Assembly: GCF_012910785.2 (NCBI RefSeq) | Contig: NZ_WTVH02000010.1 | Span: 930,001-994,000, forward strand | Origin: Aromatoleum buckelii | GTDB taxonomy: Bacteria; Pseudomonadota; Gammaproteobacteria; Burkholderiales; Rhodocyclaceae | DNA: 64,000 nucleotides | Direction: 5' to 3' | Made by a program: the position numbers and the translations under genes | Notes under the pieces: model-generated | What the model was told of the DNA's origin: nothing | Seen by the model: the letters and a program-made list of their open reading frames with translations, nothing else | Databases searched by the model: none | Shown here: piece by piece, positions 1 through 64,000 of the stretch | How the letters are laid out: the number at the start of each line of letters is the position of its first letter | How positions within the stretch are numbered: position 1 is the first letter of the stretch

Positions 1-255
1 TACGATTCGCCCGACTCCGCGCGTAAGGATGGCGAATGCACGGTATTCGGCGACCTGCTGCTTCGGCGCGCAGCGCGACGGTGAGCCGGCCGGCGTCGAG
101 CGGGAACCCGGAATCATGTCCGGCCGGGTCGCGAAAAAACGTTCAAGTCGTTGCACTGTTCCGTGGTCCGTTCCTACGGAACGGAGCGTGACGGCAACCC
201 GTAGCACGGTGAGCAGGGAACAAGTGTGGGCACCGCGTCCAGCGACCCCAAAAGC
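1..255. other. Intergenic, no gene recognised
   Basis: No reading frame in this stretch gives a protein that I recognise and none has a convincing ribosome binding site. It lies downstream of the minus-strand initiator tRNA and its terminator. A gene truncated by the window edge cannot be excluded. Confidence 0.4.
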
Positions 256-289
256 AAAAAACCCAGCCACCGTGAGTGATTGGGTTTTC
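256..289 (-). terminator. Terminator of initiator tRNA gene
   Basis: Read on the minus strand, AAAACCCAATCACTC is followed by GGCTGGGTTTTTTGC. The complementary arms CCCA and TGGG, extended by A/T pairs, form a hairpin ending in a six-T run directly downstream of the tRNA 3' end. Confidence 0.75.
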
Positions 290-298
290 TGTACTTTT

Positions 299-376
<78 letters not shown>

Positions 377-389
377 TCGGAGAAACAGA

Positions 390-418
390 ACTATAGTCGA
401 CATCACGGATGCCGTCAA
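390..418 (-). promoter_or_regulatory. Sigma70 promoter of tRNA-fMet
   Basis: On the minus strand TTGACG (413-418) and TATAGT (390-395) are separated by exactly 17 bp. Transcription would start near 383, a few bases before the mature 5' end at 376. Confidence 0.8.
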
Positions 419-606
419 TGAATGTTGCCGAAAAATGTCGAGACAGGCGGGGCGCCGGCTACAAGGAACGGGCGGGCGACGCTATGCTGTCGGCCGGCCG
501 GATTTGTGCGCGAGCTGTGTTTTCGGGAATCCCGGCATTCCTCCGTCACAGGCTCAGCCGCTGCCCGATCCCGGACCTGTTTGAGATTTCAAGGAATCTA
601 CCCCCC

Positions 607-1389
607 ATGGCAATGACGAGGTCGCTCGAAGTGAAAGGCCAGCTGGTGGCCGGTGGCAAGGAGCCGTTGATCTGCGCGCCGCTCGTCGGCAGGGACGAAG
701 CGGCGGTGCTGCACGAGCTGGAAGTGATCGTCGCGAAGCGGCCGGATCTCCTCGAGTGGCGAGTGGATTTCTATTCCGGGATTTCCGACGTCGGCCGTGT
801 CGTCGAACTCACGAAGGAGATCCGCACGCGTTCGGCCGGCATTCCGGTCATTTTCACGCGCCGCTCGACCCGCGAAGGCGGTGAGCCGATCGACCTCTGT
901 GAGGACGAAGTGCTGTCGATGTACCGGGAGGTCGCGCGTTCGGGCGCGGTCGACTTCCTCGACTACGAGTTGAGTAGCGAGCCGGAGCATTTCGAGCAGG
1001 CCGTCGCGCTCGCCCGCGAGACCGGCACGAAGCTCATCGCGTCTTTTCACGATTTCGAAAAGACGCCGCCGGCCGACGCGATCGTCGCGAAGCTCGTGGG
1101 GATGGAGAAAGCGGGGGCCGACATCGCGAAGATCGCGGTGATGCCGCAGGGGCTCGAGGACGTGCTGACGCTGCTGCAGGCGACCCTGGAAGCGCAGAAG
1201 ACGATTTCGCTTCCGGTCATCAGCATGTCGATGGGCGCTTATGGTTCGCTGAGCCGCCTGTTCGGCTGGGTGTTCGGCTCGTCGGTAAGCTTCGCCGTCG
1301 GCCAGCAAGCTTCCGCGCCGGGACAGGTGCCGATCGAGGACCTGAGGACGGTGCTCGAAGTCCTGCAGCGCTCGCTCAAGGGCGGATAA
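607..1389 (+). CDS. aroD: 3-dehydroquinate dehydratase, type I
   Basis: This enzyme dehydrates 3-dehydroquinate to 3-dehydroshikimate in the cytoplasmic shikimate pathway through a Schiff base. From the ATG at 607 the protein is 260 aa, the usual size of the type I TIM-barrel family. The substrate-pocket motif LEWRVDFY (about 49-56), the catalytic His148 in SFHDF and the Schiff-base Lys175 in DIAKIAVMP are visible, and the C-terminal GSSVSFAVGQQASAPGQ is typical. The frame is open upstream to 409, but the 607 start matches the family N-terminus and has AAGGA about 11 nt before it. It converges on panE, with a hairpin between the two genes. Confidence 0.95.
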   Translation: MAMTRSLEVKGQLVAGGKEPLICAPLVGRDEAAVLHELEVIVAKRPDLLEWRVDFYSGISDVGRVVELTKEIRTRSAGIPVIFTRRSTREGGEPIDLCEDEVLSMYREVARSGAVDFLDYELSSEPEHFEQAVALARETGTKLIASFHDFEKTPPADAIVAKLVGMEKAGADIAKIAVMPQGLEDVLTLLQATLEAQKTISLPVISMSMGAYGSLSRLFGWVFGSSVSFAVGQQASAPGQVPIEDLRTVLEVLQRSLKGG

Positions 1390-1396
1390 GTCCGGC

Positions 1397-1419
1397 CGCG
1401 CGGAGCGGCTTTCCGCGCG
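1397..1419. terminator. Hairpin between convergent aroD and panE
   Basis: CGCGCGGA (1397-1404) and TCCGCGCG (1412-1419) form a perfect 8-bp stem with a 7-nt loop, 8 bp after the aroD stop codon. There is no long T run, so terminator function is inferred from its position between convergent genes. Confidence 0.4.
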
Positions 1420-1446
1420 TACCGGCTAGGATGGCCTGCCGGATTT

Positions 1447-2343
1447 TCAGCCGGCCTGCCGCGCTTCGAGCAGCTTGACCAGGCTGTGCAGGACGCGGTT
1501 GACGGGCGTCGCAATGCCGAAGGCTTCGCCCTTGCGCAGCACGTAGCCGTTGAGGTAGTCGATCTCGCTGCGCTTGCCGCGTGCGAGATCCTGCGCAGTG
1601 GAGGAGAACTGCGTCGGCATCGTGCGCGCGATATGCTGCACTGCGTCCCAGGGGTCTCCCGGCACTTTCACGCCTTCAGCCTGCGCGACGGCGAGGCACT
1701 CCCGCACGACGTCGCGCATCACGTCTTCGACTCCTTCGCCGCGCACGAGGCGACCGTAAGGCAGTTGCGTGATCGCGGACAGCGCGTTGTAGGCGCAGTT
1801 GAGGATCAGCTTGGCCCACAGCGCGCCCATGACGTTGTCCGAGATCTGCACCGGCACGGCGGCTTCGGCGAACAGCTTGGCCAGCGCTTCGCTCGAGGCC
1901 GACGGGCCGATCACCAGTTCGCCACGTCCATGGTGTTTGACGTGGCCCGGAGCGGCCATTTCGGTCGCGACATAGACGACTGCCGGTGCCACCTCGCGTC
2001 CGAGCAGCGCCTGCAGCCGCGATGCGTTGTCGACGCCGTTTTGCAGGCTCAGCAGCAGTGCGGCGGGTGCAAGATGCGGCGCCATTTGCGCCGCTGCATC
2101 GGCGGTATCCGTCGACTTCACGCAACACAGCACGAGTTGCGCTCCCCGCACGGCTGCCGGATCGGTGCTCGCCCGCATCGGCACATGGGCCTGGAAAGTC
2201 TGCGTATCGAGGAACAGCCCGTCGCGCTGCACTGCCTCGACATGCGGCGCCCGCCCGATCAGGACCACGTCGTGACCTGCGCGGGCGAGCATCCCGCCGT
2301 AGTAGCAGCCGACCGCGCCGGCACCCATCACTGCAATATCCAT
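1447..2343 (-). CDS. panE: 2-dehydropantoate 2-reductase
   Basis: This NADPH-dependent enzyme reduces ketopantoate to pantoate for pantothenate and CoA synthesis. The 298-aa protein opens with the dinucleotide-binding motif MDIAVMGAGAVGCYYGG, followed by a Rossmann domain (about 1-165). The ApbA C-terminal helical domain carries the signature WAKLILNCAYNALSAI. Length and motifs fit the ApbA/PanE family throughout. Family members can also act on other 2-oxo acids, so the exact substrate is inferred. It is the last gene before convergent aroD and stands alone. Confidence 0.9.
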   Translation of the reverse strand: MDIAVMGAGAVGCYYGGMLARAGHDVVLIGRAPHVEAVQRDGLFLDTQTFQAHVPMRASTDPAAVRGAQLVLCCVKSTDTADAAAQMAPHLAPAALLLSLQNGVDNASRLQALLGREVAPAVVYVATEMAAPGHVKHHGRGELVIGPSASSEALAKLFAEAAVPVQISDNVMGALWAKLILNCAYNALSAITQLPYGRLVRGEGVEDVMRDVVRECLAVAQAEGVKVPGDPWDAVQHIARTMPTQFSSTAQDLARGKRSEIDYLNGYVLRKGEAFGIATPVNRVLHSLVKLLEARQAG

Positions 2344-2567
2344 CCTGCTCGCTCCAAAGTCGCGCCTCGAACTGCGAGGCGGGTCTCATCATTCATGATT
2401 GTCGTAGGCGCTCATGGTAACGCCGTCGCGCGCGAGAGGAGATTCGGGCGGGCGAGCTCCTTGCTCCGGAGAAGCAAGTCGATCGCCGGTCGTGCCCGGG
2501 GTATTTGAATCGCCTCGCTTGCCGCGCGACAATGACTCGACACGGTCATTTCGCGGGAGCAGTCGAG

Positions 2568-2930
2568 ATGAGCAAGCCGGATCACGAGCGGCTCGACCGG
2601 CTCGTCGCCGAAGCGCGACGCGCCCGGGAGCAGCGCGAGCAAGGGTATCGGGAGCGGGCGCTCAAGATCTACCCGTGGATCTGCGGCCGTTGCGCACGCG
2701 AATTCACGCGCGAGAACGTGCACCAGCTCACTGTGCATCACCGCGATCACAACCACGACCACAATCCGCCCGACGGCAGCAACTGGGAACTGCTCTGCGT
2801 GTATTGCCACGACGCCGAACATTCGCGAGTTCTCGATTGCGCAGGGCGCAGCGCCGGGGGCGAGGAACTTTCCCCCGCCACGCATCAGCCGTTCGCGGAT
2901 CTGAAATCGCGGCTGAAAGGGGGTACATAG
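2568..2930 (+). CDS. HNH nuclease family protein (YajD-like)
   Basis: A 120-aa basic protein starting MSKPDHERLDRLVAEARRAR. An N-terminal charged helix is followed by a zinc-finger-like HNH fold: CGRC near residue 43, the HHRDHNHD histidine cluster, then NWELLCVYCHDAEH. The cysteine pairs and the central HH fit the small HNH endonuclease family that includes E. coli YajD. No phage or restriction genes are adjacent, so a housekeeping nucleic-acid role is more likely than mobility, but the function is unproven. The ATG at 2568 is preferred over the open frame from 2505 because the family homology begins there. Confidence 0.8.
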   Translation: MSKPDHERLDRLVAEARRAREQREQGYRERALKIYPWICGRCAREFTRENVHQLTVHHRDHNHDHNPPDGSNWELLCVYCHDAEHSRVLDCAGRSAGGEELSPATHQPFADLKSRLKGGT

Positions 2931-3004
2931 CGCAGTCACACGAGGCGCAACGCGTCGGCTGGCGCAGCCCGGGCTCGCACGAGGCGAAAGTGCTCTTTCG
3001 AACG

Positions 3005-3784
3005 ATGCTGCGGCTCGTCATTGCCTCTCTGATCATGATTGCCGGGGTCACCATGTTCCAGGACCGTTGGCTTTATTTCCCCGACACGGCCACGCTGGGT
3101 GAGGTCGTGTCCGACCGGCTGCGCGCGTGGCCGACGCCTGAGGACTTTCGCGGCCTCATCGCCGAGCCCGCGGGCGCCGCGCGCGCCACGGCAATCGTCT
3201 TTCACGGCAACGCCGGACATGCCGGCCATCGGAACTTCTACGCGGCCGTGCTCGCGAGGCTGGGGTTGCGCGTGATCCTGGCCGAGTATCCGGGTTACGG
3301 TCCGCGTGGCGGCAGGGTAGGCGAACAGAATCTGGTCGCCGATGCCGAACATACCGTCGCGCTCGCCCATCGCCTGCACGGCGGGCCGCTGCTGCTCATC
3401 GGCGAATCACTCGGCGCCGGCGTCGCGGCGGCGACGAGCGCGAGTCAGCGCGACAGGATTGCCGGGTTGCTGCTCATCACGCCTTGGGACCGACTCGAGA
3501 ACGTCGCGACGTTCCACTATCCGTGGCTGCCCGTGCAATGGCTGCTGCACGACCGATACGACAACGTCGCCCATCTGGCGTCGTTCGACCGCCCGGTGCT
3601 GGTCGTCGTCGCAGAGCAGGACAGCATTGTCCCCGCCCGCTTCGGCGCCGCCCTTTATCGGGCGCTCGGGGACCCCAAGCGGCTGGCGGTGGTGGAGGGC
3701 GCGGAACACAACGACTGGGTCGATCACGTGGATGAGCATTGGTGGCGCGACGCGATCTCGTTCCTGCTCGAGGAATCGCGGTGA
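3005..3784 (+). CDS. Membrane-anchored alpha/beta hydrolase
   Basis: A 259-aa serine hydrolase of the BEM46/YfhR-like type. An N-terminal hydrophobic segment (about 2-16) probably anchors it to the membrane. The oxyanion region HGNAGHAGHR, the nucleophile elbow GESLGAG, the acid in VVVAEQDSIVP and the catalytic His in VEGAEHNDW occur in the correct order. The substrate cannot be told from sequence. The frame is open upstream to 2414, but the sequence before 3005 is Arg-rich, overlaps the HNH gene and looks non-coding. Confidence 0.82.
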   Translation: MLRLVIASLIMIAGVTMFQDRWLYFPDTATLGEVVSDRLRAWPTPEDFRGLIAEPAGAARATAIVFHGNAGHAGHRNFYAAVLARLGLRVILAEYPGYGPRGGRVGEQNLVADAEHTVALAHRLHGGPLLLIGESLGAGVAAATSASQRDRIAGLLLITPWDRLENVATFHYPWLPVQWLLHDRYDNVAHLASFDRPVLVVVAEQDSIVPARFGAALYRALGDPKRLAVVEGAEHNDWVDHVDEHWWRDAISFLLEESR

Positions 3785-3827
3785 TCGACTCGGGATGTGC
3801 CGGGCGAGTGCCGCGGTCCGCTTCAGG

Positions 3828-4370
3828 TCAATCCCCGTTATCGGGGTGATCGGAATCCAGATCCGAGCTGCTTGAATCCGGCAGCAGGGTTTCGAGCCAC
3901 GCGTTCGCGCTGGTCGTCGTCAGCTTGAACCCGGCCTCCACGCGCAGCGCGGCCAGTTCCTCGCCGGTGGCATCAAACGCCGCGAGCAATGCGTGCGGAT
4001 CGAATTCGCCGGGGACGATGTCGAGCGTGACGCTGATCCGCCCGGAAGGCGTGTTCACCGTGACCTTCTTGTGGAACATCGCGTGCCGTTGCTGCTCGTG
4101 GCGGCGCAGGACCTCCGAAGCGGTCTTGACGAGCGTGTTGAACGCGTTGACGTCGAGCGGCTTCGGGTTCTTCTTGTCGCGCCCCATTGTCCACGGCCCG
4201 ACCAGGGCTGGCTCGGGTTCGCCGTCCATGATCATCTCGACCGCCCATCCTTCGTCGTCTTCGTTCTTGATGACGCGCGCAGTCCATCCGTCGTCACGCC
4301 ACAGCCGTGCTTCCTTGACCGAAGGCGGCGAGTCGTCCTCGGCCTCGTCGTTGAGTGCATTCGATGTCAT
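3828..4370 (-). CDS. Conserved hypothetical protein
   Basis: A 180-aa soluble acidic protein with no domain that I recognise. The N-terminus is acidic and disordered-looking, the middle holds RLWRDDGWTARVIKNEDDEGWAVEMI and a segment predicted to be beta-rich (KVTVNTPSGRISVTLDIVPGEFDP), and the tail is rich in Ser and Asp. It lies 55 bp upstream of the P-type ATPase start on the other side of that gene's 3' end and is transcribed towards the hydrolase. Codon use is like that of the neighbours, which supports a real gene. Confidence 0.6.
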   Translation of the reverse strand: MTSNALNDEAEDDSPPSVKEARLWRDDGWTARVIKNEDDEGWAVEMIMDGEPEPALVGPWTMGRDKKNPKPLDVNAFNTLVKTASEVLRRHEQQRHAMFHKKVTVNTPSGRISVTLDIVPGEFDPHALLAAFDATGEELAALRVEAGFKLTTTSANAWLETLLPDSSSSDLDSDHPDNGD

Positions 4371-4425
4371 GCGTCGATTTTACGTCCTGCGGTGCTTGGA
4401 CGCGCGGTTCCCGCGGTCGCTTCGC

Positions 4426-7161
4426 TCAAGCCGGTCCTTCGGCCGCAGCCAGCCGTGCCCGCCGCATCACCAATTTCTCCAACTCCGCGATGCAGAACAC
4501 CAGGAGCCCGGCGGCGACGACTTTGAGCCATTCGATCACCGACAGGTCCGCGGACCCGAAGACCGCCTGCATCGCCGGAGCGTGCGTGAATGCCAGCTGC
4601 AGCGGGATGCACGCGGCGATGGCCGCCAACACGTAGCGGTTGCCGGTCAGTCCTTCGCGATTGGTCACCGGCGCAAAAATGTAGCGGCTGTTGACGAGGT
4701 AGAACATTTCGGCGACCACCACCGCGTTGACCGCCATGGTGCGGGCGATTTCGAGGCTCGTGCCGTGTGCCAGTTCCCACAGGAACAGGCCGAGTGCGCC
4801 GGTCATCATCAGGAACGAGACCATCACGACGCGCCAGATGAAGAAGCCGGAGAGCAGCGCCTCGCGGGGCGGACGGGGCATGCGCGCCATGATGTTCGGC
4901 TCCGACGGTTCGAAAGCCAGCGCAAGGCCCAGCGTGCTGGAGGTGACGAGGTTGATCCACAGCACCTGCGCCGGGGTCAGCGGCAGGGTCAGCTCGAACA
5001 GGATCGCGGCGATCACGACCAGCGCCTCGCCGCCGTTGGTTGGCAGCATGAACAGGATGAACTTCTTGAGGTTGTCGTAGACCGCGCGGCCTTCGCGCAC
5101 CGCTGCGGCGATCGTCGCGAAGTTGTCGTCGGCGAGCACCATGTCGGCCGCTTCCTTGGCCGCCTCGGTGCCTTTCATGCCCATCGCGACGCCGACGTCG
5201 GCGCGCTTGAGCGCCGGAGCGTCGTTCACCCCGTCGCCCGTCATGGCGACTACCTGGCCGTCGTTCTGCAGTGCCTGCACCAGGCGCAGCTTGTGCTCCG
5301 GGCTCGCACGGGCAAAAACATCCACCTCCATCGCCACGCGGCGCAGGGCAGCGTCGTCCATGATCGCGACCTCGGCGCCGGTGACCGCCGGCTTGCCAAT
5401 GCCGATCGCAAGCTGCGCGCCGATCGCGCGGGCGGTTTCGGCATGGTCGCCCGTGATCATCTTGACGCGGATGCCGGCGCGGTGGCATTCGCCGACGGCA
5501 TGGATCGCCTCTTCGCGCGGGGGGTCGATGATGCCGACCAGCGCGAGCAGCGTGTAGCCGTCCTCCACGTCGGCAAAACGCAGGTGGTCTTCCGCGGGAG
5601 CGGCGCGCTTGCAAGCGAGGCCGAGCAGGCGCAGCCCCTGGGCAGCAGTGTCGGTTGCCATGCGGCGCCAGTAATCGGCGTCCAGCGGGCGCTCGCCGTC
5701 GTGACCGAGCTGCTGCGCGCAGATGTCGAGGATGCGTTCCGGTGCTCCCTTGACGAAAATCCACGGGTCGCCGTCGGCGTCGCGGTGGTAGGTGGCCATG
5801 AAGCGGTGCTGGGATTCGAACGGGATGCTGTCGCGGCGCGGCCACTCGGAATCCGCGACGTTCCGCGTGAAGCCGGCCTTGTCGCCGAGAACCAGCAGCG
5901 CGCCTTCGGTGGGATCCCCTTCGACCCGCCACAGGCCGTCGTCTTCGCGCAGATGCGCGTCGTTGCACAGCACGGCGGCGCGGATCGCCAAAGACAGCGC
6001 CGGATAGCGGTCGGTGTCGATGATGTGCCCGTCGACGCTGAAATCGCCGACCGGCGCATAGCCGACGCCCCCGACGTCGAACACGTGGCCCGCGCACACG
6101 ACGCGCTGCACGGTCATTTCGTTGCGCGTCAGCGTGCCGGTCTTGTCCGAACAGATCACCGTGACCGAGCCCAGCGTTTCGACCGCGGGCAGGCGCCGGA
6201 CAATCGCGTTGCGCCGCGCCATGCGCTGCACACCGAGTGCGAGCGTGACGGTCATGATCGCCGGCAGTCCCTCGGGAATCGCCGACGCGGCGAGCGCCAC
6301 GACCATCATGAACATTTCCGAAGCGGGATGACCGCGCCCCAGCGTACCGAGCAGGAACGTCGCCGCCGCGAGGGCGAGAATCGCGATCGCCAGGATGCGG
6401 CCGAAACGGTCGATCTGGCGCAACAACGGGGTGCTCAGGGCCTGGATGCCGGTAAGCAGCTCATTGATCTTGCCCAGTTCGGTCGCCCCGCCCGTGCCGA
6501 CGACGATGCCTTTGGCCTGGCCATAGACGACCAGCGTGCCCGAATAGGCCATGCCGTAGCGATCGCCGAGCGGCGCATCCGCCGCCACCGCTTGCGTCCC
6601 TTTTTCGACGGGCAGCGATTCGCCGGTCAGCGCCGCTTCTTCGACGCGCAGCTCATGCACCGAAACCAGGCGCAGGTCGGCCGGAACGCGATCGCCGGAA
6701 CCGAGCAGCACGAGGTCGCCCGGCACGAGATCGGCCGCGTCGATTTCGCGTCGGTGGCCATCGCGGACCACTGTGGCATGGGGGGACAGCATCGCCCGGA
6801 TGGCGTCGAGCGCGGCTTCGGCCTTGCCTTCCTGGATGAAGCCGATGATCGCGTTGATCACGACGGCCGCGAGCAGCACGCCGGTATCGACCCAATGGCC
6901 GAGCAGGGCGGTGATCACTGCCGCGCCCATCATCACGTAGAGAAGGATGTTGTGGAACTGCATCAGCAGACGCAGCAGCGGGCCGCGGCGCTTCGGCGGG
7001 GCGAGCCGGTTCGGCCCGTATTGCGCGAGCCGGCGCCGGGCTTGGGCTTCCGGCAGTCCGCCGTGCGGTGTCTGCAGATGATGTCGGATTTCGTCCGGGT
7101 CGAGCGTGTGCCACTGTTCAGGCGCGCGTTCGAAGGACTCGGCCGTTGACCGGTCGTTCAT
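4426..7161 (-). CDS. P-type cation ATPase, SERCA/PMCA-like (P2)
   Basis: A 911-aa inner-membrane ATP-driven cation pump. In order it shows the cation ATPase N-terminal domain (WHTLDPDEIRHHLQ), the actuator motif LTGESLPVEKG, the transmembrane ion-site motif PEGLPA, the phosphorylation site CSDKTGTLTRNE, the hinge TGDGVNDAPALK, and a C-terminal group of about six transmembrane helices. PEGLPA together with this length points to the P2 group (calcium or related divalent or monovalent ions), not the heavy-metal P1B group, because no CPC is present. The start at 7161 is chosen because upstream in-frame sequence lacks family homology. It is divergent from the universal stress protein gene. Confidence 0.88.
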   Translation of the reverse strand: MNDRSTAESFERAPEQWHTLDPDEIRHHLQTPHGGLPEAQARRRLAQYGPNRLAPPKRRGPLLRLLMQFHNILLYVMMGAAVITALLGHWVDTGVLLAAVVINAIIGFIQEGKAEAALDAIRAMLSPHATVVRDGHRREIDAADLVPGDLVLLGSGDRVPADLRLVSVHELRVEEAALTGESLPVEKGTQAVAADAPLGDRYGMAYSGTLVVYGQAKGIVVGTGGATELGKINELLTGIQALSTPLLRQIDRFGRILAIAILALAAATFLLGTLGRGHPASEMFMMVVALAASAIPEGLPAIMTVTLALGVQRMARRNAIVRRLPAVETLGSVTVICSDKTGTLTRNEMTVQRVVCAGHVFDVGGVGYAPVGDFSVDGHIIDTDRYPALSLAIRAAVLCNDAHLREDDGLWRVEGDPTEGALLVLGDKAGFTRNVADSEWPRRDSIPFESQHRFMATYHRDADGDPWIFVKGAPERILDICAQQLGHDGERPLDADYWRRMATDTAAQGLRLLGLACKRAAPAEDHLRFADVEDGYTLLALVGIIDPPREEAIHAVGECHRAGIRVKMITGDHAETARAIGAQLAIGIGKPAVTGAEVAIMDDAALRRVAMEVDVFARASPEHKLRLVQALQNDGQVVAMTGDGVNDAPALKRADVGVAMGMKGTEAAKEAADMVLADDNFATIAAAVREGRAVYDNLKKFILFMLPTNGGEALVVIAAILFELTLPLTPAQVLWINLVTSSTLGLALAFEPSEPNIMARMPRPPREALLSGFFIWRVVMVSFLMMTGALGLFLWELAHGTSLEIARTMAVNAVVVAEMFYLVNSRYIFAPVTNREGLTGNRYVLAAIAACIPLQLAFTHAPAMQAVFGSADLSVIEWLKVVAAGLLVFCIAELEKLVMRRARLAAAEGPA

Positions 7162-7396
7162 CGGACCGACGCGGCGTGCGGAGCGGGAACGTCCCGCTTG
7201 CCCGTCGTTGGTAGGTTGTCCGGGCGAACCTGGGTCATCGGGACTCCTTCGTGCCGGCCTAAGGTAATATCGTGGCCATGTATTGACGCACTGCAGCGAA
7301 CGCCGGGAAATTCTACCGAGCGATCTGTCCCATGTCGAACGCAACGCCCGTTATGCTCGCGGTATTGCATCTCTTGCCGAATGGAGGGCTGCGGCC

Positions 7397-8281
7397 ATGA
7401 ATCCCATCAAGCGGCTGCTAGTCGCAACCGATCTTTCCGCTCCGGCGCGTCACGCCGCCGACCGCGCCGCCCTCGTGGCCCGCGAAGTGGGCGCGAGCCT
7501 TGACCTGTTCCACGTCGCAAATGTTACGGCGGTGGAAAAGCTCCGCCTCCTCATCGCCGACGTCCCGGCCGAAACCGGACAGCGGGTGCTCGATGCTGCA
7601 CTGGAAGAAATGCGCGCGCTGGCGGCGAATATGCTGAAGCAGCATGGCATAGCAGCAGGGGTCCAGGTCGCGTCCGGTCCGGTGCTGGCGGAAATCGTCG
7701 GCCACGCCGACACGATATCCGCCGATCTCCTCGTGCTCGGGGCAGGCGGCAGCAGTTTCATGCGACATCTGTTAGTCGGCTCCACCGCCGAGCGGATGGT
7801 GCGCAAGACGCGCTGGCCGATGCTCATCGCCAAGCAAGCTCCCCACGAGCCTTACCGGACACTGCTCGTGCCCGTCGACTTTTCGTCGTTTTCGTTGCGG
7901 GCGCTGCGCAACGCCCAAGCCATCGCGCCCCGGGCGGACGTCGTGTTACTGCATGCGTTCGAGGTGCCTTTCGAGAGCAAGCTGCGATTCGCGGGTATCG
8001 AAGACGAACTGCTTGCCCGTTATCGCATCGCCGCCCGGCAGGAGGCGCTGGCGAAACTGCGCGAGCTGCGTGACGAAGCGGGGTTGCCGCTCGAGCGCAC
8101 GCGCCTGATCGTCGTCCACGGCGACGCGTCGCGGAACATCATCGAACAGGAGCAGGAGCAGGATTGCGACCTGATCGTGATGGGGAAGCACGGCGAAAGC
8201 ATGCTGGAGGACTTGCTGCTCGGGAGTGTCACCAAGCACGTGCTGACCGAGTCCCAGGGGGACGTGCTGGTGTCCGTCTGA
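7397..8281 (+). CDS. Tandem universal stress protein
   Basis: A 294-aa cytoplasmic protein made of two UspA domains (about 1-145 and 150-294). Each carries the ATP-binding signature: GAGG followed by GST in domain one, and GKHG followed by GS in domain two. The first domain begins MNPIKRLLVATDLS, a classic Usp strand. The gene is divergent from a cation ATPase, an arrangement that suggests shared stress control, though no operator is obvious in the 235-bp gap. Just downstream lies an IS21-like remnant. Confidence 0.88.
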   Translation: MNPIKRLLVATDLSAPARHAADRAALVAREVGASLDLFHVANVTAVEKLRLLIADVPAETGQRVLDAALEEMRALAANMLKQHGIAAGVQVASGPVLAEIVGHADTISADLLVLGAGGSSFMRHLLVGSTAERMVRKTRWPMLIAKQAPHEPYRTLLVPVDFSSFSLRALRNAQAIAPRADVVLLHAFEVPFESKLRFAGIEDELLARYRIAARQEALAKLRELRDEAGLPLERTRLIVVHGDASRNIIEQEQEQDCDLIVMGKHGESMLEDLLLGSVTKHVLTESQGDVLVSV

Positions 8282-8319
8282 AGCACGGCTTGCAGGGATG
8301 AAGCGGCGGAGAGTGCCCG

Positions 8320-8690
8320 CACCTCCGGCATGCTCCAGTCACTGCCGATCCGCTCGAGCTTGAGCTGCGTGCATAGCGCACCGATCCGTTCGTGCTGAAG
8401 GTTCATGCCGTCTCCCCGAGCAGCGCGTCGTAGACCGACAGCGGATGCTGCAGACTCTCGCGCGGCAGAACCCTGCGAGAAGGCGCGGCGGGCGGGGTGA
8501 GCGCGGTCGACACCGGTAGCGACGAGAGCGCGGCGCGCTTGTGAGCTTGCAGATAGACCTTCAGCTGCGTCAGCCCCCCTTCCTAGCCGCGCTCGCGGAT
8601 CTCGCGCCACAACACCACTGCTGGAATCCAACGTGGGCGTGCGGCCTCGATCCGTTCGACGGTGGCACGGCCGCTCGCTTGGGCCATGAC
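8320..8690 (-). mobile_element. IS21-family remnant (deleted istA, truncated istB)
   Basis: On the minus strand one frame reads an IstA-like VLWREIRERG followed by an in-frame TAG near 8596, then GGLTQLKVYLQAHK, and jumps to the IstA C-terminal end LQHPLSVYDALLGETA, stopping at 8403. The stop overlaps the ATG of an istB fragment (8404-8406) beginning MNLQHERIGALC, which loses similarity after about 25 residues. IstA is normally about 500 aa, so most of its middle is gone. The istA-istB overlap is characteristic of IS21. No terminal repeats were identified, so the ends are approximate. Confidence 0.75.
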
Positions 8691-8776
8691 GCGACGAGTG
8701 GCCGCTTACGGGACCGATGCTCACAGGGCGGCACATCGGCTATATTCCCGAATTATCAGTGGAGGGGTGAGCGACC

Positions 8777-9223
8777 ATGGATCCATTCATGCTGGCGGCC
8801 ATCGAAGAAGCTCAATCAGGAGGGGCGGAAGGTGGCATTCCGGTCGGATCGGTGATCGTCCATCGCGGAAAAGTTATCGGTCGAGGGCATAACCGAAGGA
8901 TCCAGCAGGGAAGCGTCATTAGACACGGCGAGATGGATGCCTTCGAAAACGCTGGCCGACAGCCCGCGCAGGTCTATCGCGAGTCGGTGCTTTACACGAC
9001 CTTGTCGCCCTGCGCGATGTGCAGCGGCGCGATCCTTCTTTATGGCATTCCCAAGGTCGTCGTCGGGGAAAACCTGACCTTTATGGGCGAGGAAGAATGG
9101 CTGCGTTCCCGGGGCGTTGAAGTCACCGTCCTTCAGGATCCGGTTTGTATGGATTTGATGCAGACCTTCATCGCCAAAAATCCGGAACTCTGGCATGAGG
9201 ATATTGGCGAGACGCCGGCTTGA
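8777..9223 (+). CDS. Cytosine deaminase, yeast Fcy1-like
   Basis: A 148-aa zinc-dependent deaminase of the CDA fold. Zinc and catalytic residues are His50 and Glu52 in HGEMDAFENAG and Cys79 and Cys82 in SPCAMC. From memory of the yeast cytosine deaminase Fcy1, GRGHNRR, LYTTLSPC, YGIP, VVGEN and the terminal W-x-EDIGE are shared, so cytosine is the likely substrate. E. coli CodA is unrelated in fold. A good GGAGGGG ribosome site lies about 10 nt before the ATG. It sits between an IS21 remnant and tRNA-Thr, which suggests acquisition by transfer. A broader nucleoside or guanine deaminase activity is the main alternative. Confidence 0.82.
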   Translation: MDPFMLAAIEEAQSGGAEGGIPVGSVIVHRGKVIGRGHNRRIQQGSVIRHGEMDAFENAGRQPAQVYRESVLYTTLSPCAMCSGAILLYGIPKVVVGENLTFMGEEEWLRSRGVEVTVLQDPVCMDLMQTFIAKNPELWHEDIGETPA

Positions 9224-9477
9224 ATCGCCATGGGAAGTCAAAGTCTGGCGCTAATACCGACCCTTGATTAGGCATACCGGCAGACCGCTCCACTCAGTTA
9301 CCTGACCTTGAGCAATTCGAACTGAGAAAGGCCGAATGCGGTCGGGTCCGGCTGTAGCCAGACGGGCGAAGCGGACGCTGGCGCCGGAGTTTGTAGCTGG
9401 GACGGCTACCAAGTAGGTCTCGAACGGAACGTTCGTCCGGAAATGCTTAGATTCGGCTACACAGTGGCTACACGATA
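9224..9477. other. Gene-free patch next to tRNA-Thr
   Basis: No gene is evident. It contains an inverted repeat CGAACG-GAA-CGTTCG (9421-9435) and a direct repeat GGCTACAC at 9455-9462 and 9466-9473, just beyond the tRNA-Thr terminator. Short direct repeats of this kind often lie near integrase attachment regions, but no integrase gene is visible, so an island scar is only inference. Confidence 0.3.
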
Positions 9478-9514
9478 CTCAAAAACTAAAACGCCAACCC
9501 CGAGAGGTTGGCGT
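9478..9514 (-). terminator. Terminator of tRNA-Thr
   Basis: On the minus strand ACGCCAACC, a short loop, and GGTTGGCGT form a 9-bp stem followed by TTTAGTTTTT. It lies 17 bp after the tRNA 3' end and is a textbook intrinsic terminator. Confidence 0.9.
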
Positions 9515-9530
9515 AACTGATTGATCCTAT

Positions 9531-9606
9531 TGGTGCCGACAATCTGACTCGAACAGATGACCTACCGCTTACAAGGCGGTTGCTCTACCAACTGAGCTAT
9601 GCCGGC
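9531..9606 (-). tRNA. tRNA-Thr (TGT)
   Basis: A 76-nt cloverleaf on the minus strand beginning GCCGGCATAGCTCAG. The anticodon stem ACCGC/GCGGT encloses CTTGTAA, giving anticodon TGT, and the 3' CCA is encoded. Acceptor strands GCCGGCA and TGTCGGC pair. Confidence 0.95.
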
Positions 9607-9615
9607 GCGGGCCGG

Positions 9616-9621
9616 ATTATA
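9616..9621 (-). promoter_or_regulatory. -10 element of tRNA-Thr
   Basis: A perfect TATAAT on the minus strand lies 10 bp before the tRNA 5' end, which places the start point at about 9609. The -35 region about 17 bp upstream is poor. Confidence 0.6.
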
Positions 9622-9659
9622 GCGCAACTCCGGGTGGAGACTCGTACCCCGATCTTCCG

Positions 9660-9699
9660 GCTGCCGCGCGATTCGCTGTCCCCCGGGGGGCGCGGCAGC
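9660..9699 (-). terminator. Hairpin after the HD-GYP gene
   Basis: GCTGCCGCGC (9660-9669) and GCGCGGCAGC (9690-9699) form a perfect 10-bp stem 6 bp beyond the stop codon of the minus-strand HD-GYP gene. No T run follows, so it may act as an mRNA 3' stabiliser or a weak terminator. Confidence 0.5.
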
Positions 9700-9705
9700 G
9701 GGGAT

Positions 9706-10884
9706 CTAGTGAGTCCGGGTATCGTCCTGGAAGCGGCGGTAGATCTCTTCGACTTCCTCGCGGCAGTCGAGCAGTGCCGCGACGGTGGGGGCGTAGAGCT
9801 TGGCGCCGCCCATCCGGGCGATTTCGTCGAAGGCGTTGTCGAGCGTCCAGGCGGCCTTGTAGCTGCGGGCGCAGGCGAGGGCGTCGAAGACGTCGGCGGT
9901 TGCAACGATGCGGGCTTCGAGCGGGATTGCCTCGCCCGCTAGTCCGCTCGGGTAGCCGCTGCCGTCCATGCGTTCGTGATGGGCGCTGACGATATTGCGC
10001 AGCATGCCGATGTTCTCGAGGCCGGCAAGGCTGAAATCGTTGATCAGCCGTTCGGCCATCTGCACGCCCATCGCCACGTGCTCGCGCATCACGTCCCGCT
10101 CGGCGTCATCGAGCCGTCCGGGTTTGAGCAGAATGCTGTCCGGGACTCCGATCTTGCCGATATCGTGGAGCGCGGCGAACAGGAAAACATGTTCGATGTA
10201 GTCGTCGGACAGACCGTGCGCGGGCGCTAGTTCCCGCGCGATCAGGCGTGCGTAGCGCGCCATGCGGTCGAGGTGGGCGCCGGTCTCGAGATCGCGCACA
10301 TGGGCGAACTGGCTTGCGAGCCGCAGGCCGCCGACGAGCATCTGCACTGTCGCGAGTTCCTGCGTGACGATCATGCCGATGAGATGGCCGGAGAGAAGCA
10401 GATCGGCGACGACATCGTCCGGGAAAGCGTCGCGCGTGCGCGAATCGAAGAACAGAAAACCGAGCAGCTGCTCGTTCTGCATGATCGGGACGGTCAGGCT
10501 CGACCGGTAGCCTTCGTGGAGCAACCAGCGGGAATGCCGGGAGTCGGGGCTGATCGCAGCGCTCAGGTCGTTGAGGACTCGGGCCTTGCCACTCTGGGCA
10601 ATGGCGAGAAGCGAAGGCACGTCGGCGAGCGGGCACTCGTAAGCTCGCAGCGAGGTGCCGCTGTCGGTGCTGTCGACGAACGTACGCAGCCGTTTCAGGT
10701 CGGGGTCGTAGAGCGCGACCGCGAGGCGTTCGATGAGCGGATGCCGCTCGTGGATACGCTCATGCACGCCGCGCATCTTTGCGGCTACCGAAGAGAAATG
10801 CAGGTTGCTCGCCTGGCGAGCTGCCGAGGCGGCGAATTCCTGCCAGCTTACCGGGGCGTCCATAACCTTGACCTCGCGACCCAT
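9706..10884 (-). CDS. GAF + HD-GYP phosphodiesterase
   Basis: A 392-aa cytoplasmic protein likely to hydrolyse cyclic di-GMP. Residues about 25-180 form a GAF-type sensor domain. The HD-GYP domain follows, with His240-Asp241 in HDIGKIGVPD and the signature HHERMDGSGYP at 302-312, in which the GYP triad is intact. An in-frame ATG at residue 8 (MDAPVSW) is an alternative start. The gene follows dnr on the same strand with a 52-bp gap, so readthrough from the nor cluster is possible and would link NO response to c-di-GMP. This link is inference only. Confidence 0.88.
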   Translation of the reverse strand: MGREVKVMDAPVSWQEFAASAARQASNLHFSSVAAKMRGVHERIHERHPLIERLAVALYDPDLKRLRTFVDSTDSGTSLRAYECPLADVPSLLAIAQSGKARVLNDLSAAISPDSRHSRWLLHEGYRSSLTVPIMQNEQLLGFLFFDSRTRDAFPDDVVADLLLSGHLIGMIVTQELATVQMLVGGLRLASQFAHVRDLETGAHLDRMARYARLIARELAPAHGLSDDYIEHVFLFAALHDIGKIGVPDSILLKPGRLDDAERDVMREHVAMGVQMAERLINDFSLAGLENIGMLRNIVSAHHERMDGSGYPSGLAGEAIPLEARIVATADVFDALACARSYKAAWTLDNAFDEIARMGGAKLYAPTVAALLDCREEVEEIYRRFQDDTRTH

Positions 10885-10936
10885 TTCGGAAATTGCTGCT
10901 TCGCTGCCGGGAACGCAGTGTCAAGATCGACAGGAG

Positions 10937-11716
10937 CTAGAATTGGCCCTGCGTCGTGCGCAGCTTCTCGATATCCGGGATGTGAATCGTGCGTCCCTCG
11001 ACACAGATTAACCCGGCTTCAATGAGTTCGTGCAGGATGCGGGAGAAATGTTCCTGGGTGAGGTTCAGGCGCGATGCGATCGTGCCTTTGCTGGTCGGGA
11101 GGCGCACCGACACGTAACCGCTAGTCCTCGGCTCGCCGTCGATTTCCTCCTGGCGCAGGAGGTAGCCAACGATGCGCTCGCGCCCGGAGCGCAGCGAGTA
11201 GGTCTCGACGTCGGCGATCAGGTGGTGCAGGCGGTGCGACAGACCGGCAATGATCTTGCGACAGAACACCGGATCGCGGTCCATCTCGTCGAACACGACA
11301 CTCTTCGAGATGTGCAGCAGCTTGCAGTCGGTCAGCGCCTGGGCCATCACGACGTAGGGCTTGTCCATGAACATCACCGCCTCGCCGAACGTCTGGCCCG
11401 GAAGGATGATCTCGATGACTTTCTCGTGCCCCTCGGCGGACGTGAAAGCGAGCTTGACCTGGCCGGCCAGCACCAGGTGGAAGCCGTGGCAGGGGTCGCC
11501 CTTGTGGAAAACCACGCAGCCCCTGTCCACGTTCTGCTCGCGCACGCCGTGAGCGAAGCGGGCGATCTCGGCGGGACTGAAACCGCTGAGGAGCGGCACG
11601 TGCACGAGCAGCCTGCACAGGCGGTCGGTCTCGGCGTGCTCTTGCCCGCTCGGGGAACACGCGGTGGAAGAGACGGGTTCGCTTCGGGTTCCGGGCGAAC
11701 AGGCAATACGCGGCAT
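10937..11716 (-). CDS. dnr: Crp/Fnr-family regulator, Dnr/NnrR-like
   Basis: A 259-aa transcription factor with an N-terminal cyclic-nucleotide-binding-type sensor domain (HLVLAGQVKL, PGQTFGEAVMF), a long dimerisation helix and a C-terminal helix-turn-helix (TIASRLNLTQEHFSRILHEL). It lacks the N-terminal cysteine cluster of Fnr, which fits the NO-responsive Dnr subgroup. The ATG lies 2 bp after the norD stop, so it is translationally linked to the nor genes that it probably controls. Matching TTGAT-N4-ATCAA-like boxes stand before norC and norE. The long open frame upstream belongs to an antisense-frame shadow of norD. Confidence 0.88.
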   Translation of the reverse strand: MPRIACSPGTRSEPVSSTACSPSGQEHAETDRLCRLLVHVPLLSGFSPAEIARFAHGVREQNVDRGCVVFHKGDPCHGFHLVLAGQVKLAFTSAEGHEKVIEIILPGQTFGEAVMFMDKPYVVMAQALTDCKLLHISKSVVFDEMDRDPVFCRKIIAGLSHRLHHLIADVETYSLRSGRERIVGYLLRQEEIDGEPRTSGYVSVRLPTSKGTIASRLNLTQEHFSRILHELIEAGLICVEGRTIHIPDIEKLRTTQGQF

Positions 11717-11718
11717 GA

Positions 11719-13584
11719 TTACCGTGTCAGTTGAGCGTAGAACAGCGGAAGTCGCGCCGGCAACTCCTCGGGCTTGCGAATCACCGCGTAACCGGCCGGG
11801 CCGAAGAGGTGCGGCAGGTAACCCGCGCCCTCGCGGTCGATTGTGACACAGAACGGGACGAGGCCCTGTTTGCGCGCTTCGCCGACGGCGACGCGAGTGT
11901 CCTCGATGCCGTAGCGTCCTTCGTACAGATCGAGATCGTTCGGCTTGCCGTCGGACAGGATCAGCAGGATGCGCCGCGCGGCCTGTTCGGCTGCGAGCAA
12001 CTGGCTTGTGCGCCGGATTGCCGCCCCCAGCCGCGTGTAGTAGCCCGGCTTGATCGCGCTGATGCGCCCACGGATGCGATCGTCGAAGCGGTCGTTGAAG
12101 TCTTTCAGCCGATGGAAGCGGACCTGGCTGCGCTTGACCGACGAGAATCCGGCCATTGCGAAGCGATCGCCCGTCGCTCCGAGCGCCTCGCCGAACAGCA
12201 GCAGCGCGTCGCGGATGACGTCGATGACGCGCGCTTCGCTCGATACCCAGCTGTCGGTCGACAGCGACAGATCGGCGAGCACCATGCAGGCCAGATCGCG
12301 TTCGCGTTTTTCGAGCGACAGATAAAGCTGGTCGGACGGATTGCGCCCGACCGCCCGGTCGGTCTGGGCGCGGACCACCGCGTCGAGGTCGAGTTCGGTG
12401 CCGTCGGGGCGCGCCTTCAGCCAGCGCCGGCCGGGCTGCAGCGCGGCGAACTGCTGGTGCAGTCGTCGCGCGGTGCGCCGCAGCGGTTCGGGCAGCGGGC
12501 AGGGTGGGGCGTCGCGGGCGGCGAGCTCGGCCAGACGCACGTGATCCTGCAGCAACACGCCTTTGCGGTAGTCCCATTCCGGCAGCGGGATGCCGGCGCC
12601 GAGCACGATGTCGTCCTCGGCTGCCGAAGGGAGGTCGAGATCGAAGCGCACTTTCGACGCGACGCGGTCCGTGTCTTGCGCGAGCGACAAGTGATCGAGG
12701 TCGCGGGCGGCGCTGGCGGCATTCGGGTCCGGCTCGTCGTCGGTGGGCCGGTTGACCCGCAGGAACTCGGCGACCGCAAGCAGGCTTTCGGCGCGGAAGA
12801 AGATCAGCAGGCCGTTCTTTTCCTGCGGCATGTCGACCTGCTCCGCACGGTGGGCGTGGCGCTCGTTTTCATCGAACGACGGCGGCCCGCCGTCGGCGGT
12901 CTGCTCGGGGTCGGCGCCGGTGTTGCGGCGGCTCGCGGCGGTGCCGGACAGGGAACCGGTGAGCCACAGCAATACCGGCTGCGCGGGGGGTGTTCCGGCT
13001 GGGACCGGCGGCAGCGCGCGGACGGTGCCGGGCGCTTCGAGCGCTTGGCGAATCGCACGTTCGCGTTCGGCCTCGGCCGCAGGGAGTTTCTCGGGACGCG
13101 GGCGCGTCGGCAGATAGGCCGCGACGAGGCGCCGGTAGCGCGGTTCGATCCCTGGCCACATGTGCAGCGCCGCGCAGGTCGCGAACTGGTTGCAGCGGAA
13201 ATCGTTGTCGGCCGCGTCCGGCCCATCCGCTTCGATACCGCCGTGCGCGGCGGCGAGCGCGGCGAGCCACAGGTAGAGGTCGCGGTTCAGCGAGCGCTCG
13301 GGAAAGGCGTCGATCTCCGGCGGCAGCCGCAGCGTCGAGGCGTCCATGCGTGCCCGGGCGGCCCGCTCGCCGGCGCCCGCGATGCGTTTCAGCAGGCTGC
13401 GCCGCGCGCCATGTTCGTCCTCGGTTGCAGCGGCGACGCGCAGGCCGGGATCGCCGCCGAGGGCGCGGAAGAACACGCCGGCGGTGCGCTCGATCTCCTT
13501 CAGCTTAACGACAGCTTCGGGATGATTGCCCAGCGCCGTGCGGGTGACCCAGCGGTGCCAGAGTTTGCCAACGGCTTCTTCCAT
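11719..13584 (-). CDS. norD: Nitric oxide reductase activation protein NorD
   Basis: A 621-aa cytoplasmic protein with a C-terminal von Willebrand A domain. The metal-dependent adhesion site DLSLSTDS starts the domain (about residue 425), and FSDGKPNDLDLYEGRYG-like sequence (LSDGKPNDLDLYEG) follows. With the AAA protein NorQ it forms a chaperone pair for assembling the NO reductase, probably inserting non-haem iron. The start at 13584 is preferred, since it follows GGAACGCTAGG and gives the family N-terminus. It sits 1 bp after the polyferredoxin gene and 2 bp before dnr. Confidence 0.93.
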   Translation of the reverse strand: MEEAVGKLWHRWVTRTALGNHPEAVVKLKEIERTAGVFFRALGGDPGLRVAAATEDEHGARRSLLKRIAGAGERAARARMDASTLRLPPEIDAFPERSLNRDLYLWLAALAAAHGGIEADGPDAADNDFRCNQFATCAALHMWPGIEPRYRRLVAAYLPTRPRPEKLPAAEAERERAIRQALEAPGTVRALPPVPAGTPPAQPVLLWLTGSLSGTAASRRNTGADPEQTADGGPPSFDENERHAHRAEQVDMPQEKNGLLIFFRAESLLAVAEFLRVNRPTDDEPDPNAASAARDLDHLSLAQDTDRVASKVRFDLDLPSAAEDDIVLGAGIPLPEWDYRKGVLLQDHVRLAELAARDAPPCPLPEPLRRTARRLHQQFAALQPGRRWLKARPDGTELDLDAVVRAQTDRAVGRNPSDQLYLSLEKRERDLACMVLADLSLSTDSWVSSEARVIDVIRDALLLFGEALGATGDRFAMAGFSSVKRSQVRFHRLKDFNDRFDDRIRGRISAIKPGYYTRLGAAIRRTSQLLAAEQAARRILLILSDGKPNDLDLYEGRYGIEDTRVAVGEARKQGLVPFCVTIDREGAGYLPHLFGPAGYAVIRKPEELPARLPLFYAQLTR

Positions 13585-13585
13585 C

Positions 13586-14656
13586 CTAGCGTTCCTTGCC
13601 GGAGCGGAACCCGGCTTCATTCTGGCGGGCGGCTTCGCTGCTCACCCACGCGAGCAGCGGCCCCTGGGGGTTGTCGCGCTGGCTTTGCTCGCAGGCTTCG
13701 ACGCACTGCGCGCACTGCGTGCAGGTGAACATCAGGCGCTTGATGTTGCGCGGGGTCAGGCGCATCGGACAGACCGCGTCGCACGCGGACTGCCGGTCGG
13801 GCAGACAGCTGGCGCAGTCGACGGCGCGCTTTCTCTGGAAACCGACAACCATCGCGTCGCGGTTACTCATCCATGCGAGACTCTGGAACAGGCCGACTGC
13901 GCACGCATAACGGCAGAAGAGGTGACGGGCAAAAAGGAATTCCATCGTCAGCACGACGGTCGCCGCGGAGAGGAAGATCGTCTGGTTGCGCGTGAACTCA
14001 CCGCCGAAGAGATTGCCGTAGACTTCGGCCGGAGGCAGCAGGTAGCTCAGAAACACCACCGACCACAGGAACGCGAAAAACACCGCGGCCGGCACGACGA
14101 CTGCCCACCAGCGGGCGTCTGGTCGCCACGGTGTGCCGTCGGCCTTCCATGGCGGCAGCGGCTCCCGGACCCACACGCTCGGTTTGCCCGATGCGCGCTG
14201 CATCAGCTTGTTGATCGTTTCGACGACCGAAAAATGCGGGCACAGCCAGCCGCAGTAAAGTCGTCCCCACTTCCACGAGACCCATAGGAACGCGGCCCCG
14301 CCGACCAGGATCGGCACGAACAGGCGGAACATCACGTTCGAACCGGCTTCGAGCGCGCTGATGCGGCCGGCGACGAAGTCGTCGAGCCCCAGGCGCCATT
14401 CCATGCCGAGCAGCCACGCATGGCCGGCGACGAGGTCGTAGCGGAATAGGTCGAGTACGGGCGCAAGAATGAACAGCGTGAAAAAGCCGATCTGGAACGC
14501 GGTGCGCTTTTTCTGCGTGCGGTTGTGCCCGGCCGGTTTCGCTGCGGCGATCGGAATGACCCGGCGGGACGGCCGGCGTGCGGCATCCGGCCTGTCGGCC
14601 TGAGCCGTATCGGGCGACGTCTGGGGTGAAAGTGGCGAGAACTGCGGGGCGTTCAT
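13586..14656 (-). CDS. Membrane polyferredoxin (CcoG/NapH/NosR-like)
   Basis: A 356-aa inner-membrane iron-sulfur protein. It has about five transmembrane segments, a conserved CGWLCPH after the second, and two 4Fe-4S clusters near the C-terminus: CASC...CDAVCP and CTQCAQCVEAC. The arrangement resembles the CcoG (RdxA), NapH and NosR-type family that passes electrons across the membrane. It lies between the DUF4870-like gene and norD inside the nor accessory operon, which suggests a role in electron supply or metal-centre assembly for NO reductase. This gene is not part of the standard norCBQDEF set. Confidence 0.8.
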   Translation of the reverse strand: MNAPQFSPLSPQTSPDTAQADRPDAARRPSRRVIPIAAAKPAGHNRTQKKRTAFQIGFFTLFILAPVLDLFRYDLVAGHAWLLGMEWRLGLDDFVAGRISALEAGSNVMFRLFVPILVGGAAFLWVSWKWGRLYCGWLCPHFSVVETINKLMQRASGKPSVWVREPLPPWKADGTPWRPDARWWAVVVPAAVFFAFLWSVVFLSYLLPPAEVYGNLFGGEFTRNQTIFLSAATVVLTMEFLFARHLFCRYACAVGLFQSLAWMSNRDAMVVGFQRKRAVDCASCLPDRQSACDAVCPMRLTPRNIKRLMFTCTQCAQCVEACEQSQRDNPQGPLLAWVSSEAARQNEAGFRSGKER

Positions 14657-14659
14657 GAT

Positions 14660-15067
14660 TTACTCGACGAGCTTCGGGCCGATGATGGGAAAACGGTAAG
14701 GGCGGGCGAGCATCGCGCGGTTCAGGCCGATCACGCCGAACAGGATCAGCATTGCGTGGAAGCAGACGAAGTACAGCACCCCGACGACCCACGACCACGG
14801 GTTCGCGAAGCCGCCGAGCAGGAACACCGCGACGCTGACCCCAACCAGCAGGCCGCCTCCCCACAGGCTGGCGACGACGGTCTGCTTGAGGTGATTGCGC
14901 GCGAGCGCCGGTGCGCTGAGCCGATGCCGCCACCACAGCACGACAAGAATGACGAACGCGAGGCCGGGGGCGATCATCAGGTTCACGAGGAACAGCGATT
15001 CGGCCGCCACCGCGAGCGGCGGACCGGGCAGGTCTTCCTTCAGCAGATCGTGTTCGGGCTCTGGCAT
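14660..15067 (-). CDS. DUF4870/Tic20-like membrane protein
   Basis: A 135-aa protein with about three transmembrane helices. LARNHLKQTVVASLWGG and YRFPIIGPKLVE near the C-terminus match the pattern of the DUF4870 (Tic20-like) family. The start at 15067 (MPEPEHD) is the last ATG before the conserved part; the frame is open further upstream only as a shadow of norQ. It lies 3 bp before the polyferredoxin start, so the two are probably coupled. Function unknown; an accessory role in NO reductase biogenesis is inferred from context. Confidence 0.68.
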   Translation of the reverse strand: MPEPEHDLLKEDLPGPPLAVAAESLFLVNLMIAPGLAFVILVVLWWRHRLSAPALARNHLKQTVVASLWGGGLLVGVSVAVFLLGGFANPWSWVVGVLYFVCFHAMLILFGVIGLNRAMLARPYRFPIIGPKLVE

Positions 15068-15108
15068 CGCGTCGATTCCTTGCGGTCGGACCGGCTGCCG
15101 GCCCGCCT

Positions 15109-15909
15109 TCAGCGGCCGAAGGTCGCCGCCACGACTTCCATCAGCGCGTCGGCAACCTCGGGGTCGTCGGTGAGGCTCTCGACGATCGCCGCGCGGCACG
15201 CCGTGACCGGGTCCATGCCATCGCGCACGAGCAGTGCCGCATAGACGAGCAGCCGCGTGCTCGCCGCCTCCTCGAGATCCTGGTCTTTCAGCGTGCGCAA
15301 CGCATGCGCGATCGACACCAGGCGACGCGCGAGGTCGGGCGCGCAGCCGGCTTCGCCGAGCAGGATCGATTCCTCGCGGGCGCTGGCAGGGAAATCGAAG
15401 CGCAGGCTGACGAACCGTTGCCGTGTCGAGGGCTTCATGCCTTTCAGCAGGTTCTGGTAACCGGGGTTGTACGATACGACGAGCATGAACGACGGCGGCG
15501 CGGACAGCAACTCGCCGGTGCGGTCGATCGGCAGGATGCGGCGGTCGTCGGCAAGCGGGTGCAGCACCACCGTGGTGTCCTTGCGCGCCTCGACGACTTC
15601 GTCGAGGTAGCAGATGCCGCCTTCGCGCACCGCGCGCGTCAGCGGGCCGTCGCACCATACGGTCTGACCATCGCCGATCAGGTGACGGCCGACCAGATCG
15701 GCAGCCGTCAGGTCGTCGTGGCAGGCGACCGTGTAGAGCGGCAGACCGAGCTTTGCGGCCATGTGCGCGACGAAACGCGTCTTGCCGCAGCCGGTCGGAC
15801 CCTTGATCAGCAGCGGCAGGCGGTTTTTCCACGCGTGCTCGAACACGCTGATTTCATCGCCGGCCGGCTCGTAGAACGGAATTTCCATGAGGGATGCTTC
15901 CATCTTCAT
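15109..15909 (-). CDS. norQ: Nitric oxide reductase activation AAA ATPase NorQ
   Basis: A 266-aa MoxR-class AAA+ ATPase with Walker A GPTGCGKT, Walker B CYLDEVVEA and an arginine-finger region STRQRFVSLRF. It partners the VWA protein NorD in activating NO reductase. The ATG at 15909 overlaps the norF stop (ATGA), which argues for translational coupling; an alternative start MEIPFYEP lies 7 codons further in. Length and motifs agree with NorQ/NirQ/CbbQ, and the gene context selects NorQ. Confidence 0.93.
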   Translation of the reverse strand: MKMEASLMEIPFYEPAGDEISVFEHAWKNRLPLLIKGPTGCGKTRFVAHMAAKLGLPLYTVACHDDLTAADLVGRHLIGDGQTVWCDGPLTRAVREGGICYLDEVVEARKDTTVVLHPLADDRRILPIDRTGELLSAPPSFMLVVSYNPGYQNLLKGMKPSTRQRFVSLRFDFPASAREESILLGEAGCAPDLARRLVSIAHALRTLKDQDLEEAASTRLLVYAALLVRDGMDPVTACRAAIVESLTDDPEVADALMEVVAATFGR

Positions 15910-16211
15910 GCTGCAAGTCCTTTCCAGTAGGCCAGGCCGATCATCGAGCAGACGAGGAGCATCCAGCCGAGCGCGATCAGCGGCCACATCAGCGGCGCGC
16001 GGCGCAACGCCATGTAGTCGAGGATGATCAGGGTGCCCTTGGCGAACGCGATCGTCATCAGGAGTGCGGTGATCGCAGGGCCGGCGTCGCCGCGTTCGCC
16101 GACCAGCCATGTCAGCATCGTGGCGAAGATCAGCGCTGCCCAGATGATCGCCGCGCGATTCGACGTGCCGTGGGACGAGGCGTGCGGGGGGGAGGAAAGC
16201 GAGGATTGCAT
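15906..16211 (-). CDS. norF: NorF-like, cytochrome oxidase subunit IV-type
   Basis: A 101-aa inner-membrane protein with three hydrophobic segments (about 20-37, 45-66 and 74-93). It resembles the small bacterial cytochrome c oxidase subunit IV group to which NorF belongs, e.g. the AFAKGTLIILDYMALRRAP loop. It lies between norE and norQ, the normal place for norF. NorF is needed for full NO reductase activity in some denitrifiers but is not a catalytic subunit. Confidence 0.78.
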   Translation of the reverse strand: MQSSLSSPPHASSHGTSNRAAIIWAALIFATMLTWLVGERGDAGPAITALLMTIAFAKGTLIILDYMALRRAPLMWPLIALGWMLLVCSMIGLAYWKGLAA

Positions 16212-16224
16212 TGTGTTGGACCTC

Positions 16225-16845
16225 TCAGCGCATCACGTAGATCAGCGGGAACAGGATCAGCCACACCAGATCGACCATATGCCAGTACGCCGCGCCGGTC
16301 TCGATCCCGTTCATGTTGTCGGGGCCGTAGCGGCCGGTTCGAGCGCCGTTCCACATCGCGGCGATGATCACCAGACCGAGGATCACGTGCATGAAGTGGA
16401 AGAACGTCAGCGACAGGTAGAACATGTAGAACGTGCTCGACGACAGGCTGATGCCGGCACCGATCTTCTCCGCGTACTCGAAGATCTTCACGACGACAAA
16501 ACCGGCACCGCACGCAAACGCTGCGGCCAGCCACGGCGCAGCGCGGCGACTGAAGCCGGCTTCGGCGACCTGCACGGCGCGCACGACGAAGAAGCTCGAC
16601 GTCAGCAGCAGCACGGTGTTGATCGCACCGGAGGTGCGGTCGAGCGTGAGCTGTTCGGCGTTGAAGAGTTCCACGTGATTGGCGCGCGTGAAGGCGTATA
16701 CGACGAAGAACACGCCAAACGCCAGCAATTCGGCGAGGATGAAGAACCATATCGCGAGGTCGCCGGGAAGGCGTCGCGCCGTGGTCTCCAATGCGGAGTT
16801 GGAGGCGGAGAGGGGTGTCATCAGGGTTTGGCTGCTTGTATTCAT
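16225..16845 (-). CDS. norE: NorE, cytochrome oxidase subunit III-type
   Basis: A 206-aa inner-membrane protein with five transmembrane helices related to cytochrome c oxidase subunit III: DLAIWFFILAELLAFG, FFHFMHVILGLVI and AAYWHMVDLVWLILFPL. Its context between norB and norF identifies NorE rather than an aerobic oxidase subunit. It is separated from norB by a terminator and has its own Dnr-like box, so norEFQ-orf-orf-norD-dnr is likely a second transcription unit. The true start could be MTPLSAS, 8 codons downstream. Confidence 0.88.
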   Translation of the reverse strand: MNTSSQTLMTPLSASNSALETTARRLPGDLAIWFFILAELLAFGVFFVVYAFTRANHVELFNAEQLTLDRTSGAINTVLLLTSSFFVVRAVQVAEAGFSRRAAPWLAAAFACGAGFVVVKIFEYAEKIGAGISLSSSTFYMFYLSLTFFHFMHVILGLVIIAAMWNGARTGRYGPDNMNGIETGAAYWHMVDLVWLILFPLIYVMR

Positions 16846-16879
16846 GGGTCCAGTCTAGGGAGCGTACCCCTTCCGGACC

Positions 16880-16893
16880 TTGATTCTGGTTAA
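16880..16893 (-). promoter_or_regulatory. Dnr/Fnr-like box before norE
   Basis: TTAACCAGAATCAA on the minus strand fits TTGAT-N4-ATCAA with a perfect right half and a 3/5 left half. Its centre is about 41 bp before the annotated norE ATG, which implies a very short leader or the later start codon. Confidence 0.5.
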
Positions 16894-16935
16894 TTCATTC
16901 CCCGGAGATGTAACGAGAACGATTTGCGTGAGCAG

Positions 16936-16963
16936 AAAGAAAAAGGGCGGCTTGCGCCGCCCT
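16936..16963 (-). terminator. Terminator after norB
   Basis: On the minus strand AGGGCGGC, loop, GCCGCCCT is followed by TTTTTC. It lies about 50 bp after the norB stop and separates norCB from norE. Confidence 0.88.
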
Positions 16964-17009
16964 ATGTTTCTGTCCTTCAACGCCGTTGAAGGACCACTTT
17001 CGAAACTCC

Positions 17010-18398
<1,389 letters not shown>

Positions 18399-18429
18399 TT
18401 ATCCCCTTGAGGTTTTCGATTCGCTGCGC

Positions 18430-18855
18430 TCAGCCCTCGATGTTGGGAGGCCATTTCTGGGCGTCGATTTCGGAGGTGTACTTCAGGAAGGCGACCAGAT
18501 CGTCCAGTTCCTGGTCGGTGAGATGGAACTGCGGCATCTGCCGGCGGCCAGGCGCGCCGGTCGGCTGGGACTGGATCCACGCCTTGATGAACTCCGGCCC
18601 GCGACGCGGGTAGACGTTCCCAAGCTCCGGTGCAAAGTACGCACCTTCACCCAGCAGGGTGTGGCAGCCAATGCAGTTGCGCGTTTCCCAGATGTGTTTG
18701 CCCGCTACCACCTGAGGCGTCAGGTTCGCGCTGTTGTCCGACTTATGGAGGTTGGTCGTCGTGTCGACGGTCAGCGCCACCAGAAGCAGGAAGAAGAACA
18801 CTGTCCCGCCGTAGAAGATGTTGCGAGCCATCGCCTTTGTGAAGGTGCCGCTCAT
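18430..18855 (-). CDS. norC: Nitric oxide reductase cytochrome c subunit NorC
   Basis: A 141-aa membrane-anchored monohaem cytochrome c. One N-terminal transmembrane helix (about 13-30) places the haem domain in the periplasm. CIGCH (61-65) binds haem c, and the methionine in RRQMPQF is the likely distal ligand. It delivers electrons from periplasmic donors to NorB. A near-perfect Dnr/Fnr box centred about 99 bp upstream fits NO-dependent or anaerobic control. Confidence 0.97.
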   Translation of the reverse strand: MSGTFTKAMARNIFYGGTVFFFLLLVALTVDTTTNLHKSDNSANLTPQVVAGKHIWETRNCIGCHTLLGEGAYFAPELGNVYPRRGPEFIKAWIQSQPTGAPGRRQMPQFHLTDQELDDLVAFLKYTSEIDAQKWPPNIEG

Positions 18856-18947
18856 GGTTTTCCCCTCATTGTTTTGTCATGCGTCCGCTTGGTTGATGGA
18901 TAACCCGAAGGTTAGCCGCATTCTGAGCAGAGGGGGAAGGGGGCTCC

Positions 18948-18961
18948 ATGATTTGAATCAA
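18948..18961 (-). promoter_or_regulatory. Dnr/Fnr box before norCB
   Basis: TTGATTCAAATCAT on the minus strand matches TTGAT-N4-ATCAA at 9 of 10 positions. If it acts at -41.5 the transcript would start near 18913, giving a leader of about 58 nt before norC. Confidence 0.78.
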
Positions 18962-19078
18962 GTTACAACAAACTGGCCTCCTCCGAAGGGCTAGTGTATT
19001 TCCCTGTCGATTCAATGGTTTTAGGCGAAAAGCCGCGAAATGGCAGGAAGTTTTTCGCCGCTGTCAACTCCCCATGCT

Positions 19079-19117
19079 CCCGGAATTGCTGAAAGTTCCC
19101 CTTCCAGCAATTCCGGG
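19079..19117. terminator. 13-bp perfect stem-loop
   Basis: CCCGGAATTGCTG (19079-19091) and CAGCAATTCCGGG (19105-19117) pair perfectly around a 13-nt loop. It lies 30 bp past the stop of the minus-strand outer-membrane-like gene. No T run follows, so it may stabilise mRNA or stop transcription with help. Confidence 0.5.
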
Positions 19118-19146
19118 TGCGGTGGTCGATGCCAGGCGGAAGTCGC

Positions 19147-19899
19147 TCAGTAGGCGCGGCTGACGACGAGGCCGCCACCCCAGTCGGGGCTCGCATCCGA
19201 GAACCCTTTGACCGCGTACAACTGCAGTTTCCAGGCCTCGTCGAGCTTCTGGCTCGCGAACAGCGCGACTTCGCTGATCTCGTCGCCATTCGACGTGACC
19301 TTCTCGCGCCAGTCATATACGGCGCCGATCGTCGTGGCGGGCGCGAGCTTCGTCGCGAGGCCGAGCGAGGCGAAGACCGGGTTGCGAAAGTTCCTGTCCG
19401 ACGGGTCGCCGAATTTCTTCCAGCCGAGTGTGCCGAAACCGGTTACGGCGCCGAAGGATTTCGCGGCGTCGAACTGTAGCGAGTAGTCCGTCTCGCCGGT
19501 GCCGAGGCATTTGTCTTCATCCGCGGTCGGCAGCTTCACCTTGCCAATGACGTCGAGCAGCACGCCGTGCTCCTGGCTGCCGTCGAGCAGCGCGTAGCCC
19601 GCGCTGCCGACGATGTCGCCGAGCCCGCTCTCGGTCTCACGGCAACCTCCCGGCAGCGGTTCGCCCTCGGGGCCGACTGCCGGGTCGGTAATGCGCAGGT
19701 ACGGGATCGTCAGTTTCAGCGCGAGCGGTCCGCTCTCGTATTTCCCGACCACGGGAACGTACCAGGTTTCGCTTGTGCTGTCGGTGCCGTAGTCGCCGCT
19801 CGAATAATCCATTCCTATCGAGGTCGTCAGTTCGCCGGCACAGACCGGCAGGGCGAAGGCCGCCAGCAGCGTCATCGGCAGCATTCGAGCAATTCTCAT
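19147..19899 (-). CDS. Outer-membrane beta-barrel-like protein (MetA-pathway type)
   Basis: A 250-aa exported protein. An N-terminal signal peptide (about 1-21, ending VCA-GE) is followed by alternating amphipathic strands and an aromatic C-terminal residue (VVSRAY), which suggest an outer-membrane barrel. The overall pattern is like the 'MetA-pathway of phenol degradation' family of putative outer-membrane proteins, though substrate transport is unproven. Its ATG overlaps the stop of the DUF5666 gene by 4 bp, so the two are translationally coupled. Confidence 0.62.
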   Translation of the reverse strand: MRIARMLPMTLLAAFALPVCAGELTTSIGMDYSSGDYGTDSTSETWYVPVVGKYESGPLALKLTIPYLRITDPAVGPEGEPLPGGCRETESGLGDIVGSAGYALLDGSQEHGVLLDVIGKVKLPTADEDKCLGTGETDYSLQFDAAKSFGAVTGFGTLGWKKFGDPSDRNFRNPVFASLGLATKLAPATTIGAVYDWREKVTSNGDEISEVALFASQKLDEAWKLQLYAVKGFSDASPDWGGGLVVSRAY

Positions 19900-21458
19900 G
19901 AAATTCTCCGGGCCTGTTTGGATGCGAAATCGTTCTGGTCGTCGAGGTCGCCGCGCTTGGGGCGTTCGACTTTTTCCGGGCGTTGGACTTTTTCCGGGCG
20001 CTCGACTTTTTCCGGGCGCTCGAGTTTTTCCGGGCGCTCGACTTTTTCCGGGCGCTCGACTTTTTCAGGGCGCTCGATTTTTTCAGGGCGCTCGATTTTT
20101 TCCGGACGTTCGATTTTTTCAGGGCGTTCGATTTTTTCGGGTCGTTCCACCTTCTCCGGACGCTCCAGCTTTTCCGGGCGGTCCAGCTTGTCCGGACGCT
20201 CCACACGATCCGGTTTGTCTGCCTTTTCGTTGCGGTCGGGACGCTCCATCCGGTCTTGCGGACGGTTTTCATTCGCTCCGCGCTGCGGCCCGCCGGTCGC
20301 GTCGAGGCCGTTTTCTGTGTTCCCGGTGCCGGATTCGTTCTGCTGCCGTTTTTCGCCGCCCTGTCCAGACGCATCGTCCGCCCCGTCGCCCCTCGACGTG
20401 CCGGTGCCGTCCCGTCGGCCGTCCGGACGTTCGCGGACGAACTCGACGCGCCCGGCCTTCACCTCCCGGGCGCCGCTGAACGTGCCGCTGATGCGGACGC
20501 GGCGGTCACTTCCGAGTTCAGCTGGGTCGCCGCCGTCGAATTGGGTATCGGCATCCAGCGTTACCGAGAAGTCCCCCAGCGTGACCCGCTTGCCGTCGCG
20601 AGCCTGAACGAGGCCTTCGACGAGCGCATTGCGCACGCGCCCTGCGAATGGGATGTCCGGATCGATGCGGACGCTGGTGACATCGAATCCGGCGGCGCTC
20701 CAGCGGCCGCGCACAAGGAGGACTTTCGTCGACGAAGCCGGCAGCGCCGGGTGGGCGCCGACGAGCGGCAGGCCTTGCAGCGAGCTGCGCACGAGCGTCC
20801 CGATCGCGCTCGCCGTCGTCAGGGCAGGGGCGCGTTCGATGCGGGTCGCGAGGACGTCGCCGCGGGCGTTGCGCAGTCCACTGACGCGAACCGGCTCGCC
20901 CGGCTGCAGTCCTTCGGCGACATGGGCGTCGGGCGCGATGAGTACGGGCTGGTCCATGACGCGCAGCGGCGCCGGACCTGCCGGGAGCGCGGTCAGCGGT
21001 CCTTCGTAGGCGTGCAGGATGGCGATGTTGCGTGCCTCGAGGCCGCGCGACGACAGGCCGGCCTCGATCGCGACAACCTGCCCAATCGCCAGGCGTTCGA
21101 TATCGGCCCGCACGCCGTTCTCGGCAAGTTCGATGTCATTGTCGTAATGCACCTCGACGCCGTTGACGCACACCGACGCGAAGCCGGTGATCATGCCGAC
21201 AATGCCGGTCCCGCCGGCGCCGCCTTCATTCGCGACCGCCCCCGTCCCGCCGATCCCGCCCGGATCGCGTGCCGGGGCGCCCGTGCCGCCGATGCCATGA
21301 TCGCGAAGCGTGTCGCCGGTTCCGCCCGTGCCGCCGGGGTCGACGCATACCTGCGCGGCCGCGAGCGCCAGCGGTGCGCATAAGCCGAGCCCGAGCCCGA
21401 GTACGCACCTCCTGGCCAAGGCAGAAAGCGCAGCCGATCGAGGTGGGCGCAGCCTCAT
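19896..21458 (-). CDS. DUF5666-type exported protein with RPEK-repeat tail
   Basis: A 520-aa exported protein. A signal peptide (about 1-34) leads to a Gly-Thr-rich stretch with repeated GGTG motifs (about 42-85), then beta-rich OB-like modules of the DUF5666 kind (VDQPVLIAP-type and FSGREVKAG-type segments, about 90-345), a polar linker, and a tail of 13 hexapeptides plus a partial one of consensus ERPEKV (about 418-500). The tail is extremely charged, with alternating Glu, Arg and Lys and a regular proline. It overlaps DUF6502 upstream and the barrel gene downstream by 4 bp each. Function unknown. Confidence 0.75.
   Translation of the reverse strand: MRLRPPRSAALSALARRCVLGLGLGLCAPLALAAAQVCVDPGGTGGTGDTLRDHGIGGTGAPARDPGGIGGTGAVANEGGAGGTGIVGMITGFASVCVNGVEVHYDNDIELAENGVRADIERLAIGQVVAIEAGLSSRGLEARNIAILHAYEGPLTALPAGPAPLRVMDQPVLIAPDAHVAEGLQPGEPVRVSGLRNARGDVLATRIERAPALTTASAIGTLVRSSLQGLPLVGAHPALPASSTKVLLVRGRWSAAGFDVTSVRIDPDIPFAGRVRNALVEGLVQARDGKRVTLGDFSVTLDADTQFDGGDPAELGSDRRVRISGTFSGAREVKAGRVEFVRERPDGRRDGTGTSRGDGADDASGQGGEKRQQNESGTGNTENGLDATGGPQRGANENRPQDRMERPDRNEKADKPDRVERPDKLDRPEKLERPEKVERPEKIERPEKIERPEKIERPEKIERPEKVERPEKVERPEKLERPEKVERPEKVQRPEKVERPKRGDLDDQNDFASKQARRIS
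19956..20204. repeat. 18-bp tandem repeat, 13.8 units
   Basis: The units encode VERPDK, LDRPEK, LERPEK, VERPEK, four IERPEK, two VERPEK, LERPEK, VERPEK, VQRPEK and VERPK on the minus strand. Third-position changes and V/I/L swaps show that the array is old enough to have diverged but the R-P-E/D-K core is kept. Confidence 0.92.
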
Positions 21459-22306
21459 CGGGGTTCCCTCTCTACAGGGGCTGAATCCGCGCCCGGCTCG
21501 GTATAGAAATACAGGCCGATCGTGATCCGCTGCGGCGATTCGACCGCTGCTGCCCGGTCGCCCGCTTCGAGCTTTGCGGCGAGCGCGTTGAAGTCCATCA
21601 GTGCCTGCATGCCTTCGGCTGCGACTGCATCACGCAGCGTCTCGACGCTCGCCGGCGACAACGTGTCGTAATGCACGCTGCGTTCGAAGAACGGCCGGGC
21701 GTCGGTCGTAAGGTTATGGACCGCAGCGCAGGCGTGGTCATGGACGTTATGGCTGAAATACGCGGCTTTCTCGTCGAAGCCCTTTTGCGGGACAAAAGCG
21801 GTCGTCTGAAGATGGACCCGGTCCTGTTCGTCGAGGCAGGCGATGCCCAGGCGCAGCCACTCGTCGAGCACGACGCGTGCGCGGATGTCCTTGCTCGCTT
21901 GGGCGACCAGCGCGTCGAACGAGCACTCGCCACCAGTGCTCGCGAGCCGCGGCAGCGGCATCGGGCGGCCAGGGTGCTCGCAGAACGGCGGTCGGCTCAT
22001 CCAGATGCTGACGAGATGCGCGCCGAGGGACAGCGCTTCGGGTAGGTGAGCGTCCGATTCGGGCGCCGCTTCGCGCAGTCGCCGCACGTCCTTGCGATGC
22101 ACGCCCGTGATCAGGCTGATGCGGCTGTCGCTCGGCGCTTTGTCGTCGAGTCGGAATTCGGCCGCGGCGATTTCGACGAAGATGCCTTTGAGCATGTCGG
22201 AGAAATAGGTGTAGGTCACGGCCTTCCTGAGCATCAGGCGCACCAGCGGGCGCATCACGCGACGCAGCGCATGCAGCAGGGACGCGGGTGGGGTGGGCGG
22301 ATGCAT
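21455..22306 (-). CDS. DUF6502 family protein
   Basis: A 283-aa cytoplasmic protein. The N-terminus (ALRRVMRPLVRLMLRKAVTYTYFSDMLKGIFVEIA) and the central DSRISLITGVHRKDVRRLR, which looks like a winged-helix DNA-contact segment, match the DUF6502 family as I know it. The C-terminal half is mixed alpha/beta with YDTLSPASVETLRD. Such genes commonly precede DUF5666 genes, as here (4-bp overlap), so a regulatory or chaperone role for the exported partner is plausible but inferred. Confidence 0.72.
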   Translation of the reverse strand: MHPPTPPASLLHALRRVMRPLVRLMLRKAVTYTYFSDMLKGIFVEIAAAEFRLDDKAPSDSRISLITGVHRKDVRRLREAAPESDAHLPEALSLGAHLVSIWMSRPPFCEHPGRPMPLPRLASTGGECSFDALVAQASKDIRARVVLDEWLRLGIACLDEQDRVHLQTTAFVPQKGFDEKAAYFSHNVHDHACAAVHNLTTDARPFFERSVHYDTLSPASVETLRDAVAAEGMQALMDFNALAAKLEAGDRAAAVESPQRITIGLYFYTEPGADSAPVEREPR

Positions 22307-22403
22307 TGGGCAGATTTTCTCCAGCAGTCCATCATACTATCGCCGCCCCGCGTGAAGTTCCACGGCGAGGCGGCTGCAATCTGCCGAATTGTTGCGCTAT
22401 GCG

Positions 22404-23396
22404 TCAGCCTCGCCCGCCGCGCTCGGGACGTTCGAGCTTTTCGGGACGCTCGACCTTTTCGGGACGCTCGACCTTCTCGGGGCGCTCGACCTTCTCGGGG
22501 CGCTCGACCTTTTCGGGGCGCTCGACCTTTTCGGGACGCTCGACCTTTTCGGGACGTTCGACCTTCTCAGGACGCTCGACCTTTTCGGGGCGTTCGACTT
22601 TCTCGGGACGCTCGACTTTCTCCGGGCGCTCGACCTTCTCCGGGCGCTCGACCTTCTCCGGGCGCTCGACCTTCTCGGCACGTTCGACCTTCTCGGCACG
22701 TTCGACCTTCTCGGCGCGCTCCGGTTTGCCCGGACGCTCGATCCGGTCGACGCGCTCGCGACTGCGCAGGATCTCGCCCGATGCGTCGCGCTTGATATCG
22801 GTGCGCGTGCGCGCGGGTTGGCCGTCGACGAATTCCAAGCTCGAGGTCTTTTCGCGCACGGCGACGCCGTCGGCGCTGGTGCGTATGTCGCTGCGGCTCT
22901 GCTCCAAGAGCTTCCCGTCTGCCGAGAAGGTCATCGTGCTCGTGCGCATGCGGGCCGGTGCATTGCCGGTGGCATCGAGCGTGCGCGTCCGCGTCACGGT
23001 CGTCGTGCCGTCGTCATTCGCCGTGGTCTCGGTCGTCTGCACCGGCGCGGCGCCACGATTCATTGTGCCGCCATCGGATGGAACATCGTCGGGCTCGTCG
23101 TCCGGCAAATCGGCAACGTCATCCGGGGGGTCAATCACGTCATCGGGAATGTCGGCCACGTCCTCGGGAGCGTCAGTCACGTCATCCGGTGCATCAGCCT
23201 CGTCATCGGGAACGTCGGTCACCTCCCCTGCGATGGTGTCGAGATCATCCTGCGCGTCGCGGGACGGGGCGTCGTCGGCGGGAGCTGAAATCGTTGTGGT
23301 CACTTCTGCGACCGCGGCGGTGACCGAGGGGCTGTTGAGCGCGAGGAAAAGCGCCGAGGTCGCGCACAGCGGCGCGGCGAGCCATTTGTATTTCAT
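22404..23396 (-). CDS. Exported RPEK-repeat protein
   Basis: A 330-aa protein with a signal peptide (about 1-28, ending VTA-AV), an acidic region rich in DDxxDxPDD (about 40-105), a central part of about 100 residues containing TTVTRTRTLDATGNAP and two copies of a similar strand pattern, and a C-terminal array of 17 hexapeptides, mostly ERPEKV, with ERAEKV at the start, ending LERPERGGRG. The same repeat ends the DUF5666 protein 1 kb downstream. No enzymatic domain is seen. The acidic front and strongly zwitterionic tail suggest an extended cell-envelope spacer or polyelectrolyte-binding protein; this is inference. Confidence 0.68.
   Translation of the reverse strand: MKYKWLAAPLCATSALFLALNSPSVTAAVAEVTTTISAPADDAPSRDAQDDLDTIAGEVTDVPDDEADAPDDVTDAPEDVADIPDDVIDPPDDVADLPDDEPDDVPSDGGTMNRGAAPVQTTETTANDDGTTTVTRTRTLDATGNAPARMRTSTMTFSADGKLLEQSRSDIRTSADGVAVREKTSSLEFVDGQPARTRTDIKRDASGEILRSRERVDRIERPGKPERAEKVERAEKVERAEKVERPEKVERPEKVERPEKVERPEKVERPEKVERPEKVERPEKVERPEKVERPEKVERPEKVERPEKVERPEKVERPEKLERPERGGRG
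22422..22727. repeat. 18-bp tandem repeat, 17 units
   Basis: Exactly 17 consecutive 18-bp units run through the 3' part of the gene. On the plus strand a typical unit is CTCGGGACGCTCGACCTT. Differences are mainly synonymous (ggg/gga, ttt/ttc, tcg/tcc). Confidence 0.93.
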
Positions 23397-23539
23397 CCTG
23401 ATCTCCGGGTTGAGATAATAAGTGGGAAAAATTCCCACGCAAACGAAGCGTAGGGAATCCACGCTAGGGCGGTCAAGCGCTTTGGGCTCCAGCTTTGTTT
23501 CAGCATGTTGGGAGGCCGCGGGGAACCCGCAGGCAAAAC

Positions 23540-23574
23540 GAAAAAGGCCCGCCGGATTTCCCCGGCGGGCCTTT
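23540..23574 (-). terminator. Terminator of fumarase gene
   Basis: On the minus strand AAGGCCCGCCGG, loop, CCGGCGGGCCTT is followed by TTTCG. It lies 25 bp after the stop codon at 23600. Confidence 0.92.
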
Positions 23575-23599
23575 CAGGATGGAGGCGTCGCGGTGACGA

Positions 23600-25132
23600 T
23601 CAGGCGGTCGCGACCGGGATCTTTCCGATCTTCGCCTGCCACGTCTTCGGACCGGTCTCATGCACGCTGGTGCCGGTCGAATCGACGGCGACGGTCACGG
23701 GCATGTCCTGCACGTCGAACTCGTAGATCGCTTCCATGCCCAGATCGGCGAAGCCGACGACCTTGGCGGTCTTGATCGCTTTCGCGACGAGGTAGGCCGC
23801 ACCGCCGACCGCCATCAGGTAGGCCGACTTGTTGTCGCGGATCGCGTCGATCGCCGCCCGGCCGCGCTCGGCCTTGCCGACCATCGAGATCAGGCCCGTC
23901 TGCTCAAGCATCATGCGAGTGAACTTGTCCATGCGCGTCGCGGTGGTCGGGCCGGCCGGGCCGACGACTTCGTCGCGCACCGGGTCGACCGGGCCGACGT
24001 AGTAGATGACGCGGTTCGTGAAGTCGACGGGCAGTTTCTCGCCTTTCGCGAGCATGTCGGCGATGCGCTTGTGTGCGGCGTCGCGGCCCGTCAACATCTT
24101 GCCGTTCAGGAGCAGCACTTGGCCGGGCTTCCACGACGCGACTTCTTCCTTCGTCAGGGTGTCGAGATTGACGCGCGTGGCGACCTTGGTGTCGGCCTGC
24201 CACGTGACGTCCGGCCAGTCCTCGAGCTTCGGTGCCTCGAGCTTCGCCGGGCCCGAGCCGTCGAGCTCGAAATGCACGTGGCGGGTCGCCGCACAGTTCG
24301 GGATCATCGCCACCGGCAGGCTCGCGGCATGCGTCGGGTAGTCGAGGATCTTGACGTCGAGCACGGTCGTGAGGCCGCCGAGACCCTGCGCGCCGATGCC
24401 GAGCGCATTGACCTTGTCCATCAGCTCGAGGCGCAGTTCCTCGACGCGCGAAAGCTGGGCGCCGGACGCGGCTTTCGCGCGCAGCTCGTGGATGTCGACC
24501 GGCGCCATCAAGGATTCCTTCGCGAGCAGCATCGCCTTCTCCGGCGTGCCGCCGATGCCGATGCCGAGGATGCCCGGCGGACACCAGCCGGCGCCCATCG
24601 TCGGCACGGTCTTGAGCACCCAGTCGACGATCGAATCGGACGGGTTGAGCGCGTAGAACTTGGTCTTGTTCTCGGAGCCGCCGCCCTTGGCCGCACAGGT
24701 GACCTCGACGTGGTCCCCTGGGACGATCTCGTAATGGACGACTGCAGGGGTGTTGTCCTTGCTGTTCTGGCGCTTGCCGGCCGGGTCGAGCAGCACCGAG
24801 GCGCGCAGCTTGTTGTCGGTGTTGGTGTACGCACGGCGCACCCCTTCGTTGACCATCTCCTGGACGCTCATCGTCGCGTCCCACTGCACGTTCATGCCGA
24901 CCTTGAGGAAGACGACCGCGATGCCGGTGTCCTGGCAGATCGGGCGGTGGCCTTCGGCACACATGCGCGAGTTCGTCAGGATCTGCGCGATGGCGTCCTT
25001 CGCCGCCGGGTTCTCCTCGTGCTTCCAGGCCTCGCCGAGCGCCTCGATGAAGTCGAGAGGGTGGTAATAGCTGATGAACTGAAAGGCATCCGCGACGGAC
25101 TGAATGAGGTCTTCTTCGCGAATCACGGTCAT
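23600..25132 (-). CDS. fumA: Fumarate hydratase, class I (iron-sulfur)
   Basis: A 510-aa cytoplasmic enzyme interconverting fumarate and malate in the TCA cycle. It contains both the alpha part (CAEGHRPICQDTG, GAGWCPPGILGIGIGG, PNCAATRHVHFEL with the cluster-ligating cysteines) and the beta part (about 330-510, DFTNRVIYYVGPVDP), i.e. the fused single-chain class I form. The start MTVIREED at 25132 is chosen over a 58-codon upstream extension with no homology. It is divergent from acetyl-CoA synthetase across a 249-bp gap that must hold both promoters. Confidence 0.95.
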   Translation of the reverse strand: MTVIREEDLIQSVADAFQFISYYHPLDFIEALGEAWKHEENPAAKDAIAQILTNSRMCAEGHRPICQDTGIAVVFLKVGMNVQWDATMSVQEMVNEGVRRAYTNTDNKLRASVLLDPAGKRQNSKDNTPAVVHYEIVPGDHVEVTCAAKGGGSENKTKFYALNPSDSIVDWVLKTVPTMGAGWCPPGILGIGIGGTPEKAMLLAKESLMAPVDIHELRAKAASGAQLSRVEELRLELMDKVNALGIGAQGLGGLTTVLDVKILDYPTHAASLPVAMIPNCAATRHVHFELDGSGPAKLEAPKLEDWPDVTWQADTKVATRVNLDTLTKEEVASWKPGQVLLLNGKMLTGRDAAHKRIADMLAKGEKLPVDFTNRVIYYVGPVDPVRDEVVGPAGPTTATRMDKFTRMMLEQTGLISMVGKAERGRAAIDAIRDNKSAYLMAVGGAAYLVAKAIKTAKVVGFADLGMEAIYEFDVQDMPVTVAVDSTGTSVHETGPKTWQAKIGKIPVATA

Positions 25133-25381
25133 GATGCGTCTCCAAGGTGGCGGGGCAAGGGGCCGCAATTCTATCAGCCCGGGGCCGGATGCGTGCTGCA
25201 GTGCAGGAAGAGACCGGATTCGCGGCCTCCGCAGGGCGTGTAAGTCCTGTGTAAGATAGCTGCTCTTAAATGCGCAGCAGATCGCGGAGCCTTCCGCGAA
25301 CGACAATACAGGCTGGAACCCACCGGCCGCCCCCGCAACAGGGCAGCTTCAACCATTCAGAACAGTTGAGGAGAGGTGAAT

Positions 25382-27361
25382 ATGTCGAACGAGCAGCAGA
25401 CCCAGACGCGCATCTACAAGCCTTCGGAAGAGATGGTCAAGAACGCCGCGGTTTCCGGCATGGAAGCCTATCTTGCGTTGTGCAAGGAAGCGGAAGACGA
25501 CTACGAAGGATTCTGGGCGCGCAACGCCCGCGAACTGATCGAGTGGAAGAAGCCTTTCACCCAGGTCCTCGACGAGAGCAATGCGCCGTTCTTCAAGTGG
25601 TTCGCCGACGGCCAGCTGAACGTCTCCTACAACTGCCTCGACCGCAACGTCAATAACGGTCTCGGCGACAAGGTCGCGATCATTTTCGAAGCCGACAACG
25701 GCGAAGTCACCCGCGTCACCTACAAGGATCTTCTCGCCCGCGTCAGCAGGTTCGCGAACGCGCTGCGCGGCATGGGGGTCAAGAAGGGCGACCGCGTCGT
25801 CATCTACCTGCCGATGTCGATCGAAGGCGTCGTCGCGATGCAGGCGTGCGCCCGGATAGGCGCGACCCACTCGATCGTGTTCGGCGGCTTCTCGGCGCAG
25901 GCGCTGCGTGACCGCATCAACGACGCCGGCGCCGTCGCGCTGATCACGTCCGACGGTCAGCACCGCGGCGGCAAGGCGCTGCCGCTCAAGCCGATCGCCG
26001 ACGAAGCGCTGTCGCTCGGCGGCTGCGAATCGATCCGCAACGTCATCGTCGTCAAGCGCACCGGTGCGCAAACGGCGATGGAAGCGGGCCGCGACCAGTG
26101 GTTCCACGACGTCTGCGCGAACCAGTCGGACACTTGCGAGCCGGAATGGGTCGATGCCGAGCATCCGCTGTTCCTGCTCTACACGTCGGGTTCGACCGGC
26201 AAGCCGAAAGGTGTCCAGCACTCGACCGGCGGCTATCTGCTGCACGCGATCATGTCGATGAAGTACACCTTCGACATCAAGCCGGACGACGTCTTCTGGT
26301 GCACCGCCGACATCGGCTGGGTCACCGGTCACACCTTCATCACCTACGGCCCGCTCGCCTGCGGCACGACCGAGATCGTGTTCGAAGGGGTGCCGACCTA
26401 CCCGGACGCCGGGCGTTTCTGGAAGATGATCCAGGACCACAAGGTCACGGTGTTCTACACCGCCCCGACCGCGATCCGTTCGCTGATCAAGGCCGCGGAC
26501 AACAACCCCGACGTGCATCCGAAGAAATACGACCTGTCGAGCCTGCGCATCCTCGGCTCGGTCGGCGAGCCGATCAACCCGGCCGCCTGGGAGTGGTACC
26601 ACGAGAACGTCGGCGGCGGGCGCTGCCCGATTGTCGATACTTTCTGGCAGACCGAGACCGGCGCGCACATGATCACGCCGATGCCGGGTGCGACGCCGCT
26701 GGTGCCGGGTTCGTGCACGTTGCCGTTCCCGGGCATCCAGTGCGCGGTCGTCGATGAGACCGGCACCGAAGTGCCGAACGGGCAGGGCGGCATCCTCGTC
26801 GTCAAGCGTCCGTGGCCGTCGATGATCCGCACCATATGGGGCGATCCGGAGCGTTTCAAGAAGTCGTATTACCCGGACGACTTCAAGGGCAAGCTGTATC
26901 TCGCCGGCGACGGCGCGATCCGCGACAAGGACACCGGCTACTTCACGATCACCGGCCGCATCGACGACGTGCTGAACGTCTCCGGCCACCGCATGGGCAC
27001 GATGGAGATCGAGTCCGCGCTGGTTGCGCACGAAAAAGTTGCGGAAGCGGCAGTCGTCGGCCGTCCGGACGACCTGACCGGCGAGGCGATCGTCGCGTTC
27101 GTCGTGCTGAAGGGCGCGCGCCCGAGCGGCGAAGAGGCGAAGGCGATCATCAAGGAACTGCAGAACTGGGTCGGCCACGAGATCGGCCCGATCGCCAAGC
27201 CCAAGGACATCCGTTTCGGCGAGAACCTGCCAAAGACCCGTTCGGGCAAGATCATGCGCCGGCTGCTGCGTCAGCTGGCGAAGGGGGAGGAGATCACCCA
27301 GGACACGTCGACCCTCGAGAATCCGGCGATTCTGGATCAGCTTGGCCAGCCGCTGAGCTGA
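25382..27361 (+). CDS. acsA: Acetyl-CoA synthetase (AMP-forming)
   Basis: A 659-aa enzyme activating acetate to acetyl-CoA with ATP. The core AMP-binding motif [32 protein letters not shown] and the C-terminal [14 protein letters not shown], whose lysine is the usual acetylation target, are all present. The length agrees with Acs. The ATG at 25382 is preferred over the GTG two codons earlier; GGAGAGG lies just before. It is followed by a strong terminator and then by the sensor-kinase locus, which suggests that the downstream system governs acetate use. Confidence 0.95.
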
Positions 27362-27449
27362 ACCCCTTGCGGGGCACGGGCCCGCAGAGAGCCGGCTCCG
27401 ACCAGAACAATGAGGCAGCCGCTCTGGCTGACCTGGGGGGACGAGGAGA

Positions 27450-27478
27450 AGGCGCGCGAAAGCGCGCTTTTTTTTTTG
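27450..27478 (+). terminator. Terminator of acsA
   Basis: AAGGCGCGC-GAAA-GCGCGCTT followed by an unbroken run of T residues, about 90 bp beyond the acsA stop codon. Confidence 0.93.
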
Positions 27479-27560
27479 CAGCCTCCGGGCGCCGGCGGCG
27501 AAGGGCGAATTCCGCGTGTCGCTATAATCCGGGGGCCGTCGTCATCATGAGGAGTCCCTG

Positions 27561-27758
27561 ATGCGCAAGGGTCTTGCCGGACAGCGGCTGGTGGCGGTTT
27601 TCCTGACCGGCGTGCTGCTGTTCAACTATCCGGTGCTTTCACTGTTCGACCGGCCGGAGCCTTTTCTCGGCCTGCCGACGCTGTGGGTTTTCCTGTTCGG
27701 CATCTGGGCGCTGCTGCTGGTCGCAGTCGCGTGGATCGTCGAGCGTGGCGCACGCTGA
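27561..27758 (+). CDS. Small two-helix membrane protein
   Basis: A 65-aa protein with two transmembrane helices (about 10-26 and 40-60) and a conserved-looking LFNYPVLSLFDRPEPFLGLP loop. GAGGAG lies just before the ATG at 27561. It ends 11 bp before the symporter-kinase hybrid, so it is probably a partner subunit of that protein, much like the small subunits that accompany some sodium:solute symporters. No family name can be assigned with certainty. Confidence 0.7.
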   Translation: MRKGLAGQRLVAVFLTGVLLFNYPVLSLFDRPEPFLGLPTLWVFLFGIWALLLVAVAWIVERGAR

Positions 27759-27769
27759 GGATCGGCCGC

Positions 27770-30526
27770 ATGCTCACCGGCACTGTCGTCGTCGCTGTCT
27801 CGTTCGCCTACCTGCTGCTCCTTTTCGCCGTCGCCTATTTCGCTGATCGCCGCGCGGAGCAGGGGCGCTCGGTGATCTCGAATCCGTGGACCTACGCGCT
27901 ATCGCTCGGAGTGTATTGCACGGCGTGGACCTATTTCGGCAGCGTCGGTCGCGCGGCTTCCGGCGGCGTGTGGTTCCTGCCGATCTATCTCGGCCCGACG
28001 CTGGCGATGACCGTGTCGTGGATCGTGATGCTGAAGATGATCCGCATCGCCAAAACCTACCGCATCACGTCGATCGCCGACTTCATCGCCAGCCGCTACG
28101 GCAAGAGCCATCTGCTCGGCGGGCTGGTCACGATCATCGCGGTGGTCGGGATGGTCCCGTACATCGCGCTGCAGCTGAAGGCGATTTCGAGCGGCTACGC
28201 AGTGCTCACCGGGGAGCGCGACGGGCAGTTCCTTGCGCTCGCCCGCGGCAGCTGGGTCGGCGACAGCACGCTGTACGTCGCGCTGACGCTTGCGGTGTTC
28301 ACCGTCCTGTTCGGCGCGCGCCACCTCGATGCGACCGAGCGGCACGAAGGCATGGTCGCGGCGATCGCGTTCGAATCGGTCGTCAAGCTGCTCGCGTTTC
28401 TGGTCCTCGGCGTGTTCGTCACGTACGGCATGTACGACGGTTTCGGCGATCTCTTCACGCGCGCATTCGCCCACCCCGAGCTCGCCGGGCTCCTCACCGT
28501 CGAAAGCGCCAGCGGCGCCGGCTATGGCGGCTGGTTCACGCTGACCCTGCTGGCGATGCTGTCGGTGATTTTCCTGCCGCGGCAGTTCCAGGTCATGGTG
28601 GTCGAAAACGTGAACGAACAGCACCTGCGCCGCGCGACCTGGCTGTTCCCGACGTATCTGTTCCTGATCAACATCTTCGTGCTGCCGATCGCGCTCGGCG
28701 GGCTGCTGTTTTTCGGTCGCGGCATGGTCGACCCCGACACTTTCGTGCTGTCGCTGCCGCTCGCCCATGGTCACAGCGCGCTGGCGCTGCTCGCGTTTGT
28801 CGGCGGACTGTCCGCCGCGACCGGAATGGTCATCGTCGAGACGATCGCGGTGTCGACGATGGTATGCAACGATCTCGTGATGCCGCTCGTGCTGCGCAGC
28901 CGCAGCTTCAACCGTACGGCGCACGGCGATCTTACCGGCCTGCTGCTGGGAATCCGGCGCGGCGCGATCCTGGCGGTGCTGCTGCTCGGTTATCTGTATT
29001 TCCGCCTCGCCGGCGAAGCCTATGCGCTGGTCAGCATCGGCTTGATCAGCTTCGCCGCGGTCGCGCAGTTCGCCCCCGTGATGCTCGGTGGAATGTACTG
29101 GCGCGGCGGCACGCGCGAAGGAGCACTGGCCGGACTGCTCGCCGGTTTCGTCGTCTGGGCCTATACGCTGATGCTGCCGTCGGTGGCGAAATCCGGGTGG
29201 CTCGATCCGACGTTCCTCGAACACGGCCTGTTCGGCATCGCGCTCCTCAGGCCCGAGCAGTTGTTCGGACTGCAGGGGCTCGACAACATCAGCCATGCAC
29301 TGTTCTGGAGCCTCGCGGCAAACATCGCCTGCTATCTTTTCGTCTCGCTGCTGCGCGCGCCGACCGGGCAGGAGGCGAGCCAGGCGACGCTTTTCGTCGA
29401 TGTCTTCCGGCGCGGCCGCACGTCCCCGGCGATGTTCTGGCGCGGCAGCGCGCAGGTGCGGGATCTCCTGCCGCTGGTGGCGCGCTTTCTCGGCACCGCC
29501 CGAGCGGAGCGCGCTTTCACCGACTACGCCCGCCAGCGCGGGTTCAGCGGCATCCCACAGATCCAGCCCGATGCCGGGCTCGTGCAGTTCGCCGAGACGC
29601 AACTCGCCGGTGCGATCGGCAGCGCGTCCGCGCGCGTCATGGTGGCGTCGGTCGTGCAGGAGGAGCCGCTGGGACTCGACGAAGTGATGGACATCCTCGA
29701 CGAGGCCTCGCAGGTGCGCGCGTACTCGCACGAACTCGAGGAGAAGTCGCGGGCGCTCGAAGCGGCCACTGCCGAACTGCGGGCGGCCAACGAGCGGCTG
29801 AAGGAACTCGACCGGCTCAAGGACGACTTCATGTCGTCGGTGTCGCATGAACTGCGCACGCCGCTGACGTCGATCCGCGCATTCTCCGAAATGCTGCTCG
29901 ACGATCCCGACATCGCCGTCCCGGACCGGATGCGATTTCTCGGCATCATCGTGTCCGAAACCGAGCGCCTCACGCGCCTCGTGAACCAGGTGCTCGACCT
30001 GGCGAAGATCGAGTCCGGCCATGCGGAGTGGCACAACAGCGACATCGACATGCGCGCCCTCGTCGAGCAGGCCGTCGACACCACGGCCCAGCTGTTCCGC
30101 GACCGCGGCGCAACGGTCGAGCTGGTGCTGCCGGACGAAGCGCCGCACCTGAAGGCGGACCACGACCGGCTGGTGCAGGTGATGCTGAACCTGCTGTCGA
30201 ACGCGGCGAAGTTCGTGCCGCAGGGGGCGGGCCGCATCCGCGTCGCGCTGACGTCCGAAGCCGGGCAGGTGCGCGTCGAGGTGTCGGACAACGGGCCGGG
30301 CATCCCGCCGGAGCTGCACGGCGTGATATTCGAGAAGTTCCGGCAGGGTGGAGACGAGCGTTCGCGGCCGCAGGGCACCGGCCTCGGGCTGCCCATCAGC
30401 CGTCAGATCGTCGAGCATTTCGGCGGGCGGCTATGGGTGGAATCGTCGCCGGGGCGGGGCACGGTATTTACGTTCGTGCTGCCGCTGCACGCTCCCCATC
30501 CCGACGCGGTGGCTGTCGTGCAATGA
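27770..30526 (+). CDS. Sodium:solute symporter-histidine kinase hybrid (CrbS/CbrA-like)
   Basis: A 918-aa inner-membrane sensor. Residues 1 to about 560 form a 13-helix SSS transporter module (ALSLGVYCTAWTYFGSVGRA, RHLDATERHEGM), followed by a coiled linker, the phosphoacceptor box FMSSVSHELRTPLTSIR, the N box VMLNLLSNAAKF and the G boxes VSDNGPGIP and GTGLGLPI. Related hybrids are CrbS, MxtR and CbrA; CrbS controls acs in vibrios. Its place right after acsA supports acetate or carboxylate sensing. The partner receiver follows 29 bp downstream. Confidence 0.9.
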   Translation: MLTGTVVVAVSFAYLLLLFAVAYFADRRAEQGRSVISNPWTYALSLGVYCTAWTYFGSVGRAASGGVWFLPIYLGPTLAMTVSWIVMLKMIRIAKTYRITSIADFIASRYGKSHLLGGLVTIIAVVGMVPYIALQLKAISSGYAVLTGERDGQFLALARGSWVGDSTLYVALTLAVFTVLFGARHLDATERHEGMVAAIAFESVVKLLAFLVLGVFVTYGMYDGFGDLFTRAFAHPELAGLLTVESASGAGYGGWFTLTLLAMLSVIFLPRQFQVMVVENVNEQHLRRATWLFPTYLFLINIFVLPIALGGLLFFGRGMVDPDTFVLSLPLAHGHSALALLAFVGGLSAATGMVIVETIAVSTMVCNDLVMPLVLRSRSFNRTAHGDLTGLLLGIRRGAILAVLLLGYLYFRLAGEAYALVSIGLISFAAVAQFAPVMLGGMYWRGGTREGALAGLLAGFVVWAYTLMLPSVAKSGWLDPTFLEHGLFGIALLRPEQLFGLQGLDNISHALFWSLAANIACYLFVSLLRAPTGQEASQATLFVDVFRRGRTSPAMFWRGSAQVRDLLPLVARFLGTARAERAFTDYARQRGFSGIPQIQPDAGLVQFAETQLAGAIGSASARVMVASVVQEEPLGLDEVMDILDEASQVRAYSHELEEKSRALEAATAELRAANERLKELDRLKDDFMSSVSHELRTPLTSIRAFSEMLLDDPDIAVPDRMRFLGIIVSETERLTRLVNQVLDLAKIESGHAEWHNSDIDMRALVEQAVDTTAQLFRDRGATVELVLPDEAPHLKADHDRLVQVMLNLLSNAAKFVPQGAGRIRVALTSEAGQVRVEVSDNGPGIPPELHGVIFEKFRQGGDERSRPQGTGLGLPISRQIVEHFGGRLWVESSPGRGTVFTFVLPLHAPHPDAVAVVQ

Positions 30527-30555
30527 CATAGAATACGCGGGAGAGAGGGAGAAGC

Positions 30556-30927
30556 ATGGCCAAAAAGATACTGATCGCCGACGACGAACAGAACATCGTC
30601 ATTTCGCTCGAATTCCTGATGAAGCGCGAAGGATATGAGGTTTCGATCGCCACCGATGGCGAGGAGGCCGTCGCGCGAATTCGCGCCGAGTTGCCCGACT
30701 TGGTGCTGCTCGACGTGATGATGCCGAAGAAAAGCGGGTTCGAGGTGTGCCAGGAAATCAAGGCCGATCCCGACCTGCAGTCGGTGCGCATCCTGATGCT
30801 GACGGCAAAAGGGCGCGACGCTGAGGTTGCCAAGGGGCTGGCGCTGGGGGCCGACGCCTACATGACCAAGCCGTTCTCGACGAAGGAGTTGGTGGAACGC
30901 GTGCGCAGCATGCTCGCGGCGGGCTGA
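30556..30927 (+). CDS. Single-domain response regulator (receiver only)
   Basis: A 123-aa CheY-like receiver: ADDEQN acidic pair, phosphoacceptor Asp in LVLLDVMMPKKSG, switch Thr in LMLTAKG and Lys in YMTKPFS. There is no output domain, so it must signal by protein contact or phosphotransfer. In related CrbS/CrbR systems the regulator carries a DNA-binding domain; here that domain is missing or encoded elsewhere. It ends 3 bp before the sensor-exonuclease gene, so the three genes form one operon. Confidence 0.9.
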   Translation: MAKKILIADDEQNIVISLEFLMKREGYEVSIATDGEEAVARIRAELPDLVLLDVMMPKKSGFEVCQEIKADPDLQSVRILMLTAKGRDAEVAKGLALGADAYMTKPFSTKELVERVRSMLAAG

Positions 30928-30930
30928 CGG

Positions 30931-33099
30931 ATGACGGCACGCAGGCGTTTCCTGCTGGCGGTGATCGTCCTGGCGTTGCTGATGACCGGCCCGTTCGTCG
31001 TCACCGCACTGCTGGTCTGGCTGGAGACGAGGGAAGGCAGCAGGGAACTGCTGATCGACGTGATCGCACCGCACCTGCCGCTGGGGGCGCTGATGACCCT
31101 GATGGGATTCGTCATGGGCATCGCCGTGCTGCGCAACCTTTTTCGGCGCTACGTGCAGGGCCTTCTGACGATGGGGGAGAACCTCAACCTGATGCTCGGC
31201 GCGAATCGCGAGTTCCGCGTCAAGGAGGACGGGCCGCCGGAAGTGAGGGCGCTGGCGCGCTACGTCAACGCCCTGGCCGAACAGCGCGACGCGCTGCTGC
31301 AGGACGTCGAGGCGCAGATCGCGCGAGCGAAGGAGTCGCTCGAGGAAGAGAAGAATCGCCTCGCCGCGCTGATGTCCGAGCTGACGCAAAGCGTGCTCGT
31401 CTGCAACCTCGACGGACGCATCCTGCTCTACAACAACCGTGCGCGCACGCAGTTCCGCTCGCTGTCGCAGGCCCCGACGGTGGCGAACGGCGGCGAGCTG
31501 ATCGGGCTCGGGCGTTCGATCTACGGCGTGTTCGACCGCAACCTGATCAGCCACGCGCTCGAGAGCATCCAGCATCGGCTGCAGCGCAGCAACGTGCAGC
31601 CGGTGGCGAAGTTCGTCACCACGACGCGTGCCGGCCACCTGCTGCGGGCGCAGATGGCGCCGGTGCTGTCGGTGGCGCAAGAGGGCGTCGCCGAGCGCAG
31701 CATGACCGGGTTCATCCTGATGCTCGACGACATCACGCGCAATTTCGAGAACGAATCCCGCCGCGACCAGATGCTGCACACGCTGACCGAGGGCAACCGG
31801 GCGGCGCTGGCGAACGTGCGGGCAGCGGCGGAAATGCTCGACTACCCCGATCTGCAGAGCGAGCTGCAGGAGCGGTTTCGCAAGGTCATTCGCGACGAGG
31901 TCCGCGCGATGAGCCGGCGTCTCGACGAAACCGCGAACGAGTTCGCCGATGCGCTGAAGGCGCGCTGGCCGCTCGAGGAGATGCTGGGCGCGGACCTCGT
32001 CGCCGCGGCGCAGCGGCGCATCGTCAAGGTGCTGAAGGTGCCGGCCAAGCTCGAGGAGGTCGACGAGTCGCTGTGGGTGAAAGTCGATAGCTTCTCGCTG
32101 CTGCAGGCGCTGACTTACCTCGCGAGCCGGCTGTCCGACGAGTTCGAGATACGCGAAGTGCGTTTCCGGCTGAGCGGGGCGGAGCGCCTGGTGCACCTCG
32201 ACCTGATCTGGTCGGGGCAGGCGATGAGCACCGAGACGGTGATGAGCTGGGAACTCGAGCCGATGCGCTTCGCCGACGAAAGCAGCCCGCTCACCGTGCG
32301 CGACGTCATCGAGCGCAATGACGGCGAGATGTGGCTGGAGCGCGAGAAGGTGCGCCACCGCGCGTTCTTCCGCATCGTGCTGCCGGCCGCGCTGCCGCAG
32401 GAGGAACTCGATCCAGCGGCGTTCCTTCACGGCGAGGCGCGGCCGGAATACTACGATTTCGACCTCTTCAAATGGTCGGAAAAATCACACGCGCTCGAGG
32501 ATCGCCTGCTCAGCGAACTGACCTACACCGTCTTCGACACCGAAACGACCGGGCTCGACCCGTCGAAAGGCGACGAGATCATCCAAATCGGCGCGACGCG
32601 CATCGTCAACGGCAAGCTGCTGCGCCAGGAATCCTTCGAGCAGCTGATCGACCCGGGGCGTGGGCTGTCGCCGGAGTCGGTCAAGATCCACGGCATCACC
32701 CCCGACATGCTCGCCGGGCAGCCGCCGATCGCCAGGGTGCTGCCGGCATTCCACGCGTTCGCGCAGGACACAGTGCTGATCGCGCACAACGCGGCGTTCG
32801 ACATGCGCTTCCTGCAGCTCAAGGAGACCATGACGGGCCTGCGCTTCGACCAGCCGGTGCTCGACACGCTGCTGCTGTCGGCGGTGGTCCATCCGAACCA
32901 GGATTCGCACCGCCTCGAGGCGATCGCGGAGCGCCTCAATCTGACGATCGTCGGTCGGCACACCGCGCTCGGCGACGCCATCGTGACCGCCGAAGTGCTG
33001 CTGAAGCTGATCCCGCTGCTCGCCGAAAAAGGCATCCACACGCTCGGCGAGGCGCGCCGGGCGGCTGAAAAATCGTATTACGCGAGGGTCAAATATTGA
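30931..33099 (+). CDS. Membrane sensor fused to DnaQ-type 3'-5' exonuclease
   Basis: A 722-aa fusion. Two N-terminal transmembrane helices (about 6-31 and 47-70) lead to a HAMP-like helix pair, a PAS-type domain (about 145-270), a helical segment with a kinase-like dimerisation look but no HELRTP box, and a degenerate ATPase-like region (about 340-500). The C-terminal domain (about 530-700) is a DEDDh exonuclease with all motifs: VFDTETTG, AHNAAFDMRF and HTALGDA. The nuclease thus looks active while the kinase half looks inactive. It lies 3 bp after a lone receiver, so phosphorelay input to a nuclease is a possibility. Confidence 0.85.
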   Translation: MTARRRFLLAVIVLALLMTGPFVVTALLVWLETREGSRELLIDVIAPHLPLGALMTLMGFVMGIAVLRNLFRRYVQGLLTMGENLNLMLGANREFRVKEDGPPEVRALARYVNALAEQRDALLQDVEAQIARAKESLEEEKNRLAALMSELTQSVLVCNLDGRILLYNNRARTQFRSLSQAPTVANGGELIGLGRSIYGVFDRNLISHALESIQHRLQRSNVQPVAKFVTTTRAGHLLRAQMAPVLSVAQEGVAERSMTGFILMLDDITRNFENESRRDQMLHTLTEGNRAALANVRAAAEMLDYPDLQSELQERFRKVIRDEVRAMSRRLDETANEFADALKARWPLEEMLGADLVAAAQRRIVKVLKVPAKLEEVDESLWVKVDSFSLLQALTYLASRLSDEFEIREVRFRLSGAERLVHLDLIWSGQAMSTETVMSWELEPMRFADESSPLTVRDVIERNDGEMWLEREKVRHRAFFRIVLPAALPQEELDPAAFLHGEARPEYYDFDLFKWSEKSHALEDRLLSELTYTVFDTETTGLDPSKGDEIIQIGATRIVNGKLLRQESFEQLIDPGRGLSPESVKIHGITPDMLAGQPPIARVLPAFHAFAQDTVLIAHNAAFDMRFLQLKETMTGLRFDQPVLDTLLLSAVVHPNQDSHRLEAIAERLNLTIVGRHTALGDAIVTAEVLLKLIPLLAEKGIHTLGEARRAAEKSYYARVKY

Positions 33100-33169
33100 A
33101 ACCCGAACGGGTGGCTGGGGTTACGGTGTGCGGGTTGCAGGCCCGTCAATGGACTGAAGCGGTGCGCCC

Positions 33170-35251
33170 TTGACCACGCAGTCCGCCTTTGGCCGCCGCC
33201 TGCGGCGCTATTACGGCTGGTACACCGGCAGCTTCCTCGCGTTCGTCGGGCTGCTCGCGATCGGCGAACAGTTCGGCATGTCGCCGGGCGTCATCGGGCA
33301 CGTGTTCCTGTTCGCGACGATCGCGATCTATGCCGGCATCGGTGTCATGAGCCGCACCTCCGACGTGTCGGAGTATTACGTTGCCGGCCGGCGCGTTCCG
33401 GCGGTCTTCAACGGCATGGCCACCGCCGCCGACTGGATGAGCGCGGCGTCCTACATCGGCCTGGCCGGCACGCTGTACTTTTCCGGCTTCGAAGGCCTCG
33501 CGTTCGTCACCGGCTGGACGGGCGGCTTCGTTCTCGTCGCGCTGCTGCTCGCGCCCTACCTGCGCAAGTTCGGCCAATACACGATTCCCGACTTCCTCGG
33601 CGCACGCTACGAAGGCAATGTCGCGCGCATCGTCGGTCTCGTCGCGACGGTGCTCGCGAGCTTCGTCTATCTCGTCGCGCAGATCTACGGCGTGGGCCTG
33701 ATCACCAGCCGCTTCGTCAGCGTCGAGTTCGAGATCGGCCTGTTCGTCGGCCTCGCGGGCATCCTCGTCTGTTCGTTCCTCGGCGGCATGCGCGCCGTGA
33801 CATGGACGCAGGTCGCCCAGTACGTGATCCTCATCGTCGCCTACCTCGTGCCGGTGGTGATCCTGTCGTACAAGGTCACCGGCGTGCCGGTTCCCCCGGC
33901 AGTATATGGCAGCGTGCTCGACCGGCTTTCCGCCAAGGAGACCGAGCTGTTCGTCGAGCCGCGCGAAATCGAGGTGCGCGAACGCTTCGGCCAGCGCGCG
34001 GCGGATTACGAGGCGAAGATCGCCGCGCTGCCGGATTCGCTCGAGGAAGAACGGCGCTCGCTGATCGAACGCCTGAACCGGCTGCGCATCGACAATGCCG
34101 CGGCGCGCGAAATCGCGCACGCCGAACGGGCGCTGCGCGATCTGCCGAAGACGCCCGACCAGGCGCGGGCGACGTGGGAGCAGGCGCGCGTCGAGGCCGC
34201 CGCGCGGTCGCGGCCGCCGCCCCGCCACGCCGAAGCCCACCCCGGCGACACGCCGGTGCAAAAGCGCGTCGCGCGCAACAACTTCCTCGCGCTGGTGTTC
34301 GTGCTGATGATCGGCACCGCTGCCTTGCCGCACGTGCTCGTGCGCTACTACACCACGCCGGGAGTCGTGGAGGCGCGGCGCTCGGTGTTCTGGTCGCTGT
34401 TCTTCATCTTCCTGCTGTACGTCACGGCGCCGGCCTACGCGGTGTTCGCGAAGTGGGAGGTGTACAACAACATCATCGGATCGAGTCTTTCGCTGCTGCC
34501 GAACTGGGTGGCCTCGTGGGGCAAGGTCGGGATGGTCGCGATCGAGGACATCAATGGCGACGGCATCCTGCAGCTGGCCGAACTGCGGCTCAACACCGAC
34601 GTGATCCTGCTCGCGACGCCGGAGATCGCCGGCCTGCCGTACGTCGTGTCGGGGCTGGTCGCGGCGGGCGGACTCGCGGCCGCGCTGTCAACTGCGGACG
34701 GGCTGCTGCTGACGATCTCGAACGCGTTGTCGCACGATTTCTATTACAAGGTCGTCAATCCGCGCGCCTCCACGCAGCGCCGGCTCGTGATCGCGAAATC
34801 CCAGCTGCTCGTCGTCGCGGTGATTGCGGCGTGGGTCGCATCGATGCGCCCCGACAACATCCTGTTCATGGTCGGCCTCGCGTTCTCGATTGCCGCCGCC
34901 GCGTTCTTTCCCGCGCTGGTGCTGGGAATCTTCTGGAAGCGGGCGAACCGCCCCGGAGCGGTTGCCGGCATGCTGGCCGGGCTCGTCGTCACGCTGTACT
35001 ACGCGGTGCGCACCCATCCGTTCTTCGGCGGTTCGATGGCACAGGCCTGGTTCGACATCAACCCGATCTCGGCCGGCGTGTTCGGTGTGCCGCTCGGCTT
35101 CGCGACGATCGTGCTGGTGAGCCTGCTGACCCGCCCGCCGTCGCAGGAGATCCAGGATCTCGTCGATTACGTCCGTTATCCACGGCTCCCGGCGGAGGAC
35201 AGCGAGGCGCAGCCGGACTCCGTCGCAGTGCGACGCCGAACTCAGAGCTGA
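33170..35251 (+). CDS. Sodium:solute symporter, VC_2705-like (acetate/lactate permease type)
   Basis: A 693-aa inner-membrane transporter of the SSS family. SEYYVAGRRVPAVFNGMATAADWMSAASYIG and YTIPDFLGARY are strong ActP-like signatures. An insertion of about 120 residues (about 250-370) is charged and coiled-coil-like, and an EF-hand-type loop DINGDGILQLAE (460-471) follows later. Both fit the large-insert VC_2705 subfamily. The start is a TTG at 33170, since no in-frame ATG or GTG is suitable. With acsA and the hybrid kinase it suggests uptake of acetate or another short carboxylate. It overlaps the convergent GntR gene by 10 bp. Confidence 0.85.
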   Translation: MTTQSAFGRRLRRYYGWYTGSFLAFVGLLAIGEQFGMSPGVIGHVFLFATIAIYAGIGVMSRTSDVSEYYVAGRRVPAVFNGMATAADWMSAASYIGLAGTLYFSGFEGLAFVTGWTGGFVLVALLLAPYLRKFGQYTIPDFLGARYEGNVARIVGLVATVLASFVYLVAQIYGVGLITSRFVSVEFEIGLFVGLAGILVCSFLGGMRAVTWTQVAQYVILIVAYLVPVVILSYKVTGVPVPPAVYGSVLDRLSAKETELFVEPREIEVRERFGQRAADYEAKIAALPDSLEEERRSLIERLNRLRIDNAAAREIAHAERALRDLPKTPDQARATWEQARVEAAARSRPPPRHAEAHPGDTPVQKRVARNNFLALVFVLMIGTAALPHVLVRYYTTPGVVEARRSVFWSLFFIFLLYVTAPAYAVFAKWEVYNNIIGSSLSLLPNWVASWGKVGMVAIEDINGDGILQLAELRLNTDVILLATPEIAGLPYVVSGLVAAGGLAAALSTADGLLLTISNALSHDFYYKVVNPRASTQRRLVIAKSQLLVVAVIAAWVASMRPDNILFMVGLAFSIAAAAFFPALVLGIFWKRANRPGAVAGMLAGLVVTLYYAVRTHPFFGGSMAQAWFDINPISAGVFGVPLGFATIVLVSLLTRPPSQEIQDLVDYVRYPRLPAEDSEAQPDSVAVRRRTQS

Positions 35252-36654
35252 TCGGCGATCATTCCGCCGAGGGTCGCCATCGCGCTGTCGAACCGGGCGG
35301 ACCACGGATGGCCGAAGTTCAGGCGGATGCAGTTGCGATACTCGCGTTTGGCCGAGAAGATCGGTCCGGGCGCGATGCTGATGCCGCCAGCGAGCGCGGT
35401 CCGGTGCAGCGCGAGCGCATCGAGCCGGGGTGGCAGTTCGACCCATACCAGATAGCCACCGCGGGGCCGTGCAAAGCGTATGTCGTCCGGAAAATGACGC
35501 TCGATCGCCGCGGCCATCGCCGCTTCCTGTACTTCGAGTACCGAGCGCAGCCGGCGCAGGTGGGTATCGAATGCGCCGTGCCGCAGGAAATCGGCGAGCG
35601 CGATCTGTACCGGAATCGTCGTTGCGAGACTCGTCGAGATTTTCAGCCGCTGGATCTTCTGCGCGAACCGGCCGGCAGCGACCCAGCCGACGCGGTAGCC
35701 GGGCGCGAGGCATTTCGAGAAACTCGACACGTGCAGCACGAGTCCGCTCGTATCGAGCGATTTCGCCGCGAGTGGTGCCTGCTTGCCGAAGTACAGTTCC
35801 GCATAGGTGTCGTCCTCGATCAGCGGCACGTCGTGCCGCCGCAGCAGTTCGACCAGCGCGCGGCGGTTGTCGTTCGGCACCAGCGCGCCCAGCGGATTCT
35901 GGAAGTTCAGCATCAGCAGGCAGGCTTTGACCGGGTGCTGGCGCAGCGCGTCGGCGAGCCCGGTGAGGCTGACGCCTTCGCGCGGGTGGGTCGGGATCTC
36001 GACGACCCGCAGCCCGAGCCGCTCGATCGCCTGCAGGCCGGCATAGAAGGTCGGCGACTCGACCGCGATGAGGTCGCCGGGACGCGTGACCGCCTGCAGG
36101 CACAGGTTCAGCGCCTCCATCGCGCCCGAAGTGATGACGATCTCGCCCGGTGGCACGGCGACGCCGCCGGTCAGGTAGCGCAGCGAGATCTGGCGCAGCA
36201 GTTCCTCGTTGCCGGGCGGCAGGTCGGTGACCGTCGACAGCGGGTCCAGGTGGCGCGCGGCAGCGGCGAGATAGCGGCCGAGCTTCGCCAGCGGGTACAG
36301 GTGAGGGCTCGTAAAGCTCGATCCGAACGGCACGACCGTCGGGTCCTTGACTGACTCGAGGATCTCGAAAATGAAGTCGCTGACGTTCAACTCCGTGGAC
36401 CGGCTGACCGGGCGCGTGACCTGCGGCTCGGGCAGCGGCTGGCGCAGGCGCGGCCGCACGTAATACCCCGACTTCGGCCGCGCCTCGATCAGCCCGCGGC
36501 TCTCGAGCTGGTAATAGGCTTTCAGCACCGTCGAAGCGCTCAAGTGCTGGGATCGGCACGCCTGGCGCACCGACGGCAGCCGCTCGCCGGCACGCAGCAC
36601 GCCCTCGCGGATGCGCTGTTCGATGTCCAGCGTCAGGCGGTCATAAAGATTCAT
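35242..36654 (-). CDS. GntR/MocR-type regulator with aminotransferase domain
   Basis: A 470-aa PLP-binding transcription factor. The N-terminal GntR winged helix (YDRLTLDIEQRIREGVLRAGERLPSVRQAC...LSASTVLKAYYQLESRGLI) spans about 1-75. The class I aminotransferase-like domain follows, with NFQNPLG, EDDTYAELYFG and the PLP lysine in SSFSKCLAPGYRVGW. The sequence most resembles the PdxR/MocR regulators. The target is not evident. The start at 36654 gives the normal N-terminus. It converges on the symporter gene with a 10-bp overlap. Confidence 0.88.
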   Translation of the reverse strand: MNLYDRLTLDIEQRIREGVLRAGERLPSVRQACRSQHLSASTVLKAYYQLESRGLIEARPKSGYYVRPRLRQPLPEPQVTRPVSRSTELNVSDFIFEILESVKDPTVVPFGSSFTSPHLYPLAKLGRYLAAAARHLDPLSTVTDLPPGNEELLRQISLRYLTGGVAVPPGEIVITSGAMEALNLCLQAVTRPGDLIAVESPTFYAGLQAIERLGLRVVEIPTHPREGVSLTGLADALRQHPVKACLLMLNFQNPLGALVPNDNRRALVELLRRHDVPLIEDDTYAELYFGKQAPLAAKSLDTSGLVLHVSSFSKCLAPGYRVGWVAAGRFAQKIQRLKISTSLATTIPVQIALADFLRHGAFDTHLRRLRSVLEVQEAAMAAAIERHFPDDIRFARPRGGYLVWVELPPRLDALALHRTALAGGISIAPGPIFSAKREYRNCIRLNFGHPWSARFDSAMATLGGMIADQL

Positions 36655-36734
36655 CCGCTTCCTCGTGCTCGCCGTGTTTTCGCGGGCGGCTCCCCATCGA
36701 ATCACAATCTTCCGGCCGGCAATCGCGACGTTTT

Positions 36735-39700
36735 TTATCGCGGCCCCCCCGAGCCGCGACTGCTGGCCACCAGCCATTCGGCCAGCGCGTCGCCCGGCAT
36801 CGGCCGCGCGTAGTGGTATCCCTGCGCCTCGTCGCAGTTGAAAATGGACAGGAAACGGCCGATGTCCTCGCTTTCGACGCCTTCGGCGATAACCTGCAGC
36901 TTGAGGGTGCGGGCCATGCTGACGATCGCGCGCACGATCGCGGCATCGTCCGGGTCGGTCGCGATGTCGCGGACGAACGACTGGTCGATCTTGAGCTTGT
37001 CGACGGCGAAGCGCTTCAGGTACGCGAGGCTCGAATAGCCGGTGCCGAAGTCGTCGATCGACAGGCGTACGCCGAGCGATTTCAGTCGTCGCAGCGTTTC
37101 GATGACGGATTCCGTGTCGACGAGCAGCAACGACTCGGTCAGTTCGAGTTCTAGTCGCGACGGATCGAGGCCCGACATCGACAGCGCCTGCACGACGCTG
37201 CGTTCGAGATCCCCGCGCTGGAACTGCACGGCCGACAGGTTGACCGCGACGGTCAGCTCCGGCAGGCCCTGCTGCGTCCAGCGCACGGCCTGCATGCACG
37301 CTTCGCGCAGCACCCAGTCGCCGATCGGGACGATCAGGCCGCTGTCTTCCGCTGCCGGGATGAAGCGGCCCGGCGGGACCAGTTCGCGCTTGTCACAGTG
37401 CCAGCGCAGCAAGGCTTCGACACCGACGACACGGCCGCTCGCGAGGTTGATCTGCGGCTGGTAATGCAGCAGGAACTCGTCGTTTTCGAGCGCGCGGTGC
37501 AATGCCGTGCGGATCTGCAGCTGTTCGACGGCGTCTGCGTTCATCTGCTCGGTGTAGAAGCGCCAGGTGTTGCGGCCCGCACGCTTGGCCTGGTACATCG
37601 CGGTGTCGGCGTTCTTCAGCAGCGTGTCGAAATCCTTGCCGTCGTCGGGCCAGATTGCGACGCCGATCGACATCGTGTTCGTCAGCTCATGGCCTTCGAG
37701 TTCGAAGGGGCGGGTCAGCGCGTCGAAAATCTTCGCCGTCGCGCTGTTGATCGCCTGTGGGTGGCGGACATCCGTAAGCGCGATCAGGAACTCGTCGCCG
37801 CCGAGCCGACTCACGGTGTCGGTCTCGCGCAGGCATTCGCGCAGCCGCAGAGCGACCCCTTGCAGCAGCCCGTCGCCGGCAGGATGGCCGAGGGTGTCGT
37901 TGATGGTCTTGAAATGATCGAGGTCGACGAACAGCAGCGCGACTTTTGCGTGCGCGCGCTCCGCCCACGCGGTGGCCAGCGCGAAGCGGTCGCGAAACAG
38001 CACGCGGTTCGGCAATCCGGTGAGCGCATCGTGATGGGCGAGATATTCGATGCGCGCCTGGGCTTCCTTGCGGTCGGTGATGTCGTGCACGAACGTGAGC
38101 ACGTGTTTCTCGCCGTCGATGTCGATGTATTTGGACGACAGGCTGACCTGGCGCACCGCGCCGCTGCGGTCGCACCCGACAGTCTCGAAATCGAGCACCG
38201 AACCGTGCTGCCGGAGCATTTCGAGCCAGCGCTGGCGGCTCTCGGGGTCCGGCCACAGGTTGGCCTCGACCGAAGTCTTGCCGATGAGCTCTTCACGTTT
38301 CCAGCCGAAGTGGATTTCGTACTTGTCGTTCACTTCGATGAAGCATCCGTCCTCGACGCGCGTGATCGCGACTGCGAACGGTGCTGCCGTCATCGCGATC
38401 GAAAATCGTTCTTCGCTGTTGCGCAGCGCGGTTTCGGTGGCGCGCAGCTCGGTAATGTCCTGGATCGCGCCGCACACGCGCACCGCGCGGCCTTCCCGGT
38501 CGTACTGCAGGTGACCGTTCGCGCGCGCAATGCGCAGCGCGCCATCGGCGCGGATGAGGCGGAATTCGCTGACATAGGAACGATTGTTCCGAACCGCGCC
38601 CGCGAGGTCGCCGGCGACGCGCTCGCGGTCGTCCGGATGAACGTGAGCGAGGAAGGTGGCGCCGCTGGGAGTGACCTCGCCCGGCGCGTGGCCGAGGAGG
38701 CGGTCGGTTTGCTCCCCCCAGTGAAGGACGCCGGCGGGGAGCTGCCATTCCCAGTACCCGACGTGCGCCAGCATGGTGGCCTCGGCGAGCTGGCGCCGGC
38801 TCTCCTTGACGGGCGTGATGTCGTGAAAAATCTCGAACTTGCTGAGCGTCCCGTCGGGGTTGCGGAACGGCATCTCGAACAGGTCGTAGCTGCGCCCGCT
38901 GGGCGCCGTCCATTCCGCCTGCACCGACGCGCCCGCGAACACTGCATCGTTGTTGCACCACGTACAGGCTTCGCTGCGGCTATGGAGGTATTCGAAGCAC
39001 TTGCGTCCGGCCGGTGCGCCGAACTGGCGTTCGAGCGCCGGGTTGAAATACTCGATGACGTGATCGGCGCCGACGATGTACGCGCCGTCGGGCAGCGCGT
39101 CGAGAATCCCTTGCAGGCGCGTGCGCTCGGCTGCGAGCACGGCGACTTCGGCCTGTGCGGTCTTGACGCGGCTGATATCCGTATAGGTGAGCACGACGCC
39201 GTCGCGCACGCCGCCCTCGCCGTAAAACGGCAGCATGCGTTCCAGGTACCAGCGGCCGCTGACGTCCACCTCGCGCTCCGCGCCTTCGCCGGTTGCTGCG
39301 ACGTGCTGAAGATCGGCCAGGAAGCGTGACGCGTCCCCGGCGTGGTAGGCGATCTCCGCGAGCGGACGGCCTGCGTCCGAGGCGCGCAACGCGAGAACGT
39401 CTTCGACGGCGGCGCTGAAGCGGCGCACGCGCAGCCCGGCATCGAGAAACACGGTGCCGATTTTCGTGCTCGCGAGCAGGTGGTCGTAGTCGCGGTTCAG
39501 GTTTGCCAGCGCAGCATTGCGGTCTTCGAGTTCGCGGTTGAGGATGTAGAGGTCTTCGTTGACCGACTTCAATTCCTCGTTGGTGCTCTGCAACTCCTCG
39601 TTCGACGCAGTCAGTTCCTCGTTCGCGAGATCGATGTGTTCGTGGCTGCTCTTGAGCTCGACGATCATCTCGTGCAGCCGTTCGCGCGTCGCGAGCAGCT

Positions 39701-40667
39701 CCGCTTCGAGCTCCTCCGGCGTACCTGCGCCATTCCCGGGAAGGACGTCGGGCAGCGTCGACAGCGGGGGAACGAGAATGCTGCACGAGCGGGGCAGCGC
39801 GGCTCCCTGCTTGCGGTAAAGCTTGCTCGAGCGATCGACCGTCATGAACGCGCGCGCCGCGTGTTCGCCGACGGTTTCGCTCGCGCCGAGCATCAGGAGG
39901 CCCTGCGGCTTGAGTGCAAAGTGAAGCTGCGCCAGCGCCTTCAGCTGCGATCCGTTCTGCAGATAGATCAGCAAGTTGCGGCACAGCGCGAGGTCGATGC
40001 GCGTAAAGGGCGGATCGGTCAGCAGGTTGTGGCGGGCAAAGACGACATGGCGCCGCAACGTGCCATCGACGCGCCAGCCCTCGTGCGTGCGCTGGAAATA
40101 GCGCCGCAGCAGCGCTTCGGGGATCCCGCGCACCGCGTCGTCGCGGAAAATTCCCTGCGAGGCGTCGCTCAGCACGCCCGGGTGGATGTCGGTCGCGAAG
40201 ACCTTGACGTCGCCGGTGAAGCCGAAGCGGCCTGCGGCGTCGAGCGCGAGCAGGGCCAGCGTGTAGGCTTCCTCGCCGCTCGCGCATCCGGCCGACCACA
40301 GCCGCAACGGGTCGGACGGATTGCGCCCGCGCAACATGTCCGGGAGCACTTCATCGGCGAGCAGCGAGAATGCGGCCGCATCGCGGAAGAACTCCGTGAC
40401 GTTGATCAGCAGATCGTCGCACAGCGCGTTGCGTTCGACGTCGTCCCGGACGATTTTCTCGTGATACGCGGACACCGTGTCGCAGTCCGTCAGCGTCATG
40501 CGGCGGCTTACGCGGCGCGAAAGCGTGCCGGTCTTGTAGTCCGAAAAATCCACCGCGCAGTGCCGCCGCAGCACGTCGATCACCGCCGCCATGTCCGGGA
40601 GCAACGGGTCGCGCGCAGCGTCTTCCCACTGGGTTTCGGCGCAGGGCCGTTCATCGATGCCATCCAT
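36735..40667 (-). CDS. CheR-PAS-GGDEF-EAL signalling protein
   Basis: A 1310-aa cytoplasmic multidomain protein. Order: CheR-type methyltransferase (about 20-280; LWSAGCASGEEAYTLA, LCRNLLIYL), a long coiled coil (NEELTASNEELQSTNEELKSVNEDL), four PAS/PAC units (about 385-870), a GGDEF cyclase (RLGGDEFLIAL) and an EAL phosphodiesterase (GVEALLRWH) with DDFGTGYSSLAYLKRF. Both catalytic signatures are intact. The CheB domain often found with CheR and this coiled coil is absent. The start at 40667 has GGAGGGG six bases before; a GTG 11 codons upstream is the alternative. Confidence 0.88.
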   Translation of the reverse strand: MDGIDERPCAETQWEDAARDPLLPDMAAVIDVLRRHCAVDFSDYKTGTLSRRVSRRMTLTDCDTVSAYHEKIVRDDVERNALCDDLLINVTEFFRDAAAFSLLADEVLPDMLRGRNPSDPLRLWSAGCASGEEAYTLALLALDAAGRFGFTGDVKVFATDIHPGVLSDASQGIFRDDAVRGIPEALLRRYFQRTHEGWRVDGTLRRHVVFARHNLLTDPPFTRIDLALCRNLLIYLQNGSQLKALAQLHFALKPQGLLMLGASETVGEHAARAFMTVDRSSKLYRKQGAALPRSCSILVPPLSTLPDVLPGNGAGTPEELEAELLATRERLHEMIVELKSSHEHIDLANEELTASNEELQSTNEELKSVNEDLYILNRELEDRNAALANLNRDYDHLLASTKIGTVFLDAGLRVRRFSAAVEDVLALRASDAGRPLAEIAYHAGDASRFLADLQHVAATGEGAEREVDVSGRWYLERMLPFYGEGGVRDGVVLTYTDISRVKTAQAEVAVLAAERTRLQGILDALPDGAYIVGADHVIEYFNPALERQFGAPAGRKCFEYLHSRSEACTWCNNDAVFAGASVQAEWTAPSGRSYDLFEMPFRNPDGTLSKFEIFHDITPVKESRRQLAEATMLAHVGYWEWQLPAGVLHWGEQTDRLLGHAPGEVTPSGATFLAHVHPDDRERVAGDLAGAVRNNRSYVSEFRLIRADGALRIARANGHLQYDREGRAVRVCGAIQDITELRATETALRNSEERFSIAMTAAPFAVAITRVEDGCFIEVNDKYEIHFGWKREELIGKTSVEANLWPDPESRQRWLEMLRQHGSVLDFETVGCDRSGAVRQVSLSSKYIDIDGEKHVLTFVHDITDRKEAQARIEYLAHHDALTGLPNRVLFRDRFALATAWAERAHAKVALLFVDLDHFKTINDTLGHPAGDGLLQGVALRLRECLRETDTVSRLGGDEFLIALTDVRHPQAINSATAKIFDALTRPFELEGHELTNTMSIGVAIWPDDGKDFDTLLKNADTAMYQAKRAGRNTWRFYTEQMNADAVEQLQIRTALHRALENDEFLLHYQPQINLASGRVVGVEALLRWHCDKRELVPPGRFIPAAEDSGLIVPIGDWVLREACMQAVRWTQQGLPELTVAVNLSAVQFQRGDLERSVVQALSMSGLDPSRLELELTESLLLVDTESVIETLRRLKSLGVRLSIDDFGTGYSSLAYLKRFAVDKLKIDQSFVRDIATDPDDAAIVRAIVSMARTLKLQVIAEGVESEDIGRFLSIFNCDEAQGYHYARPMPGDALAEWLVASSRGSGGPR

Positions 40668-41140
40668 GCGCCCCTCCTCGGCATTTTCCGGTTTGCTCAC
40701 GCTCTCGCTCCCGGATCCCGCATCCTGTCCGAGGGATCGCAGTCCCGGGCGGGCGCACGGGGCAGGGCAGGGCCGGGTCCGGCGGTCGGGGCCAAGGGTC
40801 CGGAGACGTGGTCCATGCCAGGTCGATCAACTATTATGCAGAATGGCCTGATGACGGTAATAAAGTGCATTAAATCGTTTCCATCCGGAACGCCACAGTC
40901 GGAATCGGCACTAGTGTGCATTATTTTCCGCACCGGCAACGTTCAGGATTTGGCGTCGGGACGCGTAATCCGGCTTTTTGTCTGCCTGGGCATTTTTCCG
41001 CCGCTCCGGCTGAAACTTTTACAGCAACCCCTTGGGGAGCGTCTGTGGACGCTGCCCGACACCATATAGGCCCCCGTTTTGCTTCTCGGCCCAGGACGGA
41101 GTCACCCGGGCCGTGGCGACGCTGTCGAACGGAGGCCAGA
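40668..41140. other. Divergent intergenic region, 473 bp
   Basis: No gene is seen. The middle (about 40825-40930) is richer in A/T than the surroundings and probably holds promoters for the divergent genes. A small hairpin AGCGTC-TGTG-GACGCT lies at 41038-41053. No clear -35/-10 pair could be selected. Confidence 0.4.
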
Positions 41141-41554
41141 ATGCACTTGCTCAAGCTGCTTCACTTCGCGGCACTGCTGGCCTGGTGCGGCACGCTGCTG
41201 TACATGCCCGCCATGATCGCTGCAGGCACGCATCACAACCAGCCGATGTTCTACCGCCACCACACTCATCTGATGAGGCTGATGTTCACGCTGGTTTCAT
41301 CGCCCGCGGCGCTCCTCGCGATCATTTCCGGCACTTTGCTGTTCCCCGGCGCCGCGGCGCTCGAACCGTGGCTGATCCTGAAGCTTTCGGTCGTCTGCCT
41401 GCTGGTGATCGGTCATGCATTGTGCGGCGTCCTGATCCTGAAAATCGAGCGTCGCCCGGAAGGAAGGATTCGCCGTCATTGCACGATCCTCGGCAGCGTG
41501 CTGACGGTCCTGCTCGGCGTCACGCTGTGGCTGGTGCTGGCCAAGCCGCTATAG
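41141..41554 (+). CDS. CopD-like membrane protein
   Basis: A 137-aa inner-membrane protein with four hydrophobic helices. The start MHLLKLLHFAALLAWCGTLLYMPAM and the histidine-rich HHNQPMFYRHHTHLMRLM resemble the CopD/YibE-like family of small haem or copper-related membrane proteins found near cytochrome oxidase genes. GGAGGCC precedes the ATG. It is just upstream of the cox genes, though DUF2231 lies between on the other strand. A role in oxidase copper or haem supply is inferred. Confidence 0.65.
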   Translation: MHLLKLLHFAALLAWCGTLLYMPAMIAAGTHHNQPMFYRHHTHLMRLMFTLVSSPAALLAIISGTLLFPGAAALEPWLILKLSVVCLLVIGHALCGVLILKIERRPEGRIRRHCTILGSVLTVLLGVTLWLVLAKPL

Positions 41555-42052
41555 CCCGGTCGAGTCCTCGATGGCCGCCCTATGACCGAGTTCGACGCCG
41601 ACCGCATGTTCGTAGACCAGCCGCCCGCCGAGATAAGCCGCGAGGCCGATCGTGCCGGCTGTCAGGAGCGACAGGTAGAGTTCCCACCCCGCGAGCTGTT
41701 CGGCCCCTTCGCGGTAGCGCATCGCCCAGTTCAGCGAAGCCAGCGAAAGCATCATCACGGCGATCACGGCATGACACCACGCAGTGATCTTTTCGCGGAT
41801 GCGCTCGACCAGCAGCAGGTCGGCGACACCGAGCAGGCTCGCGATCCAGCCGCCGCCCGCGCCCACGCCGGCCAGCCACAGGCCGGCGCGCGCCCAGAAC
41901 GGATCGCCGCTCACGAGCCACGCGACATCGGTCGCGACGAGCCCGATGAGCGCGGCGACCGGAAAGTGGATCAGCATCGGGTGAAGCGGGTGGCCGCGCA
42001 GCGCGGCGCGGCTGACGATCGATTCGGCGCCGGAGTCGGCGGGTACGGGCAT
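41549..42052 (-). CDS. DUF2231 membrane protein
   Basis: A 167-aa inner-membrane protein with four helices. The N-terminal GHPLHPMLIHFPVAALIGLVATD is the hallmark of DUF2231. The family is common near cytochrome c oxidase and haem-related genes, but its function is unknown. It converges on the CopD-like gene with a 6-bp overlap, and its ATG lies only 30 bp from the divergent coxB start, so the two promoters must overlap or lie inside the opposing genes. Confidence 0.78.
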   Translation of the reverse strand: MPVPADSGAESIVSRAALRGHPLHPMLIHFPVAALIGLVATDVAWLVSGDPFWARAGLWLAGVGAGGGWIASLLGVADLLLVERIREKITAWCHAVIAVMMLSLASLNWAMRYREGAEQLAGWELYLSLLTAGTIGLAAYLGGRLVYEHAVGVELGHRAAIEDSTGL

Positions 42053-42082
42053 TTTGACCTCGTGCGTGGACGGAGGGCAGGC

Positions 42083-42925
42083 GTGCCGCTCCCATCGGCG
42101 CGGCCGGCTGCTGCCCTGTCGGTGCAATCGATGCTCCCGGCGCTCGTCGTGCCGTGGCTCGCCGCGTGCGACGGTCCGCAGTCGATACTCGACCCGGCCG
42201 GCCCCGCAGCGCGCGGCGTAACTTTGCTGTGGTGGCCGATGTTGATCGTCGCGACCGTCGTGCTCGTGGGTGTCACTGCGGCGTGGATCGTGGCGATGCT
42301 GCGCCGGCCGCGCGATTTCAGCCCCGAAGAGGCGAAACGGATCAGCCGGCGGTGGGTCGTCAGTGGCGGAATCCTGCTGCCGGCGGCGAGCATCGTGCTG
42401 CTGCTCGGGTTCGGGGTTCCCGTCGGCGATCGGATGCTGCCGCGGCGCGGCGAAGCGCCGCTGCGCATCGACGTGACGGCCCGGCAATGGCAGTGGGACG
42501 TTGCATATCCGGGCGACGGCGTCGTGCTCGTCGATGAGCTGCATTTGCCAGCGGGCCGCGCGGTGCATATCCACGTCACCAGCGCCGACGTCATCCATTC
42601 GTTCTGGGTGCCGCGGCTCGGGCCCAAGATCGACGCGGTGCCCGGGCGCACCAACGTCCTGCGCCTGCAGGCGGACGAGGCGGGATCGTTGCGCGGCCAG
42701 TGCTCGGAATTCTGCGGCACGGGGCACGCGCACATGGTGCTGAAAGTGCACGTGCATACCGAGGCGGGTTTTTCCGCATGGCTCACGGAGCGGGCCGCAG
42801 CCGCACACGTGGGCGGGAAGGACCCGGCCGGCGCGACTCCGGGCGGAGCACTTCCCGCACCCGCAGCTCCGGGGGCTGCGCGCAACCCGCCCCGACTCGT
42901 CTCCGGCGTCGCCTTCCTGCCATGA
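42083..42925 (+). CDS. coxB: Cytochrome c oxidase subunit II (CuA)
   Basis: A 280-aa periplasm-facing subunit. The GTG at 42083 has GGAGGG seven bases upstream and gives a lipoprotein signal ending LAAC. Two transmembrane helices follow (about 50-72 and 88-108). The CuA domain shows the conserved W-rich RQWQWDV, HSFWVPRLGPKIDAVPG, and the ligand set CSEFCGTGHAHM. It lacks a fused cytochrome c domain, so it is not of the caa3 type with attached haem c. A Pro/Ala-rich tail of about 35 residues closes the protein. It overlaps coxA by 4 bp. Confidence 0.92.
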   Translation: MPLPSARPAAALSVQSMLPALVVPWLAACDGPQSILDPAGPAARGVTLLWWPMLIVATVVLVGVTAAWIVAMLRRPRDFSPEEAKRISRRWVVSGGILLPAASIVLLLGFGVPVGDRMLPRRGEAPLRIDVTARQWQWDVAYPGDGVVLVDELHLPAGRAVHIHVTSADVIHSFWVPRLGPKIDAVPGRTNVLRLQADEAGSLRGQCSEFCGTGHAHMVLKVHVHTEAGFSAWLTERAAAAHVGGKDPAGATPGGALPAPAAPGAARNPPRLVSGVAFLP

Positions 42926-45429
42926 TCGACGGCCGCCCCGACGAACTCCACCAGCAGTTCGAAGAGGTGTGGGGCAATCCGCGCGGCTGGCGAGCGGCGA
43001 CGATCGTGAACCACACTCGCATCGGCCTGCTGTTCCTTCTGACGGGCCTCGGTTTCTTCATCTTCGGCGGGCTGCTGGCGATGCTCATCCGCGCCCAACT
43101 CGCGCTGCCGGACCAGACTTTCATGGACGCCGACACCTACAACCAGGTGTTCACGATGCACGGCACGGTGATGATGTTCCTGTTCGCCGTGCCGATGATG
43201 GAAGGCCTGGCGGTGTACCTGATCCCGAAAATGCTCGGCGCGCGGGATCTGGTGTTTCCCCGGCTGTCGGCGCTCGGTTACTGGTGCTACCTTTTCGGCG
43301 GGCTGATCCTCGCCGCGAGCCTGTTCCTGGAGCTCGCTCCGGACGCCGGCTGGTTCATGTACACGCCGTTGTCGAGCCTGCCGTACAGCCCGGGCGTGAA
43401 TTCGGATTTCTGGCTGCTGGGGATCACGTTCGTCGAGATTTCCGCCGTCACCGCGGCGGTCGAACTGGTGGTGGCGATCCTGCGTGCCCGCGCGCCCGGG
43501 ATGACGCTGCAGCGCATGCCGCTCTATGCGTGGTACATCCTGACAATGGCGATGATGATCGTGCTGGGTTTCCCGCCGCTGATCCTCGGCAGCATCCTGC
43601 TCGAACTCGAGCGCGCCGCGGGAATGGCATTTTTCGACGTCGCCCGCGGTGGCGACCCGATCCTGTGGCAGCACCTGTTCTGGCTTTTCGGCCATCCGGA
43701 GGTGTACATCATCTTCCTGCCCGCGGCCGGCCTCGTCTCGACGGTGCTGCCGGTGTTCGCCCGGCGTCCGATCGTCGGCTACCGTTGGGTCGTCGTTGCG
43801 GTGCTGACGACCGGCTTCATCAGCTTCGCGTTGTGGGTGCACCACATGTTCACCGTCGGCATCCCGCATCTGGCGCAGGCGTTCTTTTCGGCCGCGAGCA
43901 TGCTGGTCGCGATCCCGACCGGCGTGCAGGTCTTCTCGTGGCTCGCCACGCTGTGGCTGGGCCGGCCCGTCTATCACGTGCCGATGCTGTGGCTCTTCGG
44001 CTTCCTCGTGATATTCGTCGCCGGCGGGCTGACCGGCGTGATGCTGGCGCTGGTGCCGTTCAACTGGCAGGTGCACGACACCCAGTTCGTCGTTGCCCAT
44101 CTCCACTACGTGCTGGTCGGAGGAATGTTCTTTCCGCTGGTCGCCGCGGTCTATTACTGGCTGCCGCATTTTTCCGGCCGCATGCCGTCGGCGCGCCTCG
44201 GGCGCTGGGGTTTCTGGCTGGTCTTCGGCGGCTTCAACCTCACGTTCCTCGTGATGCACTGGACCGGGCTGCTGGGGATGCCGCGGCGCGCCTACACGTA
44301 TGCGCCGGGGCTCGGCTGGGACGTTCCGAACCTTGTTTCCTCGATCGGCAGTTTCATCATGGCGATCGGCATCGCCACGGTGCTAGTCGACGTGCTGCTG
44401 CACTTTCGCTTCGGCGTGCGCGCCGCGCCGAATCCGTGGCATGCCGATACGCTCGAATGGGCCACCCGGCTGCCGCCGGCCGCCTACAACTTCATCAGCC
44501 TGCCAACCGTCGACAGCCGCTACCCGCTGTGGGACCAGCCCGAGCTGGCCAAAAAGATGGCGCGCGGCGAGCAGGGTCTGGCGACGGTCGCGCACGGGCG
44601 TCGCGAAACCTGGGGCACCGATGCCGTGACCGGCGAAGTGCGCGAGATCATCCACTTGCCCGGCAACACCTGGCTGCCGTTCGCCGTCGCGCTGGTGCTG
44701 TCGGTGGTGTGCATCGGGCTGCTGGTGAAAGCGTATGCCGTGGCCAGCTTCGCGACCGTCGTGGCGGCGATCCTCGTGCTGCGCTGGTCGTGGGAGAACG
44801 GCGCCCACGAAGAGTCCGGCATCGGGGTTCCGGTTTCGGCCGGCGACCCGCCGCTGCACTGGCGCACGCACGACGGCCCCGGACGATGGGGGATGGGCGT
44901 GACGCTGCTCGCGGACGGCGCGCTCTATGCAGCGCTTCTCTTCGGTTGGTTCTACCTGTGGACCGTCGCTCCGCAGTGGCAGGTGCCGGCGCAGTCTCCG
45001 CTCGACGCCCGCGGCTTGCTCGCGAATGCGCTGCTGCTGAGCGCGGCAACGCTGTGGCTGCGGCGGGTTCTCGCGGCGCTGCGGCGGGGCTCGGACAAGG
45101 GATTGTGCGGGCAACTTGCCGCGGTCGCGGCGCTCGGCCTGCTGCAGTCGGCACATCTGTTGTGGCTGATGTACACGTCGGATCTCGCACCGAAGGGGAC
45201 GGCCCACGACGCAGTGATTGCCGTCGTCCTCGGCTACGCCCTTTTCCACTGCGTCCTGGCGGGAATCGCGATCGCGCTGCAGGCGTGGCGGGTCCATTAC
45301 GGCTATGTCGACCGTGCCGCGCCGTACGAGCCGATCGTGCTCGGACAGCTCTGGTATTACAACCTCGGCGTGATGTGGAGCGCCTACGTAGCCCTGGTGC
45401 TGTTTCCTTCGACGTGGGGAGGCGTCTGA
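42922..45429 (+). CDS. coxA: Cytochrome c oxidase subunit I with fused subunit III
   Basis: An 835-aa inner-membrane fusion. The first about 560 residues are the haem-copper oxidase subunit I, with haem a ligand in MHGTVMMFLF, the crosslinked pair in HPEVYI, CuB histidines in WVHHMFTVG and haem ligands in VAHLHYVLVGG. The C-terminal about 200 residues carry the helices of subunit III (GVTLLADGALYAALLFGWFYLW, VLGYALFHCVLAG). It pumps protons while reducing oxygen. The ATG overlaps the coxB stop, and the stop overlaps the next start, so translation is coupled through the cluster. Confidence 0.93.
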   Translation: MIDGRPDELHQQFEEVWGNPRGWRAATIVNHTRIGLLFLLTGLGFFIFGGLLAMLIRAQLALPDQTFMDADTYNQVFTMHGTVMMFLFAVPMMEGLAVYLIPKMLGARDLVFPRLSALGYWCYLFGGLILAASLFLELAPDAGWFMYTPLSSLPYSPGVNSDFWLLGITFVEISAVTAAVELVVAILRARAPGMTLQRMPLYAWYILTMAMMIVLGFPPLILGSILLELERAAGMAFFDVARGGDPILWQHLFWLFGHPEVYIIFLPAAGLVSTVLPVFARRPIVGYRWVVVAVLTTGFISFALWVHHMFTVGIPHLAQAFFSAASMLVAIPTGVQVFSWLATLWLGRPVYHVPMLWLFGFLVIFVAGGLTGVMLALVPFNWQVHDTQFVVAHLHYVLVGGMFFPLVAAVYYWLPHFSGRMPSARLGRWGFWLVFGGFNLTFLVMHWTGLLGMPRRAYTYAPGLGWDVPNLVSSIGSFIMAIGIATVLVDVLLHFRFGVRAAPNPWHADTLEWATRLPPAAYNFISLPTVDSRYPLWDQPELAKKMARGEQGLATVAHGRRETWGTDAVTGEVREIIHLPGNTWLPFAVALVLSVVCIGLLVKAYAVASFATVVAAILVLRWSWENGAHEESGIGVPVSAGDPPLHWRTHDGPGRWGMGVTLLADGALYAALLFGWFYLWTVAPQWQVPAQSPLDARGLLANALLLSAATLWLRRVLAALRRGSDKGLCGQLAAVAALGLLQSAHLLWLMYTSDLAPKGTAHDAVIAVVLGYALFHCVLAGIAIALQAWRVHYGYVDRAAPYEPIVLGQLWYYNLGVMWSAYVALVLFPSTWGGV

Positions 45430-45776
45430 TGACGTGGCTTTACCATCCGCTCCAGATTCCGCTCGGCCTGATCGTATGGGGTATGTGGTTCATCGCGCTG
45501 TACAGCGGCCTGTCGGTCGGTTGCGCGATCGGGCCGCCGGACGCGGCAGCAGGGCCGTGGAACTGGCTCAACATCGTGCTGGGCGGCGCGTCGCTCGCCA
45601 CGGTGGCGCTGCTGCTCGGCTTGTCGGCGCTGTGCTGGCGCGCGTCGCGCCGGGTCGGCAAGGACGAGCGGGCGAAGCGCTTCATCGCGCGGGTCGGTGC
45701 GAGCGTGCATCTGGTCGCGGTGCTGGCGACGCTGTTCATCGCGCTGCCGATCGTGGGCCTGCCGCCATGCGTCTGA
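45429..45776 (+). CDS. Small membrane protein of the cox cluster
   Basis: A 115-aa protein with three hydrophobic helices: WLYHPLQIPLGLIVWGMWFIALYSGL, WNWLNIVLGGASLATVALLLGL and HLVAVLATLFIALPIVGL. It lies between coxA and ctaG with overlapping start and stop codons on both sides. Its size and position resemble small oxidase-associated proteins, but no named family is certain. It is probably needed for oxidase assembly. Confidence 0.7.
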   Translation: MTWLYHPLQIPLGLIVWGMWFIALYSGLSVGCAIGPPDAAAGPWNWLNIVLGGASLATVALLLGLSALCWRASRRVGKDERAKRFIARVGASVHLVAVLATLFIALPIVGLPPCV

Positions 45777-46576
45777 TCGCGGCCTTTGTTCTGGTGACGC
45801 TGCTTGTCACGGTGCGGCCAGCCGCGGCGCACGCGCTTTCCGGGTCGCTGCCCGCAGGCTTTCCGCTGCTTCTGAGTGCGGGGCTGCTGGGAGCGGCGTG
45901 CGGGCTCTACGCCCTCGGGGCGCGACGGGTGCCGCCGGGCCTGGCGCAGGCGACGTGGTTTTGCGCCGCGATGGCGATCGGCGCGCTGGCCGCGTTCGGC
46001 CCGCTGGACCGCTGGGCGGAGGACAGTACGGCGCTGCATATGGTGCAGCACATGCTCCTCATCGTCGTGGTCGCGCCGCTTGGAGCGCTGGCCGGCCCCT
46101 TGCCGCAGTGGAGCGCCGCAACCGGTGCGCTATTGCGCCCCCTGTGGGCGACGATACTGCGCTGCGGCCGTCATCCGCTCGCGGCGGCGACGGTGCACGG
46201 CGCGCTGATCTGGATCTGGCACACCCCGCGCCTGTACCGGCTGGCGCTAGACGATCCGTGGTGGCACCTGATCGAGCATGTGTTGTTTGTCGCAAGCGGC
46301 TGGCTCTTCTGGTGGGCCGTCCTGTGCAGCCGCCGGTTCGCGCCGGCGCTGCTCGCGATCCTGCTGACGCTGATCCACACTGGGCTGCTGGGCGCGTTGC
46401 TGACTTTCGGCAGGGTATCGTTCTACGGCGATGCGCGCGCCCTCGAGGACCAGCAGCTGGCCGGGCTCATCATGTGGGTGCCGGGCGGCTTCGCCTATCT
46501 GGCCGCTGCCGGCTGGATCGTGTGGAGCCGGCTCGGCGAAGAAACGGCGCCAGCCGCGGTGCCGGCGCGGAATTGA
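45767..46576 (+). CDS. ctaG: Cytochrome c oxidase assembly protein CtaG (caa3 type)
   Basis: A 269-aa inner-membrane protein with an N-terminal signal-like segment and about seven helices. The caa3-type CtaG motifs HMVQHMLLIVVVAPL, WIWHTPRLYRLALDDPWWHLIEHV and QQLAGLIMWVPGG are present. The family is needed for copper-centre assembly of haem-copper oxidases. It overlaps the previous gene by 10 bp and ends the plus-strand cox operon. Confidence 0.87.
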   Translation: MRLIAAFVLVTLLVTVRPAAAHALSGSLPAGFPLLLSAGLLGAACGLYALGARRVPPGLAQATWFCAAMAIGALAAFGPLDRWAEDSTALHMVQHMLLIVVVAPLGALAGPLPQWSAATGALLRPLWATILRCGRHPLAAATVHGALIWIWHTPRLYRLALDDPWWHLIEHVLFVASGWLFWWAVLCSRRFAPALLAILLTLIHTGLLGALLTFGRVSFYGDARALEDQQLAGLIMWVPGGFAYLAAAGWIVWSRLGEETAPAAVPARN

Positions 46577-46616
46577 ATCCGCGAATGGCGTCGCCGGCTG
46601 TCGCGACCCCGCAGTG

Positions 46617-49157
46617 TCAGCCGCCTGGCGTCGCCAGCCTCGACCAGCGCTCTCCCGCTTTCGCGTAACGGTCCCACGCGCCGTAGTGACTTTCGACTGC
46701 GCCGCGCGGCAAGGCCAGCGCGACCAGCAGCAGACCAATGATCGAAACCGTCGCGGTACCCAGGCCGGTATAGCCGTCGAGAAGCCAGGGCGCGAGCAGC
46801 AGCCAGGCGCCGAAAGCGGCGTTGATGAAGCGCAACGGCCGCGCGACTTCGGCAAGCGCCATGATCGAAAAGGTGATCACCAGCGCGCCGACGACATGGT
46901 CGTTGTCGGCCGCTGTGCCGGTCGCGTCGAACAGCAGCCGGCTGAGCATGAGGACCGCCCCGAGGACGATGCTGAGCGACAGCGTCCACGGCACGGTCAC
47001 GCCGCCCTTGAGCATTTCGCGCAGCACCACCGGCGCGCGTTCCTCGAAATTGTCCGAATAGTCCGCGCTTCCGCCGTCGATGGTGTCGCCGTGCAGCAGC
47101 ACGTGCCACAGCCACTTCCCTTGCCGGCGGCGCTCCTTGAGAAACTGGAGAGTCGCGAGGATCTCGTCGAAGGAGTACGGGATTTGCAGCAGCATCGCCG
47201 CGGCGGCGACGAGGCACAGCGTGCACCACGTGCCGATCACGACCGGCTGGATGATGATGAAAAAAATGCTCACCGCGCCAAGCGGGACGATCAGCACACC
47301 GAACAGCAGCACCAGCCACGGCAGCGTGCGCCAGCGCCGCTTGTCGCCGATGATCCCGGTGACGATCTCGAGCACATAGACGGCCGCGCCGAGGCCGGCG
47401 TCGGAAACCGGCCACGCTTCGGAAACCGAAGACGTGATGATGCGTTCGGTGCCGTCGCCGAAGAACGGATCCCCCGCTGCGGGGATATGCCCGAGTTGGA
47501 ACGCGGCCAGATAGCGCGAGATGAACAGGCCCACCAGGGCCAGCGCGATGATCGGAATGCGCTGGTTCCACGACGACGGGCTGTAGTCCCAGCCGGGAGG
47601 CGTGTCCGGCCCGGCCAGACGCGCAACCGGGCCGATGCCCGGTGTCGAGGGCACGCCGACCGCGAACAGGATCACCAGCGCTCCGACGAGCGTATCGTTG
47701 GCATAGGCGACGGCGCTCGGGCTCCAGAACACCAGTGGCGCGAACAGCAGCCAGGTACCGACGGCGGCAGTCGCCCAGCGCGCCCACGCGATGCGCCGCG
47801 ACAGCGAGGCCAGCGCGAAGGCGGTGATCAGCAGTCCGCTGACGATGTCGCTGGCGGTCATCCAGGTGTCGGACAGGACGAGGCCGCGCTGGTTGGGCGC
47901 GACGAGTTCGCCGGGCTCCATCCAGCGATCGGCGAGTCCGAAGATGAACGGGCACGAAACGAGCCACAGGCCGAGCGCCGCGTTCGCGAAATGGCACCAG
48001 ATCGTCTGTCGGTGTTCGCGCCGATCGAGCGCGTCGTATTCGGCGAGGAGCTGCGCCTCGGGCTGCGGCTGCGCCGCCAGATCCTCGAGCCACAGCGGCA
48101 GCGGAATGTGGTTCGCCTTGTACCAGGCAGCCGGGCTTTGCCTGAGCCGGCCGATCATTTTCGGCAGGACCCGGCGTAGGCTGTGCTGCGGCCGCCAGCC
48201 GAGGAGCTCGGTCGCCCGCGAGATGTCGAGCTCGTAGTGGTCGTCCGCGAGCCACACCATGAACGGCTGGATGAAGGGCTCGATGCCGCGGTCGATTGCG
48301 TCCGGAGTGACTTTTTCGACGACGTCCTGCGCCCACGCGCCGGTCGCGGCGACGGGTTTGGGTATCCGCCGCGTTCCCCACGGCTCGCCGTGGATGAGCT
48401 GCCCGATCAGGTTCTGCAGCGACTCGTAGCTTTCGGTCACCGGCTCGCCGAGGAGCAGCGTGGTTTCGTCCCCCAGTCCATGGCGTCTCTCGACGACGAG
48501 CCGAAACGCTTGGGCGACATCGTCCAGATGCACGAAAGTCTGGCCGTGGGTCGGATCGCCGGGGAAGACGTGGCCGAGCATCTGGCGCTCGTAGATGCGC
48601 TGGATCTGGTAGGCGAGCGACGGGACTTCGCAGTCGTCGGTGTAGACGCCGGCAATGCGCAGGATCACGGCCGGAATGCGCCCGCGCGTCGCGAGCACGG
48701 CCTCTTCGGCTTCGAGCTTCGATTGCGGGTACGGCCACTTCGGCGCGAGTTCGCTGTTCTCGTCGATCGGGGCGCCCGGCTCGGTCGGCGCGTGGACCAG
48801 CATCGTGCTCGCGTAGACGAACTGATCGACGTCGAAATCCTGCAGCGCCTCGAGCAGCCGGCGCGTGCCCTGCACATTCACTTCGTCGTATTTCGGATCC
48901 GGCTCGCCGGAAAAATCGTAATAGGCGGCGAGGTGAATGACCGAGGCGATATGCGTACCATGGCATTCGCGAAGGGTGCGACAGGCTGCCGCGAGCGCGT
49001 CAGGCGAAGTGAGGTCGACGTCGATGCAGTTGGCCGCCTGCTTGCAATCGCGCTCGAACCCGACGACGGCGAAGCGCTCCCCGAGCGCCGCGCCGATCGC
49101 GCTGCCGAGTCGGCCCGCGGAACCGGTGATGAGTACCAGCGGTTTCGTTGACGCCAT
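46617..49157 (-). CDS. NAD-epimerase / SPW-repeat / VKOR-like fusion
   Basis: An 846-aa fusion. Residues 7-330 are a short-chain epimerase/dehydratase: TGSAGRLG Rossmann motif and catalytic YPQSK (143-147). After a linker come SPW-repeat-like membrane helices (about 385-500), a VKOR-like four-helix domain (about 530-660) with the redox pair CTLC (645-648), and a second SPW-like module (about 720-820). The second cysteine pair of true VKORs is missing, so only the quinone-side CxxC remains. Redox exchange with quinone linked to a sugar-nucleotide-like enzyme is inferred. It lies 65 bp downstream of a pyruvate oxidase-like gene. Confidence 0.8.
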   Translation of the reverse strand: MASTKPLVLITGSAGRLGSAIGAALGERFAVVGFERDCKQAANCIDVDLTSPDALAAACRTLRECHGTHIASVIHLAAYYDFSGEPDPKYDEVNVQGTRRLLEALQDFDVDQFVYASTMLVHAPTEPGAPIDENSELAPKWPYPQSKLEAEEAVLATRGRIPAVILRIAGVYTDDCEVPSLAYQIQRIYERQMLGHVFPGDPTHGQTFVHLDDVAQAFRLVVERRHGLGDETTLLLGEPVTESYESLQNLIGQLIHGEPWGTRRIPKPVAATGAWAQDVVEKVTPDAIDRGIEPFIQPFMVWLADDHYELDISRATELLGWRPQHSLRRVLPKMIGRLRQSPAAWYKANHIPLPLWLEDLAAQPQPEAQLLAEYDALDRREHRQTIWCHFANAALGLWLVSCPFIFGLADRWMEPGELVAPNQRGLVLSDTWMTASDIVSGLLITAFALASLSRRIAWARWATAAVGTWLLFAPLVFWSPSAVAYANDTLVGALVILFAVGVPSTPGIGPVARLAGPDTPPGWDYSPSSWNQRIPIIALALVGLFISRYLAAFQLGHIPAAGDPFFGDGTERIITSSVSEAWPVSDAGLGAAVYVLEIVTGIIGDKRRWRTLPWLVLLFGVLIVPLGAVSIFFIIIQPVVIGTWCTLCLVAAAAMLLQIPYSFDEILATLQFLKERRRQGKWLWHVLLHGDTIDGGSADYSDNFEERAPVVLREMLKGGVTVPWTLSLSIVLGAVLMLSRLLFDATGTAADNDHVVGALVITFSIMALAEVARPLRFINAAFGAWLLLAPWLLDGYTGLGTATVSIIGLLLVALALPRGAVESHYGAWDRYAKAGERWSRLATPGG

Positions 49158-49222
49158 GAAACCCTCCTCGCGATCGGCACGCACAAGGCGGCCGGGTTGC
49201 GGAAAAAAGAACGGCGTCGCGC

Positions 49223-51019
49223 TCAGCCGGGTATCGATCCCGGCGGGAACAGGCTGTCCCAGCTTTCCTTGAAGCTGGCGACGACGATGCCGAGCGAGTC
49301 GGGGTCGCCGTGCAGCAGCGCCGACAGGTACGCTTTGGCCTGCTTCGCGCTGATGTGCGGGGGCAGCGGCGGCACGTCCGGGTCGGTGACCATCTCGAGG
49401 AGCGTGGGTCGGTCCGCGTGAAGCGCCGCGTCCCACGCCGCGCCGACCTGCTCCGGGTCGTCGACGCGAATGCCGCCCAAGCCCAGCAGCCGCGCGTATT
49501 CGGCGTACGGGAAATCGGGCACCGCCTGCGCGTCGATGAACTTCGGGTCGCCTTCCATGGCGCGCTGCTCCCAAGTGACCTGGTTGAGGTCGCCGTTATT
49601 GAGCACCATTACCGCGAGGCGCGGATCAGCCCACTCGCGCCACACTTTGGCGATCGTCACGAGCCCGTTGATGCCGTTCATCTGCATCGCCCCGTCGCCG
49701 ACCAAGGCGATCACCGGGCGGTCCGGGTGGGCGTATTTGGCCGCGATCGCGTACGGCACGGCCGGCCCCATCGTCGCGAGCCCCCCCGAGAGCGACGCCA
49801 TCATGCCGCGTCGCATCTTCAAGTCGCGCGCGTACCAGTTCGCCGCCGATCCCGAGTCGCACGTGAGGATGCAGCGCTCGGGCAGGCGCGGCGACAGCTC
49901 CCAGAACACGCGCTGCGGGTTGATCGGGTGCGCGGTGTTGAGCGCGCGGCCTTCGAGCACGCGCCACCACCGTTCGACACCGTGCTCGATCGTCGCGCGC
50001 CACGCGCGGTCCGGTTTCGCCACCAGATGCGGCAAGAGCCCTTGCAGCGTCTCCTTCGCGTCGCCAAGCAGCGCCACTTCCATCGGATAGCGCAGGTTGA
50101 GCATGCGCGGCTCGATGTCGATCTGCACGCCGCGCGCCTGGCCTTCCTTCGGCAGGAACTCCGAATACGGGAAACCCGAGCCGACCATCAGCAGCGTGTC
50201 GCAGTCGTTCATCAGGTCCCAGCTCGGCTTCGTGCCGAGCAGCCCGATCGCGCCGGTGACGAACGGCAGCTCGTCGGGCACGGCCGCTTTGCCGAGCAGC
50301 GCCTTGGCCACGCCCGCGCCGAGCCGCTCGGCGACTTCGATGATCTCGTCGGTCGCGTCGAGTGCGCCCGCGCCGACGAGCATCGCCACTTTCTGCCCGG
50401 CGTTGAGGATCGCGGCCGCGCGCCCGAGATCGTCCTCGCGCGGCACGATGCGAATCCCCGTGTAGCCGATGCCCGAATGGACTGTGCCGTGCTCGCGCGG
50501 CGGCGCCTGGTAGGGCAGATCCTGGACGTCGTTGGGGAAGATGATGCAGGTGACGGTGCGCCGGTCGCGGGCGATGCGCATCGCCCGATCGACGACGTGG
50601 CGCACCTGCTCGGGCACCGTCACCATGTGCACGAACTCGTGCGCGACGTCCTTGAAGAGCGACAGCAGGTCGACTTCCTGCTGGTAGTCGCCGCCGAGCG
50701 CGGCGCGGCTTTGCTGACCGACGATCGCGACGACCGGCTGGTGGTCGAGCTTCGCGTCGTAGAGGCCGTTCAGGAGATGGATCGCGCCGGGGCCCGAAGT
50801 CGCGAGGCACACGCCGACTTCGCCGGTGAATTTCGCGTGCGCGCACGCCATGAACGCCGCGAGCTCCTCGTGGCGCGCCTGCACGAAGCGCAGCCCTTCG
50901 CCGTAGCGCCCGAACGCGCCCATGATGCCGTTGATGCCGTCGCCCGGATAGCCGAATACCCGCTGCACGCCCCACGCCGACAGGCGCTGGAGCAGGAAGT
51001 CGCCGACTGTGTCGCTCAT
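49223..51019 (-). CDS. Thiamine-pyrophosphate enzyme, pyruvate oxidase-like
   Basis: A 598-aa cytoplasmic TPP enzyme. The N-terminal Pyr domain has the catalytic Glu in QARHEELAAFMA and the flavin-like segment GDYQQEVDLLSLFKDVAHEF; the C-terminal domain has the TPP-binding GDGAMQMNGINGL...NNGDLNQVTWEQ. The overall sequence fits the 'thiamine pyrophosphate-requiring enzyme' group close to PoxB. A C-terminal lipid-binding helix as in E. coli PoxB is suggested by LSALLHGDPDSLGIVVASFKES but is unproven. Pyruvate to acetate is the likely reaction, which would feed acetyl-CoA synthetase; acetolactate synthesis is an alternative. Confidence 0.84.
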   Translation of the reverse strand: MSDTVGDFLLQRLSAWGVQRVFGYPGDGINGIMGAFGRYGEGLRFVQARHEELAAFMACAHAKFTGEVGVCLATSGPGAIHLLNGLYDAKLDHQPVVAIVGQQSRAALGGDYQQEVDLLSLFKDVAHEFVHMVTVPEQVRHVVDRAMRIARDRRTVTCIIFPNDVQDLPYQAPPREHGTVHSGIGYTGIRIVPREDDLGRAAAILNAGQKVAMLVGAGALDATDEIIEVAERLGAGVAKALLGKAAVPDELPFVTGAIGLLGTKPSWDLMNDCDTLLMVGSGFPYSEFLPKEGQARGVQIDIEPRMLNLRYPMEVALLGDAKETLQGLLPHLVAKPDRAWRATIEHGVERWWRVLEGRALNTAHPINPQRVFWELSPRLPERCILTCDSGSAANWYARDLKMRRGMMASLSGGLATMGPAVPYAIAAKYAHPDRPVIALVGDGAMQMNGINGLVTIAKVWREWADPRLAVMVLNNGDLNQVTWEQRAMEGDPKFIDAQAVPDFPYAEYARLLGLGGIRVDDPEQVGAAWDAALHADRPTLLEMVTDPDVPPLPPHISAKQAKAYLSALLHGDPDSLGIVVASFKESWDSLFPPGSIPG

Positions 51020-51372
51020 GATCGTTCTCCGTCCCGGGCTTTCGGAATGCCGAACGCTGCAAGGCAGATGCCGGGAAGAAGATTCGGCCCGTCCGGACGG
51101 GGCTGGGGCGCTTCGGTGCGCGGAAAACGGATTGCCGCCAGTGCCGCCCGGGCCCTGCGCTGCCCGCGACTGCAGGCCTTCGCCGAAAAGGCTTGTCGAA
51201 GACGCACCCGGACTCCGGCCTTGGTGCGTGCTGCGTCTGCAGCTCGTCGCCCGGCTGAAAAAACTACAGCGCGTTGAAACAATTTCCCGTTCGCGGCAGC
51301 GGTGCCGGCGCTTGCGGCAAGGCTTTCACGAACGGCTGCGGCGAGGGGAAGCCGGAAAGGCACCTGCGCGCG
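51020..51372. other. Intergenic, no gene recognised
   Basis: This GC-rich stretch has an open minus-strand frame of 115 codons (51016-51363) of Ala/Arg-rich composition that overlaps the neighbouring gene start, lacks a good ribosome site and looks like nothing known. I treat it as non-coding; it probably carries the promoter of the pyruvate oxidase-like gene. Confidence 0.4.
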
Positions 51373-51711
51373 TCACCTTGGCGCCAGCCCGTCGGTCTTG
51401 GCTGCCATGATGAAATCGTTGTCGTGGAGACCGTTTATCTTCTTCGTCTGCCACGTCACGCGGGCCCAGCCCCAGCCAAAGCAGATGTCCGGGTGATGGC
51501 CCTCGGTTTCGGCCAGATCTCCGAGCTTCGCGACGAAGCTCATCGCGTCCTTGAAGTTGCCGAAAGTGAAGCTGCGCTCGATGCAGCGCCCGTCGTCCGA
51601 AAGGGTCCACGCCGGCGTCTGCGCCAGCTGGCGCTGGGCCTGCGCTTTCGTCAGTGGAGGCACGTCGCCGCGGCATGGCGTGCATGTCCTGGACTGTAGC
51701 TCATCGCTCAT
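51373..51711 (-). CDS. phhB: Pterin-4a-carbinolamine dehydratase
   Basis: A 112-aa enzyme that recycles the 4a-hydroxytetrahydrobiopterin formed by phenylalanine hydroxylase. The signature EGHHPDICFGWGWARVTWQTKKINGLHDNDF contains the catalytic histidine pair HHPD and the conserved Trp and terminal His-x-x-D. Length agrees with the family. No phenylalanine hydroxylase gene is next to it, so it may also act in molybdopterin-related or regulatory pathways. Confidence 0.9.
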   Translation of the reverse strand: MSDELQSRTCTPCRGDVPPLTKAQAQRQLAQTPAWTLSDDGRCIERSFTFGNFKDAMSFVAKLGDLAETEGHHPDICFGWGWARVTWQTKKINGLHDNDFIMAAKTDGLAPR

Positions 51712-51923
51712 GTCGGGATTCCTCCAAAGACGAGTCCGATGCGGGCGAACACAAACGCTGCGCCTCCCGACGAACGATCCAATGTAGATCGTCCCGGAGC
51801 AACGTTCAAATGCTGCAGCCGTCGAAGGCCGTAGGGACAAGGGTGGAAGCGGTTTTGAGCGTGGGCCTACAATGACCGGGAAGCAGATGTGAAACTTGAC
51901 GTTTGATCATATTGGACGGGTAC

Positions 51924-52454
51924 ATGTCGGAAGCAATGCTTTGCGCCGTCAAGGCCGATATCACCAGCCTGGCTGTAGACGCGATCGTCAACGCGGCCAA
52001 CGCGTCGCTGTTGGGCGGCGGAGGCGTGGATGGCGCCATTCACCGGGCAGCGGGCCCGGGTTTGCTCGCCGAATGCCGCACTCTCGGGGGCTGCAGGACA
52101 GGCGAGGCGAAGATCACGGGCGGCTACAATTTGCCGGCGCGTTACGTGATCCACACCGTCGGACCGGTCTGGCACGGCGGCCAGGATGGCGAAGATCGCT
52201 TGCTCGCTGCCTGCTATTCGCAGGCGCTCCGGCTCGCCCGAGAGCACGGCGTCGAGCGGATCGCGTTTCCGTGCATCAGCACGGGCGTCTATGGCTATCC
52301 GGCCGACCTCGCGGCAAAGATCGCCGTGAACATGGTACGGACGGCGCTGGAGGAGTCCGGCTCGCTCCGGGAAGTGATTTTCTGTTGCTTCAGTTCGGCG
52401 GATTTCACGCGCTACGACGCGTTGCTGTCGAGCGGTCCGGATCGAGCTCAGTAA
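51924..52454 (+). CDS. Macrodomain protein, O-acetyl-ADP-ribose deacetylase-like
   Basis: A 176-aa single macrodomain of the YmdB/MacroD type. The signature [24 protein letters not shown], the active-site region and the phosphate loop [10 protein letters not shown] are intact. It probably hydrolyses O-acetyl-ADP-ribose or removes mono-ADP-ribose from targets. The ATG at 51924 gives the family start; a TTG at 51903 is open too. No ADP-ribosyltransferase gene is adjacent, so it is not obviously part of a toxin pair. It overlaps the convergent ICMT gene by 7 bp. Confidence 0.9.
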
Positions 52455-52942
52455 ATGAACGGAATCAGCTTGCGCACCCGCTGCTGGTATTCGGTGTAGT
52501 GGGGGAAGCGTTCGGTCAGCCAGCGTTCCTCCCGTCTCGACTTGATGTCGAAGAACAGCCACAGCCCGGCGGCGTAAATCAGCGTCAGCCATCCGTGGAT
52601 GAACAGCGCCCAGCCGACCGCCATCAATATCAATCCGCTGTAAATCGGATGCCGCACCCATCGATACGGGCCGGTCACCACCAGCGTCGCGTGTTCCTTG
52701 GGATGGGGCAGGGGAGTGAGGTTGGAGCCGAGGTGCAGTGCCGCGGCGACTGACATCGCCAGTCCTGCAGCGATCAGCAAGGCGCCAACGACTGACGTGA
52801 CGGCGGCTGCGGTCTCCGGCCGGGGCGGCAGGCCGGGGGCGGTTCTCGGCCCGAACAGGATGAGGGCGATAAGGAACGCCTGCAGGACGACGAACCATTC
52901 GCCGCGACGGCCTCTCCACCAAGGCTGTTTCGCAGAATGCAT
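52448..52942 (-). CDS. Isoprenylcysteine/phospholipid methyltransferase-like membrane protein
   Basis: A 164-aa inner-membrane protein with four to five helices. The C-terminal [23 protein letters not shown] and [29 protein letters not shown] match the SAM-binding ICMT/PEMT family. Bacterial members often methylate lipid or small hydrophobic substrates; the substrate here is unknown. It stands alone and converges on the macrodomain gene. Confidence 0.83.
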
Positions 52943-53210
52943 GTTTCCTTCTCCTTTCCGTCCATCCCGCGAGCGAGTATCGAAGTCGCCCTTGTCGAAT
53001 TCGCAATGCCGGTTGGAGGCACCCGGCAGCTTGATGGCAGTGCAGGATTCCGGCCCCGTTCCGGGATCGCCCGTCGGACTTCTGCGGCAAGATGGCACAA
53101 CAACGCCGACCTGTCCGCCTGGCGCCTGGCGCGCCTGGAAGGGATTATCCGCTGCCCGGCAAACGAACTACTATTGTCGCTGACACCCCCTTCGGCAAAG
53201 GAGTCGCGGC

Positions 53211-53936
53211 ATGTGCGGTCGCTACGCCCTCTATGACGCGATCTCGCGGTTGCGCGAGCAGTTCGGCTGCGATATCGATTCGCTGGTTCGAAACTTGCCT
53301 CCGCGCTACAACGCCGCGCCGACGCAGAGGCTGCCCGTCATCCGGCAGCTGGCTTCGGGTGAGCGGGTGGCGCATCTGCTGCGCTGGGGCCTGATTCCGT
53401 CCTGGGCGAAGGACGAGACGATCGGCGCGCGCCTGATCAACGCCCGCTGCGAGACGCTCGCCGAGAAGGCGAGCTTTCGCAACGCGTTCAAGAGCCGCCG
53501 CTGCCTCGTGCCGGCGTCGGGATTTTACGAATGGCAGAAGGTCGCGGGCGGAAAACAGCCGTATTTCATTCGTCCGGCGAATGACCGCCTGTTCGCTTTC
53601 GCAGGGCTATGGGAGCGCTGGAGCAAGCCCGACGGCGAGACGCTCGACACTTTCGCGATCATCACCACCGAGGCGAACGACGCGATGGGCGAGCTCCACG
53701 AGCGCATGCCTGTCATCGTCCCCGAGGAAGATTACGATCTGTGGCTGAGCAAGGAAACCCATCCCGAGCTGGTGCGCCGGCTGCTCGTGCCGTACGAGTC
53801 CGCTCTGGTCCGGATGCAGGCGGTGACGAAGCGCGTCGGCAACGTGCGCAATGAAGGCCCCGAACTCGTCGCGCCGCTCGAAGCTCCCTCCGACTCTGCA
53901 TTGCCGATCCGACATCATCGGGACGATGAGGCATGA
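53211..53936 (+). CDS. SOS response-associated peptidase (SRAP, YedK/HMCES family)
   Basis: A 241-aa protein that forms a covalent, protective link to abasic sites in single-stranded DNA. The catalytic Cys2 is exposed after removal of Met1 (MCGRYALY). YNAAPTQ, GFYEWQK (active-site Glu) and the His in ELHERMPVI complete the site. A purine-rich AAAGGAG-like sequence precedes the ATG. No LexA box was seen. It is a single gene between the ICMT-like gene and the glycosidase-like gene. Confidence 0.94.
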   Translation: MCGRYALYDAISRLREQFGCDIDSLVRNLPPRYNAAPTQRLPVIRQLASGERVAHLLRWGLIPSWAKDETIGARLINARCETLAEKASFRNAFKSRRCLVPASGFYEWQKVAGGKQPYFIRPANDRLFAFAGLWERWSKPDGETLDTFAIITTEANDAMGELHERMPVIVPEEDYDLWLSKETHPELVRRLLVPYESALVRMQAVTKRVGNVRNEGPELVAPLEAPSDSALPIRHHRDDEA

Positions 53937-54066
53937 CCTGGCCGAGCGCGACGGATTCGAGCATAGGCTGCGCGGTGGAGTTTTTTTGCGGTGCTTGGGT
54001 TTTTGCCGTTTTTCATGAATGCTCGACGTAGGGCCAGCCGAAATCGGAGCGAGGACGTTTGAGGGT

Positions 54067-55305
54067 ATGACGACAAGAAAGACTGCTTCCATCCGTTGTC
54101 TCGCTGCTGCGCTCGCGGCGGCATTCCTGTCTGCGCTGGCCCTGTCCGCATTGTCGGCAGATGTTCCCGTCGGGCAGTCACGGTGGCAGGGTGCGGCCTT
54201 CAGCAGCGACCGGATCGGGTTGAAGAAGCTCGCCGATGCAGGCGCTCGTGTCGTGCGAGTGTACAGCGAGGCGGACGCGTGGGTGCTCGACGAGGCCGAG
54301 CGCCTCGGGCTGAAAGTGGTGATGGGACTGTGGGTGGCTCATCCGCGCCTGGGCTTCCGGCTCGACGATCCTGCGATGGTGCATGCGCAGGAGCAGCGCA
54401 TACGCGACTTTGTCATACGACATCGCAATCATCCTGCGCTGCTGGCTTGGGGGGTCGGCAACGAGGTGGAACTCGCGCAGCCGGAGCCGATGCCGGCCTG
54501 GCGCGAGGTGAACCGCCTGGCCGGTATCGTCAAGGGGGTCGATCCGGCGCACCCGACGTTGATGGTGGTGTCCGACAACAGCGACGAGAATCTCCGACGG
54601 CTCGCTGATTGCTGCCCGAACGCGGATCTGCTGGGCGTCAACGCTTTCGGCGGTTCCGTGTTCGAGATCGTGCGCCGGCTGCAAGCGGCAGGCGTCGCCA
54701 AACCGATCGTGATCGCCGAGTTGGGCCCGCTCGGTCAATGGCAGGCCGGACGCAAGCCTTGGGGCGCGCCGGTGGAGCCCACCAGCACCGAGAAAGCGGT
54801 CTATTTTCGCGATGCGCTCGACCATCTCGCCCGCGAGCCGCAAGTCGTCGGCGTTTTCCCGTTCCTGTGGGGCGCGAAGCAGGAACAGACCGAAACCTGG
54901 CACGGCCTTCTGCTGCCCGATGGCAGCCTCACTGCGATGACCGATGCGCTAAGCCGTGCGTGGGGCAAGCGGGTGCCCGAGTCCGCTCCGGTGATCCACG
55001 GCATTGGCATTGCCGCCGACGAATTCGCGCCAGGGCAGGAAATCTCGGCCGGCGTCGACGCAGTATCCTTCGACGGATCGACGTTAACCACCGAATGGAA
55101 GGTGTTGGCCGAGAGCCCCGGCTGGAAGCCGGATTCCGATACGGAGCCTGTTCCCGCCCGTGTTCCGGTGCAGACGCTGCAGGCCGATGCCGCCACTGTC
55201 CGCTTTGTGGCCCCCCGCGAGCCCGGCCCCTACCGGCTCTTCATCACCCTGCGCGACCGCAACGGCAAGGCTGCGACGGCAAACCTGCCGTTCTTGGTGC
55301 GGTGA
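54067..55305 (+). CDS. Secreted glycoside hydrolase-like protein (clan A)
   Basis: A 412-aa exported protein. A signal peptide (about 1-31, ending LSA-DV) precedes a TIM-barrel (about 35-305). Glu133 in WGVGNEVE is the predicted acid/base and Glu218 in IVIAELGP the predicted nucleophile, the spacing of retaining clan A enzymes (GH2/GH5/GH17-like). The C-terminal about 100 residues are beta-rich, like a carbohydrate-binding or Ig-like module. Substrate unknown. The start at 54067 (MTTRKTAS) gives the signal peptide. No sugar-transport genes are adjacent. Confidence 0.7.
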   Translation: MTTRKTASIRCLAAALAAAFLSALALSALSADVPVGQSRWQGAAFSSDRIGLKKLADAGARVVRVYSEADAWVLDEAERLGLKVVMGLWVAHPRLGFRLDDPAMVHAQEQRIRDFVIRHRNHPALLAWGVGNEVELAQPEPMPAWREVNRLAGIVKGVDPAHPTLMVVSDNSDENLRRLADCCPNADLLGVNAFGGSVFEIVRRLQAAGVAKPIVIAELGPLGQWQAGRKPWGAPVEPTSTEKAVYFRDALDHLAREPQVVGVFPFLWGAKQEQTETWHGLLLPDGSLTAMTDALSRAWGKRVPESAPVIHGIGIAADEFAPGQEISAGVDAVSFDGSTLTTEWKVLAESPGWKPDSDTEPVPARVPVQTLQADAATVRFVAPREPGPYRLFITLRDRNGKAATANLPFLVR

Positions 55306-55387
55306 GCCCCGTTGGCGGCCAGGATCACGGGGGAAGGACAGCCAGGTTGCAACCGAGCAACCGATGACCAACTACGGTGAACGTGAA

Positions 55388-55407
55388 GCGGGGGCCGAAG
55401 CCCCCGC
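55388..55407 (-). terminator. Hairpin ending the split ssrA
   Basis: GCGGGGGC-CGAA-GCCCCCGC forms an 8-bp GC stem with a tetraloop at the end of the minus-strand ssrA transcript. Only a few T residues follow (TTCACG), so termination may be leaky. Confidence 0.6.
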
Positions 55408-55661
55408 CAGCCGTCTTTGGTAACAGGGCTCAGGCGGCCCCGGCTGTTGCCTTAAGCGGCTACAGCGAAACGCTCATCGTTGGCGTTTGTGGATTTGCGC
55501 GGATTACGTCCGTCGCCTCTCGGGTTGCCTGCTCACCATCGCCCGCCCTGTCGAAACCGGTGCACCCCCACACTGGACACTCTCGAGAATGCCCACTGTG
55601 GAGGTGGCGGGAATCGAACCCGCGTCCAGAACGTCTCCGGGTTGCCGGAATTACAACCATG
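55408..55661 (-). ncRNA. ssrA: Two-piece (circularly permuted) tmRNA
   Basis: On the minus strand the 3' acceptor piece comes first (about 55661-55599), ending GGACGCGGGTTCGATTCCCGCCACCTCCA with a T arm GCGGG/CCCGC. An intervening segment (55598-55570) follows and then the 5' coding piece begins at 55569 with GGGGGTGCACCGGTTTCGAC. GGGGGTG pairs with CACCTCC to form the acceptor stem. The tag reads ANDERFAVAA then TAA. The CCA after the discriminator A is not fully encoded (ACA). tmRNA with SmpB rescues stalled ribosomes. The exact processing sites are inferred, and the 3' end of the coding piece is approximate. Confidence 0.93.
55452..55484 (-). other. tmRNA tag reading frame ANDERFAVAA
   Basis: Minus-strand codons GCC AAC GAT GAG CGT TTC GCT GTA GCC GCT TAA. 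The tag closely resembles other betaproteobacterial tags such as ANDERFALAA, and the hydrophobic end with AA is the protease-recognition type. Confidence 0.93.
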
Positions 55662-55667
55662 CTTTGC

Positions 55668-55696
55668 ACTATAAGGGCAGTGTCCCTTCGATTCAA
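55668..55696 (-). promoter_or_regulatory. Sigma70 promoter of ssrA
   Basis: TTGAAT (55691-55696) and TATAGT (55668-55673) on the minus strand are separated by 17 bp. The start point would be near 55661, matching the short acceptor piece of a split tmRNA. Confidence 0.82.
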
Positions 55697-55725
55697 GTGT
55701 ACGGGAGTTTTTTGTAGAGAGTTTT

Positions 55726-55935
55726 TTACGCGCCGGCGCGACAGTGGTTTTTTTGATCGAAGCAGGTATTCACGATCCTTCTCGCCTTTTTCCTGAAACC
55801 CTCATAGCGGGTCGTTTTTCCGTTCTGCAACAGTCGCTTGTGAGTGTCTTGCGGGCAGCGGTCGGAACCCCGGATTAATTCACGCTTTGGGCATTCCCGT
55901 TTGACGGACATATTTTTGCGCCATGCAGTGATCAT
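55726..55935 (-). CDS. Doubtful small basic ORF
   Basis: A 69-codon frame encoding a very basic protein (CPKRELIRGSDRCPQDTHKR, KTTRYEGFRKKARRI). It lies between the ssrA promoter and the IS5-type element and has no clear ribosome binding site. An internal ATG at codon 9 is also possible. The base composition is less GC-rich than the neighbours. No family is recognised; it may be non-coding. Confidence 0.25.
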   Translation of the reverse strand: MITAWRKNMSVKRECPKRELIRGSDRCPQDTHKRLLQNGKTTRYEGFRKKARRIVNTCFDQKNHCRAGA

Positions 55936-55957
55936 ATCACCACGGGGTTTTATGCCT

Positions 55958-57236
55958 GGGCGCCTCGAAAAACCTCGACTCGCCCACCCTTGGTAAAATT
56001 ACAGCGTCCTCAATCTCGCCACAGCCGACATCGATGAAACCGCGCAGCGCCATCAAGACCGACCTGTTTGCCTTTGATGCCCACTGCAAGAAGATCGACA
56101 CGCTGGGTGACCCGCTGGTCGAGATCGAATCGCATATCGATTTTCCCGCGCTGGCGGCCGAGGTCGATATGATTGCGCCGCGACTCGTGAGTGCGCAGGG
56201 CGGGCGCCCGCCATACCCGACCGAGACGATGGTGCGCATCCTGGTGTTGAAGCGTCTGTACAACCTGTCCGATGAGCAGATGGAGTACCAGTTGCTCGAC
56301 CGCATGAGCTACAAGCGCTTCTGCGGACTGGCGAATGCGACGAACGTTCCGGATCGCACCACGGTGTGGACCTTCGAGAACCGGATTGGTGAAGCGGGGG
56401 CGAAGGCCTTGTTCGACGGGGTCTCGACGCAGCTGCTCAAGAAGGGGTTCATCGCGCGCGGCGGTCAGATCATCGACGCGACGCTGGTGCCGGCGCCCAA
56501 GCAGCACAACCGCCGCGGCGAGAAGGAACTGATCGAGCAAGGCGCAATGCCCGCCTCGTGGCGCCCGGCGAAGCGGCGCCAGAAGGATACTGAGGCGACC
56601 TGGACCAGGAAGCACGGCAAGAGCTACTTCGGCTACAAGCTGTCGATCAACATCGACAAGAAGTACAAGATCATCCGCCGAATCGAGACCGATACTGCCA
56701 GCACGCACGACAGCCAGCACTTTGACAACGTCTTCGACACGCGCAACACGAGCCGCGATGTCTATGCCGATCGGGGCTACCCGTCCGAGCAGCGTGAAGC
56801 CAGGCTCAAGGAGAACGGCTTTCGCAACCAGATCCAGCGGAAGGGCAAGCGCAACAAGCCGCTGTCCGAGTGCCAGCAGCGACGCAACAAACGCATCGCC
56901 AAGACGCGTGCGCGGGTCGAGCACGTGTTCGGGGCCATCGAGCAGATGGGCGGCAAGCTGCTGCGCACCATCGGTCAGGCGCGGGCGAACTTTGCGATGA
57001 CGATGATGGCTGCCTGCTACAACCTGAAGCGGCTGGTCTATTTCAGGAAGGCCGGAATCGAGGCCTTCTGACGCCCGAAATGGGCCGCATCGCCGATGTC
57101 CGAGGCGATTCGAGGCAAAAACTGAGCGACACCGCGGGAAGAAGCGGTGATTTGCCGAAGGAACTGAACCGAATTCGGTCGCGGTCATCGTGTCGCACCG
57201 GGGTTCATTGAAAACCTCGGGTTATTCGAGGTGCCC
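55958..57236 (+). mobile_element. IS5-family insertion sequence, complete
   Basis: A 1279-bp element. Its ends are imperfect inverted repeats: GGGCGCCTCGAAAAACC on the left (55958-55974) and GGGCACCTCGAATAACC read inwards from the right (57236-57220), 15 of 17 matching. It is flanked by a 4-bp direct duplication GCCT at 55954-55957 and 57237-57240. It carries one intact transposase gene. The intact ends, gene and duplication indicate a recent, probably still mobile insertion, about 290 bp upstream of ssrA. Confidence 0.9.
56034..57071 (+). CDS. IS5-family transposase
   Basis: A 345-aa DDE transposase. An N-terminal domain of the DUF772 type (RPPYPTETMVRILVLKRLYNLSDEQMEYQLLDRMSYKRFCGL) is followed by the catalytic core: Asp in IIDATLVPAP, Asp in YADRGYPS and Glu in RVEHVFGAIEQ, with the Y-(2)-R-(3)-E-(6)-K-like C1 region. 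The DDE triad is complete and the frame is uninterrupted. Codon use is similar to the host. A start at the ATG 56034 gives the family N-terminus. Confidence 0.93.
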   Translation: MKPRSAIKTDLFAFDAHCKKIDTLGDPLVEIESHIDFPALAAEVDMIAPRLVSAQGGRPPYPTETMVRILVLKRLYNLSDEQMEYQLLDRMSYKRFCGLANATNVPDRTTVWTFENRIGEAGAKALFDGVSTQLLKKGFIARGGQIIDATLVPAPKQHNRRGEKELIEQGAMPASWRPAKRRQKDTEATWTRKHGKSYFGYKLSINIDKKYKIIRRIETDTASTHDSQHFDNVFDTRNTSRDVYADRGYPSEQREARLKENGFRNQIQRKGKRNKPLSECQQRRNKRIAKTRARVEHVFGAIEQMGGKLLRTIGQARANFAMTMMAACYNLKRLVYFRKAGIEAF

Positions 57237-57377
57237 GCCTGTTTTGCTCGCGCATCCTGCACCGACGCTGGAAGCGGAGCAGGGCGAGGAACACGGCGGA
57301 CGGCAGCGGAGGGCGGGACTGCAGCCGCCGATCCGCTATCCTGTCGTCCTGATCGTGATCCGGACCCGATTTCGCGC

Positions 57378-58804
57378 ATGCCTGCCCCCGATTCCATGCG
57401 ACTGACAGCCTTCGAATCGCGCTGGCTGGCGGAGGCGATCCGGCTGCGCGAGGCGGCGGCGGGCCCGCTCGACGACCGGGATGCGGTAGCCGCGGTGCGC
57501 GCGACCGGTGGCGGAATCGAGGAGCGGATCGTGCGCCGGGCACTGCTGCTGGGCGAGCGCGACGGAATGGCCGGGATGATCGCGGCGTGGGGCGGGCGAT
57601 CCCGGCTGGTGTTGATGCTGGCGTCGGCCGTCGCGCTGGCGAGCGGGTTCGGTGCCGCGCTCGCGGTGCTCGGCGACGGAACGCGGGCGGTCAATGTCGT
57701 ATGGGCGCTCGGCGGCCTGCTCGGCGTGCACCTGCTGAGCCTGCTGCTGTGGGCGCTCGGATTGTCGTTCGGCGGGCGGGATGCGGGCGGAGCACTCGGG
57801 CGCGTCTGGCTGTGGCTGTCGACGCGGCTGTCGCCGGCCGGTCCCGCTTCAATGTACGTCGCGAAGGCCCTCGCGGGTCTGCTCGGGCGCGCGCGGCTGT
57901 TGCGCTGGTGGCTCGGGGCAGTGACGCACGGACTGTGGCTCGCTGCACTGTGTGGCGCGCTGGTCGGCCTGCTCGCGACGCTCTCCGCACGGCGCTACGG
58001 CTTCGCTTGGGAAACGACGATCCTGTCGGCGGACGTGTTCGTGCATCTCGTGCGCATCGTCGGCTGGCTGCCTGCGCAGGTCGGCTTCGCGGTGCCCGAC
58101 GCGGAGCATGTGCGCGCGAGCGGCACCGCCCCCGCCATCGACGAGGCGGCGCGCATCGCATGGTCGTCGTGGCTCCTGGGCTGCGTGACGATGTATGGCA
58201 TCGTGCCGCGGGCGCTGCTGTGGGCGATGTGTCTTGTGCTGTGGCGGGTCGGGCGCGCGCGCCTGCGGCTCGACTTGGCATTGCCCGGCTACGCGGTGCT
58301 CGCCGAGCGGCTCGCGCCGGCGAGCGAGCGGATCGGGGTCACGGATGCCGATCCGGGGCGTCTCTGGGGCCGCGGGCGGATCGCGCACACTCGGTCGGCA
58401 GCGGCTCGCCGCTCGCGGTCGGGCTCGAGCTGCCCGCGGGGGCGGGGTGGCCGCTCGCGCTGCCGGCGGGGGTGCGCGATGCGGGAGTCATCGACAGCCG
58501 TGAGCAGCGCAAGCGCCTCGTCGCCGAGTTGCAGGCCGACCCCCCGGCGCGGTTGCTGGTCGCGTGCGACGCGCGCCAGACGCCGGATCGCGGCAGCCTC
58601 GAACTGATTGCCGAGCTGTCGCGCCACGCGGGCGACTGCCGGGTATGGCTGACCGGGGGCGAAGGAGCCGGGGCCGGCGGGCATGCGCCCCACTGGCGGG
58701 AGTCGCTCGATGGCATCGGCATGAGGGCCGAACGGGTCATCGAAACGCCGGCGGCCGCGACGGACTGGCTGCGTGGCGCTGAGACAGGAGCCGAACATGA
58801 CTAG
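57378..58804 (+). pseudogene. DUF2868 membrane protein gene with frameshift
   Basis: The frame starting at 57378 (MPAPDSMRLTAFESRW) encodes an N-terminal cytoplasmic helix bundle and about four transmembrane helices (to about residue 300), as in DUF2868 proteins. Near 58362-58380 in a G-rich run the homology passes to another frame (ADRAHSVGSGSPLAVGLELPAGAGW), which continues to a TAG at 58802-58804. After the shift the first frame becomes Arg/Ser-rich nonsense up to 58607. One base appears missing (or two extra). It overlaps DUF3482 by 8 bp, so the pair is a normal operon. A sequencing error is possible. Confidence 0.78.
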
Positions 58805-60185
58805 GCCGCTGCGCATCGCCGTCGTCGGGCACACCAATACCGGCAAGACGTCTCTGATGCGCACGCTGACGCGCGACACCGGCTTCGGCGAGGTATCTAG
58901 CCGGCCGAGTACGACCCGTCATGTCGAAGGCGCGCGGCTGCTCGCCGACGGCGAGGTGCTCGTCGAGTTGTACGACACGCCCGGGCTCGAAGACCCGATC
59001 GCGCTGCTCGAGCGGCTGGAGGCGATCGAGCCCCCGGGCGGCGAGCGGCTCGACGATACCGCCCGGATCGAGCGCTTCGTCGCGACCCCGGTCGCCGGCC
59101 ACCGCTTCGAGCAGGAGGCGAAAGTGCTGCGCCAGATGCTCGCGAGCGACGCGGCGTTCTATGTCGTCGACGTACGCGATTCGGTCCTCGCGAAGCATCG
59201 CGACGAGCTCGCAATCCTCGGCGGCTGTGCGATCCCGCTGCTGCCGGTGCTGAACTTCGTGTGCGATTCGGCCGCCAACGAATCATCGTGGCGCGAGGCG
59301 CTCGCGCGGCTCGGACTGCACGCAGTCGTGCGCTTCGACACGGTCGCACCTGAGCGCGACGGCGAGCGGCGTCTGTACGAGAAGCTCGCGACACTCGTCG
59401 ATGCGCATCGCCCCGCGCTCGAACGCCTCGTCGCGTGCCGGGAGCGCGAGGCGCGAGCCCGGCATCGTGCCGCGCTGGGGCTCGTTGCCGAACTGCTGGT
59501 CGACGTCGCCGCGGCGCGGGTTGCCGTCGCGACCGAGGCGCAGGTGATCGAGCGCGCGGTCGTGGCGCTGCACGAGCGCGTGCGGCGGCGCGAGCAGGCT
59601 TGCGTCGACGCGCTGCTCGCGCTCTACCGGTTCCGTTCCGATAATGTCGATGCGGCCGATCTGCCGCTGCTCGACGGGCGCTGGGAGAGCGATCTCTTCA
59701 ACCCGGAAACCTTCCGGGCGATGGGCGTGCGGCTCGGCACCGGTGCGGCGGCGGGAGCAGCCGCCGGAGTCGGCATCGACCTGATGCTCGGCGGGCTGAC
59801 GCTCGGTACTGCCGCTGCGCTCGGAGCGCTCGCCGGAGGAGGCTGGCAGGCAGTGCGGCAGTTCGGCGATCGTGTCGTCGAGAAACTGCGCGGGCAGCGC
59901 GAGCTGAGCGTCGACGATGCGATCCTGCGCCTGCTCGCACTGCGCCAGCTGCGCCTCATCGACGCGCTCGAGACCCGCGGCCACGCGGCGGTCGCGCCGA
60001 TCCGGCTCGTCGACCCGCAGCTGCGACAATGGCGTGAAGGGCCGATCCCGGAGCCCTTGCTGCGCGCGCGCGCGCATCGTGAATGGTCAGGACTTTTCGG
60101 CGCCGGGCCGGCGGACGACGCGCGACAGGAAGCAGTCGATACGTTGGCGCGATCGTTGTCGGAAGGGGCAACGGCGAGTTCCTGA
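58797..60185 (+). CDS. DUF3482 Era-like GTPase
   Basis: A 462-aa protein with an N-terminal G domain: P-loop GHTNTGKTSL, switch II DTPGLED, and a NFVCD segment in the position of the NKxD motif, which is atypical. A long helical middle (about 210-300) leads to a glycine-rich hydrophobic stretch (GTGAAAGAAAGVGIDLMLGGLTLG, written here in shortened form as GTGAAAGAAAGVGIDL) that may insert in the membrane. DUF3482 GTPases usually accompany DUF2868, as here, with overlapping genes. Function unknown; a membrane-remodelling or stress role is inferred. Confidence 0.83.
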   Translation: MTRPLRIAVVGHTNTGKTSLMRTLTRDTGFGEVSSRPSTTRHVEGARLLADGEVLVELYDTPGLEDPIALLERLEAIEPPGGERLDDTARIERFVATPVAGHRFEQEAKVLRQMLASDAAFYVVDVRDSVLAKHRDELAILGGCAIPLLPVLNFVCDSAANESSWREALARLGLHAVVRFDTVAPERDGERRLYEKLATLVDAHRPALERLVACREREARARHRAALGLVAELLVDVAAARVAVATEAQVIERAVVALHERVRRREQACVDALLALYRFRSDNVDAADLPLLDGRWESDLFNPETFRAMGVRLGTGAAAGAAAGVGIDLMLGGLTLGTAAALGALAGGGWQAVRQFGDRVVEKLRGQRELSVDDAILRLLALRQLRLIDALETRGHAAVAPIRLVDPQLRQWREGPIPEPLLRARAHREWSGLFGAGPADDARQEAVDTLARSLSEGATASS

Positions 60186-60256
60186 AAGCGGGGAAACCCG
60201 TCCCGCCGTCGAGCTCTGACCGGGGTTTTCCTCGATGGTCAAGGCCGGATGAAACA

Positions 60257-60275
60257 GGGGCGCCGCAGCGCCCCC
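60257..60275 (-). terminator. Terminator after lpdA
   Basis: On the minus strand GGGGGCGC, a short loop, GCGCCCC followed by TGTTTC, about 30 bp after the lpdA stop codon. It ends the aceE-aceF-lpdA operon. Confidence 0.75.
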
Positions 60276-60301
60276 GTGCTTGCTGCGTGAAGCGCTCGAG
60301 C

Positions 60302-62161
60302 CTATTTTTTGCGCATCGGCGGGATATCGGTGCAACTGCCGTGCGCCACTTCGCCCGCGAGGCCGATGGTTTCGCCCAAAGTTGGGTGCGGGTGGATCGT
60401 CTTGCCGATGTCGACCGCGTCCGCGCCCATCTCGATCGCGAGGCACACTTCGCCGATCATGTCGCCGGCCGAGGGGCCGACGATCGCGCCGCCGATGACG
60501 CGATGCGTCTCGGCGTCGAAAATCAGCTTCGTGAAACCGTAGTCGGCGCCGTTCGCGATCGCGCGCCCCGAAGCGGCCCACGGGAACTTCGCGGTCTCGA
60601 CCTTGCGGCCTTCCCGCTTTGCCTGCTCTTCGGTGAATCCGACCCACGCGACTTCCGGGTGCGTGTAGGCGACGCTCGGGATCACGGTCGCGTCGAACGC
60701 CGACCGGGCGAGCTCCGACTTGCCTTGTGTCTCGCCGGCCGCGACTTCGGCTGCGACGTGCCCTTCGTGCACCGCCTTGTGCGCGAGCATCGGGTTGCCG
60801 ACGATGTCGCCGATCGCGAAGATGTGCGGCACGTTCGTGCGCATCTGCGCATCCACCGGGATGAAACCGCGTTCGGTGACGGTGATGCCGGCCTTCTCCG
60901 CGCCGATCTTGCTGCCGTTCGGGCTTCGCCCGGCCGCCTGCAGGATCATGTCGTAGCGTTGCGGCCCGGCGGGAGCGCTTTTGCCACCATCGGCGCCCTC
61001 GAACGTCACCCACAGCCCGTCGTCCTTCGCCTCGACGGCGACGGTCTTCGTCTTCAGCATGATGTTGTCGAAGCGCTGCGCGTTCTGCTTTTCCCATACC
61101 TTGACCGCGTCGCGGTCCGGGCCCTGCATCAGCGCGTCGAGCATCTCGACGACATCGACGCGCGTGCCGAGCGTCGAATAGACGGTCGCCATCTCGAGGC
61201 CGATGATGCCCCCACCGATGACTAGCATCTTCGCCGGCGCTTTGCCGTCGGAAGTGCGCAGCTCGAGCGCGCCGGTCGAGTCGACGATGCGCGGATCCTT
61301 CGGGATGAACGGCAGATGCACCGCGGCCGAGCCGGCGGCGACAATGCACTGGCCGAAGCGCACGACTTTCTTCTCGCCGGTCTTGTCCTGGCCGCTGCCG
61401 GAGGTCAGCTCGACTTCGACGTGGTTCGCGTCGAGGAACTGGCCATAGCCGCGCACGACCTCGACCTTGCGGCCTTTGGCCATGCCGGCGAGGCCCGCAG
61501 TGAGCTTCCCGACGACCTTGTCCTTGTGCGCGCGCAACGCGTCGATGTCGACTTCCGGCTTCGCGAACCTGATGCCGGCCGAGGCCATGTGCTCGGCCTC
61601 GTCGATGACCGCGGCCACGTGCAGCAGCGCTTTCGATGGAATGCAGCCGACATTGAGGCACACGCCGCCGAGCGTCGCGTAGCGCTCGACTATGACGGTC
61701 TTCAGGCCGAGGTCGGCCGCGCGGAACGCCGCCGAGTAGCCGCCGGGGCCGGCGCCGAGCACGAGCATGTCGCACTCGACGTCGACCGAACCGGCGTAGG
61801 TGCCGGGTTTCGCGGCACTCTGCGCTGGCGCCGCCGCCGAGGGAGATGGGGGCGCCGCCGGCGCTGCAGCGGCGGGGACGGGCTTCGCGTCGCCGGCGCC
61901 CGCTGGTCCGGCCCCTGCGCCCTGCGACTCGACTTTCAGCAGCACCGCGCCTTCGCCGACGCGGTCGCCGACCTTGACGAGCACTTCACGGACGACGCCC
62001 TCGGCCGACGACGGCACGTCCATCGTCGCCTTGTCGGACTCGAGCGTGCAGATCGACTCGTCGACCTTGATCGAATCGCCCGGCTTCACGAACAGCTCGA
62101 TGACGGGGACGTCGGAGAAATCGCCGATGTCCGGGACTTTCACTTCAACGATCTGGCTCAT
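60302..62161 (-). CDS. lpdA: Dihydrolipoyl dehydrogenase (E3) with N-terminal lipoyl domain
   Basis: A 619-aa flavoprotein that reoxidises dihydrolipoyl groups of the pyruvate dehydrogenase complex. Residues 1-80 are a lipoyl domain with the lipoylated Lys44 in ESDKATMDVP, then an Ala/Pro-rich linker (about 82-128), then FAD-binding GAGPGGYSAAF, the redox disulfide GGVCLNVGCIPSK, NAD-binding GGGIIGLEMA, and the dimerisation domain with the HP pair (YTHPEVAWVG). The classical E3 lacks the lipoyl domain and is about 470 aa; the extended type occurs in several betaproteobacteria. It ends the PDH operon, 12 bp after aceF. Confidence 0.95.
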   Translation of the reverse strand: MSQIVEVKVPDIGDFSDVPVIELFVKPGDSIKVDESICTLESDKATMDVPSSAEGVVREVLVKVGDRVGEGAVLLKVESQGAGAGPAGAGDAKPVPAAAAPAAPPSPSAAAPAQSAAKPGTYAGSVDVECDMLVLGAGPGGYSAAFRAADLGLKTVIVERYATLGGVCLNVGCIPSKALLHVAAVIDEAEHMASAGIRFAKPEVDIDALRAHKDKVVGKLTAGLAGMAKGRKVEVVRGYGQFLDANHVEVELTSGSGQDKTGEKKVVRFGQCIVAAGSAAVHLPFIPKDPRIVDSTGALELRTSDGKAPAKMLVIGGGIIGLEMATVYSTLGTRVDVVEMLDALMQGPDRDAVKVWEKQNAQRFDNIMLKTKTVAVEAKDDGLWVTFEGADGGKSAPAGPQRYDMILQAAGRSPNGSKIGAEKAGITVTERGFIPVDAQMRTNVPHIFAIGDIVGNPMLAHKAVHEGHVAAEVAAGETQGKSELARSAFDATVIPSVAYTHPEVAWVGFTEEQAKREGRKVETAKFPWAASGRAIANGADYGFTKLIFDAETHRVIGGAIVGPSAGDMIGEVCLAIEMGADAVDIGKTIHPHPTLGETIGLAGEVAHGSCTDIPPMRKK

Positions 62162-62173
62162 GTCGCGGTCTCC

Positions 62174-63940
62174 TTACAGCATGACCCGACGGAAGTCGGA
62201 CAAGAGCTGGGCGAGATAGACGTTGAAGCGCGTCGCGAGCGCCCCGTCGATGACCCGATGGTCGGCAGTCAGCGACATCGGCAAGGTGAGGCGCGGCACG
62301 AACTGCTTGCCGTCCCACACCGGCTTCATCACCGACTTGTTGACGCCGAGGATCGCGACTTCCGGCGCATTGACGATCGGCGCGAAATACGTGCCGCCGA
62401 TGCCGCCGAGGCTAGAGATTGTGAAGCACGCGCCGGACATGTCGGCGGGCCCCAGCTTGCCGTCGCGCGCTTTCTTCGCGAGCTCGCCCGATTCCGCAGC
62501 GATCTCGAACACGCTCTTCTTGTCGGCGTTCTTGATGACCGGCACGACGAGCCCGTTCGGCGTGTCGGCGGCGAACGCGATGTTGAAGTACTTCTTGTAG
62601 ACGAGGTTCATTTCACCACCGCTCGCGTCGAGCGAGGTGTTGAACTCGGGGAACTGCTGCAATGCGCGCACCGACGCCTTGATGATGAACGCGAGCATTG
62701 TCAGCTTCTTGCCCGACTTCTCGTGCTCCTTGTTGATCGCGACGCGGAAAGCCTCGAGGTCGGTGATGTCGGCGTCCTCGTGGTACGTGACGGCCGGAAT
62801 CATCACCCAGTTGCGCGCGAGGTTCTGTGCGGAGATCTTCTTGATGCGCGACAGCGGCTTGGTCTCGATCTCGCCGAACTTCGAGAAATCGACTTTTGGC
62901 CACGGCAGCAGATCGAGGCCGCCGCCGACGCTTACGCCCGCCCCGGCCGCAGCGGCCTTGCCCGGCACGATGCCGCTCTGCATCGCGCCCTTGACGAACG
63001 CGGTGACGTCTTCCCGGACGATGCGGCCTTTCGGGCCACTCGCGCGGACCTGCGCGAGATCGACGCCAAGTTCCCGGGCGTAGGCGCGCACCGACGGGCT
63101 TGCATGCACCCTGCCGCCGAGGGCCACCGCGGACGGGGCGCCGGCCTGCGGCAACGCGGGAGCGGACAGCTTCGACTGCTCGAATGCCTCGGGCGCATCG
63201 GCCGGCGTCGCGTCGGCAGCTGCGATGCGGGCGGCGGCGGGCGCCGCGACGGGCGTTGCCGCGGGAGCGGGCGTTGCAGCGGGGGCCGGAGCGGCAGCCG
63301 CGCCAGCCGCGCTGTCGACGACGATCAGCACTGCTCCTTCGGAAACCCGGTCGCCGACTTTTACCTTCACTTCCCTGACGACGCCGGCGGCCGATGACGG
63401 CACGTCCATCGTCGCCTTGTCCGATTCGAGCGTCGCGATCGAGTCCTCGAGCTTGATCGTGTCGCCGACCTTGACGAACAGCTCGATCACCGGGACGTCG
63501 GAGAAGTCGCCGATGTCCGGGACTCTCACTTCGGTGCTGCGACCGGTCGCGGCGGGTGCGGGAGCAGGGGCAGGCGCCGGCGCAGCGGCGCCGGACGGGG
63601 CGGACGCTATCGACTGTTCCAGCGCGGCGCCAGAACTCGCAGGCGTCGCCTGCGCCGCCGCGTTGCCGGCCGCTTCCGGTGCGGCAGCGGTTCCGGCGCC
63701 GGCTGCCTCGACCTTGATCAGCACCTTGCCTTCGGCGACGCGGTCCCCGACCTGCACCAGCACTTCGCGCACAACGCCGGCGGCGGTCGACGGCACGTCC
63801 ATCGTCGCCTTGTCCGATTCGAGCGTCGCGATCGGGTCTTCGAGTTTGATCGTGTCGCCGGGCTTGACGAACAGCTCGATCACCGGCACGTCGGCGTAGT
63901 CGCCGATGTCCGGGACTTTCACTTCAATGAGTTCGCTCAT
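62174..63940 (-). CDS. aceF: Pyruvate dehydrogenase E2, dihydrolipoyl acetyltransferase
   Basis: A 588-aa E2 core. Two lipoyl domains (about 1-80 and 140-220) each carry ESDKATMDVP with the lipoyl-lysine (Lys44 in the first) and are joined by Ala/Pro linkers. The E3/E1-binding domain (ASPSVRAYARELGVDLAQVRASG) is near 280-315. The catalytic domain ends ADHRVIDGALATRF, which holds the active-site His and Asp. It transfers acetyl groups to CoA. It lies 21 bp downstream of aceE and 12 bp before lpdA. Confidence 0.95.
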   Translation of the reverse strand: MSELIEVKVPDIGDYADVPVIELFVKPGDTIKLEDPIATLESDKATMDVPSTAAGVVREVLVQVGDRVAEGKVLIKVEAAGAGTAAAPEAAGNAAAQATPASSGAALEQSIASAPSGAAAPAPAPAPAPAATGRSTEVRVPDIGDFSDVPVIELFVKVGDTIKLEDSIATLESDKATMDVPSSAAGVVREVKVKVGDRVSEGAVLIVVDSAAGAAAAPAPAATPAPAATPVAAPAAARIAAADATPADAPEAFEQSKLSAPALPQAGAPSAVALGGRVHASPSVRAYARELGVDLAQVRASGPKGRIVREDVTAFVKGAMQSGIVPGKAAAAGAGVSVGGGLDLLPWPKVDFSKFGEIETKPLSRIKKISAQNLARNWVMIPAVTYHEDADITDLEAFRVAINKEHEKSGKKLTMLAFIIKASVRALQQFPEFNTSLDASGGEMNLVYKKYFNIAFAADTPNGLVVPVIKNADKKSVFEIAAESGELAKKARDGKLGPADMSGACFTISSLGGIGGTYFAPIVNAPEVAILGVNKSVMKPVWDGKQFVPRLTLPMSLTADHRVIDGALATRFNVYLAQLLSDFRRVML

Positions 63941-63961
63941 GTTGTTGTCTCCCTGGGGCGC

Positions 63962-64000
63962 TCAGACGGTCATCGGGTTCGGCTTGTTCGGCTCGAGCTG
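63962..64000 (-). CDS. aceE: Pyruvate dehydrogenase E1 (3' end only)
   Basis: Only the last 12 codons and stop are inside the window: QLEPNKPNPMTV then TGA. Position directly upstream of aceF and the E1-like C-terminal sequence KPNPMTV support aceE. The rest lies beyond the window edge. Confidence 0.75.
   Translation of the reverse strand, partial: QLEPNKPNPMTV

Follow-up and report, generated by a model that had tools for sequence, protein, structure and literature searches.

We found that a 722-residue protein encoded in the window (the whole 64,000-nucleotide stretch of Aromatoleum buckelii DNA that we analyzed) joins a degenerate histidine kinase to a DEDDh 3'-5' exonuclease domain of predicted activity. 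The open reading frame runs from 30931 to 33099, as the preliminary description of this DNA had it, and lies on the plus strand, as do all the features given below. We assigned its two halves from the translation, profile matches, an AlphaFold model, and an alignment of homologues. The fusion is the third gene of a set that begins with an SLC5-type kinase and a lone receiver and often includes acs, a symporter, and a DUF294 nucleotidyltransferase gene. This conserved neighborhood suggests a two-component signal with a nuclease as its output. Our full reading, to which we give a probability of about 55%, is that the kinase would signal to the receiver, that the receiver would dock on the pseudokinase, and that docking would switch a membrane exonuclease in DUF294's pathway. 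The fusion would then be the output protein of a three-part signaling set linked to acetate and pyruvate.

The exonuclease half looks alive, judged by its sequence. Residues 534 to 690 matched RNase_T (PF00929) with an E value of 2.3e-35 and 123 bits, against a gathering score of 24, and we place the domain at residues 530 to 699 (32518 to 33027). We aligned 82 of 99 full-length homologues with the window protein (alignment A1, 83 rows; L022 and L103 were excluded from this alignment and from A2). All five catalytic residues, D536, E538, D624, H677, and D682, were present in the window protein and in 80 of the 83 aligned proteins, the window counted. The intact DEDDh motifs claimed in the preliminary description therefore extend to the homologues, and the loss in orthologues that it had named as a counterargument was confined to three rows (L104 to L106) from one genus. 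In a wider set, D536, E538, and H677 were each found in 97 of 100 homologue rows. The exonuclease is also the best-conserved domain, with a mean of 53% identity to the window protein over 12 distant members against 14 to 35% for the other segments. The nearest solved structure by sequence was the PolC-type exonuclease domain 2p1j, and Foldseek matched the C-terminal part to PolC, DinG, and epsilon. The domain shares its fold and five catalytic residues with the PolC-type and DNA polymerase III epsilon exonucleases. It differs from them in its predicted membrane-bound regulatory half and in its place in an unrooted tree, where 36 exonuclease domains (fused ones and variants) fell on one side of a branch with support 96/86 and nine DnaQ-type paralogues, all named by eye and a putative epsilon among them, fell on the other.

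We modeled the fusion with AlphaFold from the 83-row alignment, which includes the window. The mean pLDDT was 82 and the pTM was 0.38, so we use the model for individual domains and not for their arrangement. The model begins with a hydrophobic helix at residues 3 to 32 (30937 to 31026) and a second one, at 38 to 90 (31042 to 31200), that runs into a HAMP-like region; from these predicted hydrophobic helices we infer that the fusion is inserted in the membrane. A long helix (103 to 149) leads to the strands of a PAS domain at residues 154 to 267 (31390 to 31731). There follow a pseudo-DHp helical hairpin at 269 to 343 (31735 to 31959; arms 269 to 303 and 310 to 343), a degenerate catalytic ATP-binding (CA) domain at 349 to 486 (31975 to 32388) that lacks the N and G boxes, a flexible stretch at 490 to 503, and the exonuclease from about 530 to 699. 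The 83-row alignment also revealed a conserved linker, RPEYYDFDLF, at residues 504 to 513 (32440 to 32469), in which D509 and F510 are invariant and R504, P505, E506, Y508, and L512 are each conserved in at least 90% of rows. The preliminary description had listed transmembrane, HAMP, and PAS-like parts. The two hydrophobic helices and the PAS domain stood: Pfam PAS_4 matched the window protein weakly (E = 0.033) and matched 23 of 28 scanned fusion members (E up to 0.05). The HAMP domain was the weakest part, with a profile match in 1 of the 28 members (E = 0.049); the predicted helices alone hint at it, and we rejected it as a firm domain and kept the region as HAMP-like.

The central region of the fusion retains the form of a transmitter. 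Residues 276 to 493 matched the whole transmitter of the neighboring kinase in a profile comparison (98.5% probability, E = 2e-15), the best Foldseek matches for the kinase half were the sensor kinases WalK and VicK, and the predicted PAS domain, helical hairpin, and CA-like sandwich keep the DHp/CA fold. These matches bear out the earlier claim of a degenerate kinase region. The profile comparison set TEGNR of the fusion against the H-box sequence SHELR of the neighboring kinase, and in the alignment to that kinase the N, G1, and G2 boxes are replaced. We found His at the phospho-acceptor column in 0 of 83 rows (Glu in 54, Asp in 17, others in 12; E287 in the window), and the HisKA profile was still detected in 4 of 28 members (E up to 0.05). 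Going by these motifs, the kinase part is dead, since those for ATP and for phosphate acceptance are lost. The Arg three residues past the acceptor column, R290, is invariant (83/83); since H boxes ordinarily carry this residue, it may have been kept as inherited packing.

The fusion is a recurrent protein. Its closest named homologue among the matches listed was from Aromatoleum evansii, at 82%. We rejected a chance fusion or artefact because, in 80 of 80 loci among the matches listed, the match lies within an uninterrupted frame of 639 codons or more. Domain order was kept in every aligned member whose exonuclease is live (25 of 28).

The gene order in the window is acs, a 65-residue hydrophobic open reading frame, an SLC5/STAC-type kinase, the lone receiver, the fusion, and a VC_2705-type symporter. 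Acetyl-CoA synthetase (25376 to 27361), which neighbors the set elsewhere too, was named by eye from its translation; it supports the acetate locus of the preliminary description. The small open reading frame (27561 to 27758), just upstream of the kinase, matched no Pfam family, and a small hydrophobic open reading frame sits at the equivalent place in 98 of 105 loci, a raw count without a chance rate. The kinase (27773 to 30526) has an intact H692, numbered from 27773, and stops after its ATPase domain, so that it is not a hybrid; this His is invariant in 19 of 19 aligned kinases. Its residues 7 to 626 matched the 606-residue PDB chain 10ed_A, titled only "histidine kinase" (E = 7e-103), and its C-terminal part matched solved kinases. 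The N-terminal part also gave a profile match to the window symporter (33170 to 35251), which itself belongs to the VC_2705 family of sodium/solute symporters (TIGR03648, E = 4.2e-234). On these two matches we describe the N-terminal part as SLC5-like in sequence and the STAC domain as putative; the Pfam SSF profile did not match the window kinase. The receiver (30556 to 30927) has 123 residues and no output domain, and D53 and D9/D10/T83/K105 are invariant in 20 of 20 aligned receivers. It ends at 30927, which confirms the 3-bp gap noted earlier before the fusion starts at 30931, and both genes share one reading frame.

Besides betaproteobacteria, the set occurs in further orders of the window's GTDB class and in Alphaproteobacteria (Paracoccus denitrificans), with its gene order shuffled. 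The window's nearer relatives have the order kinase-receiver-fusion and other lineages have receiver-fusion-kinase; one locus (L173) carries acs, symporter, DUF294, receiver, fusion, and kinase, all in one direction. In Paracoccus denitrificans PD1222, the genes for DUF294, a small open reading frame, the kinase, the receiver, and the fusion (PDEN_RS25395 to RS25415) overlap successively, and the record labels the fusion gene merely "exonuclease domain-containing protein." We counted a receiver as adjacent at 35% identity and within 8 kb, a threshold picked after seeing the data. By this measure 96 of 123 PAS-exonuclease proteins in the fetched loci had a receiver (94 within 400 bp), and the kinase was also present in 91 of those 96 loci. 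Among the 76 loci with at least 7.5 kb on each flank, we found the receiver in 61, the kinase in 59, DUF294 in 53, the symporter in 48, and acs in 34. Eight of the 76 had none of these five partners at the cut-offs used; in one of the eight (L175), a more distant receiver, at 35% identity, adjoins the fusion. Seven loci in Accumulibacter looked like unlinked fusions, and we discarded that interpretation because they are second copies: all seven genomes hold kinase, receiver, and fusion together elsewhere.

The kinase and the fusion occur together in both genome samples, in keeping with the link to an SSS-type kinase that had been put forward. In the class sample of 369 genomes, the fusion was found in 18 and the full-length kinase in 20 (both in 15, kinase only in 5, fusion only in 3, neither in 346; Fisher p = 7e-20, genome kinship ignored). 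In the order sample of 200 genomes, the fusion or a piece of it was found in 17 and the kinase in 25 (both in 14, kinase only in 11, fusion only in 3, neither in 172; Fisher p = 2e-12, genome kinship ignored). Because the genomes are related, our Fisher p values serve only to order the evidence. Kinase orthologues were taken at more than 700 bits in the class sample, where the next matches reach only about residue 650 to 680 of mostly longer proteins, and at E up to 1e-200 in the order sample. A fusion was taken in the class sample as a match over transmitter and exonuclease with a live site (G266, G051, G190, and G295 were excluded) and in the order sample as any match at E up to 1e-80, pieces counted (G767, G720, G812, and G745). 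Kinase and fusion cut-offs in both samples were set after the tables had been seen. We rejected the idea that the fusion always requires the kinase, as at these cut-offs the kinase is absent from 3 of 18 fusion genomes in the class sample (G093, G214, G326) and 3 of 17 in the order sample (G628, G793, G720); for G093 and G720 the contigs are about 3.2 kb long.

Conversely, the kinase occurs without the fusion in 5 of 20 class-sample and 11 of 25 order-sample genomes. The lone receiver still adjoins the kinase in 15 of these 16 genomes, and at L188 it lies about 5 kb away. The receiver must therefore have another target there, which makes kinase and receiver the core and the fusion one likely output. 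Among loci without the fusion, a DUF294 gene overlaps the end of the receiver gene in L144, and an exonuclease-like stretch is joined to DUF294 in the same locus in L146. Receivers fused to other outputs seemed to be present in L196 and L197 and were set aside, as the extra length lies upstream and only 2 and 11 residues follow the receiver; we took these long open reading frames as read-through of a GC-rich frame.

We found defects of the hairpin only in members without an adjacent receiver. All 96 receiver-adjacent members had a complete hairpin, and 6 of the 27 members without an adjacent receiver had a truncated one or none (Fisher p = 7e-5, kinship ignored), some of the 27 loci being at contig ends (L022, L091, L122, L123, L130). 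These losses trace to perhaps three events. The best receiver match in the genomes of the six hairpin-defective members was E = 2e-28 or none, against E values of 1.5e-37 or lower in four genomes that carry the set; six genomes have an intact hairpin and yet no such close receiver (G628, G793, G376, G051, G190, G295). Three variants of about 475 to 500 residues (L136, L179, L180) consist of a membrane region, a PAS-like region, the linker, and the exonuclease, with no transmitter. As membrane PAS-exonucleases without hairpin and CA domain exist, receiver control is dispensable for the exonuclease. In four other loci the exonuclease is fused to CBS-DUF294 (L141, by Pfam scan, L142, L184, L185), and in L140 a stand-alone 217-residue exonuclease lies close to acs. 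The preliminary description had held that separate domains with no functional link would count against it; the lone or otherwise fused exonucleases (L136, L140, L141, L142, L184, L185) adjoin or join DUF294, and some of these loci also carry acs or the symporter.

DUF294 is a steadier genomic partner of the fusion than the kinase is. It was found in 101 of the 369 class-sample genomes, namely 18 of 18 with the fusion and 83 of 351 others (p = 2e-11, kinship ignored), in 27 of 29 further genomes with the fusion or a membrane PAS-exonuclease, and in 6 of 11 kinase-only genomes. Of the 29 further genomes, the two in which it was missed (G767, 85% complete; G720, 87% complete) show no more than pieces of the fusion. 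In the three genomes with dead exonucleases (G051, G190, G295), the class-sample scan did not find DUF294. In A. buckelii itself the DUF294 gene sits elsewhere in the genome, away from the fusion locus. All 11 aligned DUF294 proteins share the nucleotidyltransferase signature, G-S-x-G-R-x-E ... D-Q-D-N, without change, and a Pfam scan of four DUF294 proteins found no HD domain. According to the available text of PMC3710099, the DUF294 C-terminal domain is in the same Pfam clan as domains of GlnD and GlnE. The fusion set resembles GlnD/GlnE in having such a nucleotidyltransferase and differs in that we saw no glutamine synthetase link and that the candidate eraser is a DEDDh exonuclease.

In the mechanism that we favor, the SLC5/STAC kinase would sense a small monocarboxylate, or the metabolic effect of one, and autophosphorylate, and the phosphate would pass to the lone receiver; intact residues and adjacency argue for this transfer. 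The receiver would then dock on the membrane-bound pseudokinase at its pseudo-DHp hairpin, as suggested by co-conservation, by the hairpin/receiver pattern, and by DivL. In this role the pseudokinase would sense whether the receiver is phosphorylated, much as DivL does with DivK~P. Docking and the PAS domain would jointly switch the C-terminal exonuclease, whose control we propose from its fusion to the pseudokinase, and the exonuclease may act in one pathway with the DUF294 nucleotidyltransferase.

DivL of Caulobacter, as described in the accessible part of PMC4211667, likewise has PAS domains before a HisKA/CA transmitter without phospho-His and a lone-receiver partner. Its Arg553, three residues past the canonical phosphotransfer site Tyr550, is required for DivK~P binding (PMC4211667). 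The acceptor column is non-His in both proteins and the Arg553 equivalent is invariant in the fusion; we claim an analogy here and not orthology. DivL differs in that its own kinase region is 27% identical to that of the active kinase HK853 (PMC4211667, as available). The fusion has kept neither the N box nor the G boxes and carries an exonuclease. DivL, for its part, acts on another kinase. SLC5/STAC kinases of carboxylate or amino acid metabolism are also found in CrbS/CrbR (MxtR/ErdR), CbrA/CbrB, and RpuS/RpuR, where, in the accounts accessible to us, the response regulators have a DNA-binding output and CrbS is a hybrid kinase (PMC5715377, PMC5436829, PMC9100948, PMC7918813). In contrast, the window set has a receiver without an output domain, followed by the pseudokinase-exonuclease.

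The substrate is where explanations diverge. The exonuclease could trim or destroy carbon-metabolism mRNA or tRNA ends under an acetate signal, which we consider possible but less likely than not. Many DEDDh enzymes act on RNA. In Pseudomonas putida, pp_0353 encodes an RNase_T protein and shares an operon under MxtR/ErdR with pp_0354, a CBS-domain gene, and deletion of pp_0353 delays growth on pyruvate, not acetate; in the sections available, Hernandez et al. speculate that the stand-alone protein acts in mRNA decay (PMC9927547). From this description, pp_0353 is probably an orthologous stand-alone relative of the fusion's exonuclease. The two systems share an RNase_T exonuclease, a CBS-domain protein, and an SSS-kinase regulon; the same sections describe no membrane pseudokinase fusion, and control there is transcriptional via MxtR/ErdR (PMC9927547). 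Against action on RNA, we found no RNA-specific feature in the domain, its nearest solved relatives are the DNA enzymes PolC, epsilon, and DinG, and the DUF294 link is unexplained unless the nucleotidyltransferase works on RNA.

It is also conceivable, if doubtful, that DUF294 transfers NMP onto some protein or nucleic acid in the acetate pathway and that the DEDDh domain removes it. In its chemistry, a tyrosyl-NMP bond resembles nitrophenyl-TMP, an ester cleaved by epsilon. The presence of DUF294 in every class-sample fusion genome and nearly all the further ones, the exonuclease-CBS-DUF294 fusions, the invariant nucleotidyltransferase core with no HD domain in the four scanned proteins, and the origin of the three aligned dead-exonuclease members in genomes without DUF294 all point this way. 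On the other side, those three members come from one genus and hence represent one event, and 83 genomes have DUF294 without the fusion. Deletion of pp_0354 in P. putida lacked the pyruvate phenotype of pp_0353 (PMC9927547, accessible sections), and a P. fluorescens mutant of Pflu5625, a cAMP-binding/CBS/nucleotidyltransferase protein, showed no phenotype in the text available (PMC5715377). Given the DUF294 pattern, a nucleotidyltransferase/exonuclease pair is an idea equally concrete as mRNA decay. Its most specific version, in which a receiver-read pseudokinase has its membrane exonuclease erase DUF294 nucleotide marks on a protein (e.g., acetyl-CoA synthetase or the symporter) or on RNA, we consider unlikely.

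The remaining explanations fared poorly. Hydrolysis of pGpG or nanoRNA, the output proposed in the preliminary description, is very improbable: Orn is a DEDDh enzyme, but no oligoribonuclease appeared in the best 25 of 37 NCBIfam matches or in 11 PDB matches, the domain is PolC/epsilon-like, and its steadiest partner is DUF294. The epsilon/PolC-like sequence might suggest an exonuclease of DNA replication or repair, which the supported branch opposite the nine DnaQ-type paralogues, the acetate loci, and the predicted membrane helices make more improbable still. An anti-phage defense nuclease is hardly credible, since the PADLOC matches (DEDDh and PDC-S48 models) concern the exonuclease domain only, in a scan that among the neighbors covered the kinase and receiver, and the metabolic neighbors are conserved in most loci.

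A search of titles and abstracts in the open-access literature, a coverage that mostly leaves aside subscription papers, returned nothing on the fusion. Each part is of a known kind; what looks new is their combination and how widely it occurs. If our reading of a kinase and receiver acting through the pseudokinase is correct, a two-component pathway would end in a nuclease rather than a transcription factor, the receiver would dock on a dead kinase, and such a pathway would span at least two proteobacterial classes. The SLC5/STAC kinase and lone receiver would gain a candidate target, the pyruvate phenotype of P. putida pp_0353, so far unexplained, would have a possible mechanism, and the function of DUF294 proteins would become testable. 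Should the exonuclease remove nucleotide marks, a DEDDh enzyme would be the eraser in a regulatory nucleotidylation switch. In Paracoccus denitrificans, a laboratory soil bacterium, the set forms one compact gene run, which makes genetics feasible.

At window positions 30925 to 30931, a single stop codon and one further codon separate the lone receiver gene from the gene for the membrane sensor-exonuclease fusion, and the two share a reading frame. We found that the position held by the fusion in other loci is occupied in one locus (L144, 10378 to 12257) by a DUF294 nucleotidyltransferase gene, which overlaps the lone receiver gene. Seven Accumulibacter genomes (loci L033, L038, L039, L040, L043, L055, L059, and L151 to L157) carry two fusion genes each, one with the kinase and receiver and the other solitary.

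In three homologues (L104, L105, and L106), the exonuclease site is gone and the transmitter is retained. DUF294 is likewise missing from their host genomes (G051, G190, and G295). We also found the exonuclease joined to CBS-DUF294 in a single polypeptide (L141, L142, L184, and L185); the L184 gene adjoins a VC_2705-like symporter. Elsewhere in the window, a 1,321-aa ORF (36735 to 40700, minus strand) looks by eye like a combination of CheR-type methyltransferase, PAS, GGDEF, and EAL parts.

Immediately upstream of the SLC5 kinase gene, we found an unlisted, small hydrophobic ORF of 65 aa (27561 to 27758, plus strand). A hydrophobic small ORF lies at the same place, 5′ of the kinase, in 98 of 105 loci (raw count), and in Paracoccus denitrificans PD1222 this position is taken by a small ORF, PDEN_RS25400. 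Neither the window ORF nor PDEN_RS25400 matched any family in a Pfam scan. The 65-aa product may serve the SLC5 kinase as a small partner subunit.
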